A DNA stretch of 64,000 nt from NCBI GenBank assembly GCA_020809705.1, contig CP085826.1:558001-622000 (forward strand), given 5' to 3'. Shown here piece by piece: positions 1 through 64,000 of the stretch. This stretch comes from Calonectria ilicicola (taxonomy: Eukaryota > Ascomycota > Sordariomycetes > Hypocreales > Nectriaceae). The notes under the pieces are model-generated. The model worked only from the letters and a program-made list of their open reading frames with translations, searched no databases and had not been told where the DNA came from. Position 1 is the stretch's first letter; each line of letters begins with the position of its first letter. The translations under genes were made by a program, and so were the position numbers.

Positions 1-1560
1 TTCGTAACTCGTCAATCAGCTCTGATTCCAACTTAGCCATGGAATGAATAGCACTCCGGCGCTCTGCCATGGCAATATCGGCCCATCGGTTCAAAGTGAT
101 CATGCTATTGACAATGGAAATTAGGTCGCGGCCCGCCGTCTTAATTGTATCAAGATAGATTGTAGATTGGCTTTCATTGCTTTCCGAAGGTGCTTGCAAT
201 GACTTGGATGCTGATTTTAATTCTTCAGCCAACAGCTCCACAGACCCAAGAATACCATGGATTGGGGTTCGGAGCTGGTGAGAGAATCCTCGGAGAAATT
301 TTTCCTTGGCTTTCATCGCTTCTGTGAGCAAGCGCTTGTGCCATATCTTGGATATCATGCCAGCGCAACCATGGATGAACCAGGAATCGACATCGTCCGG
401 TACCAGTTGAAAATCGCGGGATGCCACAGAGAGAATGGATGGTCCAGATACGCTCTCGCATTGGGCGGCAATTATACGCACCACTCTGTCATCTGGGAAG
501 CTCTTGTGATTCGAATTCACAATAAAGTCATTGATGTAGTCAGCGTCTTCCCATAACCCGTCTTGGAAGTCGGACCACGATATAGGATCCCGTCCTTCCA
601 CTTCGACTTGATTAGCCCTTAATGGCCTGAGCGTGATTTTGGCATCTGGATATGCGGTTCTCAGTATCTTCATGACTGCTTCCTCAGACACTATATTATC
701 TGCTTCATTGTGCACCGCAGAGACTAATTCGGCCATGCGACGACCCTCTCGCTGGCGCCTCGCTCTTGCATACTGGACAATGTCAGAGACAACCCAATCA
801 GCCAGACGAGCAAGCGATTGTTGTTGTGCTTTTGACAATGGGGCTTCAGTCTTGGTGGATGCGACGCAGAGTGACCCGATGTGTACTGAACGACCAGATT
901 CATGTTGTACACGAAGAGGTACACCGGCGTATGCGCGAAGCCCGCCAAGCTCAACATTTGGTGACAATTGGAAACGCCAATCCTGCTCAAGATCTGGTAA
1001 AAGAAACACTCTCTACTTGATAATTAATACGCTTATGATGAAGGGTCAGGGTTGGGTCAACGTACATTAGAGGGTTGATGGATGGTGTGTGCGCATGTGG
1101 CTTCGCCGCGTGGTAGAATCGCCAAGGGAACCCCAACCGTGGCTAAACGGATGTAGAAATTGACATCAAGGATCCCAATAATGGCACAATCCCACCCCGT
1201 AGTTTCTTGTGCGATATGGGCCTTCTCTTGCAAACCGGATAGCAACTCGCTCTCATTGAGGATGCCACGGGTATAATACCAGAGCATGGATAACCGAAGC
1301 CTCTCATCCTTCGCTAAGAGAGGACGGAGATAGCGGTCAGGATGACACTCCGGTCTGTCCGGGATGGGCGCCGGCGCATAGTCATCGTTCTTTGAGAGGT
1401 AACAGGCCTCATCCGCATCCTGGCACCAAGGCTTAATCGGTTTGTCGGCATTGTCTGGGTCGAAGACGGGCCCAACCGTGACTGGAGGAGGCGGTGGGGG
1501 CTCGTGGCAAGTCGCAAGAACGGCAGCGTCTGCCTTGGGGAAGAAGGACATGGGTGGCAT
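1..1560 (-). CDS. Hybrid histidine kinase, N-terminal part (GAF + HisKA), cut by the window edge
   Basis: Sensor histidine kinase of the fungal hybrid type. Exon 1 is 1066-1560, the intron 1013-1065 (GTACGT...AAGTAG) and exon 2 runs from 1012 off the left edge. The start at 1560 (ATGCCACCCATG) gives the usual beginning of this family, MPPMSFFPKADAA, followed by a Pro run; an in-frame start at 1611 is less likely. About residues 85-270 form a GAF-like sensor region (LSMLWYYTRG, DVNFYIRLATVGVPLAILPRG, then PLRV and SLCVAS). Near 226-300 the dimerisation/phosphoacceptor region has the H-box FLRGFSHQLRTPIHGILGS, whose His is the autophosphorylation site. The ATPase and receiver domains expected in this family lie outside the window. 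Divergent from the SDR gene at 2928. Confidence 0.9.
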
Positions 1561-2927
1561 GGTTATATGTAAGCATATGGGTATGTCTGCCCTTGTCACT
1601 GACGATCCCAAGGTAGGCGATGGGCATAAGCGAATCAGAAACGCGGTGAAGACCAGAACCGTCGAGATTTCGGTGTCAAAATGAATGACGCATCTTCCAA
1701 ATAGTTAAACCCCACCCCATCGTCAGCCACATTTTGGAAGCGCCAATTGCAACGCGCACGTCGATCATGCTAGCGGCTTTTGTGCCACTAGCGTGTAACT
1801 TTGTCTCAGTCGCATGGTGCTGGAACCGTGGAACCAGGCTTGGGCTGTGCGGGAGGATGCGATGCTCGACATTGCGTGCATGTCCAGGATGATTCAAAAT
1901 CGAGGAGTAGCAACCTGGCTTGTGGTAAAAAATCCCTTGTCCTTTTTGTTACAGCTTTCCTCAATTAGAGTTTGATTGCAGAGACTCGTCATGAAGCTCG
2001 TATGACTCTGCAGACAACGAACTTGCATCATGATCAGATAAATGCAGTTCACTCGAGTTGTATCCAGTTTTCTTTAATGTCCCCATTATAACCGTACCAC
2101 TGATCATGACCATCCCTCCATTTACCATGTCGCAGGCCGAAATACCAGGCTAGGAGGGAACAAATGCATTGCCTGTATTTGTAGCAGCCTTGTGCGTATG
2201 AGTCTCTACTGGTCCTTTTATCCCGACTTTTAAGCCACGGTGCAGAGCGGTAAAAAGCCTTAATTTCGTGTTGTTGACCGAAAGAAAGTTTGTCATTTCC
2301 TACACGCTGATACTTAAAGTGGCTATGCAGACTCTCACGCCACATTTCACGAAATTCCAGTGCACAAAGTAGTCTCTGGATCTTGAATTCATCTGATTGC
2401 TTCCTATGGTTGTAAAGTACTCGTCGATGTATGTATCTGCTCTATCATCAAGCTTTCCCCAGTCTACAACGCCAACGCAAGATCTCCATCCCAATTCGCA
2501 GTGCATCAAATCAAGGTTCACTGCATTTACCGGCAATATCGGACATAGCAGAACCGTATCGCCGATGCGTTTTCTGGCGCAGTAGTGGGCCCGAGTGTTG
2601 ACATCCCCACAAGCGGCACCAGTGTCGGTTAAATCTAGAGGAGCCGTGGGTTGTTCGAGGAATGAGGTTTGGAAGCAATTTGCAGCCGAAATCCAGAGCA
2701 TGCTTAGAAAACCACTCTATGTAAACAACTTTAGCGTCATTATGTATCTGCAAATCTAATTGAATATCGGAAATAGGTAACCTGCACATTGTAACTCCGA
2801 TTCCTCTGATTGGTCCCCCACTGGTGATTTGTGGACAAGGAGTTTGGGGATTGTATTATATATTGGCTACTCGGAAAACCTCAACCACTCCTCATCACAA
2901 CCAAAGCATTCCTCATTGCTTGACACC
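1561..2927. other. Divergent intergenic region, histidine kinase / SDR
   Basis: No convincing gene. Short open frames on both strands lack motifs or splice partners. The right end carries an A/T-rich TATA-like stretch (TATTATATATTG, 2854-2865), 63 to 74 bp before the SDR start codon, which is the probable core promoter of that gene. Confidence 0.5.
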
Positions 2928-3914
2928 ATGGCAACTCGATACTCTGAAGTTCATCAAAATGCAACGGGCCCGGGGGACTCTCGTCCTACCGCCTTACAAA
3001 TAATCCAGGACGAAAATCTGAAAGGAAAGCTGGTCGGAAAGACCATTCTCGTCACAGGATGCTCCTCGGGACTTGGCATTGAGACTTCTCGTGCTCTCTT
3101 CCATACGGGCGCCACTTTGTATCTTACAGCACGCAACCTAGAGAAGGCAAAGTCAGCTCTTCCCGACATTGTTACGAGCGATCGTGTTCATCTGTTGGAA
3201 CTCGATCTCGAGTCACTGGACAGTGTCCGGGCATGCGCAGCTGCATTCTTGTCCCAATGCCAGAGTCTCAATATCTTGATTTGCAATGCTGGCGTCATGG
3301 CACCGCTGGAAGGTCGCACTAAGGATGGATTCGAGACACAGATTGGCACGAACCACGTTGGTCACTTTTTGTTAATCAACCTTCTATTACTCTCATTGTT
3401 CGCCGCCTCAACGCCAGATATGCATTCTCGCGTTGTCTTGGTATCCTCTGCTGCCCACCGTGCCGGTGAGGTCAATTTTGACAATATCAATTTCGAAGGA
3501 AATTATGACCCCATGGTAGCCTACGGCGCAAGCAAGACGGCTAATATATGGACTGCCAACGAAATTGAGCGTCGCTACAGCTCCAAGGGCCTTCACGCTT
3601 GGAGCCTGCAACCAGGTGCCATCATGACGGACTTGGCCCGACATTTGTCCCCTGAACAACAGTCGGGCATTATGAACGACCCGTACTTGGCCAAGACTGC
3701 TAAGAACCCGGAACAGGGGGCTGCAACAACAGTCTGGGGTGCCGTCGCGTCTGCTTTGGAAGGCCAGGGTGGCAAGTATCTTGACAATTGTCAAATTGCG
3801 GGACCATATGATCCAAGTGGGGAGCTTTGGGCGCCGGGGTATGTGCCTCATGCTTACGACGTGGAGAAGGCTACGAAGTTGTGGGAGAAGTCTCTTGAGT
3901 GGGCAAAGATATAA
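2928..3914 (+). CDS. Short-chain dehydrogenase/reductase (WWOX/retinol dehydrogenase-like)
   Basis: Intronless gene, 328 aa, predicted NAD(P)-dependent oxidoreductase. The start is set at 2928 (CACCATGG context); an upstream open frame to 2829 has no better start. Seen: the Rossmann cofactor motif TGCSSGLG (residues 43-50), the acidic LELDLES strand, NAG in LICNAGVM, the Ser of LVSSAAHR, and the catalytic YGASK (YxxxK) pair followed by LQPGAIMTDL. Length and motif spacing fit fungal WWOX-like SDRs that act on alcohols, ketones or sterol/terpenoid intermediates; the substrate cannot be read from sequence. It lies 1 kb upstream of an MFS transporter in the same direction, and a Zn2Cys6 regulator follows, which suggests a small metabolic or detoxification group. 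Confidence 0.93.
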   Translation: MATRYSEVHQNATGPGDSRPTALQIIQDENLKGKLVGKTILVTGCSSGLGIETSRALFHTGATLYLTARNLEKAKSALPDIVTSDRVHLLELDLESLDSVRACAAAFLSQCQSLNILICNAGVMAPLEGRTKDGFETQIGTNHVGHFLLINLLLLSLFAASTPDMHSRVVLVSSAAHRAGEVNFDNINFEGNYDPMVAYGASKTANIWTANEIERRYSSKGLHAWSLQPGAIMTDLARHLSPEQQSGIMNDPYLAKTAKNPEQGAATTVWGAVASALEGQGGKYLDNCQIAGPYDPSGELWAPGYVPHAYDVEKATKLWEKSLEWAKI

Positions 3915-4488
3915 ATTTATGCTAGAAGAAATTAGGAAGTGAGATGGAAGAGCACTGAAGGACTTGAAAGTTAAATGATAATCCCGTTTATAGGAAGCAG
4001 ATATTATCAAATTTCACTCCCAGTGCATGAACAGAGCCTGGCAAGGAAAAAGCCCCATCTGTTTTGGCCCAACAATGAGCTCTAGGGTAGTAGTTTATTT
4101 TCGTCAACAAGTGAAATCGACAACTGGAACAACGCGAGAGTGACATATATATCCCGATTTGTCGATTTTTATTCATGTTGTAATATACTTCTCCATCGCT
4201 CAAACCGAACTTCATGATCGTCTGAATGTGTTACTTCTCAGTCAATCTTCTGCGAAAATGTTACGGCCTAAGTCACTAAGATATACACACATGACTTTTA
4301 AAGCACCATATGCGAGGGGAAAGAAAGAAAGACAAAACAGGAATCATTTCACGTTCATGAAATAGCCAAAATCTCAATCTCAACTTCATTTATGGACAGC
4401 CTTTCATGCTCAAGGTAGGCGTGGGACACAGTTGGCGTTCAAGTGTGGGGTTCATGCAAACCCAGAGGCCCACCCAGTTTGGCCTCTA

Positions 4489-4508
4489 TGGGCTAAAATT
4501 GCAGTGAA
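4489..4508 (+). repeat. 20-bp direct repeat, copy 1
   Basis: TGGGCTAAAATTGCAGTGAA, identical to 4587-4606, 98 bp apart, in the promoter region of the MFS gene at 4899. Possibly a small tandem duplication or a doubled regulatory site. Confidence 0.7.
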
Positions 4509-4586
4509 GGAATAGCACCACTAAGGAAAGGCGACGGTTGATTGGGCTGTGCACGTACGCTGGTGACCCACTCTCTCTGACCTGTG

Positions 4587-4606
4587 TGGGCTAAAATTGC
4601 AGTGAA
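4587..4606 (+). repeat. 20-bp direct repeat, copy 2
   Basis: Exact second copy of 4489-4508. The flanks are related but diverged (GAAGGA versus GAACGGA follows each copy). Confidence 0.7.
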
Positions 4607-4898
4607 CGGATCGTGTGTCCCGACCAGAGACCCACACTCTCTGGACGGCCCAATCGGAGGAAACATTGTAGCTGATTGGCCAGATCAAACACGTCCGACA
4701 GGCAAGACTCAAACACCAGGTTATTTCCAGTTATATGCCAGACACCATCGGAGCATCCTATCAACATTGTCATAAATAAGATAAAATTTCCATATAGCCA
4801 TGTCGAGTAGATAATACAAGAGAATTCTTCATCTGCATTCCTTGCAGCTGGAATCATCTCGAATTCCCCCCTAGACTTCACAGATCCCGCAACTTCAC

Positions 4899-6580
4899 AT
4901 GATGGCGGCCCACAAACACACTAAAACGCAGCATGTCGACGCAAAGAGTGCCCCAACTTATAATTCTCCCAAACCTCAGTCGCAGACGGGCCAAGGCGAG
5001 GAAGGGTTGCCTGATAACCCCGCGCGCCTTGAAATAATCCCTTCTTCCCAACGAAGAGGATTTCTTGGCCGCTTCACCATCATACCCGAGGTGTCAAACC
5101 CACGCGCCTACAGCAACGCAACAAAATGGGTCATGACGAGCATCGCTGCTTTGGCTGCCACTACATCATCCACAGGATCTTCCATATTTTATCGTGAGTT
5201 AATACGTTGGACAAGGGCGCACGCTACAAACGATGCTAACAATCTTTTAGCTGCACTGGGCGACATGGCCATCGATCTAAAAACCACAACCACAATTACC
5301 AACCTATCCCTGGCCTTTTACTTGCTTGCCATGGCTATAACTCCCATGTGGTGGTGGGTCTCCCCTCGATATGCAGTAAATTCTCGAGGCCCATGAATGC
5401 TAATCATTTGACTAGGTCTCACTTTTCCGAATCATTGGGACGACGCAACATATACATCATCTCATTTTCGCTCTTTACTGTATTCTCATGCATCAGCGCT
5501 GTTAGTGTAAACATCGCCATGCTCGTCGTCATGAGAATCTTTAGTGGGGGAGCCGCCGCCTCGGTGCAGGCCGTGGGTGCTGGTACCCTTGCCGATCTCT
5601 GGGAGCCAAAGGAGCGAGGTCGTGCAATGGGAATATTTTACCTGGGTCCTCTTTGTGGACCTGGGATTGCTCCAATCATTGGAGGCGCATTAACAGAGGC
5701 CTTTGGTTGGCGAAGCACGCTGTGGTTCCTGGCCATTTTTGGCGGAGTGCTTTTCCTTCTCATCTTCTCCTGCCTTCCTGAGACGCTTGCGAGGCCCCAG
5801 ACCACTGAAAATGACCAAAAGGTGGAAGCGCAAGCGCTAAACAAAGGCACTAGGGTCCTGAAGCGCCTCGTTGAGCCACTCGGAGTACTACAGTACCTAC
5901 AATACCCACCCATCCTCGTGTCAGTGTACTCGGCAGCCATTGCTTTTGGCACGCTCTACGTGGTCAACATTTCGATCCAAAGTGACTTGGCGAAGCCTCC
6001 CTACAACTTCACAGCGATTGAAGTCGGCTTAGTCTATCTGGCGCCAACGCTGGGCTACGCGGTCGCATCAGTGCTCGGAGGGCGGTGGATTGACTACATC
6101 ATGGCCCGCGAGGCGCGCAAGGCCAGCCGTTACGATGCCGACGGAAAACCTGTGTACCTACCCGAAGACCGTCTGAAGGAGAATATTTGGCTGGCAGCCA
6201 CATTGTATCCTGCCGGTGTGATCTGGTATGGCTGGTCTGTTGACAAGGGCTTGCCGTGGATTGTGCCGTGTGTTGCTGGCTTCTTCTTCGGCATTGGGGG
6301 CATGCTCCTGTTTGGAGCCGTCACCACTGTGCTCACCGAATTCATGCCTAAGCGCGCATCGAGCGGTGTTGCCATAAACAACCTTATGCGAAGCACTTTT
6401 GCATGTGTTGGCTCCGTCGTTACTCAACCACTAATCAATGCCATGGGTACTGGCTGGACTTGCACAATGATAGGATTGTTTGCGTGGGTTACGGGCAATG
6501 CTGCCATCCTGGCTTTAATGTACAGGGGGGCAGAGTGGAGAGCTAGTATGAACAAAAAGCTCAACTCCCAGAGCTCTTGA
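4899..6580 (+). CDS. MFS transporter, DHA1 drug:H+ antiporter type
   Basis: Exons 4899-5193, 5251-5353 and 5416-6580; 520 aa. Introns are GTGAGT...TTTTAG (57 nt) and GTGGGT...ACTAG (62 nt). Splicing restores the family-typical junctions SSIFYPALGDMA and MWWSHFSESLGRRN. The cytoplasmic N-terminus of about 80 residues is followed by about 12 hydrophobic segments. Seen: the motif A region SESLGRR, and the antiporter-type stretch GAGTLADLWEPKERG then FYLGPLCGPGIAPIIGG in TM5. A long central loop (YDADGKPVYLPEDRLKEN) is usual for Qdr/Dtr-like DHA1 carriers. Probably an exporter of small hydrophobic compounds at the plasma membrane. Neighbours are an SDR upstream and a convergent Zn2Cys6 regulator downstream that may control it; the substrate is unknown. 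Confidence 0.92.
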
Positions 6581-7094
6581 GCCTTTGGTGACATGGTATT
6601 TGTGATTTTTGGCTAAAATGCCAGAGTAAGCCGCGGGCATTCTTTGACGGATAGAAATAGATGGAATTCGATCGCCGCTCTTGATATTTAGGGGGAACTT
6701 TTATACATTAGTCTTATTTGCAAAATTCGAGAGTGTAACGAACGACGATAGGTGTTAGGCACCTTCGATCAGTGATAGTTAAAGTATGGACTATAGCATC
6801 AGTATACTGTTTTTTTTTTACTCTTGAGTCGCACGTAACGGGTGTTTTGCCATCGGTCTAACCTGAAAATTTGTTGGTTGTTGCTGTATCTAAGACATTG
6901 AACCCGAAAACCCTCACTCCTGGTACCTTAGCCAGCATTGTTTCTATTACAATCCAACCTAAACACCAGACTTGTATGATGCACAAGCACTTAATGGCCA
7001 ACTATGCACCTATTTCACCATATCCCAATATGAATTTCTTTCGGACTGGATATATTCATGACGACCTTGATGCAGAAGCTACCCCCACGGCCAA
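6581..7094. other. Convergent intergenic region
   Basis: The 3' flanks of the MFS gene (+) and the Zn2Cys6 gene (-). No gene or clear element is seen apart from a poly-T run near 6810. Confidence 0.5.
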
Positions 7095-9517
7095 CTATTC
7101 CTCCTGCAGCGGCGGCTCGGGCGCATCCATCATCATCCATTCATCTAAGGCCACATTCATATCTATGTCTGTCATAAATGTGATGTCGGGTAGATTCTGA
7201 TCTTCTGGGTTAGATATGCTTAGAAGAGAAGGCTCAACAAATCCATCTGCTGTGACCTGGTTAGCTTCAAAAAACGACAGTCTAATCGGCATACACTTAC
7301 ATGGAAGGGAACTAAAGGCATCCCCAAGCATCTTTTGTACATATATTTCCGAATTGCCATGACTAGAAGCCGCAGTTGCACTCCCACTTTGGTTGTTGGG
7401 ATCGGAGTCGTTGGAGACGCCTCTTCTAGCCTTTGCTAGCGCGAAATTTATAGCCTCAGTTGCCTTCTTTGCTTCGTCGGAGTCAGCACTTTTGCGCAGC
7501 CAGATTTGTCTCGTTTTTTGCAGTGCGGATAAAATCTGGTCTTTCCGACTCAAGGTCTGTTGGCGGTGCAGCATTAAGCATAAAATCATGGTGGCTGAGA
7601 GAAAAAGATGGTTCATGCTGGAGGTCACACGCCAACGTAGTGAATGAAGTTGACCACCGGGTTTGGTCTCCTCGTCGAGCAATTGCTGTACCATAAGAGT
7701 GCTGAGTGCGGAATCTAGGCAAACGGTACGCGAATAAGTAAAAGTGTCCACTTCTGTAGAAAGCGAGTCCATGAAGAGATAATTTTGGTGTAGCATAATT
7801 TTCCCTCTGAATACCATATGGCGTATGAAGAGGCGGGCCATGAAGATTTGCGGAGGATCAGTGATGTTGGCCTCCTTTGATGTCCATTTCAATGGCGGGG
7901 GAATACTATCCGCCGCCTTATTCAGAATATCATCAACGCGCATGGCATCGTCATAGCTACGAGACTCAATGCTAGTCGCATGATCCAAAACGGCACCCAT
8001 CGCAATCATTAACCGCCTGCGTGCAATGAGGTTAAGGCTTGTTGTATACTCGGTCTCCGGTCGTGATGGGGGCAGTTCGGTCATCTCTGAGTTCAGATCG
8101 TCATCATTCAGATTTCGTGGCTCAGCCGTGTCGAACTGCAAGCCAGAGAGCATACGAGGCATGCCCATTTGACTCGAAATAAGAATGTCGCTTATCAGCA
8201 CTTTGGACCACATACGCCGGCGTATCTCGGCCTTCAACGGTGTGATTTTTGGAAAGTGACTTGGATCACGGTGGTAGCCCATGCGCATGGCCATATTGAT
8301 TTCAAGCGACAGCAAGAACCACGCGTCTTTATTGGCGTCCGTGTTATAAATAAGCTCGATATATCCATAATGCATTAGCGTCTCCAAGACATAAGGACCT
8401 GGCCTGGTATACTTGGTAATGTAAAGGCACTGCACAATCTTCTCACGGTAGAAGTCAATTTGTATAGATTTCTGCTCCGCGTTGTGGTCCACTCCAAACT
8501 CGCCCGTGTCTGAAATAATTAGGGAGAGACATATTATGCTGAATAAGAGGCCGACCCAGGCAACTGGAAATGAAGAAGGGTTGGCCCAAAACTTTTCATA
8601 CTATATTTCCATGCATGTCAGAATTTTCTCTGGCCGCCACAGCTTTTGAGATGGCCTAATACGTACCTCTTGAAGGAAGGAATGCCGATGAAGAGCTTAT
8701 TTGCCATGTGTTAGCTGGTGTATGATGTGGGGAGGTAAGCGAGAGTACGCTTACAAGCGGCAACAGAATCGACGAGGTTGAAATAACGTGAAACATGGCG
8801 ATTTACAGCATCTTTTGCTGGCAGCGCTTCGATTATCTCCTCTGCAGAGACCTGTCGATTGTAACCATATAGAAGCATCACATGTTGTGGATTTCCATTT
8901 TTTGGGCCATGATCGCTATTTTCCTCCAAGAGATTGGCCATTCTCACCTCCTCTTGGTCAACGTGGTCCTTTAAATCTGCGATGCTATCCAAGATGGTGA
9001 CCCAGTGATTATCCTCAACATATTGAAGCTCCGATGCACTGACGCGCATATTTCCGCATTCAGAGAGTGCATCCACTGGGGGAACTGAGGGCGAAGAGTC
9101 TTCGGGGCAGGCATGGGATGTGGAACTGGGCCTCGAAGCTGGTGTTGGGACACTTGTTGAGTTCTGCTTCAGCGACACAACTAGCTGCTCCAATAGTACA
9201 AGACGGTCATGGAGACTGGGTGGCGGGGCTATGGGTGGTAGCTTTGGCATGAGTGTTGGTGCCCGGTTTTCTGGATAGGCGCACACTAGGCCCCGCGTTG
9301 AGCAGGTAGAACATGGCTGACGGCGGTCGCACCGCGATCTGAAGGATTTGTTGATTAGCAGTTGAGGATTTTCAACACATGCTTAATGTGGAGGAAGAAG
9401 CCCTCACTTGCGCTGTCGACAGAGGTTGCACGACAGTCTGGCCTTCTCTCGGCGGCGGTTTGCGGGCGCCGGCCGCTGAGCCGTATCGGCATCCACAGCC
9501 GGACTGTCGGTTGACAT
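7095..9517 (-). CDS. Zn2Cys6 transcription factor with fungal MHR domain
   Basis: Exons on the minus strand: 9408-9517, 8755-9338, 8667-8695 (29 nt) and 7095-8600; 742 aa. The first intron (9339-9407) splits the binuclear cluster. The joined protein has six cysteines in the order CNLC, RQRKSRC, DRRQPC, STC, STRGLVC, i.e. C-x2-C-x6-C-x5-C-x2-C-x6-C, at residues 32-59. The 29-nt exon is supported because it restores LHRHSFLQEYEKFW, the hallmark of the start of the middle homology region. The rest (YGYIELIYNTDANKDAWFLL, INMAMRMGYHRDP, RRRMWSKV) is the Fungal_trans domain. A further in-frame 54-nt intron (7247-7300) near the C-terminus is possible. DNA-binding nuclear regulator; targets may include the neighbouring MFS and SDR genes. 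Confidence 0.92.
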
Positions 9518-10619
9518 TGCGGTCCAAGTCCGGAAAAATGCCAGGCGGTGGTTCTTTTCCGGATATGTGTCTGCCCTTTGGTATGACCTGACACTAGCTG
9601 AAGCTCTTGCTTGGGAATCGAACTGTTGGCCTGCGGGGCGCGCTGGAATATGATCGCCGGGCCTTTGATGCTCCGATCGTCCGACCAATCTCCGATCCAG
9701 TCACTCTGCTTATCTCCCGTGGGAAAATTGTACTACATGTCAAGAAATATTGATAATCATCTGGTATACTTCTAGAGCACGAGGTAGAGGTTCAATTATG
9801 AGGGAAATAAATTATTAGATGAGAGTCTGTATCGTCCCAATTGAAATGATGTTCCCTAAGGAATCGTCGCGCCTAAAAAGCTAACCATCTAGATCCCCAT
9901 CCTTTGCCACACTGCAGCAAACAAAATGCTTGCTACAGCGTTCGGTTATTCTCGCTTTACTAGGATTTAAACGCACAGGGATAAAAACGGGAACGAGCAG
10001 CCAAGTTTGCAGCATACAAAGAGACCCTGATATAAACCTTTCAATCCATTTCTCACTTGGGCATAGCGCAATGCAAAAACATGCCATTTCAAAGTAACGC
10101 ATTGCGGAATCTTAATTAAGCTCGCCTCTACAAATGAAAACTGCATTGCGATGATATCAAGCTGTTCTACTAAAAGCACAGGGTCATCGTCATTGTCGGA
10201 AGGTCTGCACATACGTCGCAGGACAAAGTGCTCCAGATTGAAGAAATCAGGCAAATGGGCGACAATCTAGCAAGTTTATTTATCCCAAGGAACCAGCTGT
10301 CTTATTTATGCCAGGACCCTTCGAATTTATACTGGACCTAGCGTAAATTTTGAACGAATCTTAACTTCTGCAATAGGCTAACACTCCCGCATCCAGTATA
10401 GCTCAGCGAAAATTAACGACTCGGTCTCATTCCATTCTGGTGCTGGTTGTCCTAGAATGAGCTTGACCTACTCAAAAGCTTACTGAGATTCTACAAAACA
10501 GCCAGCGGATTATTCCAGCGTCTCAAACGGCGATATTCTTTTTTTTTTTTTTTTTAACATCATCAGTATTCGATCATGAGCAATTGGATCAACATAATAA
10601 TCTCTACCAGCATTCGAAG
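9518..10619. other. Intergenic region
   Basis: No supported gene. A minus-strand open frame at 9967-10254 lacks an ATG and recognised motifs. A 19-nt poly-T tract lies near 10538-10556, about 65 bp before the start of the next gene. Confidence 0.45.
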
Positions 10620-11961
10620 ATGAAAAAGTTCACTCCTGGAGCGGTGTCTATTTTGGTAAAGCCTCTCCTGGTTAGGTAGAATCGAGCTAACAATGATAGG
10701 TGATGGGCTGGTCCCTCGTCGTGCTCTCTGCTACTGCCATCATCGCACGGCTATACCTTCGCATGAAGATTCAGAGTCGTAAATTATTGCTTAATGATTA
10801 TCTAATGATTGCAGCATGGACTACAAGTGTGATGGCCACTTGTTTCCCCATTTATTTTACGAGACTCGGAGCTTTTGATCCCAGGATGGGATGGAATTTC
10901 CGAGGCTATGAGGGCACTCTGGGCGACTTGAGATTGGCCTTGAAAGTACGGCTACATCACGAATATGGGGATGTAAGCAGCGCTAAAATTCGACGCAGCT
11001 CGAGTGGTTGGATGAAATTCCATTCCTGACTACCTTCTATCTATGCAAAGCGGTGCTTCTTGTGACCTACTTGCAAATTTTCCCTGCCTTCATGGTGAAA
11101 CGCAGGATCGCATTATGGGTCGTAATTGCAATTATCATCATGTCTTACGTGACAAGTTTAATGCTGTTGTTTTTTGTGTGCTATCCTCTCAGTTTGCATT
11201 GGTAACCAAACCCACTGATACTAGGGTATGAGAGATAGGCTGACGTTTTTAGGTCGTTGACAATGTCAACCTGTACCATTGCTAAGATCTCATTGTTTTA
11301 TGAATTCACATGGGGAATTCATTTTGCCACGGATGTCTTAGGTGGGTGTTCAGGTGATGTAGGAAGGAAAAGTATTGACCGACCCAGTTTTTGTTCTACC
11401 GTTCCTTATTCTACCAGAATTAACACTCCAACGAAACCTCAAGATTGGAATGCATTGTACATTCCTCCTAGGATTCATAAATCTGGCTGTATGCATTTCC
11501 CGATTTGCAGTTATTAATGTGTCAGGCGATATACACCCGACCAACTTCAGCACAGTTAGTAAGTGGACCTCTAATTCTCAACTCCCAAACAATTGCAATT
11601 AGCTCTGACTTTTTCAATTTTAGTGTTGCTATATACTCTTGATTGCAACATTAGCGTCCTTATTTGTTGTTTGCCTTCATTGAGGCCATACTTCCGATTA
11701 AAGAACGCAGATTCCACCCAATCCGAGTCTTCTCCAGGTTCAAGACGCCAATCAAGAGTGCAAAGATGGAGAAGATTGAGCTCCCATGTCAGCGCGAATA
11801 TGAGCGAGCGTCCTGATGGGTACATGGAGTCTACCATTATCTCAAATCAGCGTGGTGAAGTTATTATAACATCAAGCTGGAAAAACGTTGAAAATGGCCT
11901 GACAGACACGGGTCCCGAGAACACCGATTTTGACGATCCAAAAGTTTCCTTTGCAAAGTGA
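10620..11961 (+). CDS. Rhodopsin-like (Pth11/SAT4-type) seven-helix membrane protein
   Basis: Exons 10620-10655, 10700-10945, 10999-11201, 11253-11341, 11388-11558 and 11624-11961; about 360 aa. The last acceptor could instead be at 11602, adding 7 residues. The protein is a chain of hydrophobic helices: WSLVVLSATAIIARLYLR, LNDYLMIAAWTTSVMA, an extracellular MGWNF...LGDLRLAL loop, FYLCKAVLLVTYLQIFPAF, IALWVVIAIIIMSYVTSLML, VFVLPFLILPEL, then CLPSLRPYF before a polar C-tail of about 90 residues. This layout and the NDYL and CLPSLRP signatures define the fungal Rhodopsin/SAT4 family, predicted plasma-membrane sensors related to Pth11. No CFEM domain is present. Ligand and pathway are unknown; the short first exon is the least certain part. 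Confidence 0.8.
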
Positions 11962-12126
11962 TAATAATAAGGCAGACGAGGGGACGGAACTTGCTCACCC
12001 ACAACAACAAAGTCTTTCGTTTTAGATGGGGGTTTAACGGGACCATTATAAAAATGTGAAAACATTATTCAATAACATGAACTCCTAAATAAGCTCATGT
12101 AAATATTAATAGACTCTCATAATGTT

Positions 12127-12360
12127 TTACTTAAGGAGCCTGCATTCCCAAAGGATAAGATGGATCTTGGTTTCATCATCTATATCGTCTCTCCGATGTG
12201 CGCTTTTTGCTTGGTCTTGGAATGTTCGGAGATATCTCCAATCGGCTGGATTAAGCTGGATTCCATTGGCTTGGACCAATCGATCGATGTATCTGGCCGC
12301 GGATTCGCTTTCTGGAGGGTTGTTGCCAGCATAGATGATGCATTGTTTGTAGGCAGACAT
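12127..12360 (-). CDS. Small hypothetical protein, 77 aa
   Basis: Uninterrupted ATG-started frame starting AAGATGTCTGCC; the protein begins MSAYKQCIIYAGNN. Composition is balanced, with no low complexity, no signal peptide and no membrane segment; it contains RYIDRLVQANGIQLNPADWRY and a charged C-terminus. No family recognised. It ends 165 bp from the end of the convergent rhodopsin-like gene. It is taken as a possible real gene because its composition is protein-like, but the length is near the noise limit. Confidence 0.4.
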   Translation of the reverse strand: MSAYKQCIIYAGNNPPESESAARYIDRLVQANGIQLNPADWRYLRTFQDQAKSAHRRDDIDDETKIHLILWECRLLK

Positions 12361-12902
12361 CTTGGCTGTGTGTGTGTTTGAGGGTTTTTTTTGGTGTGTG
12401 TTTGAGAGAGGTTTGTTTGAGTAAAAGCTTTCCTTTTATTGTACGGGATTTCTTGCTATCAAGGTTTTCATCTTGTATTGCCTTTAGGCTTCACAGTTGG
12501 CACAAGGGCAATTGTACCAATCGATCTGAAAGTCTATCATGAGGCGTGCCTTTAGGTCCCGTGACCTTGTCGGCGTCTTCCTTTCCTAAGAGGAAGAAAA
12601 TAACTATATGAAAGACATAATGTTTTACTTACTTCTTTTTTGACCAAAAAAAAAAACAGAAAACGTAGGAAAAAGAGACCAAGATCAATAGATATCATCA
12701 GAAATACTATTATTATATCATAGAACAATCGATCTTTTAACTGGAAGGAATCAAAAAAGTGTCTTTGCATCATCGAGAAACTGTCTGCAGAGTTAGAGCT
12801 TGCCGCTCCATGCCTTGTCAGCCTCCCGCAGTCCCTTTACAACTTGCCAAAAGTCATCTTTAAAATGTATTATCATTAGTATTTTTTTTCTGTTCCATAA
12901 AT
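12361..12902. other. Intergenic region with simple-sequence runs
   Basis: No gene seen. TG/TTTG-rich sequence (12366-12425), an A10-11 tract near 12646 and T-rich runs near 12880 are present. Confidence 0.5.
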
Positions 12903-14825
12903 CTACGCTTGACTTAACCCCTTTTTCCCGTCACGGAAAATTTCATCCCACCAGGGCTCATTTGGGGCGCCACAAATCGCATTAAACTCGGCTTCCGGTA
13001 AGCGCTGAGTAGTCGAATCCTTCATCATTCGAGGTCTCCTCCCCAATTTCTCAGCATCAAGAGGTCGGTAGGTAATGAGACCGTCTTCTGTTTGCACTGT
13101 CGCCAGAATGCGGGGATCTCTCGGAACAAGGTGATGTTCGACCATCTGTCGTAAGTATTTGAAGAACCATGGGAGGTGCCACCATCCGTCGCGCCTTTCC
13201 TTTTGGCCATTGTGATGCAAGATAACGGGGACGGATTCGGTGAAGACGTCGGCGTATAGAGGCATCTCATTCCAGTCTGGGTTTTCGACAAAACCAGTCA
13301 GTGGATTTCGCGCAACCTTGATATCATCGGGAAGGCCCTGTAGTCGCACAGGAGAAATTCCCTGCTCTTCCGAGAACCTGTTGATTTCGGTTTGGTTGCT
13401 CAATTTAATGATTCTTCCATCATCTCCAGAATCATGAGTTTGTACATTAATGGCTTGGAAGTAGTCGAGACCGATGTGATACTCAAAATCCCGCTGCATC
13501 AGGGACATCGCGCTGCTTGGGGGGGCGTCTGTTTCTCTAAGCCACTGTCTCCAAACCTCCTGCTCACCAAACACTTGACCCGTGACGCCCTGTTCACTTC
13601 TCATAAAGGTGGTGCCCTTATTGATGCTTTCTATCATTTGTCCATGAGTGCGACGGAACCAGCGCCGGATATCACCCGCTTGGCCGATATATACACCTCC
13701 ATTGATGTACCGAGGGCGCAATAGATGCTTCTTAACATCCTGAGTCTTGTCTGTATCGGGACCATAAAGGTCTTTCCTGATGGGGCTATCAGGGAGGAAC
13801 GGACACTGAAGATCGGAGCCTATATATGGCCTCGGCCAACAGTTCTTCTCACTTCCTGCAATAATAGTTTGCTCCATTGGCATCGGCCATGGCCCACGCC
13901 ACTGCTCAAGCAACCTGGCATTGGCCTTCTCATTAATCTCGTGGTATCGCTTTAATAAAACCTCTGGGGTTAGCTGGAACCAGACATCATAACCATCGGC
14001 AATGATTACGATATCATCATTCTCCAGTTTCTCGCTAGGGTGCGCACCAGGGTGCAGCGCTGAATCCAGATAATTCAGGACAGCAGGAATCTTCATCATG
14101 TTTGCTCCGCTCTTCCACTGTGATATGGCTCGGTAGTCCATTCCCCAACCAATAATGATGGGAGCAGGGTAGCCAAGCGCTAGAGCGGTGAATATAGTCT
14201 TACACAGGTGTTGACTTGGTGACGTGGCGGGCAAAAGAATAACGAAACGCCGATCCTTCCTCACTGGTGGGGGTGGGACTTTGGGGACGGGCCATCCGTC
14301 AACATCCCAAACCTTGGGCGGCGGGATGTTTGGCATGGGTTCGCTTACAGGAGACTCTGAGCCTTCCAGAGCATCAGGCGTCTGGCTCATGAAATCGGTG
14401 GCGGCAGCGGTGGCGGCGGCGGAAGTTGGGGTGGGAAAGCTTTCAAATGTTGGAGCGTCATCCGGCACATAAGCGCTTTCAGCAACATCGGCGGTGTGCG
14501 AAACATGTGAGCTCTTAGACAGGCGGGAACTTTGAGATTCTTGAGGACTTCCAGACCCATTGGAGCTCTCTGATGCATAAGAACTTCCATGTGCGTGGGA
14601 GCTGACTGGAACGATGGAAAGATACTGGCCGGCCTAGTGGTAGGTTAGGTGCTGGCCTGCAGCATAGTTATGGCGACTGACCTCTGTAAATGAAAATAGG
14701 AAGACAACGCTGACCGAAACAGCGGCAATCAGGGTCAGCAGTTTGGACATGTTCCGAAGACCGGCAAAATTTGCAAGCCAAGACTTGCCCAGGGCCATGG
14801 GCCCATTGTCCCAGCGGCCAGACAT
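12903..14825 (-). CDS. Type II membrane glycosyltransferase (DxD, PLOD-GT-like fold)
   Basis: Exon 1 is 14682-14825 and exon 2 is 12903-14633, with a 48-nt intron (GTCAGT...CACTAG); 624 aa. A short cytoplasmic N-terminus is followed by a signal anchor (LLTLIAAVSVSVVFLFSF, about residues 29-46), then a Ser/Pro-rich stem to about residue 160. The catalytic domain contains FVILLPATSPS, DDIVIIADGYDVWF (the DGYD acts as a DxD-like nucleotide-sugar/metal site) and RYINGGVYIGQAGDIRRWF. These resemble the glucosyltransferase domain of procollagen lysyl hydroxylases and related fungal Golgi enzymes. The C-terminal region has VPVILHHNGQKERRDGWW. Predicted Golgi-luminal glycosyltransferase; donor and acceptor cannot be stated. 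Confidence 0.82.
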
Positions 14826-17800
14826 CCCAACGGTGATATTCGCGTTCTCTACAATCGCGTTGTGGGAGGACGCAAAGTTATTTCAAGGCGGAAGACCTGG
14901 AAACAAATATCGAATCACCCTGGCATTTTCTGGGGATGACAGTGCGACCCTCAGCTGCGGAAGTTGTGCCGATGACCAATACAAGGTCCATGTCACTCAA
15001 GAAAAAAGAAAACCACGTATCCACACCATGCCTAGGTTTTCTCAGCCTTTACTCTGTGCGGCATCAATACTACAGGGATTGTAGCCACTAGATCAGGGGT
15101 CACAAACATGGGTTTGTCAATTCCTGGCTTCTTGGCACTCATCAACGTGGCAGTTCTGCTTCGTCACCACTAAAGAGCTGCACCAAGTGAGGAGAGCAAG
15201 GTAGTAAACAGACCGCGACACCAGGCAGTGAGTCGAATTAGCAGATTCTTTTTCCTTGTGTCCTTTTTTCCATTCTTTTTTTTCGAGCGACCGTGTCAGC
15301 AGGGGTATCTACCCACATTCAGCTGCTGTGGATACTTTTGATCTGACTATTGAAAGCCACTGCCCCACGCAGCTCATCAAAGAAGCAAAAACACCCAATC
15401 CCATGAGCTTTAGAATATCTTGGCAGACCAATCAAGGGCACTCGCTGTGGTTATCTTTCAACTGGCGCTGCCAGTTTAGGGGGCCAGCATCGTTGCATGG
15501 ACAGGCAAATGGTGTTTGCGCATCTGTTCATTTTCATATCTTGCTAAGAAAACATGGTGGCTGTTTGAGTTGCCAGTAAACGCTTGCGCCATCAACTGAG
15601 AGACCTTGGTTCCACTAGTTGATCTAATCTACTAATATCTCAAGCATCAATACGCGCAAGCATCGCGTCTGCGCTCGTCAATCATCCACTCCTAGCAATT
15701 GTGGGCCGGGATGAGTTTGACACCAGCTAGAAAGCACCCGTTTACCCTAGATAGTATGAATGTCTATTTTAGTTTTGCACTATCTACTATGGATCTTCTT
15801 TATTCCTTTTTTTTAGTCTTATGCTACACGGCTACTGATTTAGATCACTTGATTAGAGAATTGGAGAGCTTTAAATGTTTTACAAGTTTCGAGGTCTACA
15901 ACCAACATTTCACACACCTTTCCAATTGTCTTAGCCTGCACCGATCAACTAACTCTCAACATCGGCACGGTAGCTGTCCGTTGGCCAGCCTCGTCTCCAG
16001 CGGTGACCAGTGTCAATGCAACCCCAAACAGCAACCGGTTAACTTGAACAGCATCCATAACCATCCGAAATCTGAAATCAGTTCAGTCCGCTCTAGCATT
16101 TGATGGAGAAGATGGATCGTATCCAGTTGGAGAGAGTACTTGGCAATACCCCTTGAAAACTGATAAGCGACAAGCCTCTATTGTAGTATTGTCTAGCATA
16201 GACGTGCATAGAAAAGGCTGCGTGGTGAGTTTGATCTAAAAGCCGTCTACTAGACAGTTGGGTTACTGAGTGGGACCTGGAGGTCAAGTCTTCCACGCGA
16301 CACCAAGCAAAAAAGACGAGCATTTCCTCTCAAAATATCGATGAGTAAAGCCATAACGAATTCTACACTTAATTCAATCCAGGTAAATACCAGTGCTTGC
16401 TACAAACTTCACATATGACATAACATATGCCAACAGCCAATGCCACACTCAGGGTCTCATCTGCTACTACAATATCCGGGACCAAGACATCTGCTACTAC
16501 AAACGGCTGGAAAGAGGGCAGAGACTATGGATCATCCTTGTGTAGCAGCAAACAGAAGGCATCTTGCTTGGAGCTGGGGCTTATTCGTCACAGCGACGTC
16601 TTCCCTTGCGTGTCAGTAAGGATCCGCAGTCTGGGAGACAAGTGTCCTTTCAACCATGCATAAAAGCCACAAGTATGATGAATTACTCAGTTTCGATTGT
16701 CAAATCATGTCTGCAGAGAAGAGTGACACCTATCAATATCTCTTGCTGAGCCTAATACATATATCCATTCCCACTTTTCCCACGACTACCTTGGTGACGA
16801 CTACCAGTGTGAAATCTACAAAAATCAGATCAACAGTGTCCATCATATTTCTTGACAGGGAAGTAAACTTGGGCTGCACTAGGGAGGAAGATCTTCCAGG
16901 CCACGCCAACATCAACGAAACCGCTGTCATCGACTAGTCTGAATGGCTCTGCACTAACGTTATTGAGGATAAGATGTTAGGTCCTGGTGATAGCATGGAG
17001 CCACATGTCTCAAAATCTGAGAATGGGTTAATTTTGAGTTCTCGATTAAGCAGATTGATGGATGCAAGACCTCTGTGTACAAGAACGGAACATACATCTA
17101 AGGGGAACCGGCACTAACGCGGCCTGCAAAGCCACCTGATGGAAAGCTTATTAAGCTTCACGGAGCTTTTAAAATATATTTTCTCGCGTAGAGTTTATCA
17201 AATACTGTGTTCTGACTCTTTCTAGTAGGTACTGGAAATCATGGAGTAGGAGGAAGAATAAATGTAGAATGTTTAAGATTGACATTGAGGGCTATCTCAG
17301 GGATCTCCAGGTGATATAATTGGGCGGAACTTTCCAGGGATTGATCTAAAGCATATCGTCATCACCTGACTGGTGGTCGATGTGGGTTAATGCTCAATCA
17401 AGGAGCTTGCGTCTGGTCGCTGGGGAGGACTCAGTTAGCGTCTAAAACTGGCCAACCTTTTCACCTTGTTCATAGTTGTTGTTGAATGTTAAAATTTGGC
17501 TTGCTTATTTACAGTTTCACGCCTTACAGTACACCATGCAGCGGTCATCACAGCAAGGAACCATAGTTTTCATATTATCATCTCCATCTCATTTAGCAGG
17601 TATGACTTTTCTCAAGTGGTGGTTACTAAGGTCTGAACAGCCTTGGTACCAAACGCGGTGGGACAAACACGTTCATGTTTGCTTGTTGAATTAACTTCAC
17701 ACCATCTACGCCACTCTATTCTTCACTCCACTAACTTATCGATAGCCGATGTCTAACTGTCTCACGCTAGACTAACATAGGTATAGCATTAAGTAAGTAG

Positions 17801-17995
17801 CTGGTTTATATTGCGTGGCTGATTATAGCGAGACATTGATCGCCACTGGACCGCGCTAGTGGGCAGAGATTCAGGGGGTTGCCAGGCACTTGTGGAATGA
17901 AAAGCATATTACCTCTTGATCAACCCAATTCTCGGCGTCATTCCAGAACTTACTTTCGACTTCTCCTGCTTGAATCCTCCAATCTCCATTTCATC
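14826..17995. other. Gene-poor region of 3.2 kb
   Basis: No intact gene. Several open frames of 60-130 codons lack motifs. A probable decayed exon group lies at 16750-17126 (separate entry). The remainder shows nothing I can assign. Confidence 0.45.
16750..17126 (+). pseudogene. Relic of a cysteine-containing secreted protein domain
   Basis: Reading along the plus strand gives Thr-rich sequence (TTTLVTTTSVKST), then NLGCTREEDLPGHANINETAVID, an in-frame TAG at 16935-16937, WLCTNVIEDKMLGPGDSMEP in the same frame, and, after a one-base shift near 17035, VNFEFSIKQIDGCKTSVYKN and a stop. The order C...PGHANI...C...GD...FxFSI...DGC resembles the Cys-rich C-terminal domain of fungal secreted chitinase-like proteins (from memory, weak). 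The stop and frame change suggest decay, though unrecognised introns are possible. Confidence 0.25.
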
Positions 17996-18631
17996 ATGCC
18001 TTCTACCAAGAGCCTCGCTATTGCCATGACGGCAATAGCGGTCTCGCAAGTGAACGCCTCCCGCTGTAATCTGGGCTCTTCGTCAGCTTTCGCCATTACA
18101 AGTACGACTTCAGCCACGACTACCTTGAAGATAACGGAATCTACCACAATCGAGCCCACTACAACCTCAGAAGCAACACCAACGGCTACTCCGACTTGCA
18201 ACGGATACGAAATTGTGGATGAACCACCCGAAAACTCGTTCTGCGGCAGGCAAGGCGATTCACCAGACGGCGAAGATCTTGATGCCGTAGATGTGACGTC
18301 CCTCGACGATTGTGTAAATATCTGCGAAAGCAACCCGGATTGCATTGCTTTAGGATATACAGAGGCTGAGACGGAGAACATTTGCCATCTTCGGAGTTCG
18401 CTATCGATTCGACGAGGGGGTGGCGCGCAGTATTACGATATCAGATGCTTCGTTTGTCGATCAGAAGGAAGAGGAGGCATTTCGACACCTGCACCGGCAC
18501 CTGCCCGCGCCAGGGCCAGGTCACCAGTAAATGAAGAACACTCGAACAAACATCACGGACGGGGAACCAGCAACCGCGGAGGTCGGGGAGGGCATAGGGG
18601 TGGGAAGGGAGGCCGAGGAGGATATTATTAA
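17996..18631 (+). CDS. Secreted apple/PAN-like protein with RGG-rich tail
   Basis: Single exon, 211 aa; the start is placed at the ATG before the signal peptide (SLAIAMTAIAVSQVNASR, cleavage near residue 22) rather than the longer upstream frame. A Thr/Ser linker (about 30-65) is followed by a Cys-rich domain: CNGYEIV...NSFCGRQ...LDDCVNICESNPDCIALGYTE...ENICHL...GGAQYYDIRCFVC. The pattern DDCvxxC...DCxAxxY...C.L...YYD..CF is that of PAN/apple-like carbohydrate- or protein-binding modules in fungal secretomes. The last 50 residues are Arg/Gly-rich with RGG repeats (NRGGRGGHRGG). Predicted cell-wall or extracellular protein of unknown ligand. Convergent with the alginate-lyase gene, 164 bp apart. 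Confidence 0.78.
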   Translation: MPSTKSLAIAMTAIAVSQVNASRCNLGSSSAFAITSTTSATTTLKITESTTIEPTTTSEATPTATPTCNGYEIVDEPPENSFCGRQGDSPDGEDLDAVDVTSLDDCVNICESNPDCIALGYTEAETENICHLRSSLSIRRGGGAQYYDIRCFVCRSEGRGGISTPAPAPARARARSPVNEEHSNKHHGRGTSNRGGRGGHRGGKGGRGGYY

Positions 18632-18795
18632 ACCCAACTGATCATTCGATCAGGTTGGCATAATATTCGGCTGCGGCTAACAAAAGTCGCACCGAGAAAA
18701 AGTTGTTGCTCTGTGCTATGTGTATAGAAGCGCGTTGAATGTTACTGAGATTTCTAGTGGGCCTGAATGAATAGACCATGCCATCTCCTCTAGCC

Positions 18796-20366
18796 CTATT
18801 TTCTCATTTTATGAAGACTGCAACCTTTCCCTTTCTTGCCATGGTTTGCACTACCTTGGCCTTTCGGGCGAGACCCTGGAGTAGACTGAGCCGAAGCTAC
18901 CAATTGGATCGACGTGGACGTGGGTGTATTGCTAGCAAGCGATGCCGAGGCGGTACTAAACAGGGTACTGGATGAAAGCGAACCAAATTCTGTTGAGGTG
19001 GGAACGAGGGTTGCTTGGCTTTTGGTGGTAAGAATGGTACCCGCAATAGATTTCACAGTCTCGGCGGCTTCAACGGTGGAACTGGTGCTGGTCGGAAGCA
19101 TGGCGGTAGAAGAAGTAGACGCAAGATCGGATTCGTCAAGATGGTATAACAAAGAGCCCCATCCTAATCCATCATAGTGACCAGAGCCTTCGCCCATAGA
19201 TCCAGCCCCACCTTCAAAACCACCGAAATATTCCAAGGTATTGTTCAAGTACGCGGTGGTCCATGGCGCATCAAGTCCCTTGATTTGAACGTAGTGTGCA
19301 TAGAGCAGTTCCCAGTTGGGTCGAATAGCACCTCGAGATGCTGAACTGATATTGGTATAACTTACAATACCGTTGGTGTATGGTTCGAATGGTACATCGT
19401 TGCCAAGATTGTACCTTGCAAAATACTCTGCACTGTAGACACTCATGTCAGAAAATGGTGGGTCTTGGGGAAGTTCTCCATATATCCAATGACGTACCCA
19501 AGGAGAATGCGACTATTGTTGTAAGCAAATAGATCCACGCCTTGATTCCAAGCTTGCTGTCCAATCGCTGCCAGCAGCTGAAAATCAAGGGCAGAATGGC
19601 CTTGGTCACGGCCAGACTCCTGGCCCTGCCCCAATGGTTTGCCGGTATCTGGCTCCTCGACAATATAGCTAATGGCATGGTTAATATTTCCGTTTCCGAC
19701 TCCGTTTTTGAAGTAGTCGACAGTAAAGTCCCACGTGGTTTTATTTTCCGTCAGGACACCGATAGCTTGAGCAGATGCAAGGTTGCAAAGCTCCCAGTTG
19801 GCAAAAAAGTGCAATACGTTATGCTCTGACGGAAGCTCATGATTTAGGAATGCCAGATTCATGGGGAGAAAAATATCGGTCATCATCTTTTGAACAAGAC
19901 TGAACCCGCTCTCGACAAATGGAGCATAGTCACGCAACAACTCGGCAGCGTTAGCCAACTCGTATCCCTGAAGACCGGCAGTGAGATAATCATCGTCACC
20001 TCCACCAGAAAGTGATTTCAATTTCTCCGACCAATCGACTAGAATTTTAGCAGAAGCTTCTGCGTATTGGTCCTGGCCTGAAATCTTCCAGCGAAGAGCA
20101 AGGTTAAAGGCGGCAGCGGCATCGTGCCAAAGCAACTGGCCGTTAGTGCTGCGTGAAATTGTGCTCACAGCGTTGCTGGCGTAAGAAGTATTGGAGAACT
20201 CAAGACTGGTTAATTTCTCCCAAGAACCAAGCCATGGCTGCTGCTCAGCCTTGATCTTGCTCTGGGCACGAGAGACATCTGCGTTGGTAACCAGAAGACC
20301 AGGATGAGTGAATCCAAGGGCCAAAGGTAGAAATGAACAGAATAACAATAATACACGGCCAGCCAT
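18796..20366 (-). CDS. Secreted alginate-lyase-family enzyme with Ser/Thr-rich tail
   Basis: Exon 1 is 19498-20366 and exon 2 is 18796-19432, with a 65-nt intron (GTACGT...CTACAG); 501 aa. Splicing gives RILLGAEYFARYNLGNDVPF, so the two overlapping frames are exons and not a frameshift. Signal peptide at residues 1-18. The alpha/alpha-toroid alginate_lyase domain (about 20-375) shows NGQLLWHDAAAAFNLALRW, EHNVLHFFANWELCNLAS and QESGRDQGHSALDFQ, the last being the family signature. The C-terminal 130 residues form a Ser/Thr-rich linker ending in a basic KKGKGCSLHK tail with no clear GPI signal. Probably cleaves uronate-containing polysaccharide outside the cell; the substrate may not be alginate. 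A TATA-like stretch lies about 120 bp upstream. Confidence 0.9.
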
Positions 20367-22777
20367 GTTTTTGAAGTAACGAGCGAATCAGTAAAAATGA
20401 GCGACAAAAATCAATCGGCAAAAACGAATGACATGGAAACAAAAGTGAGCAAATCAGGATTGATGAGGCCGTTCTGAACTCGCGATATATTTATCTATTG
20501 TAGACCAGTGAGATGTTTCCGGGCTCCGCGGGACCAATGCTCGCTCTGATTCGCCGTGTTCCTAGCCGAAGGGGCGAATTAAGGGCGCTAAGTGAATGCT
20601 GAAACCTCGCCAATTCATCCACTTATCCTGACAGCGACTGGGTTCGGGCGGCAGCACACAATACACCCTGGTCTCAAAACAGCGCATGTCAGGGGCGACA
20701 TGGGTGGGATTACGGTACCGAAGTAAATTAAGGACATTGAAATGCGCATTTTCTATCCCATGGCACAGTAGGTTGGATAGTTTAGATATGGCCGCTAATC
20801 TTCATGTCGCGCCATTCATGCCTTGGACTATCTGCCAACACTCGAAAATAGGGTCTCGAACGCTGGAAGTGGCAGGGTTTACGTCACTCCTTGAAGTTTA
20901 AAGCAACTAGTCGGTCCGGAGCCATAAACGAACCGCCATAAACGAACCACTTACTGGCACATGCACCCGTGACGACAAAATATTGCCGTTGTAAATAAGC
21001 AAAACAACAAATACCACAATGGGGTAAGCAATTCCCAACGAGCAAAATGTGTATCTAAGAGTAAGGGGGCCTGGAGGTATGAAAAGCGCTTCGGATAGGG
21101 TGAAATAATACCAAAGCACTGCCATTAGAAGGACTTAGAACCGGATAATACATATCAATTGCTAATACAATTAGAAGGAATGCAAGTAGCAAAAGGGGCC
21201 CAGGAGCTACCGAGGTTGACGAAGGTTGTGGCTTTGCCCGACTATTCGGAGCAAAGTTCAGTAGCCTAGCTAAGGTACGCAGTAGCGTGATAACGTCATT
21301 GCTACACACACTTGCAGATGCTGAATAATACAGTGCTAATCCAGTCATCCACGACCCTTAATTTACCGGCAATGAGACTATTTGACTCATCTTATCGCTC
21401 ATATCTAATGAGTCTTGAGATGTGGGATGTCAGGAATGTACCCAGCAAGAATAAGTTGTCCATCTCGCAAGTGGTGAAGGTATTTGATCGGAAGTAGGAA
21501 CACAGAGCCCCATAGTCCAGATTTTTACCGTTTTGGACAAGATTTCCGCCGGCAAAGATATTTTTGGAACAATGACAGTGGACCGTTGACCGGGCCTCAC
21601 ACTAATGAACTGAACTTGACTGATAATTTCCGATTCTTTCGTCTGTGATGTGAAAATCACAAATAACTGTTATACGGTTGCGTAAAGCCTCGTTCCTCTT
21701 ACGTTGGGTTTTGGGGTCTGACATTGATAAATGATGATACTAGATCGAACTCACATTGTCAAACCCAGCATCGTGACTAAAAAGTAGACCATATGATTTA
21801 CTTCCCAGATGCCCAAGAAGATGTTGCTTGCCATCGCTGTTGGAAATTTACCACGCCGCAACACTTGGCTGCAGCGTATAGTAAATATCAACAGTCAGCC
21901 ATGCATTGGCGAGGAATCAGGTCAACAAGAGACCTCGGTAGTCAGTAAAATATTGTTATAGTTGTGGCGTGTAAGAAGACAAAGTCATCGGTGATAGAGG
22001 CAATATCTTTTGACTTCCATTGGTGAGAGGATCCTGTTTTGGCTCTTTGAGTCCGCGTCGCCCGTTGTTATGGTGCCTGAATTGCCCGTGCGGTAGTGCC
22101 CGCCGGGCGGCTTCTACTCACTTGAGAATTGCTTCAACAGCTGACATCAAGACCACTGGTCTTTAAACCCTCAATGAAATGGGTCTTTTTTGCCTCCACA
22201 TCCCTTTCCGAACTGAATCCTTAATGCATTCGTTGGGACCCGAGACATTGCAACAAAACGCAGCAACACTCATACGAGTGCGCGGAGCTATTCCGTGTCG
22301 GTACATGCACAATATAAAGAAGTGCGGGGGAAATCAAGCCAATATTCAAGTTTATCAAACACCCCTGTTCTAAATTCGCGACAGAGGTGCAGGGCTGAAT
22401 CCTCAAGATGTTGTGTTGGCCAATTGCAGGTCATGCGGTCCCCTAATCTGGGGATAGCTCCGGCATCTCTTGCCGAGAACCTGCGTGTTTATCAGCCTAA
22501 CAGCGAAGCCGAGGGCGTCTACAGACCAAACTGCGCTAGTGGCTTCGCGATGGAGTCGGCTAGGCACAAAGTTGCCGTAGCTGGCTTTTCAGCTGAGCAA
22601 AATAAAACGAGCTGAAATGGGGTTGCTCTGGTTGTACTGTATTTGACTGAGGTCCAGCTCCCAAGCATTTTAGACTAAGGCGATGCTTGGCATCAACACT
22701 ATTATTTCGACGCGGTCAGGTACGACGAGACAAAAAACAAGCAAAAATTCACAAATTTGGTATCGCGTGCCCTCAAT
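20367..22777. other. Gene-poor region of 2.4 kb
   Basis: Contains the promoter of the alginate-lyase gene at its left end. Two overlapping minus-strand hydrophobic frames (20907-21125 and 21055-21348) could be remnants of a membrane protein, but no start, splice junction or family could be established. Otherwise nothing seen. Confidence 0.4.
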
Positions 22778-23840
22778 ATGAAGCTTCAAGCCATTGCTGT
22801 GCTTGGCATGGGCACAGCTCTTGTGGAGTCGCTAATAACGTTGCCAAGCTGCGCCGTAAGTCCACTCACGACGCGTCGATCTCATCCCTAAGACGATCCC
22901 CACCACTCACATCTTGCCTCTCCAGAGTATGTGTACCGGCGAGTACATCACCGGCCCGACCACCAGTACCGAATGCAACCAATTTGATTATCAATGCCAA
23001 TGTACAAACACGGTCGCGCTCAACGTTAGATACTGCTGCTTGACCGAACACTGCTCCAACGCGGACCTACAACTGAGTTGGGAATATGTACGGGAGGTAT
23101 GCAGTAGCTTGAGCTACCAGGTACCCTCAGGGGTAACTTGCTCAAGCGCAACATCCTCATCTGGCTCTAGCAACTCGGCGCAGACATCAGAAGCAACGAG
23201 TAGCGGATCATCGAGCAGCGGATCATCGACCGACGGATCGAGTGGAGACAGCAGTAATGGAAGTGATAGTAGCAGCAGCGGAAGCGGTGGCAGCAGCAGC
23301 AGCAGCAGCAGTATCCATCGCAAGAAGAAGACTACATTAGGGACAGGATTGGGAGTCGGTCTAGGTGTGGGAGTGCCATTGATTGCTGCCGCTGCCGCAT
23401 TGTTGGCGTTCCTCCGACGGAGGAAGAATAAGGCATCAACGCCTGCTGATGCTGCAACTCAACAGCCGCCAGTCTCTCAGCCTCCAGTAACAGGTTATCA
23501 GGCTCCTCCACCGCAGGGTTACCCTCCTCCGAACTTCCCAGTCCAGTATCAACAAGGCTATCCTCCGCAAGGATATCCTCCTCAAGGATATCCGCCCCAG
23601 GCATACCCTGCGGTAGTAGCTGATCCGTACAAAGTTATCGAGCCAAGCGTATCTCCGGTTTCAAACACGAATACAAACTCAAACACCGTGCCGAGTTCAC
23701 GCGAGATGTCAGCAGTTTATTCTGAGATGTCGCCACAAAACCCGACCCACAGCCAGCTAGCCAACCCTCCAGCGCCTCCGACACAGAACCACAATGAACT
23801 TCCCCTCAATAATCCACCTGTACATACAGAGTTGCCTTGA
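22778..23840 (+). CDS. CFEM-like single-pass membrane protein with proline-rich tail
   Basis: Exon 1 is 22778-22855 and exon 2 is 22926-23840; 330 aa. The 70-nt intron separates a signal peptide (MKLQAIAVLGMGTALVE) and LPSCA from the rest. The ectodomain has eight cysteines in a CFEM-like order: LPSCA, SMC, TECNQFDYQCQC, YCC, EHC, EVC. A Ser/Gly-rich spacer of about 70 residues follows, then a helix (GTGLGVGLGVGVPLIAAAAALLAFL) flanked by RRRKNK, and a cytoplasmic tail with tandem GYPPQ repeats. CFEM proteins bind haem/iron or act in wall sensing; the spacing here is divergent, so function is inferred only. A stalk-TM-tail layout suggests a cell-surface sensor or anchor. Confidence 0.8.
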
Positions 23841-24234
23841 TGAGGTTACGGAATTCGATTTCATAGGATCTCTCTCTATATGAACTAACGTATAATATAA
23901 TGACTTAGTCTTAAATATACCCGATTTAATTAGCTACGGATTATAATTAGCAATAGAAGTGAATGAGAATGGATCATTCCAAACTCTTGATATGAATTTT
24001 AATACTATTTGTCGCAAACTTAGCTGTATCCGCCATCATTGTGGCTTTGGAGCTCCCTCTTGGTCAAGCCCCCGGTTTACCAAAATAAAACTATTGTCCT
24101 CCTGCGATTATCGAGGATGTCGATTTTTGCCCGTTGCTATGTAGGGTAGTTGGAGATCCACACAGACTTCCTTGGACTTGGTCAAAACACCACCAAGAAA
24201 AAAAAAATTCCACCATGGCAAAAAATGAAAGCTA
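23841..24234. other. Intergenic region
   Basis: A/T-rich 3' flank of the CFEM-like gene and 5'/3' flank of the tRNA. No gene seen. Confidence 0.5.
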
Positions 24235-24305
24235 GGTCACGGTGGGGGTCGAACCCACAATCTCCTGATTCGTAGTCAGACGCCTTGCCATTGGGCCACG
24301 CGACC
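24235..24305 (-). tRNA. tRNA-Arg (anticodon ACG)
   Basis: 71 nt, intronless. On the minus strand GGTCGCG pairs with CGTGACC (acceptor stem, one G-U); the D arm is GCC/GGC; the anticodon stem TCTGA/TCAGG encloses CTACGAA with anticodon ACG; the T arm is GTGGG/CCCAC around TTCGACC. ACG is read as ICG after deamination and decodes CGN Arg codons. There is no CCA in the gene, as in eukaryotes. Confidence 0.95.
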
Positions 24306-24612
24306 AATGGGCTTCTATGCAAATCTTGGAGGCAATGCGCCTCATGGTCCTGGGGCGAGGGGCGAGAGCGTGGATGAACAACCCAAAAGCCGTCAGGAAT
24401 GAGGAACGAGAGAGTGACACTATTGGATCTTATTCTCTCTCTTACTCTATGCGTGGTTTTGAGCTGAAAACATGGACATGAGTTAAGAAACAATGACGAA
24501 TGAAAATTTTGCATTGACTTGGTCGTGATTATCCCTGGTTAACATGGGTAACAGTATTCCAATACTCGTTCTTGCATCAAAATCATGACAGCATTAAGCT
24601 TCATAGACTCAC
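24306..24612. other. Intergenic region
   Basis: Nothing recognisable between the tRNA gene and the coding remnant to the right. Confidence 0.5.
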
Positions 24613-25417
24613 CTATGCTTTCTTCATTGGGTGTGGACCTCTCGGTCGGTATGAAGGTGCATATAACACTGGATGCTCTTGATCACGGAAATCGATCCCT
24701 TCAGTCATTGTAGGGACATGCGTAATTTTTTCACGTGGGACTTTCTCATCATAGTTGTTCTTGGGAGAATTGATCCTGATGGAGAGTTTCATTAGTGATC
24801 AATCACGGGAGCTTGTTAGAGTGATGTAACAGCGTTTTGGTGTCGGTGTTGTCATTACTACGATGGAGACCTTTTGTATACATGAGATGATGACGGCAAC
24901 ATATCCATATACATACCTGGCTCACAAGCAATAGCTACTGGAACGTATTAGAAAGCCTCACGGCATAAAGCCCATAGCTATGTTGATAGTGGCATGAGAT
25001 AATTCCTAAAGACAAATGTCTTGATCAAAATGGAGAGAATCAAGGGGCTTGCACACAGATAGCGATCAATGCAATTGAGGCTTACCAGGAATGACTAAGC
25101 GGCGTTCGGTTAAAACCATCAGCCCGAACCTCATGGATGTCCAAACACCGCTCGCTAAGGTGTGGGGCGAGATTCGGTATCGAATAGTGAGCTTGTCTCT
25201 GCTTGGTGTACTGGGTATCAATGTGATAAAATGAATTCACCACCGGTAGAGAACATCGGTTAATAACCCACTGCCCCCAATTCAAAGGTATAAATCCCGA
25301 GAACTCTCCGGAGGGAGCCACCGGGAAGTGGTCCCGTCGCAACGTCGATCCATACCGTGCCGACGCTAGGATGCCCACATGTGTTGGAGTTGTTGCAAAG
25401 CCTCGGAGGATTACTGG
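24613..25417 (-). CDS. Unrecognised gene or gene relic, exon structure unresolved
   Basis: Two minus-strand stretches look coding. The upstream one (25082-25417) reads through HFPVAPSGEFSGFIPLNWG and YSIPNLAPHLSERCLDIHE and ends at a GTAAGC donor. The downstream one (24613-24775), after a CATCAG acceptor, reads NSPKNNYDEKVPREKI and APSYRPRGPHPMKKA and then a stop. Between them fragments such as ELSHATINIAMGFMP and YVPVAIACEP are readable, but I could not join all parts in one frame, and no in-frame ATG was found at the 5' end. No family recognised. Either a gene with several small introns or a decaying one. It is divergent from the P450 gene at 25986. Confidence 0.33.
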
Positions 25418-25985
25418 CTATGATTGGACTGAGCGGCACGACTCAAAATTTAGGCGGCAGAGCCATGCCCCGTTTCGGAGAATATGACATACAAGAGGTG
25501 ACATCACGGAAGTGGATGGCAGCGACATTGAGAAATATGAATGCAGCAGAGCATCCTACATATCTAGTACTTATGTCACATGGTTCCTTGACCTTCTACC
25601 CCGTTCACTTTTACAAAGCCGACGTCCAGGTTGTTCACAACTACATTAGTCGCAAAGGGCAGCAGATAAAGCGGGTTTTTCTCAATCTCCAAGCGCACAA
25701 CTTGATCTGGGGATTCTGTGTATAGACACTATTAATCTTATTGAGATCCTAGCGCGTGGGGAAGATAAAGTTCTGTCCTACAGGAGGGTATACCAAAACC
25801 GAAGTGCCGTGGATTGCGGGGTAGTTTGGTGGGGTTCCGGAGGAACTTCAATAACTCCTCGGTGAGGTTACTATTGTTCCGGTTCCAAAGCGGGATCCGA
25901 AGTGGTTGACCGCATTATATAAAGCTGCATCAGTTTCCAGTTGTAGGTCCAATATGTCTCATTAAATACCCATTCACCAGAAACA
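25418..25985. other. Promoter region of the P450 gene
   Basis: No supported gene. A plus-strand open frame ending at 25725 has no recognisable motif. The right end holds a TATA box (next entry). Confidence 0.45.
25916..25923 (+). promoter_or_regulatory. TATA box of the P450 gene
   Basis: TATATAAA, 62 bp before the ATG at 25986. Good match to the consensus at a normal fungal distance. Confidence 0.55.
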
Positions 25986-27633
25986 ATGAATTTCCAACTC
26001 ACCAATACCAACTTGGCTGTTTGTGCTGTATCCGGCATTGTCATATCAATATGGCTGGTCAAGGTTTTTAGCTACTCTTATCCAAACTCTTCATCTCATA
26101 GCTAACCAACCAGGTTTTGCAACAAGCCTTCTTCACCCCTCTCCGTGCGATCCCTGGGCCTTGGTACGCCAAATTCACCCACCTGTGGCTGAAATTGCAA
26201 ATTATTAGGGGAAGAAGAATGTATTATATCCACAGCCTTCATTTAAAGTATGGTCCTGTAGTGCGCGTCTCTCCAACTGAAATCGACTTTACGGACCCCG
26301 TCGCAGTTAAAGAGATCCATCGTATTGGAAGCGGATTTCTCAAGGATAAGTGGTATCAGTCATTTCGCAAAGGGGATACTCATGATGTATTTTCCGTCAT
26401 TGACCCGAAAGCCCATGCGCAAACCCGAAAGCAGATTGCTCCGTTATTCAGCCAGTCAGCCTTGATGAATAACTGGTATCCGATTGTTTCTGAAATGTTA
26501 AACATGGCGATTGATAAAATGAAGCAAGATGCGATTGTAAATGGCGAGACAGACATTTACAAGTGGTGGACTTTTATGGCAGCGGACGTCATCTCTCGTC
26601 TCTCTTTTGGCGAAGAATTTGGCATGCTCGATCTCGGCAAGGTAGAGAGTGCTGAAAAAAACTTGCATCAAGTGAAACAATAAAGCTAATAAAATGCGAC
26701 AGAAAACGGCACACATGAGCTTGATTGAAACAGCTACCAAGACGGGACTGATTGATTCGGAGCTCCCACTTCTCTGTCAAGCTCTAAGACTCTTACCTAT
26801 CCAGAAGTTAAGGAATTTCCTCAATGCTGGATCTGAAGTGCAGAACATTGCAGAAGCTATCATTCAACGGACAAGACGCACCGTGGGTGCAGCAAACATC
26901 TTCTCAAAACTTGTTGCCGAAAACGAAAAAGACAACGAATATTTTAGTGATTACCAAGTTGCCTTTGAGGCGGGCGGTTTTATTGTCGCTGGCTCTGGGA
27001 CCACTGCCGTGACTTTAACTTACCTTGTCTGGGCTGCACTTTCTGACCCGCGCATTCAAGAGAAGTTGGAGGCTGAGGTTGGCGCCTTGGAACAGGGCTT
27101 CACTGACCAAGATTTGCAAGACCTTCCCTACTTGTCCGCTGTACTTGAGGAAACATTGAGAGTCTATTCAGCTGCCCCAGGAGCGCTCCCTCGCTGTGTA
27201 CCCGAAGGAGGAGCTACACTCGCTGGGTACTTTATTCCCGGTGGAGCCACTGTCAGCACCCAGGCATATTCGTTGCATAGGGAATCAAGCGTGTATGAGG
27301 AGCCAGATAAGTGAGTTCGCAGCCTAACAATGTCACAAGGACTGAGCTAATCATGGCCAACCAAGATTTATGCCGGAAAGATTTATTGGACCCTCCGGAG
27401 ATTTTCAACCGGCGAAGGAAATGTTCATGCCTTTTGGAGCTGGCTCACGAACTTGTTTAGGCATTCATTTGGCAAAAATCGAACTTCGGGTTGGAGCTGC
27501 TCTCTTCTTCAGGGAATTTAAAGGTGCCCGATTGTCGCCTCGCACAACGCCCAAATCGATGGTTCCGACGAACCACTTTCTCATCAGCCCCATAGGAGAG
27601 GAATGTTTTGTTACTCTTGGTTCTAGATATTGA
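25986..27633 (+). CDS. Cytochrome P450 monooxygenase
   Basis: Exons 25986-26063, 26114-26641, 26703-27310 and 27366-27633; 493 aa. The third exon junction uses GGCAAG|GTAGAG...GCGACAG (61 nt); reading on without it hits a stop. An N-terminal ER anchor (LAVCAVSGIVISIWLV) precedes the Pro-rich hinge RAIPGPWYAK. Motifs: I-helix AGSGTTAVT (oxygen activation), K-helix EETLR (ExxR), PERF, and haem loop FGAGSRTCLG with Cys as iron ligand. Length and order are complete, so the enzyme should be active with a CPR partner. The first intron begins GTTTTT, a weak donor. Not closely clustered with the terpene genes (6 kb away, and lacking their shared promoter element), so membership in that pathway is open. 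Confidence 0.92.
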
Positions 27634-27838
27634 AGGGTGGATTGAAATTCTTACTACTGTATTGATCAGATAGATGTTATGCATGCCCCTGCAGAATAAA
27701 AGGCCCTTGTTGTGGACGAATGGTGCCTGTGCTTCGTTTTCTGCATTTGCCCGATTTTTCAGAGAGCATAATTACGAAATACTACCATCACATCCTTACG
27801 TTCTTGAGGTTAAATTCGTTATTATTCATTTATGTTGA

Positions 27839-28306
27839 CTATTTAGTGGCATTTTCTTCAGACCCTTCTTCCTTTCCTTCCTGCTCCACCTCTGCCTTGT
27901 CTAACGCATCTTGCAGCTTCTTTCGTCGTTCAAGAATCCTTTCTCGTTTTTTCTCGTCGGATTTTTGTTTTCTCTGCTGCCGGCCATCACCCATAATACT
28001 AGGAATAGCACGGATGGCAGCAAAGAGTCCCTTCCAAGCCAGCTTGAAATGCGATGCAGCCTCCTTCATGTGCGCTTTTGCATCTTTCCAACCCTCCCGG
28101 CCTGAAGTCGCACGCTTGTTCAGTCTGTAAGCCTTCTCGGCCTTTTCCGCTTTGTTGTATTGTTCGGACGCTTTCTCTCGATTCGATATTAAGAGCATGA
28201 GAGTGGTAGAGAGAGGGCGGGTCTCCTCCTTTACCTCTTCCTGCGAGCCACTCTCATTCTCGGCCGAGGGCTCCTCTGATTTGGCTTTGGACTTTCCGAA
28301 CAACAT
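27839..28306 (-). CDS. Charged coiled-coil hypothetical protein, 155 aa
   Basis: Single exon with ATG at 28306. Acidic N-terminus (SEEPSAENESGSQEEVKEE), a central helix-forming region (NREKASEQYNKAEKAEKAY, EAASHFKLAWKGLFAAIRAIPS) and a strongly basic then acidic C-terminus (KKRERILERRKKLQDALDKAEVE) with heptad character. No signal peptide, membrane span or known domain. Codon-by-codon composition is protein-like, and the frame is the only long one here. Convergent with the P450 gene, 205 bp apart. Function unknown. Confidence 0.6.
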   Translation of the reverse strand: MLFGKSKAKSEEPSAENESGSQEEVKEETRPLSTTLMLLISNREKASEQYNKAEKAEKAYRLNKRATSGREGWKDAKAHMKEAASHFKLAWKGLFAAIRAIPSIMGDGRQQRKQKSDEKKRERILERRKKLQDALDKAEVEQEGKEEGSEENATK

Positions 28307-31300
28307 CTTTTCTGGGAGAACTTTTGATTTGGGTTAGTATTTTTAGCCTGGGGTAGTCATAGTCATTTGTACCATACCTCAAATATTTTAAGGTTGTAAA
28401 CCTGTATTAAGACTTTAATGAGTGCCTGATTCGTCTAATTTGAAGATTAAGAATTTGGCATGTCAAGAAAAGAAAACACCGATGAACCTCATAGGCTTTG
28501 GGATACTTATATACTACAGGGAAAGACTTCGGGTTGGCATTATCGACAGGTCTAAAATAACCCAGGACCCCTCTCCAAGTGCCAAAAATACTCCACCGAC
28601 GTTTGCAAACAGCATCATCTGGTTGGATCAATAACTTCAATACGCGTTTCAATACGATCCAGGCGTTTGGTTAATGCATTTTCATGCCTTGCACAATGAA
28701 CTCATAGCCTGATACCTCGAATGTTTCAAGCTGGAGGCGCAGCCCACCACAACAATTACTGAGCACGTGCCAAGTCCATGAGCTGTCAGAGCAGCAGCAT
28801 TTCTCAGCCTGTTATCGCCAAAAATAAAATTAAAGTGCCATCCACTCTGGTTTTGGCTGCAGATCCTTCTTATCATGGCAATATCACCAGTGGCTCTGGT
28901 TGAATTTGATGTTCAGAACGGTGCACAACTTGACAGCTATCTAGCACTGCACTAATTTTACCAACATGGCCCAAACTACTTGAACCAATAGCAATAATTC
29001 AACCTCAAATTTGGTTTTCATTCTTACACTGGCTATGTAATGACAAGAGATGCCCGTTTTAAATAATGTTGCTTGGACTTTCCATTGCACATATCAGGTT
29101 CTGATGTTCTCCAGTTCTCCACTAGTTGCAATTACACAACGGTACCCTTAATTGACCATATGAAACCCATGCACCGAGGAATCAAACCCGCCTTTTTTAT
29201 ACATGAGACAAAATACTGGCTAATTAGGTACATATGGTGGGATTAATTTTGTCTGAGCGCAGACGACAATTACAACCATGCGATACAGATGCGTGTGCAT
29301 TGATTGTAGGAAACGATTCTGCACTGCTGTTTCAACCCCCGCACACGGACACTAAAATAGTTCGTAGAGGCAGTGCTGCACTAACTGTTGTTATGCAACG
29401 GCTAATTGGCGGCTTTTCACTCAGTGCCCAGAGTGACGTCAACGGGTTTATCATCTACATGAGAAGGAATCGTTTTGTTCTCTCCCGGCCAGTGTCACTA
29501 CTATTTCCAGCTTGGCCCACGTGGGAATTAATTATCGTTTGAATGAAAAAGACTCACATGGAATTGTGCGCACATTTGGAAATGTGCACGCACAACTGAC
29601 CAGGTTCCATATCCCAGTAAACATCATCACCTTATTGACGATTATTTTTGGCTACCCTACATAGTCACTTTTGATCACAACACTTTCTCTCTTTGCCTCA
29701 AACAAAAATACTGGGATTCATTGCAACTTAAATATTCAAAAAGAATTTTCATAGGTGATTCATATGGATGGAGTAGAAGCGGGAAATGCGCTCTGCCCCC
29801 AATTATTTCATGGAAAGATAAACTGGTGTAGCGTGGTGAATGAATGAGATGTAGAGTACAAAAGTCAAAACAATGGGAAAAACATTTTGAACGGAACCAG
29901 GGTTTTCCAAGAGACTCCTCCGTCCAGAAGTCACAGACTTTACAAATTAATAAAATCATGTAAGGGAATTATTTCGCAAAGAGTGGTCGTATGCATCCGA
30001 GGCGAGATGACCCTTGCGTGATCGGCCTCCAGGAATGAGTGATTTACGCCAATCACAGTTTTTGAGTTCTACCCCCACCAGAAGTGTACCTCGTCATATC
30101 GGCGCACAATTGTGGTGGGAGGAGCACGAACTTGGGCTGGCTAAGGGATATTTCCTGCCTCAATAATGGAACTGGTAGTGCGTCAGTCGTAGAGGATCAA
30201 TCTGCATAACCACTGCCTATTGTTTGACCTACACGCTGTGATCCTGAAATGGGAGAGCCTCTTCTGCCTCAACAGTTGTTCGACACCTATTGAGTGATTG
30301 CTTTTTCTCCGTGTTTTTGCAGACGTCAGAGTGGGCTCCCTTTCGGGCCGCACGTGGTTCCTCCTTGGCGCTCTTTTTCCAATGCAATGATCTAAATGGC
30401 CCCATAGTGATAAAAGAGCGCAATGATGATAATCGGTGTGAGTACGACGGCTTATCTTCTTTTCTTTTTTTTTCGTTCCCAGCCGGTTTTTAATTCGAAA
30501 ATCGGCAGTGGCGGGTTGTGTTACGAGCGAGCTACGGGTTCTATGAGGCATTTTGCGAAATTGCACCACATAAGTTCTGTTTACTTTTTCGGGTGGCTGA
30601 GATGAAACCAAAATATTTCACTTTCTGGCTGCTTAAGCAAAACCAACGGTGTTGTATCTTCGCAGCCTCGAGCTTATTCATCGGTACTTGTGGTGTCGGT
30701 ACTTCCTTGACTAGCGCTGGTTCCTGTGGGGGAGCCCCCGTTACGTTAGAATTATCCAAATCGTCGCAGTTGATTCGTCCGGGCCAAATCCCGTCGCTTC
30801 TTCAGCCGAGAGACAGGTCACGCTCAGGTGGGTGACACGGACACGACTGGACCGTCGCAGGGACCCCTTCCGTCCGCTGATCAACAGAAAGAAGCGAGCA
30901 ATTGCATTAAATCAGCTGCCAGACGCAGTCGTTCTAGGCATGGGTTACGATCCATTAACTGAATTGAGAAAATGGCTCATCGTTGTCGTAAACGCGGGGT
31001 CAAAGGAGGCCTCCTTTGATGGCAATATTGACGTCAGTTGCGCCCGCATCGAGGTCGGGACAAAATAAGACGGATGTGCTAACAGATCATACTTGCGACG
31101 GAAATTAAGGGGAATTGCCGTAGTTGGCACACCGCTACGAGCAGCCGAGCCAATAGAAACTTTGTTGACTTGTTAAAATCGAGTTGCAGCACGTCTGCTA
31201 AAGAGTGATGGCCAAAAGCTTGTTTGAGCATGTGCCGCGATTTCCAGTGCTCCCATAATACCTCATAAAACTGGAAGACATGACCTCGCAAATATTGCTT

Positions 31301-31370
31301 GAGAGTATCCTTTTCTTCGGTTTTCCCAACTCCAGCTCGGCCTCTGGCCGCTTGAGTCGCTCAGAGAACT
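28307..31370. other. Gene-poor region of 3.1 kb
   Basis: Open frames on both strands are short (under 145 codons), overlap each other and show no motifs or plausible splice partners. No tRNA, transposon terminus or tandem repeat was recognised. The right end is the promoter of the RING gene. Confidence 0.45.
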
Positions 31371-32027
31371 ATGGCGACCACCAACACTGATGACCCAAAT
31401 GTCAACCCACCAACATACGCCATCGTGTTGATTATTTTGCTCGTGGTCATCGGCTTTGCCATCTATGGTGCTCATCAGTCTGCCCGCCTTCAACCTCTGA
31501 GAAATGTACTTCAAGGCCGTTTGCCAGAGCCTGTGGATCACGTCGGCTTGAGCAGAAAAGCGATAAAAAGAATCCCGATTGTCAAATATCGTGAGCCTGC
31601 AATGTCGAATGCCAAGTCGACGAACCATGGAGGGCAAACAGTGGATGGGGTAGCGAACCCGGTGGTCAAAAATGGTGTTTTATGCAGCAAAGAAGGCCAT
31701 TCTCCGTGGTTTGTCACACGTAAAGGGACACACAATGTTCTACAACAGACAAGCTGTTCCATTTGCACTCTGGATTTCCGTAATGGAGTTAAAATCCGCA
31801 ACCTACCATGCGGTCACATCTTTCACCCATCATGTATTGACCCGTGGCTGCTTGAGCATTCCAGCACGTGTCCGTTATGGTAAGCGAAGCTCACTCACCA
31901 TTCATAGAAAAGATACTCACCTACCATTCCAAGCCGAGTGGACCTGGAGGCACAGATTAACCTCGAAGCTTTGAATAACCCATTGAAAGCCAAGATTTCG
32001 ATTCTCAAGCGCAAGATGATACATTAG
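31371..32027 (+). CDS. RING-H2 membrane protein, putative E3 ubiquitin ligase
   Basis: Exon 1 is 31371-31879 and exon 2 is 31934-32027; 200 aa. The 54-nt intron falls inside the last Cys codon of the RING finger; splicing converts TCPLW-stop into TCPLCRVDL. One N-terminal membrane helix (YAIVLIILLVVIGFAIYG, about 16-33) precedes a basic linker. The RING-H2 domain near residues 130-172 has CSIC, CGHIFHPSC and CPLC with Cys/His spacing C-x2-C-x14-C-x-H-x2-H-x2-C-x10-C-x2-C. Such ATL-like proteins recruit E2 enzymes at endomembranes. The substrate is unknown. It lies 225 bp from the 3' end of the oxidase gene, convergent. Confidence 0.9.
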
Positions 32028-32251
32028 CATGATTTAAGGTATCATATGGCAGTTTGTATTAATCCAAAATACCCTAATGTAGAAGGAACCCGGTCATGTC
32101 TTTGCACACACGATGTGAGAATGTTATGTAGCACAACGTGGATATCTGGAGGATTAAACTTGCAAATCAGAGTTAAAAGGAATTCTATCTTTCTGTTGAA
32201 ACTATTACTTAAATTATAGAATGAAAGGTATTTTGCATACGTGCGAATAAT

Positions 32252-33781
32252 TTAGAAATGAAATATTTGACAAGAGGTTTGTCGCCTCAGTCTACTTGCC
32301 ATGGGATCGGTTTCAGTGTCAGGGACCACCACGTCCACTTCGCCTCCATTCACAAAGAATATCAATTTTTCCATTGAGTCGATGTCAATTTTATCTGTCG
32401 CTAAATTAATATTGAGCGCATTTAGTCAATGGCGAATTGTACTCACATAAGAGGCATTGACATTTCCGATAATAGGAAGTCCAAGATTGGATGCAGCACT
32501 CGTAATCTCCCTTTCCAGGAGGGTAATAGCACGAGAGATGCCTTCAGCGCCGAACATGTTGGCGTACATGAAAGGACGCCCAAGGCCAACTGCTCTAACA
32601 CCAAGCGCCAGAAGCTTCATCACATCTGTGCCATAACGGATGCCGCCATCTGCATATACCTCGATCTCATCAAAGATGCTAGGATCTTCCTGGTAGATTT
32701 CCCATGCGATTTCCAGAGGCGAAGGTGCGCCGTCGAGTGAACGTCCACCGTGGTTAGATAGGAAGATTGCAGGAGCACCGACTTCAATTGCTTTGCGAGC
32801 ATCTTCTACCGTTTGGATGCCTTTAGGAATAATGGGAAGAGATGTTATAGATTGAAGCTCCTTGTAATATTCCCAAGTCATGAAAGTATATCGTGGATCA
32901 CGGCTGGCAGTGGGATCTGCAATTAGTCTCAAGGGGCGATAGGCAGTTCGATCTCCAGCGGAATCGATGGTGAGTACAATGGCTTTCATTCCAGCGCTTT
33001 CAATTTTGGCAAATAGTTTCCGGGGTAGTTCATCGCCCAGGTTCATTAAAGAGATCTATAAATGGATTAGCCGTGTATGAAAAAGCACCGTGTTTTTGAA
33101 GAATATACCTGTTGCCAGAGTACTTGATTATCCTGTCGTTTGGCCGAAATCTCTTCCATCGACAAACTGGATGTCTGGGAAGCCTTTGATGGGGTCAGCT
33201 ATCGAACAAGTCTCGAATTTCAAGCATTCTCACAATGTACAAAATATTGTGCTTGGCAGCACCCTCTACGAGATTTCCTTCTGCACCTGGATTTGTGATT
33301 CCCGCCTGGGCAAAAGGACTGATGAAAAATGGTTCGTCAAATTCATGGCCGAGAATTGAAGTTCTGTAACTGATAAGCCGAGTGTAAAATGAAGGGTCAT
33401 TGTGGCACATACTTGAGACTGGAATCTACTCCAGTGATATTGACCATGACACGAGGACGAAATCGGAATCTGCCGAAGACCTCAAGATTGTTTCGATATG
33501 ACGCTTCGCTACCTGCGCCCTGCCTGACGTATGCATACATTGTTTCATTCATTTGCTTTCTTGCCCAGTAATCGAAGTCTGGAAGACTAAGGACGCGGTT
33601 CAAAGGCGGCAATGATCCATTTTTAGGAATATCGAGCGAGTTCTCAATTCTGAGACGCAAGTCAGCTAGAGCATGGCTAAGTTGTCAGAAGGTATCTTTA
33701 CCCAGTATCCACTTCGTTCAGAAAGGGCCTAGCAGCCAGGGCCGTGGTCGCCAGAATAATCGATAACGTAGCACAGCGCAT
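32252..33781 (-). CDS. FMN-dependent alpha-hydroxy-acid oxidase/dehydrogenase with signal peptide
   Basis: Six exons: 33702-33781, 33413-33649, 33234-33363, 33109-33183, 32443-33055 and 32252-32400; 427 aa. The junctions restore VDTGIENSLD, SLKTSILGHEF, NILYIASQTSS, LWQQISLMNLG and NASYVTTDKIDID. The family (glycolate oxidase, lactate dehydrogenase/flavocytochrome b2, mandelate dehydrogenase) oxidises 2-hydroxy acids at FMN. Seen: PFAQAGITNP, LTIDSAGDR, the active-site Lys in PIIPKGI, the catalytic HGGR motif in SNHGGRSLDG, and the FMN-phosphate site YADGGIRYGTDVMKLLALG with GRPFMY. The N-terminus MRCATLSIILATTALAA is a signal peptide, unusual for the family, so a secretory or vacuolar location is inferred. 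No cytochrome b5 domain. A 17-bp cluster element lies 161 bp upstream. Confidence 0.92.
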
Positions 33782-33941
33782 GATCTTCGGTCTTCAATTT
33801 GTCGTATGGGATGATTGGATTGAATGGCGGGGGAGCTATTCAAAGAGATAGCAGCTCTTTATATGAAGGACATGATCTTCACATTGCGGCAATGAAATTA
33901 TAGTAAAAGGCTTGGCGACAGTTGAATTGCCGCCAAGTCAA

Positions 33942-33958
33942 CTCGTTCTCGTTCTCGT
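33942..33958 (+). promoter_or_regulatory. Cluster promoter element, copy A
   Basis: CTCGTTCTCGTTCTCGT: TCG triplets in direct repeat separated by 3 bases. 161 bp upstream of the oxidase start (33781, minus strand). One of four strong copies in the 33-50 kb region; see 39087, 44656 and 49256. Confidence 0.6.
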
Positions 33959-34159
33959 ACGTGGGATAGCTCACTCACCAGATATGCTTTTTGCTTCAAC
34001 TGGCTGGGCCAACCATGCATGAACGGGATTGTGCACAACCGTAGTAGATGGCTTAGACTTGGAGGCTCCATTGACGCACAGCTCAGCCACTCGTGCTTTG
34101 GCGCCTTTGGATCTCCAGTTGATGAAATTTAAGCTATGACCAGCTAACCGAGACAAGAT

Positions 34160-34176
34160 CTCGTTCTCGGGTTCGC
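34160..34176 (+). promoter_or_regulatory. Cluster promoter element, weaker copy
   Basis: CTCGTTCTCGGGTTCGC differs at three positions from the copy at 44656. It lies 379 bp upstream of the oxidase start; may be a second site or chance. Confidence 0.3.
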
Positions 34177-34818
34177 ACCGGACAAGCCGTGGCACGCACA
34201 GATCTACAATCTACTTGACCTCCCAAGTGAATCCTGGCAGGATGAGATAAATTCAACGGGCCGGTATTTCATAGGGCTGGGGGATACATTTGATGGAGAT
34301 AGTGGAGAAATATGGGAGAACGAGTGCTTGAAGTAAGTCCTGCGGTAGATGCTGCGGCCAAGCTAAGTGAGAGAATTGGATGGATGAAAAAGCTTTATCC
34401 ATGACATAGTTAAGAGGAATAAATGAAGCGATACTACAAAATAGATATATCACTTTCACTGAAAATATGAGTTGACGGGTTTCTGATTCTAGATGTAATA
34501 CCACCATGTCGTACTACTGATGCGAAGCATATTCGTAAATTACGGTTCGTGATTGCGGATCCCCACCAAAGCTTGACCGTAAGGTTAATAAGAAGCTAAA
34601 GTGGCTACTTGGGGTTGTATAAGAGCTATAATCGTGGACTCTTTGATAACAAACCTGCTATAAAGGGAGTTCGATTATAGCGTTAACAAAACAATATTAT
34701 CTGATTTTTCCTCAGACCAGAAATTGTGCTAGAATAGGAATATTATATTGAGTGAGGAATTATAATATATACATGACCAAGAAGTCTGTAGGAGTAAAAG
34801 AATCATTCCTCGAGTAGA

Positions 34819-37800
34819 TTATTGATCTTTTCTCATCTGCTCTAGAATTTTCCGGACAGCCTTGTCCTTTTCCATTTCTTGCCATAGAAGTGGTTCCCAA
34901 TCGAGGAAGCCTTCGCGCACACCTTCATCAGAGCGAGCAGGCTGTCTGAAGAGAGATAGACATTGCGCAAATAAAGCTCGGATCATAGGGTTCTGCCTGA
35001 GAGCCTTGAGAGTATACTCTGCTGCTAACAGGAGGCTGATTGTATACAGCAGAGCAAAGGACCAAGATGGGTCAGGTCCGAACGTTTTTGTCAGTCCACT
35101 TTTGAGAGCGTAAGGGCTAGCTTCATAGCCAGAAATCATAGAAGTAATAAAGAGATATGCCCATATACCTAGGATGCTCCCAACGAATGACCAGAGAACT
35201 ATTTTTGTCTTGTAATGCGTTTCAAGAATCCTACAGTGATAATAAGTTAGTAGGGTTCAAAGTTTGGAATGATTGTCTGAGGACAAACTCACAACACCTT
35301 GTAGTTGGCCCAGATCATACATGCAGCAAATACCAAGGCTCCCTCAGCATATAATCCATTGTCATCAACCGTGTCCACGCCACCACTATACCCAGTCCAG
35401 CAGCCTGCAAATATAACGAAGGCGGCCACCAGAGCATTGGTCATCCAACCAAGGTAGACCAGGGGCGTTAAGCCTTCTCCATTCTGTCCGAAGACGTACA
35501 GTTCCGGAATAGCCATCAACGTGTCCGCTTTTAAATCCTGCTCATACATGCCCACGACTAGTATGGTTGCCGCGGTCAAGAAGCTGGTGAACATTAGATC
35601 TTGAGAGTAGTATAAACTCGTTCCGGTAGCGCCAGCAACAGGTTGGAATACGGCTTGAGGGAAGTAGAACAGAACCTCCTTCCAGAAAGTCACAAGGATA
35701 AATCGTGTGGTGCGGTAATAATTCCATCGGCCGTGGACGAACATGAGACGAGCCAAGAAGCGAAACTGCGCGATGCTGAAGTCTGCGACTCTGGTCGCCT
35801 GTTGGCCCTCACGCCCTGCAATGCCAACGCCTACACTAGCGGTCAAGATCATGGCCACATCGTTGGCACCATCTCCAATGGCAAGTGTGAGAGGCTTGCT
35901 GGGTTTAGACCATGGCCTAAGCCAGCTCCAATGACTGCGCTGATTCTTGGAAACGGGACCGTTACCAATAATACGGACGAGGAGGGCTTTCTGGGATGGC
36001 GAAGCGCGACAGCAAATAACGGAGTCGACTTGGGGAGCAAGTTCACAAAATATGCCCAGTAGTCGACCTTCAGGGTCCTCCTCAATAGCTGTGAGCGCCA
36101 TTCCGTCAATGACAACAGCGTGATCAGTGGTTTGGTGGCGGTTATGTGCAATGCAATCTGCGATACTTGTCATCTGAAGTTCAAGGTTGCCCGACGTCAC
36201 ATCCAAGATGAAAAGTGATGTATTTGGCCCGCAGATCCGAGCCGAGTGGGCAATGCTGATAGCTGTCTCCCGCTTGTCCCCTGTTAACATCCATATTTTT
36301 ACGTTGGCTCGACGAAGCTTATCAATAGTCTCAGGCACACCTTCTTGGAGTTTGTCTTCAACAGCCGTGGCTCCGAGGAGATGAAGAGAGTCTTCCATTA
36401 ACTCCCCAACTTCTTCGATTCGTTCTTGGCGGCTCTGAAAGCTTGTCTCAGCTTCCCGATATTGCTGTTTCCAGTCTTGGTACTCGCTTTCTGAGATAAC
36501 TTTGCTGGCGTAAACGAGTGTGCGCAGCCCCTCTGTTGCATATTTGTCAATGTGAGCAAAGCATTGAGAAATGCAACGTGTTTCATCTTTGGCGAATTCT
36601 GCAGCTGATTCTAGCATGTTTTGAAGGGAACAATGATTGACCGATTTCACTGCTTCAGCCGCCCCCATATTCTCGCATAGAGGAATCATGTCCTCTCCTC
36701 GAAGTGAGTAACCGTCAACATCTCGAGGTGTTTCATACTCATACATAGTCTCATTTCCATTTTCCATCCATTCCTGTGCTGCACTTTCGGAAGACTCAGG
36801 TCGCCATGGTTGGTGGAGAGTCGTAGCTTGTTTGAGGTTGTCGTTGAACCCCATATTGCTTACCATTTCCGTTGGTGCCATTCTGAGGCGAGGAAGAATG
36901 ATAGAATCGGCTCCCTTGCATATGACCCAAGTGGCACCATCTGGGCACCGAACAATCACGGTCATGCGTTTGCGCTTGCTGCTAAACTCTATTGTGTCAA
37001 GAATCTGAAATTCTAGCATCTCAACCTCCCCAGTTACATTCGTGATTTGGATCGTGGTTGATTTTGACGATCTTTCAACGGCGAGGAATCCCATCTCCCT
37101 TGCTGCTCTTAAAAGCGCTAATTCATCAGGTGAAGAGGCCTGAAAATCGACTTCGCCGTTTTCATCAGAGATGGGTAGGCAAGTATGACAAATTGCCATG
37201 GCAAGAAGGAAGCATCGGACCTGTGATGCAATCGCACTGTAAGGCTCGGAATAGAGGTTTTCCAGTAGATCGGCCGTGGTAAATTCTCTTAAACCGGACC
37301 TGGATGTCTCAGGTGAAAGATCACTCTCATGAGCATCAGGTTGATGCAGCCAACTCAGTCCAACAATGCTAAATTTTCGAACATTCATGATATTTTCTGT
37401 AAGAGTGCCGGTTTTGTCCGTGAATAAATAACTGATTTGACCGAGGTCGTCCAAGTTATTCGTAGTATTGACACGCGCAGGGCTGTCGCTTGCCTCATCG
37501 TACATGTGAACATCGCTGCTGATGAGACTCATCTGGCCAAGTTTGATGCCTTCAAGACCCACATATAGGGACAGCGGGATAATATTGTTGAACATGATGA
37601 TGAATCCGAAAAATATCTGAACCAAGGGAACGGTCGAGTTGAATAAGTACCAGGCCTCTGATTCGACTTGATCCTTCCATAAGATATAACCCAAGGTAGA
37701 AATTCCGGAAAGAAGGATGATGAAAACGATGAGAGTCAAAATGATATAGTTTGTAAGCCGCTCGAGCTTAGGTTTCTTGGTTTTGATCTTAATCTTGGAG

Positions 37801-38678
37801 TTTATTCTAAGTTTGCATTCCTCACCAGTGTTGACAATAATGCCCACAGCCTCAGGCGTATTCCGGATGGTTGAACCTCGATAGATGACTTCATTTTGAG
37901 ACAAGGGAAGGGTCTGGCCATTTGTTGTTATCTTACTGTCAAATCTATACAAATCCGCGTTTGGATCCTCAATGCTGAATGTTGCATCACAGTGCGTCAT
38001 CATCTCAATTGTGCTGCAGTTGCCAAGTGTCGCCGGTCTTTGTTTCGGCTTGAGATTTGTCTCACCATCCAGTGCCATCGTCTCGACGAAGGCAAGTCCT
38101 TTGTCGCCAGTAGCATGCAACAGAACAAAATCGGCCGGGACATCGTCATTATTGAAAAGCTTGATGACTTCTCCCACCTTCAAGTCCTGCCATGCCGTGT
38201 TGACCCATTCAAGATCGACTATGTCTTGAGCGCCATAGGTGGAAGAAGGGTGGCCCCGCAGAACCGTTGCAGATCGATTATTTTCCGCGATGTCCTGGCG
38301 GTATCTCTTCCAATCATAGTAGCCTTCTTTACAAATAATAATGATGACAAAAAGAAGTAACGGGATAAGAGTGGTGAAGCTACCCGTTGTGCTGAGTCCC
38401 GGGATAGCTTGCAAGATCGATACGACCAAAAGATAGCTATTGGCCAGACGAGTAAACTGGTAGGCTATTTGCCGAGGCAGAAAATCCCATACGGTATATG
38501 TTGAAGTTCGAATGGCATTTGATATATATGGTGATCCACGTCTCTCGTCTATGAGAGAATGTGCTTGTTGGTGCTTGAGGCGAAGTGGGATTTTGCGGCC
38601 GTCAATAGATGGTGGCAGTGGAAATTTCCGCAAAACTAGTTGGACAAAGTATTTGTCCCACAATGTTCCAAAATTCAT
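34819..38678 (-). CDS. P4-ATPase, phospholipid flippase, Dnf3-like
   Basis: Exon 1 is 35293-38678 and exon 2 is 34819-35230, with a 62-nt intron (GTGAGT...TGTAG); about 1265 aa. The first in-frame ATG is at 38678; a stop lies upstream. All P4 hallmarks are present: a YISNAIRTSTYTVWDFLPRQ start, actuator DGETNL (about 204-209), TM4 IPLSLYV (PISL-type, lipid path), phosphorylation site DKTGTLT (Asp near residue 421), VKIWMLTGDKRETAI, and GDGANDVAMI, with about ten membrane helices. KEGYYDWKRY, PGLSTTGSFTT and VEDKLQEGVPETI resemble the Dnf3/DnfC branch. It would move phospholipid from the outer or luminal to the cytosolic leaflet using ATP and needs a CDC50-type subunit, which is encoded by the next gene. 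Being in a terpene gene group, it is probably an accessory copy. Confidence 0.95.
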
Positions 38679-39794
38679 CTTCGGTTGCAAGTAGAAGTGG
38701 TATTAGTAGGCGCCCGACGATGACTTTTTTTATTGTGCTTTGCCGAGTCACAATAGCCTTTGGGAGAAAACAAATCAAATAGGGGATATTGAATTAAAAA
38801 GGAAACCCAGATACCTGGGCAGAATACGAGCCGCAGTCCTTTTGCTAATACTTCTGAAATTGATTCTTGACATCATTAATCGTCTTGATAAATGGCAAAA
38901 TATAGTTATTTGGTCTCAGCTTAGTTGAAGAGGCTCCAGTGGGTTCTGTGCTTTAGCTCCGAGGGGCTATGTTGGTAAGGCGGCATTGAGAAAGCTAATC
39001 CTTGCTGGTGCTTGGTGTCTGAGCCTGGCGCATTGCCCACAATGCACTAGCCTGAATTTAAACCGACCTCGCTTGATGATATACTCGCGAAAACGATAAC
39101 GAGGTTCGGATAGCGGAGATCCTAATTTGCATCCGCATCCCCCCATCTGCTTTTCTCCACCCCACTGCGAGACTATTCTGCACCAAATGGATAAATGTTT
39201 GTAAAATAGGATGGCGTAGAGCGATCTATACTTTATTGAGTGGTTTAGTTTTCTCGTTCTTTCTTTGTCGTTCGTTATTGGATACACCAATTGGTATTGC
39301 TTGTTCAGGCCAGAAAACCAAAACAAAAAGCCCAAAGCCTTCATGCGAAATCGCTCCGCCTGAAATGTCACATGGGACTACTTCATTGGCTCCTTAACAT
39401 ATTTCTCGGCTTTGCCCTTCTCAGCCCCCGGTTTGCTCATTCGTAAGCTTGGGCGCAGCAAATTGATGATGTCAATTGTGTCAAAATCAGCCTGACCAGC
39501 TAACCTTAAGCTTTCTTCTCACCATGCCAAGCCAAACTACCGAACGAATTAAATGTTATACCAAACAGGTCTCCAATGCCTAACCACATCAAAGCCTGCT
39601 CCTACGAGACACACTAAATAAAATACTTCGGTTTGCCTCTGCTCTAGTATCCATCATTTTATTTATTTTTTTTTTGTCGCAAAAAGAAGGGAATAAAAAC
39701 GGGTAGCCTGGCTCACTAACACGCCTCATCTGGACCTTGGCCACACTCTCAATCACACTTTGTGTCCTCATTCGCCTCGAATAAACCAAATAGG
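38679..39794. promoter_or_regulatory. Bidirectional promoter, flippase / CDC50 pair
   Basis: A shared 1.1-kb region between the divergent flippase and beta-subunit genes, suited to balanced expression of the two subunits. No gene seen. It holds one strong copy of the cluster element (39087-39103), a looser TCGTT-rich stretch near 39252-39278 and a T-rich run near 39665. Confidence 0.55.
39087..39103 (-). promoter_or_regulatory. Cluster promoter element, copy B
   Basis: On the minus strand CTCGTTATCGTTTTCGC, identical over all 17 bases to 49256-49272. It is 409 bp upstream of the flippase ATG and 692 bp upstream of the CDC50 ATG. Confidence 0.6.
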
Positions 39795-41156
39795 ATGCGT
39801 TGGTCACCACTAAAGTCGAGAAATGATAGAGAGGGCCCGAAATCTCAGAGACCTAAGGAATCTCCATACAAACAGCAGAGTATGGGTGCATGGGAGTAAG
39901 TCTCTTCCAAATCTTAAAGTTTTCACAAACTTAACGTTAGTTTAATGCAATAGACCTGTTTATACTCCGAAAACTTCAAGCATAATTTTATTAACCCTTG
40001 GAATTATCCTCATTGCATTCGGCACGTTTTGGATGATAACAAATTCCAAGGTTAGACATCACCAAAAAGTACTCGCGCATCCAGTCCAACTAACTCGGCT
40101 GCCGTCCAGGTTAAAGAGATACGATTGGACTACACAAGATGCCACGAAATCAATTCATACGACAGATTGGAAACAATGCCCAATAAAAATGTCTGGAAGC
40201 AACCCAAAACAGCATCAGCAGAACCATTTTTGGACCGTTGGAAGCGTTCTAATAAGACATTGACATTTGACGGCATCACTAAGAATTATACGCTGTGCAC
40301 AATTGAATTCTATCTCCCGGATGACATGCAACCACCAGTTGTTTTTTATTATCGCCTCACAAATTTCTTCCAGAATCATCGCAACTATGGCACTTCAAAG
40401 AACGATGGGCAGTTGAAAGGCAAAAATGTCAGTTTGAAATCAATAAAGGACTCTGGTTGCAAGGAACTCGATGCTATCAAGGTAAACGAGGAAGAGAAGA
40501 TCATCTATCCTTGCGGTATCATTGCAGCCTCGTATTTTAACGACACGTTTTCAACACCGCTTCTATTAGGTAGCGGGACTGATAGCTTCGGAAACGGCAT
40601 TGCCTATAATATGTCCAAAGAAGGTATTGCCTCAAGTAACGATAAGTCTTTTTATAAGAAGACTAATTATGCGATACCATCTGTGGCTGGTGAAGATAAC
40701 AGCACAATTGTGCCACCTCCAAGCTGGACTGAAAGATATCCGAAGGGTTATCACGACGGAAATATGTTCAACCCGGAAGTTGATGAGTCATTCATGGTAT
40801 GGATGCGAACTGCCTCTTCTCCTCGTTTCGCGAAATTGGCGATGCGCAATGACGATGCGCCAATGAAAGAGGGAATTTATCGTCTGGAAATATTCTCACG
40901 TAAGTTGCTCTCTTAAACGTGGGTTTCCCAGGACTAAATCTCAATGTCTGCAGACTTTCCGGTGCACAAAAATGGGGGAACCAAATCAGTCATTATATCA
41001 ACGAAATCAACAGGTGGAGCACGAAATCCTTTCCTTGGTATGGCAAACATTGCGACTGGTAGTGCTTGTATCCTGTTGGCATCTCTCTTCGCTCTCTCGG
41101 CCATTTGGAAACCACGCCCGTTGATACATCATATATATCTACATGGGGCTCATTGA
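39795..41156 (+). CDS. CDC50/Lem3-family P4-ATPase beta subunit
   Basis: Exons 39795-39895, 39954-40050, 40110-40899 and 40954-41156; 396 aa. Topology is that of the LEM3/CDC50 family: a cytoplasmic N-terminus, TM1 (SSIILLTLGIILIAFGTFWMI), a large luminal domain with several N-glycosylation sequons (NKT, NYT, NVS, NDT, NMS, NST) and cysteines, then TM2 (ATGSACILLASLFALSAIW) and a short tail. Family blocks seen: YYRLTNFFQNHRNY, IYPCGIIAASYFNDTF, YPKGYHDGNMFNPEVDESFMVWMRTA and FPVHKNGGTKSVI. These subunits are required for folding, ER exit and activity of P4-ATPases, so this is the natural partner of the adjacent flippase. The pair is divergent and shares a promoter region. Confidence 0.95.
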
Positions 41157-41469
41157 TCGTACATTGGTCCAATTGTATCAGATAATAAAGACAACGTAAT
41201 TTAATTTTACTTATGACATGGCTTTTTATCAGGAATCGATCAGACATAGTAGTTCAAATAACGTGAAAGGGTCTGCCGAGCCAAAGTACATAGAGATGAA
41301 TTAGGTGCTTACACTCATACTGCATACTTAGTTCCATTCAGAGGATTGATTGGGTTGGTGGTTACGCACTCTATCCGAGCTCTTACAATGCAACTTATTG
41401 TTTCCCATCTATCTGATCTAAAGCCCGGTCCTAGTGGGCCATATGAAAACCCACCGAACTTGGTGGAAT
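41157..41469. other. Convergent intergenic region
   Basis: 3' flanks of the CDC50 gene (+) and the terpene synthase gene (-). Nothing else seen. Confidence 0.5.
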
Positions 41470-43043
41470 TTAATCATGATAGCCGTTGGAGAGGTATGGG
41501 GGATTTCTGAGAACTTGGATCCTGCGAGTGTTTTTGATCGTAGGGGCATCGCGACCCAAATATCGTTCTGATTTGAAGCTAGAAATTACTACGTTAGTCT
41601 GCATTGAACTCGCACTCGGAATTATTGTTCCGTACCTCCAGTTCATGTTGGCGCTGACGACTGACTTGATACCCTCAATGTATTCTTTCACGTCTGGGTC
41701 CACCTTCTCTCCCCAACTGGGCACACTCTGCTCAACTGTTTCCCACCGGCGGAAACGCTGCTCTAGAAGGCTTCCTACGGCGTTGAAGGCTTCTTGGGCA
41801 GACATTCCCTCGAGTCGGCAGACGGCCACCATGTTGTGAATAGCAGCCTCGGACTGATTTTCCTGGTGTTAGTCGAAAGCTTGACCTAGAGGACGTTTCT
41901 ATTCCTACCTCTTCCTTTTTATACGAAATAATGTCGTTGGAGCTGCATGCTATTAGCTTCTTAACTCCGCTTTCTGCGCTCTCAGCGGCAAACTACTCAC
42001 ATCGAAACCATATCCTGGCCGAGGATCTGGAGTTCTTGGATGCTGGGGTTCTCAAAGACTTCGTCTGGAATATTTAAACCGTTTGCGTACTCCACCAAGG
42101 GGTACACCGGCGCTGTACCGGCTGATTCGCGTCGCGTGACCACCATTTCCTCGAGTGTTGGGGTTTGGTGGGTGTCTCGGTCGTTGATGTGCTTCAGAAC
42201 AGCTGAACTGTATGAACGCACAGCAGAAGCATACCGTCTTTGAACACCTATGGATTGATTAGCAAGGTACACTATGCCGCACACACTTCATGGTTCATAC
42301 CGGGCGGTGTGTCCTACAACGTGGTCAGCCAGCGTACGCCGAGAGGAGTCATGCATCTCACCGCAGCCATAATCTTCACACATGCATCGTGTGCTTGGAC
42401 AAGTTTCAACTTTGTTCCTCCGCTCTTTCTTCCCTCCATAGTTTCCATAAAGCTGTCCATGACCTCTGTTGCCTTTTCTGGCTGGTCTTTCAGGTCACCG
42501 GTGTCAAACACTATTCATGTTAGTTGGTCACGGTACCACGATGCCCTGGAAACATACTGTCATCGTATGGGAATGTCTGACGCAATTTAGTTAGCTTGAG
42601 TCATCAGCAGTTCAATCTCGGTGACCTACCATGTTACCCCAGTCGCACACCATACGGAGCTTGTCGCGTGGAGCAGATGAGACGGCAATGGCACAGAAGA
42701 AAGAAAAGTCACACTTGTTGATCTCCATCTGCATTTTGGGGCTAAATGAACAGAGCCTGACCATAGTTAGCAAATGAAGGCCAAGCGCAGACGGTTAGCC
42801 CTACCGAGCCAGCCAATCCTCCGACTCAAGTTTGACAGCGTGGTAATGCGGGTTGACCTTGGGTGGCTGTCTCAGAAAGGCCTGAAACAGGTCGGGCAGG
42901 ATGACATCGGTGTATTCTGAATCCTCACGGATACCAGCATTTCCCTTAGACTTGCCGCCATGTCTAAGAGAAAAGAATTTACGGGTGAGGTAGGTTCCGC
43001 AGCAGCTTGAAAGCACAACAAATAGTAGAAATCGTGTAGTCAT
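41470..43043 (-). CDS. Class I terpene cyclase (sesquiterpene synthase-like) with N-terminal anchor
   Basis: Nine exons: 42805-43043, 42630-42741, 42558-42576 (19 nt), 42362-42510, 42301-42313 (13 nt), 42001-42247, 41909-41942 (34 nt), 41636-41862 and 41470-41578; 382 aa, every junction in phase. The small exons are supported because they rebuild conserved motifs: FPYDD|MFDTGD (metal-binding DDxxD, residues 122-126), DTPPG|VQRRY, and NDIISYKKE (NSE triad, about 261-269), followed by the SERYLG (RY) pair near residue 351. CDWGN precedes the Asp-rich motif as in fungal cyclases. It should ionise a prenyl diphosphate, most likely FPP by size. Unusually it begins with a hydrophobic segment (FLLFVVLSSCCGTYL) followed by basic residues, suggesting ER membrane anchoring. 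Confidence 0.9.
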
Positions 43044-44655
43044 TTTCGTAGGGTTTACTGGAGATACTCTTTCATGTCCATCGTCGATGCCTGCGTATTT
43101 ATGGAAAAGCCTACCGGCCTACTGGGACGGACTACGGGAGAAAATCTCAGAATCGAATTGACCTAGCAAGGTGAAACTCGCGGCTCGATCGCGCAGCCAC
43201 ATCAGGATCTAAACAGAAACGGCGTCGTGCCGCTGCTAATTTCAGTGGGCAAGAACCAGCTCTCAGTCAAATATAGTTAGACATTCAAGTAGCGTCGATA
43301 CAAATGTCCCGGGCTTGTGGTTGCGCTCAAGCTACGTCAGAGTTCAACTTCGGTCCCGTTCAATGTCGACCCTGTTCATCGAGACTGGCAGCCGAGAGCT
43401 CCATGGTAACGAGCCATATGACTCTCGCTCGGCCTCGACCATCTGGGCTAGCTTTCGTATGCATGCATCAAGGGTCACTACTGGCTTGTGCAAGTGCTTG
43501 CGCTGATCCAGCAGAGCAGCTTCACTGTTGACCTAGTGGACCGCTTCTCCCGCGACATGTTGCACCACCAGGCCGTCATGGAGACCAAAACCCGGCTAAA
43601 CGGTAGATCGGGGCTAGACTTTCAACACATGCCCGAAGTGGGGATGTCAACGGGTGAAAAGAAGTCGAAGCATTTTGCTTTCTAGTTCTTGCGAGGGGTT
43701 GTCTTTCAATAGTTGGCTTAGTGTAGGCTATCTGGATGATGCGGGTTATATCTGGAGACAATTTTTGGGACTGAGAAGATGAAGCTTTACTCAGGGCATG
43801 GAGAATGCACGTCGCGATCCATCTATGTGGTAACGATAGCTAGCGTAGTGCTTAGCGCTGGCTTTTTTTTAGGTCCCGAATAAAGGAGAAACATGGACTG
43901 GCCGCGATCGCGCCGTCGCCATCTAGACGACCCATTCACTTAAATTAGCTGCATCAGCCCCCTACCGCCCTGCCAGCGCACCAGTCCGCCCGGGATTACC
44001 GCACTTTTTAGTTTTGCCCAGCCAAGCAAGTCAAAGCTATCAAATATGGTGGTAAGCGGTGTGTATGGTGTTAAATTAGTTTATTGGAAAGGCTGGAGCA
44101 GTTTCTGTCGGTCCCAAAGATATTCATGCAGTCATTTCGACCAACTGAGTGCTACTTTTGCAAGCATCAGCCAAACACTGCAACGGCTCACATAACGCCC
44201 CACGCTATTTTAACCCGGCCGAGAGCTCTTTTGCCTGCCACAAAGATTGGGTGTGGCCATTATACCCAGTCGAGCCAAGAGGGGGGGGTTTAGATGGTGG
44301 CTGTTTGGTGGGAGCGCTAGCATAAATGAGCGAGCATCGCACCGCCCGCCCGTCCCAAACCGCTTTTTTGAAGCGACGCCAATTACGTGTCATGTGATAC
44401 ATTGAGCGCACATGACATGAGATGCTTTTTGTTATGAGGGAAATCTTTCAGCACAAAAGCTTTGGCTCGCCCAAAATATCCTGATTTAGGAGCGGCCGGG
44501 TGGCTCCAACCAAGCCGTAAAATGGATGGGGATTTTCTTCAGCTCGGTGTGGCAAAAACCGGCTTGGTCATGAATAACAGGGCTGCTGCTTTGGTGATTG
44601 GTTCTTTATTTTTCTCCGAGCCAGTCTAAGTTAGCGAGTTCGCTCGTGGTCGGAT

Positions 44656-44672
44656 CTCGTTCTCGTTCTCGC
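44656..44672 (+). promoter_or_regulatory. Cluster promoter element, copy C
   Basis: CTCGTTCTCGTTCTCGC; 417 bp upstream of the P450 ATG (45090) and in the region shared with the divergent terpene synthase. Differs from copy A only at the last base and from copies B and D at two positions. Confidence 0.6.
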
Positions 44673-44958
44673 AAATATATCAACCAGAACGATTGTGGCC
44701 ACGCAATCTCGGGTCCCACGCGAATTCCAGGCTGTGAAGTGATCGGCCTTAACCTTGAAGGCAAGGCATATCTTATTCCATTTTTTTTGTCATAAGTGAC
44801 GACTCACTCTCTACGAGTCGTAAGCAACCACATGGGTTGAAACCCGAGAACAGGGATGTCCTGCTTTCCCGGCATCAGTCTAAGCCATTTCCATCACCCC
44901 TGAGATCAACCAATCTGTGAAAATTGTTTGGAAACGTTCAAGTTGGCATCATTGCGGC

Positions 44959-44966
44959 TATATAGG
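44959..44966 (+). promoter_or_regulatory. TATA box of the cluster P450
   Basis: TATATAGG, 123 bp before the ATG at 45090. Confidence 0.5.
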
Positions 44967-45089
44967 ATCAGTCCGTCATTGACTATATTTTACTGGCCTG
45001 TACAATTAAGTCGTAGTTTGACCCTTCAAGTCTTATATTCTGCCTGACACGTATTTTGGTATTTTTACCGCTTTCCATTTTCGTCCACC

Positions 45090-46908
45090 ATGCCACTAAT
45101 CGATAAGGCGCTGTTTCTAGTTTCAGCTTGCGTCATATCAGTAAGTTGACACATAAAACATCGCAAACAGGGAACTTGGAAAAAGCGCAAACTAACCTAA
45201 TTAGACACTTCTCTATATTATAGGATCAATCGTCTTCAACATATTTCTACATCCCCTTCGCAATTTTCCAGGGCCATTGCTCATGAGAGCAACGCGTTTG
45301 ACATACGCCTACAAAGGAATTGCCGGCACGCTATCATTTGATGTACTAGATCTCCACAAGAAGTATGGAGATGTCGTCCGAGTCGCACCTAATGAACTCG
45401 CATTTGCCAACGAGAAAGCCTGGAGGGAAATTATGGGTCACCGAACTAAAGGCTCCCCGGAGTTTATAAAATCTCCTATGTTCTATAACAGCACCGATGG
45501 GGCGAATAATGTTGTCACTGCAAATGGAGCCGAACATGCGATGCTCAGAAGACAGCTATCCCACGGCTTTAGCGACCGCAGCTTGACGTGCCAGCAACCC
45601 ATCATCAAAAATTATATCGACAAGCTAATATGGAGGCTACATCAACATAGCCATGATGGCCCCGTAGATATCATGTCCTGGTACAATTTTACAACGTTTG
45701 ATATCATCGGTGATTTGGCTTTTGGTGAGCCATTTGGGTGCCTTGAAAACTCGGATTATCACCCATGGATAAAGACCATCTTCAAAATGGCAAGAGTAGG
45801 AAACGCTATACAACTAGCAGGCCATTTTCCAATCTTACACAAAGCAATAGTCAGCATCCTGTCTTTCGGGTTGACTCGGAACCACCAGGATTCTCATCGG
45901 CAAATGACAAGAGAAAAGCTTCTCAGAAGAATGAAGCTTGGGGAACATAAAGAGAGGTCAGATCTTATTGAAGGTCTACTGAGGAAAAAGGATGAATTGG
46001 TATTTGCACCCTCACCCTGATTCCAAACATTCATTTGTCAAAGACAAATACGAGGCTTGATTTCGTGAATAAAAGGGCTAACGGTAATTTTCAGCAATTG
46101 TCAATCTCTCAGCTAGAGAGGAACGCTAGTATTCTTATCATCGCAGGGTCAGAAACCACAGCCACGGCTCTTTCAGGAATCACTTATCTCCTTATGAAGC
46201 ATCCAGAAGCATTGCGCAAGCTGGCTGAAGAAGTCCGGTCAACTTTCAAGAACGAGAATGAAATCGATTTCAAATCAGTCAACAAGCTGCCATATTTGCT
46301 TGCTTGTGTCGACGAAGGCTTGAGGATGTACCCCCCTGTTGCTAGTGGCCTTCCTCGAATGTCTCCGTCTGAAGGTGCCATTGTCTCTGGATATCACGTC
46401 CCAAAGAATGTGAGTTTGATTTCTCATGAATATATAGTGTCATCCTCGTGTGTAGATATGAGCAGGAGATAGCACGCTAACATCCTCGCCACTAGTCAAT
46501 TCTAGCAATTCATCAGTGGGCGTTGTACCACAATGAAAATCACTTTAAAAGGCCATTCGAGTACCACCCTGAGCGGTTTCTTGGAGATCCCGAGTTCGAA
46601 TCAGACCATCGTGAAGTTCTACAGCCATTCCACATTGGGCCGAGGAATTGCTTGGGAAGAAAGTAAGCTATTACCCATTTGTTACGTTACATGTCGCATC
46701 CGTTATACTCTAAAATAGACTGGGCTTGACTAACCTTTACCTCAGCTTAGCGTACATAGAGATGAAAGTGATTATCGCTCGCGTTATCTGGAACTTCGAC
46801 TTGGTTTTGCGTCCACAGAGCAACATGTGGATGGAGCAACAGAAGATATATAATTTATGGGAGAAGGGGCCGTTGATGGTGGATCTTGTCCCTGTCAACA
46901 GGCCTTAA
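45090..46908 (+). CDS. Cytochrome P450, CYP65-like (isotrichodermin C-15 hydroxylase type)
   Basis: Exons 45090-45140, 45205-45999, 46095-46409, 46496-46662 and 46746-46908; 496 aa. N-terminal anchor (LFLVSACVISTLLYIIGSIV) then HPLRNFPGP. Motifs: DVVRVAPNELAFAN, FTTFDIIGDLAFGEPFGCLE, I-helix IIAGSETTATALSG, ExxR in DEGLRMYPP, HPERFLGDP, and haem loop FHIGPRNCLGRNLAYIEMK with the Cys iron ligand; the last intron interrupts this loop (LGR|N). These blocks match the CYP65 group, common in sesquiterpenoid pathways. It probably hydroxylates the product of the neighbouring cyclase. Introns 2-5 are 64-95 nt, longer than in most genes here. Divergent from the cyclase and sharing the cluster element. 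Confidence 0.93.
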
Positions 46909-47271
46909 AAGTAGCAGAGCGTCTCGGTAATCTTTTTGTCATAGTACTCAAAGATCTATGTCTAAATTATATGCCTCGAATAGATCCAGTTCATGTAATT
47001 ACAAGATATAGTGACATCATCTTAATTGTTGTTGATCTGAATATATCGAATACATTTTATAAGAGCTTCACATACCAGAAATAGTAAAAGCATATGTTAC
47101 TTAAATATGTTATGAACGATGGATCGGAAACATGTGCCCTAGCTTTTGTTTCTCTTTTCGTGTCGCAAGGAGTGAACTCGTGTGTGCTGAGAGCTTAACT
47201 GAAGAATCACTCTGCAATCATAAAAAGCTCGATTCTAATTATTCTATCAGGTATGCTCGTTACTTAACCAT
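46909..47271. other. Convergent intergenic region
   Basis: 3' flanks of the P450 (+) and MFS (-) genes. Nothing else seen. Confidence 0.5.
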
Positions 47272-49006
47272 CTAGTTGACTGAGGTAGAAGAATCTTCTT
47301 TCGATCGTGTTCGCAAAGTCTGTCCGAAGAAATACAGTGCAATTGGTATTGGCATTAACACCAACGAAATAAAGCCCAAGAGGGAATTTCCCCAGCCAAG
47401 CCCTAACTGATCATATAACCCAAGGCCCCCGAGTGGTATCAAGGCTCCTACTAGTGATCGCACGACCGTTGTCGCAGCGGATGCTGAGGAAGCGTGACGT
47501 TGATATGAATCAACTAGATAGTTCTGAAGTGTCATCTGGAGAAATTGTAAGCTTCCGAGACAAGACCATCTTAATCTTAACTCACCGTCAACCCCATTAA
47601 CCCGGTCGAGAAGATAAAAACCCCAATCATTGGAAGGATCCAATGGGTTTTGGTCTGTACTGCCCACCCATAACCAAAAAGTCCAATTAGCTGGGCTATC
47701 CCTGCCGGCACAGTCAACCATGGGGTCAACTTCACTTCAGGTTCATATTTGGTCCCTGTATTCTCCTTTTTTCGTGAACGACGGAGAATGAAATCACCAA
47801 TATAACCGAAGGATACAACCCCTACCATCATGCCCAATCCAGCAGGCAAAAAGGATAAACCGGCTTCACCTTCGTCGAAACCATACTGACCATTGTAGAC
47901 AAATGAGAATGTTGCGATCAATAAACTAAGAATTCCATTTGATAACCCGACATATATTGCAATCCAAAAAACAATTGGAGTAGCAAACAAAAATTCCAGT
48001 GGTCGAGCTACTGCAGTCCTGATACTACTCAAATCCTGCTTGTATTCCAAGCTCAAGTTTCCTGTTTCTTTTCGGAGCCGACAAGCTTTACGCTTAAGAA
48101 TGATAGGCGCATACGTTTCGCGCATAAAGGATAATGAAAGAAGCCCGAATATGCCGCCCTACCAAGGTTAGTCTACATTTCCTTTGTTTGGAGAATGGTG
48201 GTGAATTTCGGTACCAAGATTGAATGAAACCAGTACACCCATCGCCAACCGGCGGCTTGGATCAAATATCCTCCAACGGTAGGGCCGATGCAGGGTCCTA
48301 AAAGTGGCCCAATCGCCCAGAGGGATACCGCCCTCCCTCTAAACTCGAGAGGAATTGTGTCCACGATTGTACCGATCCCGATCGTTGTCGGTATGGAGCC
48401 AACAATTCCCATCAAGAATCGAAAGGCCATAAGCATCCCTATGCTCTTGCTCAATGCAGCACCGACAGAGACCACAATAAAAAAACAGTTCCCTGCATGG
48501 TAGATAGATAATCGCCCATATATCTCACTGAGAGGTGCGAATATGAGCGGGCCGAATGCATACCCGAACATGTAAATCGAAACAATGAAGGTTGATAACT
48601 CCTCAGATTTTGTGTGAAATTCCTCCATGAGGCGGGGAACCCCCGGTGCAAACATCGAAGAAGCCTGTGAATTTTATTAGGTGGACGAAATATCCTCTAG
48701 AGCTGGTTGGTACCTACCAAAGGTCTAAAAAATTAGCAAAATAAATCACAAGGGGATGACGACTCACGATATGAGGGTAAGTAGAGACATGATAGCGATG
48801 TTTGTCCACTTGCGCCAGTTCGGCCAGTTCATAGGATTTTCTGGGTCGTCTGGCCCATCCCAATTAACAATAATGGGGTTGAGAGGTTGATTGCAATATC
48901 CAGCATTGTTTGATGCTGTGCATTCAAGAATGCTGGCTGTATTGCCGGAGGTCTGGCGCTCTAGATTTGATGGATCAGGATCTTGCCTCAAGGTTGATCC
49001 TGCCAT
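47272..49006 (-). CDS. MFS multidrug transporter, DHA1 family, with 7-nt microexon
   Basis: Exons 48768-49006, 48718-48724 (7 nt), 48215-48664, 47586-48158 and 47272-47535; 510 aa. The 7-nt exon ACCTTTG is inferred because it alone joins TLIS to PLASSMFAPGVP in frame, a conserved TM1 sequence of this family. Other blocks: NWDGPDDPENPMNWP before TM1, PLSEIYGR (motif A), GPLLGPCIGPTVGG (antiporter motif C), FMRETYAPIIL, and LQNYLVDSYQRHASSASAA near the C-terminus. Twelve predicted helices, 12-TM drug:H+ antiporter topology. Likely plasma-membrane exporter of the cluster product or its toxic intermediates. A cluster element identical to that of the flippase/CDC50 promoter lies 250 bp upstream. 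Confidence 0.92.
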
Positions 49007-51377
49007 GCTTCTAAGTTATGCACAGAAAAAGGTTTAGGGGCTTTCTAAGTTTACTTCGCCTGGATATATCTTTGTTCTGTATTTTATTGCTCTTTTTCTC
49101 TTTTGTTTTTTTTTTTCTGCTTGCTCTCGTTGTTCTCAAATGTAGGTTTTTGAAACAATCATGATTTCGGGGCGAGACAGTTGGATACTACCTACAAAAA
49201 ACATCCACTGGTCCCAACGTCCTTGCTTGCAACCTCATAGCGCTTTCTCCCTACTCTCGTTATCGTTTTCGCACTAAACTATTGAGCCCTGAGGTTATTG
49301 TGGCTTTGCTTAGGCTCCACCGTGACGCTGACATTGCTAGAACGCGATGATCATGCAATTAATACGGATGCCATTACTGTACACCTGAAGGCGGAACCCC
49401 ATCCAGGAAAGAGCCAATGAATATCATTCATGTCGCTTAGTTTTAGCAAACACATATTTTGGGGCTTGCAATGGGCCTGCTAAAAGGTTGTTTGCGAGAA
49501 AACCGAGGAATGCGAGCCTGGGAGGACGCGAAAACGAGATACCTGGTTCCAAAGTATTGCGCAGGGAACAGGGGTATTGCGGAGATACCACAAATAGGAC
49601 TGGGCCATCAGATTTGACCACGTCAGAACAAGAATAGGCCAAATGACGTGACATGGCAATCAAGATGATGACCGATTTGAAATACGAACTTTACCGAGTT
49701 CATAGCACGTCCAAATGTTCGCCGATCGCTCCATGTTACATATAAAAGCGAGCTTTTGCACGTATATCAGTCCCAATTTTTTTTCTTCTCGGATTGTTGA
49801 TGTGTTCTATCGCGTGGTGACCTAAATATGGCGGTCTTGATTTCCAAAAGCATTCCTATCTCCCGTGAAATGTTAATCTATTTTTGTTGTTCCATCTTTT
49901 GGTTCCGTATAGATCAAGAAATTAAATTTATTAATTACCATACCTGCTAATTATTTTTACCTTCTCAAGAATCGTCGAAATTTCTATTTCTCGCCTCGGG
50001 CCAGGACACATTATTCTACTATAGGGTAGCCGTTCCGCATGCATGGGTGTCATTTCACAGTGAATTTATCCTTGCTTATGCGAAATGGTTTCGAATACTA
50101 TTTATGTAGTGTGGGAAACTTCAAATTTTATAATTATTTCTTTTATTCGTTTATGTCATTGGTGATTAATGTGGTAAAAGAATCCTTTTGCAAGCAGTAT
50201 CATACTGGAACTTTTGCCTCTGAACAAGGAGGAACCTTTGGTGTTACATCAATGTAATGATGAAAAATATTGTGTTAAATTTGGGTTAATGATTAATTTA
50301 AAATATATAATCTAGTTGCTTGTTACAAAAAAATTCAGAAATGATTCATGGCTGTGTCTTCCATGGATGAGACCATGCATCGCCTTTCATCAACCAAAGT
50401 ATGAGCTTATGCAATGGATAGTGATGGCGCAACGTGTGTTTCAGCATGATATACTAATTCAGTTCTGTTTCTGCTCACAAACTTGCAGAAACCTTCTTGC
50501 TGAAACACAGCCTGAGAAGAGAGAACCATCGTGGGAGGCAGCGCGATCATACCCGTGAAAAGAAAAAGAATGAAGTGGTTTTCATCAAACTTGGTGCTTA
50601 CGTGACCGCCAGATGCATGTCTATCAGTTCCTCAGGATTATTGAAGGCATCTTAATGTCTTGACTGTGCTTGGAAGAGTCCTCGTTGGTTGTATGAATCT
50701 CAATTATGCGACAGTATAGTGCGAGCCGCCTCTTGACGTTTCTGATATGGAATATTAGCGGCGTTCTCAATTCTATTTGTCAAAGACGATACCTAAATTT
50801 AAAATGCATGTGAATCTGCTTCCTTGAATAGTTTGCAATTTTCCACCTATACCATCTCCCCCATATGCTATTTGTGGATCCCCTGACCTGGCATGGCCTT
50901 GCGTCGGGGTTATCAGCCCTATCAGGAAGGCCCTGTACCTGGCGTTGCATTGGACACCTTGGCTTCGGAACCAAATCAGCCATGATCCAATGGATTTTGG
51001 AAAAGGTGCATGGGTGAGCATTCGATCGCTTATCCATGCGCAGATACGAAATTTTAATTTTGTTACGCATGATGAACATTCGGGATGTCTTTGTAAAATG
51101 GAAGTTGGTCCCGTGATGCTGTATTAATGCCGTCTTGGCGGTCGATTTGTCCATGTCGACTTCTCTTGGCTTTTCGCCTCAATGATCTAAAATGGAAGCT
51201 ATATAGTACTGTGCATTAATTTAAAGTTCCACTCGATAGCATCAATCGATCCTGGCTTTTGCGATAGACGACCCTGGCGACAGAAGATAAATAAAGCCAC
51301 CACAGTTCACCATAACTTCGTTCATTCGTCAGCAAATTTATATTCTTTGTTATTTTTAACAGAATATCTAAGGAAAA
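49007..51377. other. Gene-poor region of 2.4 kb between MFS and protease genes
   Basis: No supported gene; parts (49900-50350) are very A/T-rich. It contains the MFS promoter with the cluster element at 49256, and a TATATAG (51200-51206) 172 bp upstream of the protease ATG. Confidence 0.5.
49256..49272 (+). promoter_or_regulatory. Cluster promoter element, copy D
   Basis: CTCGTTATCGTTTTCGC, identical to the minus-strand element at 39087-39103. 250 bp upstream of the MFS ATG (49006, minus strand). Confidence 0.6.
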
Positions 51378-52704
<1,327 letters not shown>

Positions 52705-54900
52705 ATGTTGCTTATGTTTTCGTGAATCATGTCGAGATTTCTTCCGTTTTTACAAACTGCTGTTTTTAATTTAGTTTGAATAATATAATATTCTGGAACT
52801 GAGCAGGACTGGTTTAATCTGGTTCCAATGTGAAGGTCATGTTAGGCAGGTTGCTGCCTGCGTCGCGATGAGGCGGTGTGGGGTCGAATTTGGTTGGAAA
52901 TCTCAACGCCGCGATGCTGCATCTTCGAAACTGAGAAAGCTTCCGTTTCAAGACTTCAAAAAGAGACATGAAATTCTATACCTATCCGACGACGTTTGAA
53001 CGCTAGTGGGTTTTGACAATGTCTGCAGCCCTATTTACTTTGCTTCTCCGTTAGTTGAAGGAGCAAGCAGACCGTAATCGGGGGAAGGGTATAGCCACAT
53101 GTTTCGAATAAAAAATGACCATGATGGTTCAACATTTCAAAGGTACTGCGCGGGGGAAAAGTTGCACCGTTCGCAATTATTCGGTCGCGGTTGGCGCGTC
53201 GGGCAAACCTGCTATTCCCGGCGCCAAACTAGACATTTAGTTAGCAGTGAGGATAGGACGGACCTGCAAATATCGACTATTTTTCTGTTAGGTTGCGCTA
53301 TTTCAAATGGGGCTGTTCAAATTACCTGCAGTCATCGAAGTTATCTCATGGCCCTAATATTGTTCTCTCAATTCGAGTGAGTCATCACCCTGGAAAGTGA
53401 TTAATCCTAAGCCAGAACACAATTTCAACCGCAAGCCCACATACTCGCAGTCCGTACAAGATCTGCAACGTGACGCTGGCAGCATAAAAATTAAAATGCA
53501 GGAAATGATTACGCAAGCAGAACACCAGGTGCCCGCTGACAGCGATTGACAATTGTCTGCCACCAGATCGTGGCTGATGATCAAGGGTGGTTGACACTGA
53601 AGGGCCGGCACTGGTCCCTGGAACTGCGAAGGATCCGATTTAGATTATTTCAACCTCATGGGGGTTGGGGAATAATGGGCTTTAGCGCCTCAGGATCTAT
53701 TCGAGTGCGTGGGGACTTGGGACCAGTGACGTGGTGGGGAGCCGATTCCCGTGAAGACGAGGCGCATTCAATTTAGTTGATCAGGCCACTGCGCCGTGGC
53801 TTTGGTTCAAGCGGAAGTTGGCTGTGTTGACACTACCTTGTTATGACAGCTCAATGGTGCAGCTACATTCGATAAAACAACACTTGCCGTATTCACAGGG
53901 CTCCGGGAAACGTTCAAAAGCAGGCAAAGTTTCCAACAAGGCAAGTATTTAGGTAGGGGTGTCTGTAAAATGACTGATGCCTAGACCCATTGGGTGACCG
54001 GTTTAATTCTAGGGCTGTCCGTGCCTGTGCTTTGCCGTTTACAGTGAGTGGTGTTGGTCGCAACCGCTATGCACCTTGCAGTTAGCAAGTCAAACCCGGT
54101 TTTTTTTTTTTTTTTCTGAAGCCAGTGGCATTTAAATCTAGCATGAACAGGCTATAATTTGTGATCTATTGATGATAGTCGAGAAAAATAGAGTCAAGTT
54201 CGTCAAGCCTAGCCAATCCACGCTCCTAAGATAGTCACTGGGGTTTTTTTTTTTTTTTTACAGCCGGCAACCAACGCGTAGACAGACAAGTTTGCGCATG
54301 GGAAATATAGCACTAAATTCGATTTCACATTATCCAAACTCCGTGCAATTCACCTCAAAAGTATGATCAATATCAATGTCGATTGCCCCAACAAAGGTTC
54401 CAGCTAGTGTTTGTGACGTACAAGTCATGCCGGCGAGGACCGAAGTAGGATTCCAATGTGCAATGTTTTTTCATCACCGCCTCCACAGCCTCCTAACGGT
54501 TCGCCTTGGCCCAGTACTTCCGTTTTGAGTGTTCGACTCCACAGCGAGGCAAATAACGCCTTAGGCGCAGCACAGTTGATGGCGCAGATTTGGTCTAGCA
54601 TTTTAAACTGACAAGGTATTTTACTGGGCTAATTTAGTATTCATATTAAAGATCTTGACTTGGCCAAGATGCATCCAGGTGTGGCGTGGCGAGCTCTCTC
54701 GCTGAGGTGGCAAGATCGTCTACGCACGAATGTGAGGATGAACTTGACAAAATGCACCAGACAGGCCTCATTAGCGCCCATGCAAATGAACCAATGGCCA
54801 TGCAAAACATTTCCAATAAAACACTGTGAAACCCATCTTTATGACTTTTCTTTTTCTTATCGGGTTTTGTAACTTGCTCCTACAGGGAGGCGAGTATACA
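52705..54900. other. Gene-poor region of 2.2 kb
   Basis: No supported gene. Two long T tracts (about 54100-54117 and 54245-54259) are present. An open frame continuous with the next gene reaches upstream to an ATG at 54841 (MTFLFLIGFCNLLL), an alternative start. Confidence 0.45.
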
Positions 54901-56478
54901 ATGGCCATCCCTCAGAGCCCACTCAAGCCCTTCGGCAGATCATTCAATGACATACGCTTCAACTCCGAGGAGATCAGCAATCTGAATTCCCCGCAGCGGG
55001 CACCAGATATGACGAACAAGATCAACGCCAATGCAATCAAAACTCCGATCGGTTGGATACCAAACTATCTAATTCGAGGCGCAAGCCGCTTTCTGGTCCT
55101 TGTTTTCCGTATCGCCATCACCATAACCCTCGTCACCATTGCCACCCTGATCTTATACCTGGGCGTTGGCTTCGTGGGGGCGAATGGAAATGTAACAGAC
55201 CCGGTGAAGCCTGGATCCCCGAATGCTCGCTTCGCCAGCCAGCCTGAAGCCCCTGTGACAGCCTCGGCGACGGTCAATGCGCCACTTGTACCATCAAAAA
55301 CCGACCAGCCCTACGAAAGGACGTCGCACGAGATGTTCCTAAACGCCTCCATTAGCCTTCTAGCTCTAGCTCGTGTCATAGCTGCCATGTATGGGTCTTG
55401 GCTCCATATCAGTCGCTATTGCATTAAATCCTGCCCAGGTCACGGTGGCGGAGGCTCATCAAGTAATTGGCGTGCCGGCGGCAGTAGAAGACAGGGTGCT
55501 GCTGGCGGGGGCTGGGCGCCTCATAGTCCAGCGCCAAACGACGGAAATTACGCGGGCAACAACCGTAACTTCAGTCGCAATAACAATAGCAGAGATGGCA
55601 ATGGCGGGAACAATGGCGATGGCATTAACAACAACGATAGCAATAGCAATGCATCGCGTGAAAAGCATTCCTTCGCCTGCCCATTCTTTGTACTTAATCC
55701 CATGATGTACGAGGATTGTACAAAGTACAAATTGAGCAGGTTGCCTGATGTCATGCAACACTTTCAACGCCATCATTGCATTGACGTTGACTTTTACTGC
55801 CCTGACTGCTACGTTGCATTCCACACAATTGAAGACCAGGATGCTCACATCAGGGCCAAGCTCTGCCAACCCCAGCAAGGCCCGGACAACTTCTATAGAT
55901 CAGAGATAAAATGGCTGAAGGAGAATGTCAAAAGTCTTAAGGTCCAGGCCGGCGACACTCGTTCTGATGAGGTCATGAAATGGGAATGGATGTGGAGGAG
56001 GTGTTTTCGCAACGACCCTGTCCCTCCATCACCATACATGGATTCTCACATGCGTAGGTACGCGGGCATCATGCGCGAGAAAAACGAGCTGGCAATTCGA
56101 GAAAAGCTGTGTAGGATGTTGCAAGAACTTCAAATCACCGACATCCGATACATCGACGGCTGGTTGGACGAAATAGCAACTGCAGCGTATGATACCACTG
56201 AGGATCCAGTTGTGCTGTGGTGCTTTCGTGACTCTACCACTAATCCTGGCAGTGCTGATCTTGGCGCTGGCAACACCAACGCGAATCTCAACGCAGCGTC
56301 TGATCATTTGTTGCACGACGATGATCATAGTGCATTCGCGTCAACAGCGCAGTTTGGTCCAGCCCAGGCCCATGTCAGTAGCGACATTGCCATGTTCGAT
56401 TCAGCGCATGAGCTCGGCTCAAATGTGGCTTGGTCCAGCTTCACGGATTATCCTCCCTGGACTGGGCCTGGGAACTAG
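54901..56478 (+). CDS. Zinc-finger protein with N-terminal membrane segments, 525 aa
   Basis: Single exon; start at 54901 (ACAATGG), or 54841, which would add a hydrophobic leader of 20 residues; the CTCCTACAG just before 54901 could be a 5' intron acceptor. Residues 60-92 contain a long hydrophobic helix (FRIAITITLVTIATLILYLG) and a second weaker one follows (FLNASISLLALARVIAAM). A Gly/Asn/Ser-rich spacer precedes a Cys/His module near residues 250-315: FACPFFVLNPMMYEDC, VMQHFQRHHC, FYCPDCYVAFHTIEDQDAHIRAKLC. This CPF...C...H..RxH...YCPxC...H...C arrangement occurs in uncharacterised fungal C2H2-like proteins, including the convergent neighbour. A basic helical region and an Asn/Ala-rich tail follow. 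Role unknown; membrane tethering is inferred. Confidence 0.75.
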   Translation: MAIPQSPLKPFGRSFNDIRFNSEEISNLNSPQRAPDMTNKINANAIKTPIGWIPNYLIRGASRFLVLVFRIAITITLVTIATLILYLGVGFVGANGNVTDPVKPGSPNARFASQPEAPVTASATVNAPLVPSKTDQPYERTSHEMFLNASISLLALARVIAAMYGSWLHISRYCIKSCPGHGGGGSSSNWRAGGSRRQGAAGGGWAPHSPAPNDGNYAGNNRNFSRNNNSRDGNGGNNGDGINNNDSNSNASREKHSFACPFFVLNPMMYEDCTKYKLSRLPDVMQHFQRHHCIDVDFYCPDCYVAFHTIEDQDAHIRAKLCQPQQGPDNFYRSEIKWLKENVKSLKVQAGDTRSDEVMKWEWMWRRCFRNDPVPPSPYMDSHMRRYAGIMREKNELAIREKLCRMLQELQITDIRYIDGWLDEIATAAYDTTEDPVVLWCFRDSTTNPGSADLGAGNTNANLNAASDHLLHDDDHSAFASTAQFGPAQAHVSSDIAMFDSAHELGSNVAWSSFTDYPPWTGPGN

Positions 56479-57126
56479 CTGCACGCTTCTGTACAAATGG
56501 GAGCAGACAAAGCGGCCCCTCACAGCATTGGATCGATCCATAAATTTTCCCATCGATCCACCATTTGTGTTCCAAGTCTAGATACTATGATGGGTGGAGT
56601 GCAATATCGGTACCAAATGCGTCATGGCATAGAAAAAGGTACTGAAATGGGTGGCGTGTGTGGCGCTGGAGGCATTCTTGAAGCGTCTAATTTCCATTGT
56701 TTTCTCTTCTGTCTTTCTCAGTAGTCCATGTTTGTTATTACGCTTGATTTTAGTCTTGGTGGATTGGGAAGGGGGTGGCAGGCTGACAGAATTCTTTTCA
56801 ATCGATTTTCTTTATATTTTCAGAATAGGCGATGTGATTCTACTGATTCGAGGACTACCAATTTGATACCTCTCTGAGGCTACAGTTTTATTTATCTAAA
56901 GGCGTTCTCTTCAAATCAAATGACATGAGAATGTGGTCCGTTTGCAAATGCTTCAACCCAAGCCCTGCGCCAGACACGTTGCCAGGGTAAAAACGGTAGA
57001 AAACTTGGTTGCAAAAAGATGAGAAAGCGCAAAATTATTTTAATTGATGATATATTCTGATTGTGTTTTTGAACTTGACTAAGCTAAATATAACGCAAAA
57101 TAGTGATGGTGGGTGCATTCATCTGG
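56479..57126. other. Convergent intergenic region
   Basis: Between the two zinc-finger genes. No gene seen. Confidence 0.5.
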
Positions 57127-58632
57127 TCACATATCCCTGCATAACTGGCCTGGATTGACGTACTCCTCCAAAAGTCTTGCTATCAAATCTTGCAGAACTA
57201 GCTTATGAACTTCCTGTAAAAGTTCTTCGTCCAGATTCTGTTGTCGGTCAAGCATTCTTAAATTATCCAAAAACTTGGTCACCAGCGTTTTGCCATACAT
57301 GGCCCAGCCGTCTCGCACAATGCTCACAGCCAGCTCCATGCCATTGTCGAGGTACGGTGCAGGTACGTGCGCCTCGGTCGGGAATATTGCCTTCCATATC
57401 CGCCGCCATCGCTTGCGCTCACCAAGACGTATATTGTCGCGCTTCCGCAAACTCTTCTTCTGGCATTCAGCGATACCCTCAAATGTCTTTTCGGCGTTTT
57501 GGGACTTGCACCTCCTCATACGAATGTGATGGTCGCGCACCATGACACTTTGAAACTGTGTTTTGCAAATTGGGCAATAATGAGGTTTCTTGTGGCAATT
57601 GCCGAGATGTTGAATAACATCCTCAATGGACCCAAGGTCATAATGTTGCAGACAAGATCTGTACCTAGTAGGATTAAGCATGTAGAAAGGGCAAGCAAAG
57701 TGAAAGTACCCGGCAATTCTAAATGCGGTGGGTTGCTGATTGTAATTGACCCTCTTGCAACGTTTTCGAGGAGGAAGTCTGTCATCTGGTGCTGCAATGT
57801 ATTCTGCAGTGCTCAGCAGATCATACATTACATTATATGAGAAATCAACTAGTCCAGCTTTGTTCCCACTAATTTGATTCCAGAGGTCCTGAAGATCATT
57901 TATAAAGGGTTTATTCCAACCCAAACGATCCTTATTATCCCATGATTGCTGCTCAGTGTAATCTGATTCCGAGCTAGAACTCGAACTCGATTCAGAATCG
58001 GAATCGCTCTGGCTATCACTGTCGTCCTCATTATTCAGAGAAATGGCGCCCAGTTCAAAGTCAACTCTCGTTCTTTTATCTCCAGTTGATTTGGGAGTGC
58101 ACGTAAATCCACCCAATGAGTTTTGATTCAATATCTTTGGGTTACGATCCAGGGCTTTTGAAAGCTCAGTATTCTGGCTGTGCGATATCCCCAGCGAATT
58201 ATACTGAGGATTGATATCAATCGCGTCTGAGTTTTCGTGTTCCAATCTTCTCGAAATTATTAAAACTTGCGGCGCTGATCCAATTTGAACAAAGTGAGTT
58301 TGATGGGGGATGTACAGATCAAATTTATTTTGAGAATAGACCTCCTCAATCTGGCTAATATCAAGTCGGATTTGTTTTTTGTGCACGGAGAAGTATGTTT
58401 GAAGTTGAACTCCTTCGACACAGCAACGGTGGGAGTGTTGGTTGTTCCAGGGTGCAGGAAACACTGATGCATCAGGCCTGTTTATATGAATAGAATGCAC
58501 TAGTAAGTGCATGATATCCAAACATTTTGAATTATCAAATACATGGACTGGAGGATGGTTTGTATTTTCAGTACCATGAAAGTATTCTTTTAAACCCAGG
58601 TAGTCTCTGGTCTGCCATTTTTGCCAGAGCAT
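57127..58632 (-). CDS. Zinc-finger protein paralogous to the 54.9-kb gene, 501 aa
   Basis: Single exon; first in-frame ATG at 58632. The N-terminal 160 residues show no known domain (YFSVHKKQIRLDISQIEEVY). An acidic Ser/Asp stretch (about 205-230) follows. The Cys/His module (about 335-400) is FACPFYMLNPTRYRSC, VIQHLGNCHKKPHYCPICKTQF, RDHHIRMRRC, matching the neighbouring protein in order and spacing. Downstream KRWRRIWKAIFP and VPAPYLDNGM also correspond to WMWRRCF and VPPSPYMDS of the neighbour, so the homologous unit spans about 130 residues. RKRCKRVNY before the finger could be a nuclear localisation signal. No membrane helix. Probably regulatory or self/non-self related; not established. 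Confidence 0.78.
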   Translation of the reverse strand: MLWQKWQTRDYLGLKEYFHGTENTNHPPVHVFDNSKCLDIMHLLVHSIHINRPDASVFPAPWNNQHSHRCCVEGVQLQTYFSVHKKQIRLDISQIEEVYSQNKFDLYIPHQTHFVQIGSAPQVLIISRRLEHENSDAIDINPQYNSLGISHSQNTELSKALDRNPKILNQNSLGGFTCTPKSTGDKRTRVDFELGAISLNNEDDSDSQSDSDSESSSSSSSESDYTEQQSWDNKDRLGWNKPFINDLQDLWNQISGNKAGLVDFSYNVMYDLLSTAEYIAAPDDRLPPRKRCKRVNYNQQPTAFRIAGYFHFACPFYMLNPTRYRSCLQHYDLGSIEDVIQHLGNCHKKPHYCPICKTQFQSVMVRDHHIRMRRCKSQNAEKTFEGIAECQKKSLRKRDNIRLGERKRWRRIWKAIFPTEAHVPAPYLDNGMELAVSIVRDGWAMYGKTLVTKFLDNLRMLDRQQNLDEELLQEVHKLVLQDLIARLLEEYVNPGQLCRDM

Positions 58633-59487
58633 AATGGCTGAATATATTTTCAATTAAAAAGCTGAAAAACATGTGATTTGGTGAAGTAAACATTCAGTCT
58701 CAAAGGAGTGTGTAATACAGTACTCATGAAGTAGAAATCTTGGTATCCTAATATATATACATATCATCCTCACTGCATTGTCTAACATGCTTTTGAGCCA
58801 TGTGTACTCGGATGAACCGGGTTGGTCTTTTGAAATAAGTTCGTGACAAAAAGTTTGTCAGCTAATTGGACATCTCCTCGGCTAATACTTCACATCAACA
58901 ATCACCTCATAGTCCTATCAACAGCTGAACAATTGCCCATCTTAAAAATATGGTATCAACACGATGCTCCAATCGGCAAAATATCCCGAATATCCCGAAT
59001 CTTTTCCACCAGCCAAGCGTAAGCGTAATTACTAGCTGGTTACAAAGCACATTTGTGTTCTGCCTCACCAGGCCAAGCCACCCAAACTTGCATCAGTAGC
59101 CTCGTTTTGGCCAATCAGGCAACCATTATCGCCCCACCACAAACACATTTGTGTTGAAATGGACCGGTGTGAAGATGCACCATGACATCGGCTGACTACG
59201 GGCGTGTGATGTCAAACCACGTCTGCGCCTCAATCCACAAGGCATAATCCAACATTACGATGGTGCATATTACGACGCAGTATTACGTGTCAGCTGCTTT
59301 ATTAGAAGCCTAGGATAAAGCCTCACTAGTTTCGATATTATCTGCACTTTCAGTTCGCGACCGCGACCCACCCCGAGGGCTGGCCTGATATCGGCCCAAT
59401 CCTCAATCGATTACGCATAGCTCACTGTAATTCCCTCCCTGTCGATGAAAGAATATTTCGGTCGTATGAAATGAAGTGAGGATCACA
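58633..59487. promoter_or_regulatory. Bidirectional promoter region
   Basis: Between the divergent zinc-finger (-) and Clr5-ankyrin (+) genes. No gene seen. A short tandem repeat ATATCCCGA x2 lies at 58980-58997. Confidence 0.45.
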
Positions 59488-62400
59488 ATGACTGTAGACT
59501 GGAGTAAATTCCAAAGGGATGTTGAGCGGCTGTACCTGCAGGAGCGCCAGAGCGCCATGCAGACAGTTGCGCACATTAATCAAAAGCATGGGTCAAATAT
59601 CACGTAGGGATCGCGTCTTGATCTATTCTTCTCCGCTAATATATTGACAGGCTTCGCCAGTTCAAGTCCAGATTCGGTGGCTTGAAAAAGTTGCAAGCCA
59701 AGGAATGGATGGCAATCATATCTGTGATACGAAAGAGTACCAAGGGCGATAAATTCACGGTTTACTTATATAACCGCCAACAATGTCCCAAACGAGTTGA
59801 GAGGGCCTTCAAACTTTATGGGGGTAAGAGTGAAGATTCGAAGGCTATTGGCATCGGTTCGAGAACAGCATCTCACAGTCACAATTATTACCACTAATCG
59901 ATTTGTAGATTTGGGAATAAACACTGTGAACCAACATCGTATTGAGGTTCGCACCGCAGTTAATAACTGCATTGATCTGACAATTGATTCGGAATTAGAA
60001 GAGTGCACTACCACGGATATTACAAGGGAAACTTCTAGCAATATGGCAGAAACGCCCCAAACTGTAACCCCAGAAGACATGATATGGAGTTACGGAGATA
60101 TGCCTACCACCCCCAATTTCTTATCTAATGATGATAAAATACAGAAGGTGGAAGCGGAGCAATCATCTGTTGATAGTACCGTAGAGGACTCCAAGGTCCC
60201 TCTTATTGACTCTACACAATGGAATTTTGATCAACCGGAACTATCAATTCAAGAATATTTTTTAACTGCGGGGACATTGGGTTACGAGCACCTGAAAACA
60301 TCACGTTTACCTTACCCCTCGTTCTGGGTAGAAATAAAAGGTACCGATCATATCATAACAATCACCATGATATTCAGTTGCTGATTTATGAAATTTAGAG
60401 ATGCATATATTCACTTTAAGCATACACGACTGGAGTTACCATACAAGACCACCTTCTAATATCCCTATCATCAACCAAACTTATCAGCATGTTGCTCGGG
60501 GGGCCGATGGCTGGTTATTTTCGCATCTGATGAATGCGGATTCCAACCTTGAAAGCCTTGAGAATGCAGCGTTTCAAGTCGAAGCAATCACTTCGGGTCT
60601 CCAGAATCACTCTCTTATATCCCTTAAGGACGTTAATGAACAAACTCTCAATCAAATATTTCTGATCATGGTGTACCTTGTCTCCAATGATGATTTGGAA
60701 GAGGCCTCGTTTTCCTATTTCATGTTTTGGGTCATTAATAATGATTTCATTCAACATCTGAATCTATTTTTATGCATGATCTTTTCATATGGCTTGGTAT
60801 TCCGCAATCACCTTTTGCGCATGCTTCCCAAACTCAGGTCTCACAATCAGTCAGAACAGATTGCTCCCTGTCTGCTCACACAACATCCAAACGCATTTCT
60901 TGAAATCGTTCGAAAAGCGGATAAAAGAGTTCTCCATGGCAAATTAGGCACTGAGATTCTTACTGAAACTATACGGTCAAATCACTGGGAAGCAGTTCAG
61001 TATCTCGTTAGTGAGGGTGTGGATGTGAATGGGGATAGTAGCAGAGGTATTCCATTAGCAGAAGCTGCAGCAAAAGGGTCAACACATATATTAACCTACC
61101 TTATTAAGCATGGAGCTGATCCTAACTGCAATAAGCTAGGTTCCGCTTTGTACATGGCTATTAAACACAGAAGGTTTGCGGCTGCAAATCTTCTTCTTGA
61201 CGCAGGTGCGAGGCTTGACGTCAGCTTTAACTTACAAGGTATAGACATTGTACAGTTTCTGGGACCCGCGCCACATAATGAGCTTCGAGGGTATGTGACA
61301 ATTAATGAAGTATCAAAAATATATTCGGTTATAGATGCAGCAGAGAAAGGTGAGGATGTACTAAGCCAATACTTACTCGAGTATGAAATGGTGAAGGATG
61401 AAACACTAGAGCGAGCCTTATGCTTTGCAATCAAGTCCGGAAATGAAGGAGCAGTGAGAACACTTCTATATCTTGGGATAGACCCCAGGGTTCCAAAGTA
61501 CAAGTCCCAACAAATGAGAATTAATGGTGAAGGGTACGATGATGGTATCAACCCATTGATCCTCGCGTCAAATTGCGAGGAACACACCATGCAAAATATA
61601 TTATATTATCTCAGAAAGGCTGGCCTTCAGTTGGAGTCTGAAACCCTCCAAAATTACGACGAGAAGTGTAAGAACGGGGGATTTCGAGTGTCAGATCCTT
61701 ACATTATTGCTCTGGCTAAGGCCGGATTTGATATCCAAGTCGTTGGTCCTTCCGCCTTAGAAGTGGTTGCACTTCAGAGCAACCGAAACTCTGGCCACTG
61801 GTATGGGGATGCCCTATTTCAATGTGGAATATGGCTTGACTCGGGTTGCCCTATTAATCATTATGGGCTCCGTGGACTCAGCGGACTACAAGCCGCAGCA
61901 AAAAGCGGAAACTTGACATTAGTGTTGGAGTTTATTAAACGTGGAGCAGACGTTAATCTGCCGGCGAGCTACAATGGACTTACAGCGCTCCAAGCTGCGG
62001 CAAAAAGTGGGAAATCTACAGTTGTGGATTGCTTACTTGCTGCTGAGGCAGATTGTAAGCTTCCACCAGCAGTCTTCGATGGATTTACTGTACTGGAAGC
62101 GGCAGCATACCCAGAGTCTGGTGATGCAACAATAAAGGAAACTGAAATTCTCAAAATCTTAGAAAGGCTAATCGAGGTTGGGGCACCCCTTAATCGCGAT
62201 GGAAATGCCACTCGATTAATTCTAGGCCTGATTACATCAAACTTTATGGATTGCCTCAAATTAGTGCTTGAAAAGGGCGCTGAAGTGGAAGGCATGACAT
62301 CGATCTCCCGCGGCATCATGCTATCGCCTTTACAGATTGCCGCGATGCAATTAAACCTTAGAGCGATAGAGCTCTTAATAGCAAAAAAAGCCGATGTCAA

Positions 62401-62953
62401 TGCACCAGCGTATCCTAGTGGAGGCTACACAGCTTTACAAGCAGCCATGTTGAAGTGCGACATTGCATCAGAGCAATTGAGGGTTGTAACGCTGTTATTG
62501 AAGTCTGGCGCTGATGTGAATGCCCGTCCTAAAAGTGAGACTGGGCGCACGGCTTTACAAGAAGCCACTCTGGCTGAAAATGCTAACCTAGATATCATCA
62601 ATCTCCTTGTACTTTATGGTGCGAAAGTCAATGCATCTCCTACCAAGCTACATGGGTTCACAGCTCTACAGGGAGCTGCGATGCGAGGAAACTTAAGAAT
62701 TATGACATATCTCCTCAATAGCGGTGCAGATGTCAGCGCCCCAGCGGCCACTGTAAATGGGAGAACCGCTATTGAAGCTGCAGCTGAGAATGGAAAATAT
62801 GACGCATTAAAGCTGCTTCTAAATCATAGTGAAAAGTCACCAAATACAGCAGATAGTTTTGGAAGAGCCATCGAATTCGCCAGTAAAAATAACCATTGGC
62901 ATATTGCTGATTTTCTCCAAGAACATGAAAAATTAATGCAATCTTGCAGATAG
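59488..62953 (+). CDS. Clr5-domain ankyrin-repeat protein
   Basis: Exons 59488-59603, 59651-59823, 59909-60340 and 60399-62953; 1091 aa. The N-terminus (DWSKFQRDVERLYLQER...LRQFKSRFGGLKKL...EW) is a Clr5 domain, a small DNA-binding-like module common in fungal proteins. Residues about 80-420 have no recognised domain. From about 410 to the end come more than a dozen ankyrin repeats; clear ones include RGIPLAEAAAKGSTHILTYL, GLTALQAAAKSGKSTVVDCL, GYTALQAAM, GRTALQEATL and GFTALQGAAMRGNLRIMTYL. The protein is probably a nuclear or cytoplasmic scaffold. Family members are numerous and fast-evolving in filamentous fungi; no partner can be stated. Confidence 0.88.
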
Positions 62954-64000
62954 CTCTATTCATGCGCAACGTCACATGATGGAATATTGGGCCATGCATT
63001 CATTCGGCCACTATCGAACTTTATACGAAAATAGTTATAGATCCATATACGCCATGGCATTGAATATTGGCCTAATTCCAGAATATCTTAATTCTGAAGT
63101 TTACTTTCGATACTTTGTTCTTCCCTTTAGCCTTTTCTGATTTTATCCAAGACCTCAATAGCAGCGGACTGTACGCCTTTATCAGGGATATAGGAGAGAA
63201 TATGTAAAGATTGCAAAACTAAAAAGCCATATTTGAAGAAGGTTGCATCATGTATCCTTTGTGTACAAGCTTAGGAAAATGTATTTGCACTCTTCCCTGT
63301 CTTGCCTAGCCATGGCACTGATCCACCATTCGTTTGCAAATTCGACACTGTGAAACATGCTTGTTGCCCTACGCATGGATGTATGCTTCTCTAAAGTCAA
63401 TATAATATTAATTGGGCGTCTTTTATTTCTTTCTGCCTTCTATTTTGTAACTATATGTTACTCCCAACAAAATGCGTGGTTTGTTGAATCCCACCACCCT
63501 AAAGATTCCAATGGATGTCTTTGAATAGACTCTCGAATTCCCGACCTAGAAGCTGACTACATGGATCTATTGGTTTCACAGCATGAATCTCGCCCTTGGA
63601 ATGTGGTGTGTCTAATGTCTTTCAAGTTTCCTCTGTTCGCGAGTGAAAAGCGGGCATATGTTTTACCGTGGCGAGTTGACCTACCGCCAACTGGATGAAC
63701 AATTGGATCTAGCATGTGCGCTAGGGCTGGTGGCCGTGCATCATCATCTGTGTCTAACCCAGAGCACATGAAGTTCGACCTAATCGGGGGCAGTTACCGC
63801 CATCGTGGTTCTAGATCCATCTTTCAAACTCTTCAGGACGGGAACTTAGTGGGGGCGGGAATGGGCCGCGCCGCCATGATTGGTGGGTCGAGACTCAATC
63901 CGTGGGGAATTATAGGATTAAGACTGAAACATACTGTGAGTCTATTTAGCAGGATTGCTGCTTATGGTAAACTAATCTTATTGTTGTGGAATGCCCGTAG
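62954..64000. other. Intergenic region at the right edge
   Basis: No supported gene; only short open frames. Downstream flank of the Clr5-ankyrin gene. Confidence 0.45.

Follow-up and report, generated by a model that had tools for sequence, protein, structure and literature searches.

Most P4-ATPases require a matching CDC50 partner, and which subunits belong together is usually worked out by experiment. In the Calonectria ilicicola window (the whole stretch of DNA analysed here, 64,000 nucleotides), genes for one subunit of each kind lie next to each other and close to a terpene cyclase gene, which raises the question of what a flippase is doing at such a locus. The initial annotation regarded it as a duplicated, pathway-dedicated flippase complex within a terpene gene cluster. 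Our analysis points instead to what is probably a co-inherited, self-contained accessory two-gene flippase cassette, dispensable to the fungus and not dedicated to this terpene pathway.

The features of the locus are given in Table 1, the gene models being those of a simple purpose-made gene finder. As had been described, a full-length P4-ATPase and a full-length CDC50 gene adjoin each other divergently, both models being complete and arranged head to head, and the flanking FMN oxidase, terpene cyclase, P450 and exporter genes are borne out by FMN_dh, Terpene_syn_C_2, P450 and MFS matches. The P4-ATPase contains the PhoLip_ATPase_N, Cation_ATPase and PhoLip_ATPase_C domains (Pfam) as well as unbroken DGET, DKTGTLT, TGDK and GDGAND motifs, and thus has both the N- and C-terminal domains and the DGET, DKTGT and GDGxND signatures of the P4 family; its closest solved structures are P4-ATPases, yeast Drs2 and Dnf1 among them. 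Judged by its sequence, it is a complete predicted ATP-driven lipid flippase alpha subunit. The CDC50 protein covers positions 2-285 of the 286 in PF03381, essentially the full domain, and has the four conserved ectodomain cysteines of CDC50/Lem3 proteins, which line up with the cysteines of a fungal Cdc50 of solved structure (6lcp_B). Two hydrophobic stretches are also noticeable by eye in its sequence. The Pfam and PDB sequence matches suffice to assign both proteins to their families. Among the neighbours, the approximate cyclase model comprises nine exons, one of only 13 bases, and in the MFS gene, whose exon structure is tentative, one of three scored open frames matches MFS_1, while further 5' exons are suggested.

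Table 1. Features of the flippase locus (positions in the window)
Feature	Position	Strand	Basis and model
FMN-dependent dehydrogenase/oxidase (FMN_dh)	32362-33552	minus	PF01070; exon structure approximate
P4-ATPase (flippase alpha subunit), Dnf3/DnfC-like	34819-38678	minus	gene model (exons 34819-35230 and 35293-38678; 1265 aa), Pfam, motifs, tree
Divergent intergenic region, possible shared promoter	38679-39794		1116 bases
CDC50/Lem3 beta subunit	39795-41156	plus	gene model (4 exons: 39795-39895, 39954-40050, 40110-40899, 40954-41156; 396 aa), PF03381, alignment to 6lcp_B, tree
Class I sesquiterpene cyclase (Terpene_syn_C_2)	41470-43043	minus	PF19086; approximate 382-aa model
Cytochrome P450	45090-46908	plus	PF00067; gene model, about 465 aa
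MFS transporter	about 47275-49006	minus	PF07690 on 48176-48673; open frames

It had been pointed out that the two genes might be housekeeping genes if they were the only Dnf3 and CDC50 genes in the genome, and that a genome search and trees of both proteins would bear on this. They are not the only ones: the whole genome (69.9 Mb) yielded seven P4-ATPases and three CDC50 genes, genome counts of large families being lower bounds. Five of the seven P4-ATPases correspond to the set known from Fusarium graminearum, in which five flippases are reported, including two of the Dnf3 subgroup (PMC7488471). The two extra P4-ATPases and two extra CDC50 genes form two divergent pairs, of which the first lies in the window (on C2) and the second on contig C11. 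The genome also has a further CDC50 gene, C1:4837k, and two further Dnf3-like genes, C2:3745k and C6:4113k (their Dnf3 subgroup name is an assignment made in this analysis), and in the trees C2:3745k and C1:4837k group with the housekeeping copies of other fungi, whereas the window genes do not. An ordinary housekeeping Dnf3 and CDC50 that merely chance to adjoin a cyclase, as the Dnf3-like sequence motifs and the typical CDC50 domain might suggest, is therefore a most improbable reading, rejected on the genome count and the trees.

The pairing itself is unlikely to be accidental, because two of the three CDC50 genes adjoin a P4-ATPase in a genome of 69.9 Mb with seven P4-ATPases and three CDC50 genes; by rough arithmetic that assumes an even spread of genes, two such adjacencies would arise about once in 100,000. 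Window and C11 pairs share 49.6% identity in the P4-ATPase and 48.4% in the CDC50 protein, and these are the only close matches among the predicted genes of the two neighbourhoods. The remaining neighbour matches (22-33%) are family-level and concern P450 and transporter-like proteins, too weak for co-duplicated neighbours, an explanation that was rejected. Likewise, the longest words common to the 1116-base window gap and the 1794-base C11 gap do not exceed 10 bases; the comparison thus gave no conserved promoter element, and the idea of a conserved bidirectional promoter was rejected.

Relatives were taken from the best 120 of 324 CDC50 matches and the best 120 of 4212 P4-ATPase matches. The CDC50 trees hold 42 sequences, three from this genome and 39 of the 120 listed matches (111 passed the length filter), and include 25 of the 39 CDC50 relatives used for the contig matching described below; the P4 trees hold 48, seven from this genome and 41 of the 120 listed, a later tree using 41 of those 48. 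Named species and contig-sharing metagenome sequences predominate, most anonymous metagenome sequences having been dropped. The paired proteins form clades with support of 100/100 outside the housekeeping copies, comprising 27 of 42 sequences for CDC50 and 31 of 41 for the P4-ATPase, so that the trees set the window genes apart from the housekeeping copies. The sister group of the paired P4 clade contains the genome's own Dnf3-type C2:3745k, and both groups have in common Q-x-IPG-[LF]S in what we take to be TM1 and P-L-[SA]-L-Y in what is presumably TM4. The description of the window P4-ATPase as Dnf3-like is upheld by these motifs and by the trees, in which, with yeast Dnf3 and Crf1 not among the sequences, it groups with Dnf3-like proteins and not with Drs2, Dnf1/2 or Neo1. 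One TM4 residue is lineage-specific, being N in 7/7 window-lineage and Q in 11/11 C11-lineage sequences.

The two subunits also appear to share a history. Distances in quick trees correlate between P4-ATPase and CDC50 with r = 0.963 over 15 pairs, a value that includes shared species history and was reached by none of 20,000 permutations; when partners are swapped within the two genomes that hold two pairs, r falls to 0.817 and 0.835 for one genome at a time and to 0.751 for both at once. The nearest neighbour is the same in both trees for only nine of the 15 pairs, the CDC50 tree leaves the placement of the C11-type lineage unsettled, and in the P4 tree long-branch warnings attach to two groupings, C11_P4 with P0162 and C6a_P4 with the outgroup. 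By these sequence distances, the P4-ATPase and CDC50 of the pairs are evolving in step with each other.

Co-location in other species was inferred from contigs of equal size, which says nothing on orientation. Among the matches listed, 39 CDC50 relatives reached at least 50% identity (one, P0012, has no recorded contig size), as did 47 P4-ATPases, 46 of which were used; the one left out, P0168 (50%, contig 37938), equals no CDC50 relative's contig. On this basis, 13 of the 39 CDC50 relatives share a contig with one of the 46 P4-ATPases. In three of the 13 the locus tags run consecutively (Diaporthe australafricana 010260/010259, Fusarium nematophilum 011875/011876 and 006347/006348), and four further shared contigs are small (18-33 kb); the evidence is weak for another four, whose tags are not consecutive and whose contigs measure 3.6-4.1 Mb in three cases and 0.5 Mb in the fourth. 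Pair relatives among the matches listed are scattered over Fusarium, Colletotrichum, Diaporthe, Clonostachys and others, and many of the fungi carrying them are plant-associated.

Of the duplicated, pathway-dedicated flippase first proposed, the duplication thus stands, given seven P4-ATPases, three CDC50 genes and the trees, while the dedication to a terpene pathway does not. Recruitment to the terpene cluster in this lineage only, for protecting membranes or loading the terpenoid into vesicles, would agree with the tight packing of the locus, where 313 bases separate the CDC50 and cyclase models and the FMN oxidase, P450 and MFS genes lie within about 8 kb. By rough arithmetic, the chance that a cyclase would lie no more than 5 kb from one of two pairs is about 0.6%, so that the neighbourhood hints mildly at a link. 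However, the terpene-cyclase match that a six-frame search of the genome placed nearest to the C11 pair is about 200 kb off, with none closer; no contig of the 43 cyclase relatives also holds one of the listed pair members (39 CDC50 and 46 P4-ATPases), and the species named for 39 of these relatives include none in which a window-lineage P4-ATPase or CDC50 was listed. Neither contig sharing nor the genome's own C11 pair therefore reveals conserved linkage with the cyclase, and a terpene-dedicated module is not supported by homologue searches of the three proteins, contig matching or the genome cyclase search. The best solved match and closest solved structure of the cyclase is presilphiperfolan-8-beta-ol synthase, at only 172 bits, which does not imply a similar product; we take that enzyme to belong to the botrydial pathway, and we know of no flippase pair in the botrydial cluster. 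Among the titles and abstract openings listed in literature searches covering few subscription papers, there was no earlier description of a linked fungal P4/CDC50 pair or of a terpene cluster that includes a P4-ATPase.

Flippases with a bearing on secondary metabolites lend the pathway-dedicated reading some precedent. FgDnfA and FgDnfD of F. graminearum are reported to promote production of the toxin DON and FgDnfB to repress it (PMC7488471), and BbCrpa, a P4-ATPase of Beauveria bassiana, confers cyclosporin and FK506 resistance by vesicle transport (PMC10322151). BbCrpa resembles the window protein as a fungal P4-ATPase, its own link being the handling of toxic secondary metabolites, but it is about 60% identical to Drs2p and so belongs to another branch than the Dnf3-like window P4-ATPase (BbCrpa placed here by its description and not by alignment), and its main text contains no occurrence of CDC50 (PMC10322151). 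On balance, dedication to the pathway seems unlikely, and the terpene gene probably came to adjoin the pair by chance or recently.

Further parallels are Dnf3p-Crf1p of Saccharomyces cerevisiae and DnfC/FgDnfC1/FgDnfC2, in which, as in the window, a P4-ATPase has its own CDC50 partner. Compared with DnfC, the paired P4-ATPases form a separate clade, the CDC50 duplication stands apart from the housekeeping gene, and the genes are physically paired. Pde1 of Magnaporthe, a Dnf3 orthologue whose reported role is conditional and concerns penetrating hyphae, resembles the window protein in being a P4-ATPase of Dnf3 type, and the passages on it describe no linked CDC50 (PMC6944739).

A detoxification or competition cassette directed against membrane-active compounds of plants, bacteria or fungi, independent of any one cluster, is a possible reading, compatible with the scattered occurrence of the pair (a distribution that may reflect sampling, however), with the BbCrpa precedent, and with two diverged versions in one genome that differ in the TM4 residue. 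It is a narrower form of the accessory-cassette explanation and not its opposite. It is also conceivable, if doubtful, that a mobile two-gene cassette was assembled once early in the Sordariomycetes, underwent duplication and loss and probably passed as a unit from genus to distant genus, diversified its lipid path for shielding membranes from different amphipathic metabolites or for trafficking these, and has here newly landed beside a terpene cluster.

In the accessory-cassette explanation that we prefer, a Dnf3-derived P4-ATPase and its own CDC50 would have stayed side by side and been passed on together in various Sordariomycetes, and this genome would contain two old versions of the pair. 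Because such P4-ATPases depend on a CDC50 subunit, the window proteins are predicted to form one heterodimer, which would move PC/PE-type lipids into the cytosolic leaflet, an activity reported for Dnf3. Linkage would allow a complete pump to be gained, lost or moved in one piece, and the pump would most likely be an optional aid to vesicle traffic or membrane remodelling when the fungus faces stress from chemicals or a host. The flippase is probably dispensable and hence testable by deletion. The locus also counsels caution, in that a transporter adjoining a terpene cyclase need not belong to its pathway. Finally, linked, co-evolving alpha and beta subunits in several genomes are candidate matched P4/CDC50 partners, and such pairs may supply naturally covarying subunits from which to work out the interface and lipid specificity.

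The P4-ATPase of the window carries flippase domains at its N- and C-terminus (Pfam) and all four catalytic motifs checked, and the divergently oriented CDC50 gene, across a gap of 1116 bases, encodes a nearly whole PF03381 domain in which the four ectodomain cysteines align with the cysteines of a fungal Cdc50 of solved structure. The complete divergent pair of the initial annotation is thus borne out by gene models, domains, motifs and cysteines, and the neighbours it had named were all found: an FMN-dependent dehydrogenase (the FMN oxidase), a sesquiterpene cyclase whose closest solved enzyme is presilphiperfolan-8-beta-ol synthase, a P450 and an MFS gene (the drug exporter), the cyclase and FMN oxidase models being approximate and the MFS gene placed without a settled exon structure. 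A P450 at 25986-27633 (+) matches its profile in two segments (positions 8-180 and 192-453), separated by a stop near 26683, the gene being broken or an intron unrecognised. The window also holds a gene of transporter-like sequence appearance beside a Fungal_trans regulator (4902-9049) and an alginate-lyase-like gene (18796-20366).

A six-frame search of the genome (69.9 Mb in 12 contigs) gave three CDC50 genes and seven P4-ATPases, five of which correspond to the five-flippase set of F. graminearum (PMC7488471, excerpt); the window gene and a gene on contig C11 lie beyond it. The latter belongs to a second divergent pair, so that the proposed duplication of the flippase subunits held, and the third CDC50 gene (C1:4837k) lies on a contig without a P4 match. 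Between the two pairs, the P4 proteins are 49.6% and the CDC50 proteins 48.4% identical, which argues for an old duplication. On the far side of the C11 P4-ATPase, in tail-to-tail orientation, stands a Fungal_trans transcription factor (C11:2475058-2477203, +), a candidate regulator of the C11 pair; no such gene is predicted directly adjoining the window pair.

P4-ATPase and CDC50 genes of the genome (window features in positions of the window, C2:558001-622000; type names are presumed, partly from general knowledge of the family)
Feature	Position	Strand	Structure or basis
P4-ATPase, window	34819-38678	minus	two exons, 1265 residues, gene model
CDC50, window	39795-41156	plus	four exons, 396 residues, gene model
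P4-ATPase, C11	C11:2477500-2481435	minus	genome search, gene prediction
CDC50, C11	C11:2483230-2484680	plus	adjoins C11 P4-ATPase, likewise divergent
Drs2-type P4-ATPase	C2:5802k		similarity, TM4 motifs, family knowledge
Dnf1/2-type P4-ATPase	C5:3917k		similarity, TM4 motifs, family knowledge
Neo1-type P4-ATPase	C6:3412k		similarity, TM4 motifs, family knowledge
Dnf3-type P4-ATPases (two genes)	C2:3745k; C6:4113k		similarity, TM4 motifs, family knowledge

Protein searches (best 120 of 324 CDC50 and best 120 of 4212 P4 matches) supplied the relatives; a row is a 90% identity cluster that goes by a single name and by the longest contig in it. The nearest relatives in these searches and in the trees (Fusarium, Ilyonectria, Clonostachys, Trichoderma) suggest that the genome belongs to Hypocreales. 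The careful CDC50 tree unites 27 of 42 rows, the window and C11 copies among them, in one clade (support 100/100) that leaves this genome's housekeeping CDC50 outside; in the careful P4 tree, 31 of 41 rows form one clade (100/100), beside the C2:3745k group, with long-branch warnings for the C11 P4-ATPase with row P0162 and for C6:4113k with the outgroup. Camillea branches first in both trees. Colletotrichum and Diaporthe make up one lineage in each, and the window lineage contains Fusarium and Clonostachys, joined by Ilyonectria in the CDC50 tree only. The C11 lineage (Fusarium, Colletotrichum, Paramyrothecium) is a P4 clade of 10 rows (100/100), its CDC50 rows being a loose set without a clade. 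The trees of both proteins called for initially therefore set the window genes apart from the housekeeping copies. F. nematophilum and this genome each have two pairs, one of each type. Both trees make Diaporthe PMI_573 the sister of one C. truncatum copy (100/99 and 100/100), and these rows (P0007/P0151, P0012/P0159) sit among Colletotrichum rows. The pair may have been transferred as one piece, possibly between orders, or an old duplication may have been followed by loss.

In quick trees, P4 and CDC50 distances correlate at r = 0.963 over 15 pairs (2 own, 13 co-located), and 9 of the 15 have the same nearest neighbour in both. The highest r in 20,000 permutations, a control that retains shared species history, was 0.726; swapping partners within the two two-pair genomes, which removes part of that history, brought r down to 0.817 and 0.835 when one genome was swapped at a time and to 0.751 when both were. 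Co-location was judged, among the matches listed, from the 39 CDC50 rows that reach 50% identity and from 46 of the 47 P4 rows that do so, equal-sized contigs being taken as the same contig; pairing in other species thus means co-location of genes, irrespective of orientation. By this criterion, 13 of the 39 CDC50 rows share a contig with a P4 row. In three the locus tags follow directly on each other (F. nematophilum 011875/011876 and 006347/006348; Diaporthe australafricana 010260/010259), and four come from metagenome contigs 18-33 kb long. The contigs of Camillea (222 kb) and of one Fusarium (340 kb) carry moderate weight; taken singly, those of Clonostachys byssicola (0.5 Mb) and of Paramyrothecium, Diaporthe sp. 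PMI_573 and Colletotrichum truncatum (3.6-4.1 Mb) carry little. A shared contig alone can mislead, since on one of F. solani-melongenae a P4 of the window type lies 147 locus tags away from a CDC50 of the housekeeping type. The 26 unmatched rows are mostly not judgeable, because each cluster shows its longest contig only.

The terpene association fared differently. The initial annotation had proposed a pathway-dedicated flippase, with conserved synteny as a check, and this was not upheld: none of the contigs of 43 cyclase relatives (closest: Stylonectria, 53%; Trichoderma, 57%; Diaporthe, 52%) equals in size a contig listed for the paired P4 or CDC50 proteins, in a search that needs common five-residue words and that strongly diverged cyclases escape. 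A cyclase relative and the pair occur together in Diaporthe PMI_573 and in Paramyrothecium, on contigs of different size, and the species with a window-lineage P4 or CDC50 (in Fusarium, Clonostachys and Ilyonectria) are absent from the 39 species-named cyclase rows (the other four lack names). From the C11 pair, the nearest match to PF19086, the cyclase profile, is about 200 kb away; 14 further genes are predicted in the surrounding 50 kb, and the four scanned are a P450, a histidinol dehydrogenase, a Fungal_trans regulator and one without a match, so that biosynthetic genes of another kind may lie among the other ten. Recruitment of the pair beside the cyclase in this lineage alone is possible, as a rough calculation from about 14 cyclase loci, two pairs and 5 kb on either side puts the chance of a cyclase beside one pair at only about 0.6%. 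Findings in F. graminearum speak against Dnf3-type flippases having a strong role in terpenoid output: in the excerpted text of PMC7488471, mutants lacking the Dnf3-type FgDNFC1, FgDNFC2 or both were close to wild type in growth, conidiation and virulence, with DON output at 141%, 86% and 90% of the wild-type level.

The CDC50 partner has a role in ER exit of P4-ATPases. Since P4-ATPases of this kind require it for activity (PMC9426505, excerpt), a linked, matched pair encodes a complete pump, and the window genes would together supply a whole flippase. The TM1 (Q-x-IPG-[LF]S) and TM4 (P-L-[SA]-L-Y) signatures are those of the genome's own Dnf3-type proteins, unlike its Drs2-type, and by this likeness to Dnf3p, which with Crf1p moves PC and PE at the trans-Golgi and secretory vesicles (PMC6944739, excerpt), the pair would flip PC/PE-type lipids in the late secretory pathway. 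Three places before PLSL in TM4, the residue is N in 7/7 window-lineage rows, Q in 11/11 C11-lineage rows and H in Camillea; the N/Q difference may mark different substrates, a possible substrate switch. By analogy with BbCrpa (PMC10322151, excerpt) and with flippases affecting DON output (PMC7488471, excerpt), all of other P4 branches than the window gene, we infer a putative role in remodelling membranes under stress, in vesicle traffic or in tolerating amphipathic compounds. P4-ATPase and CDC50 are known families, and among the papers listed by a literature search none was seen to describe fungal P4 and CDC50 genes that are linked and inherited together; such a pair would be the new element here, built of parts already known.
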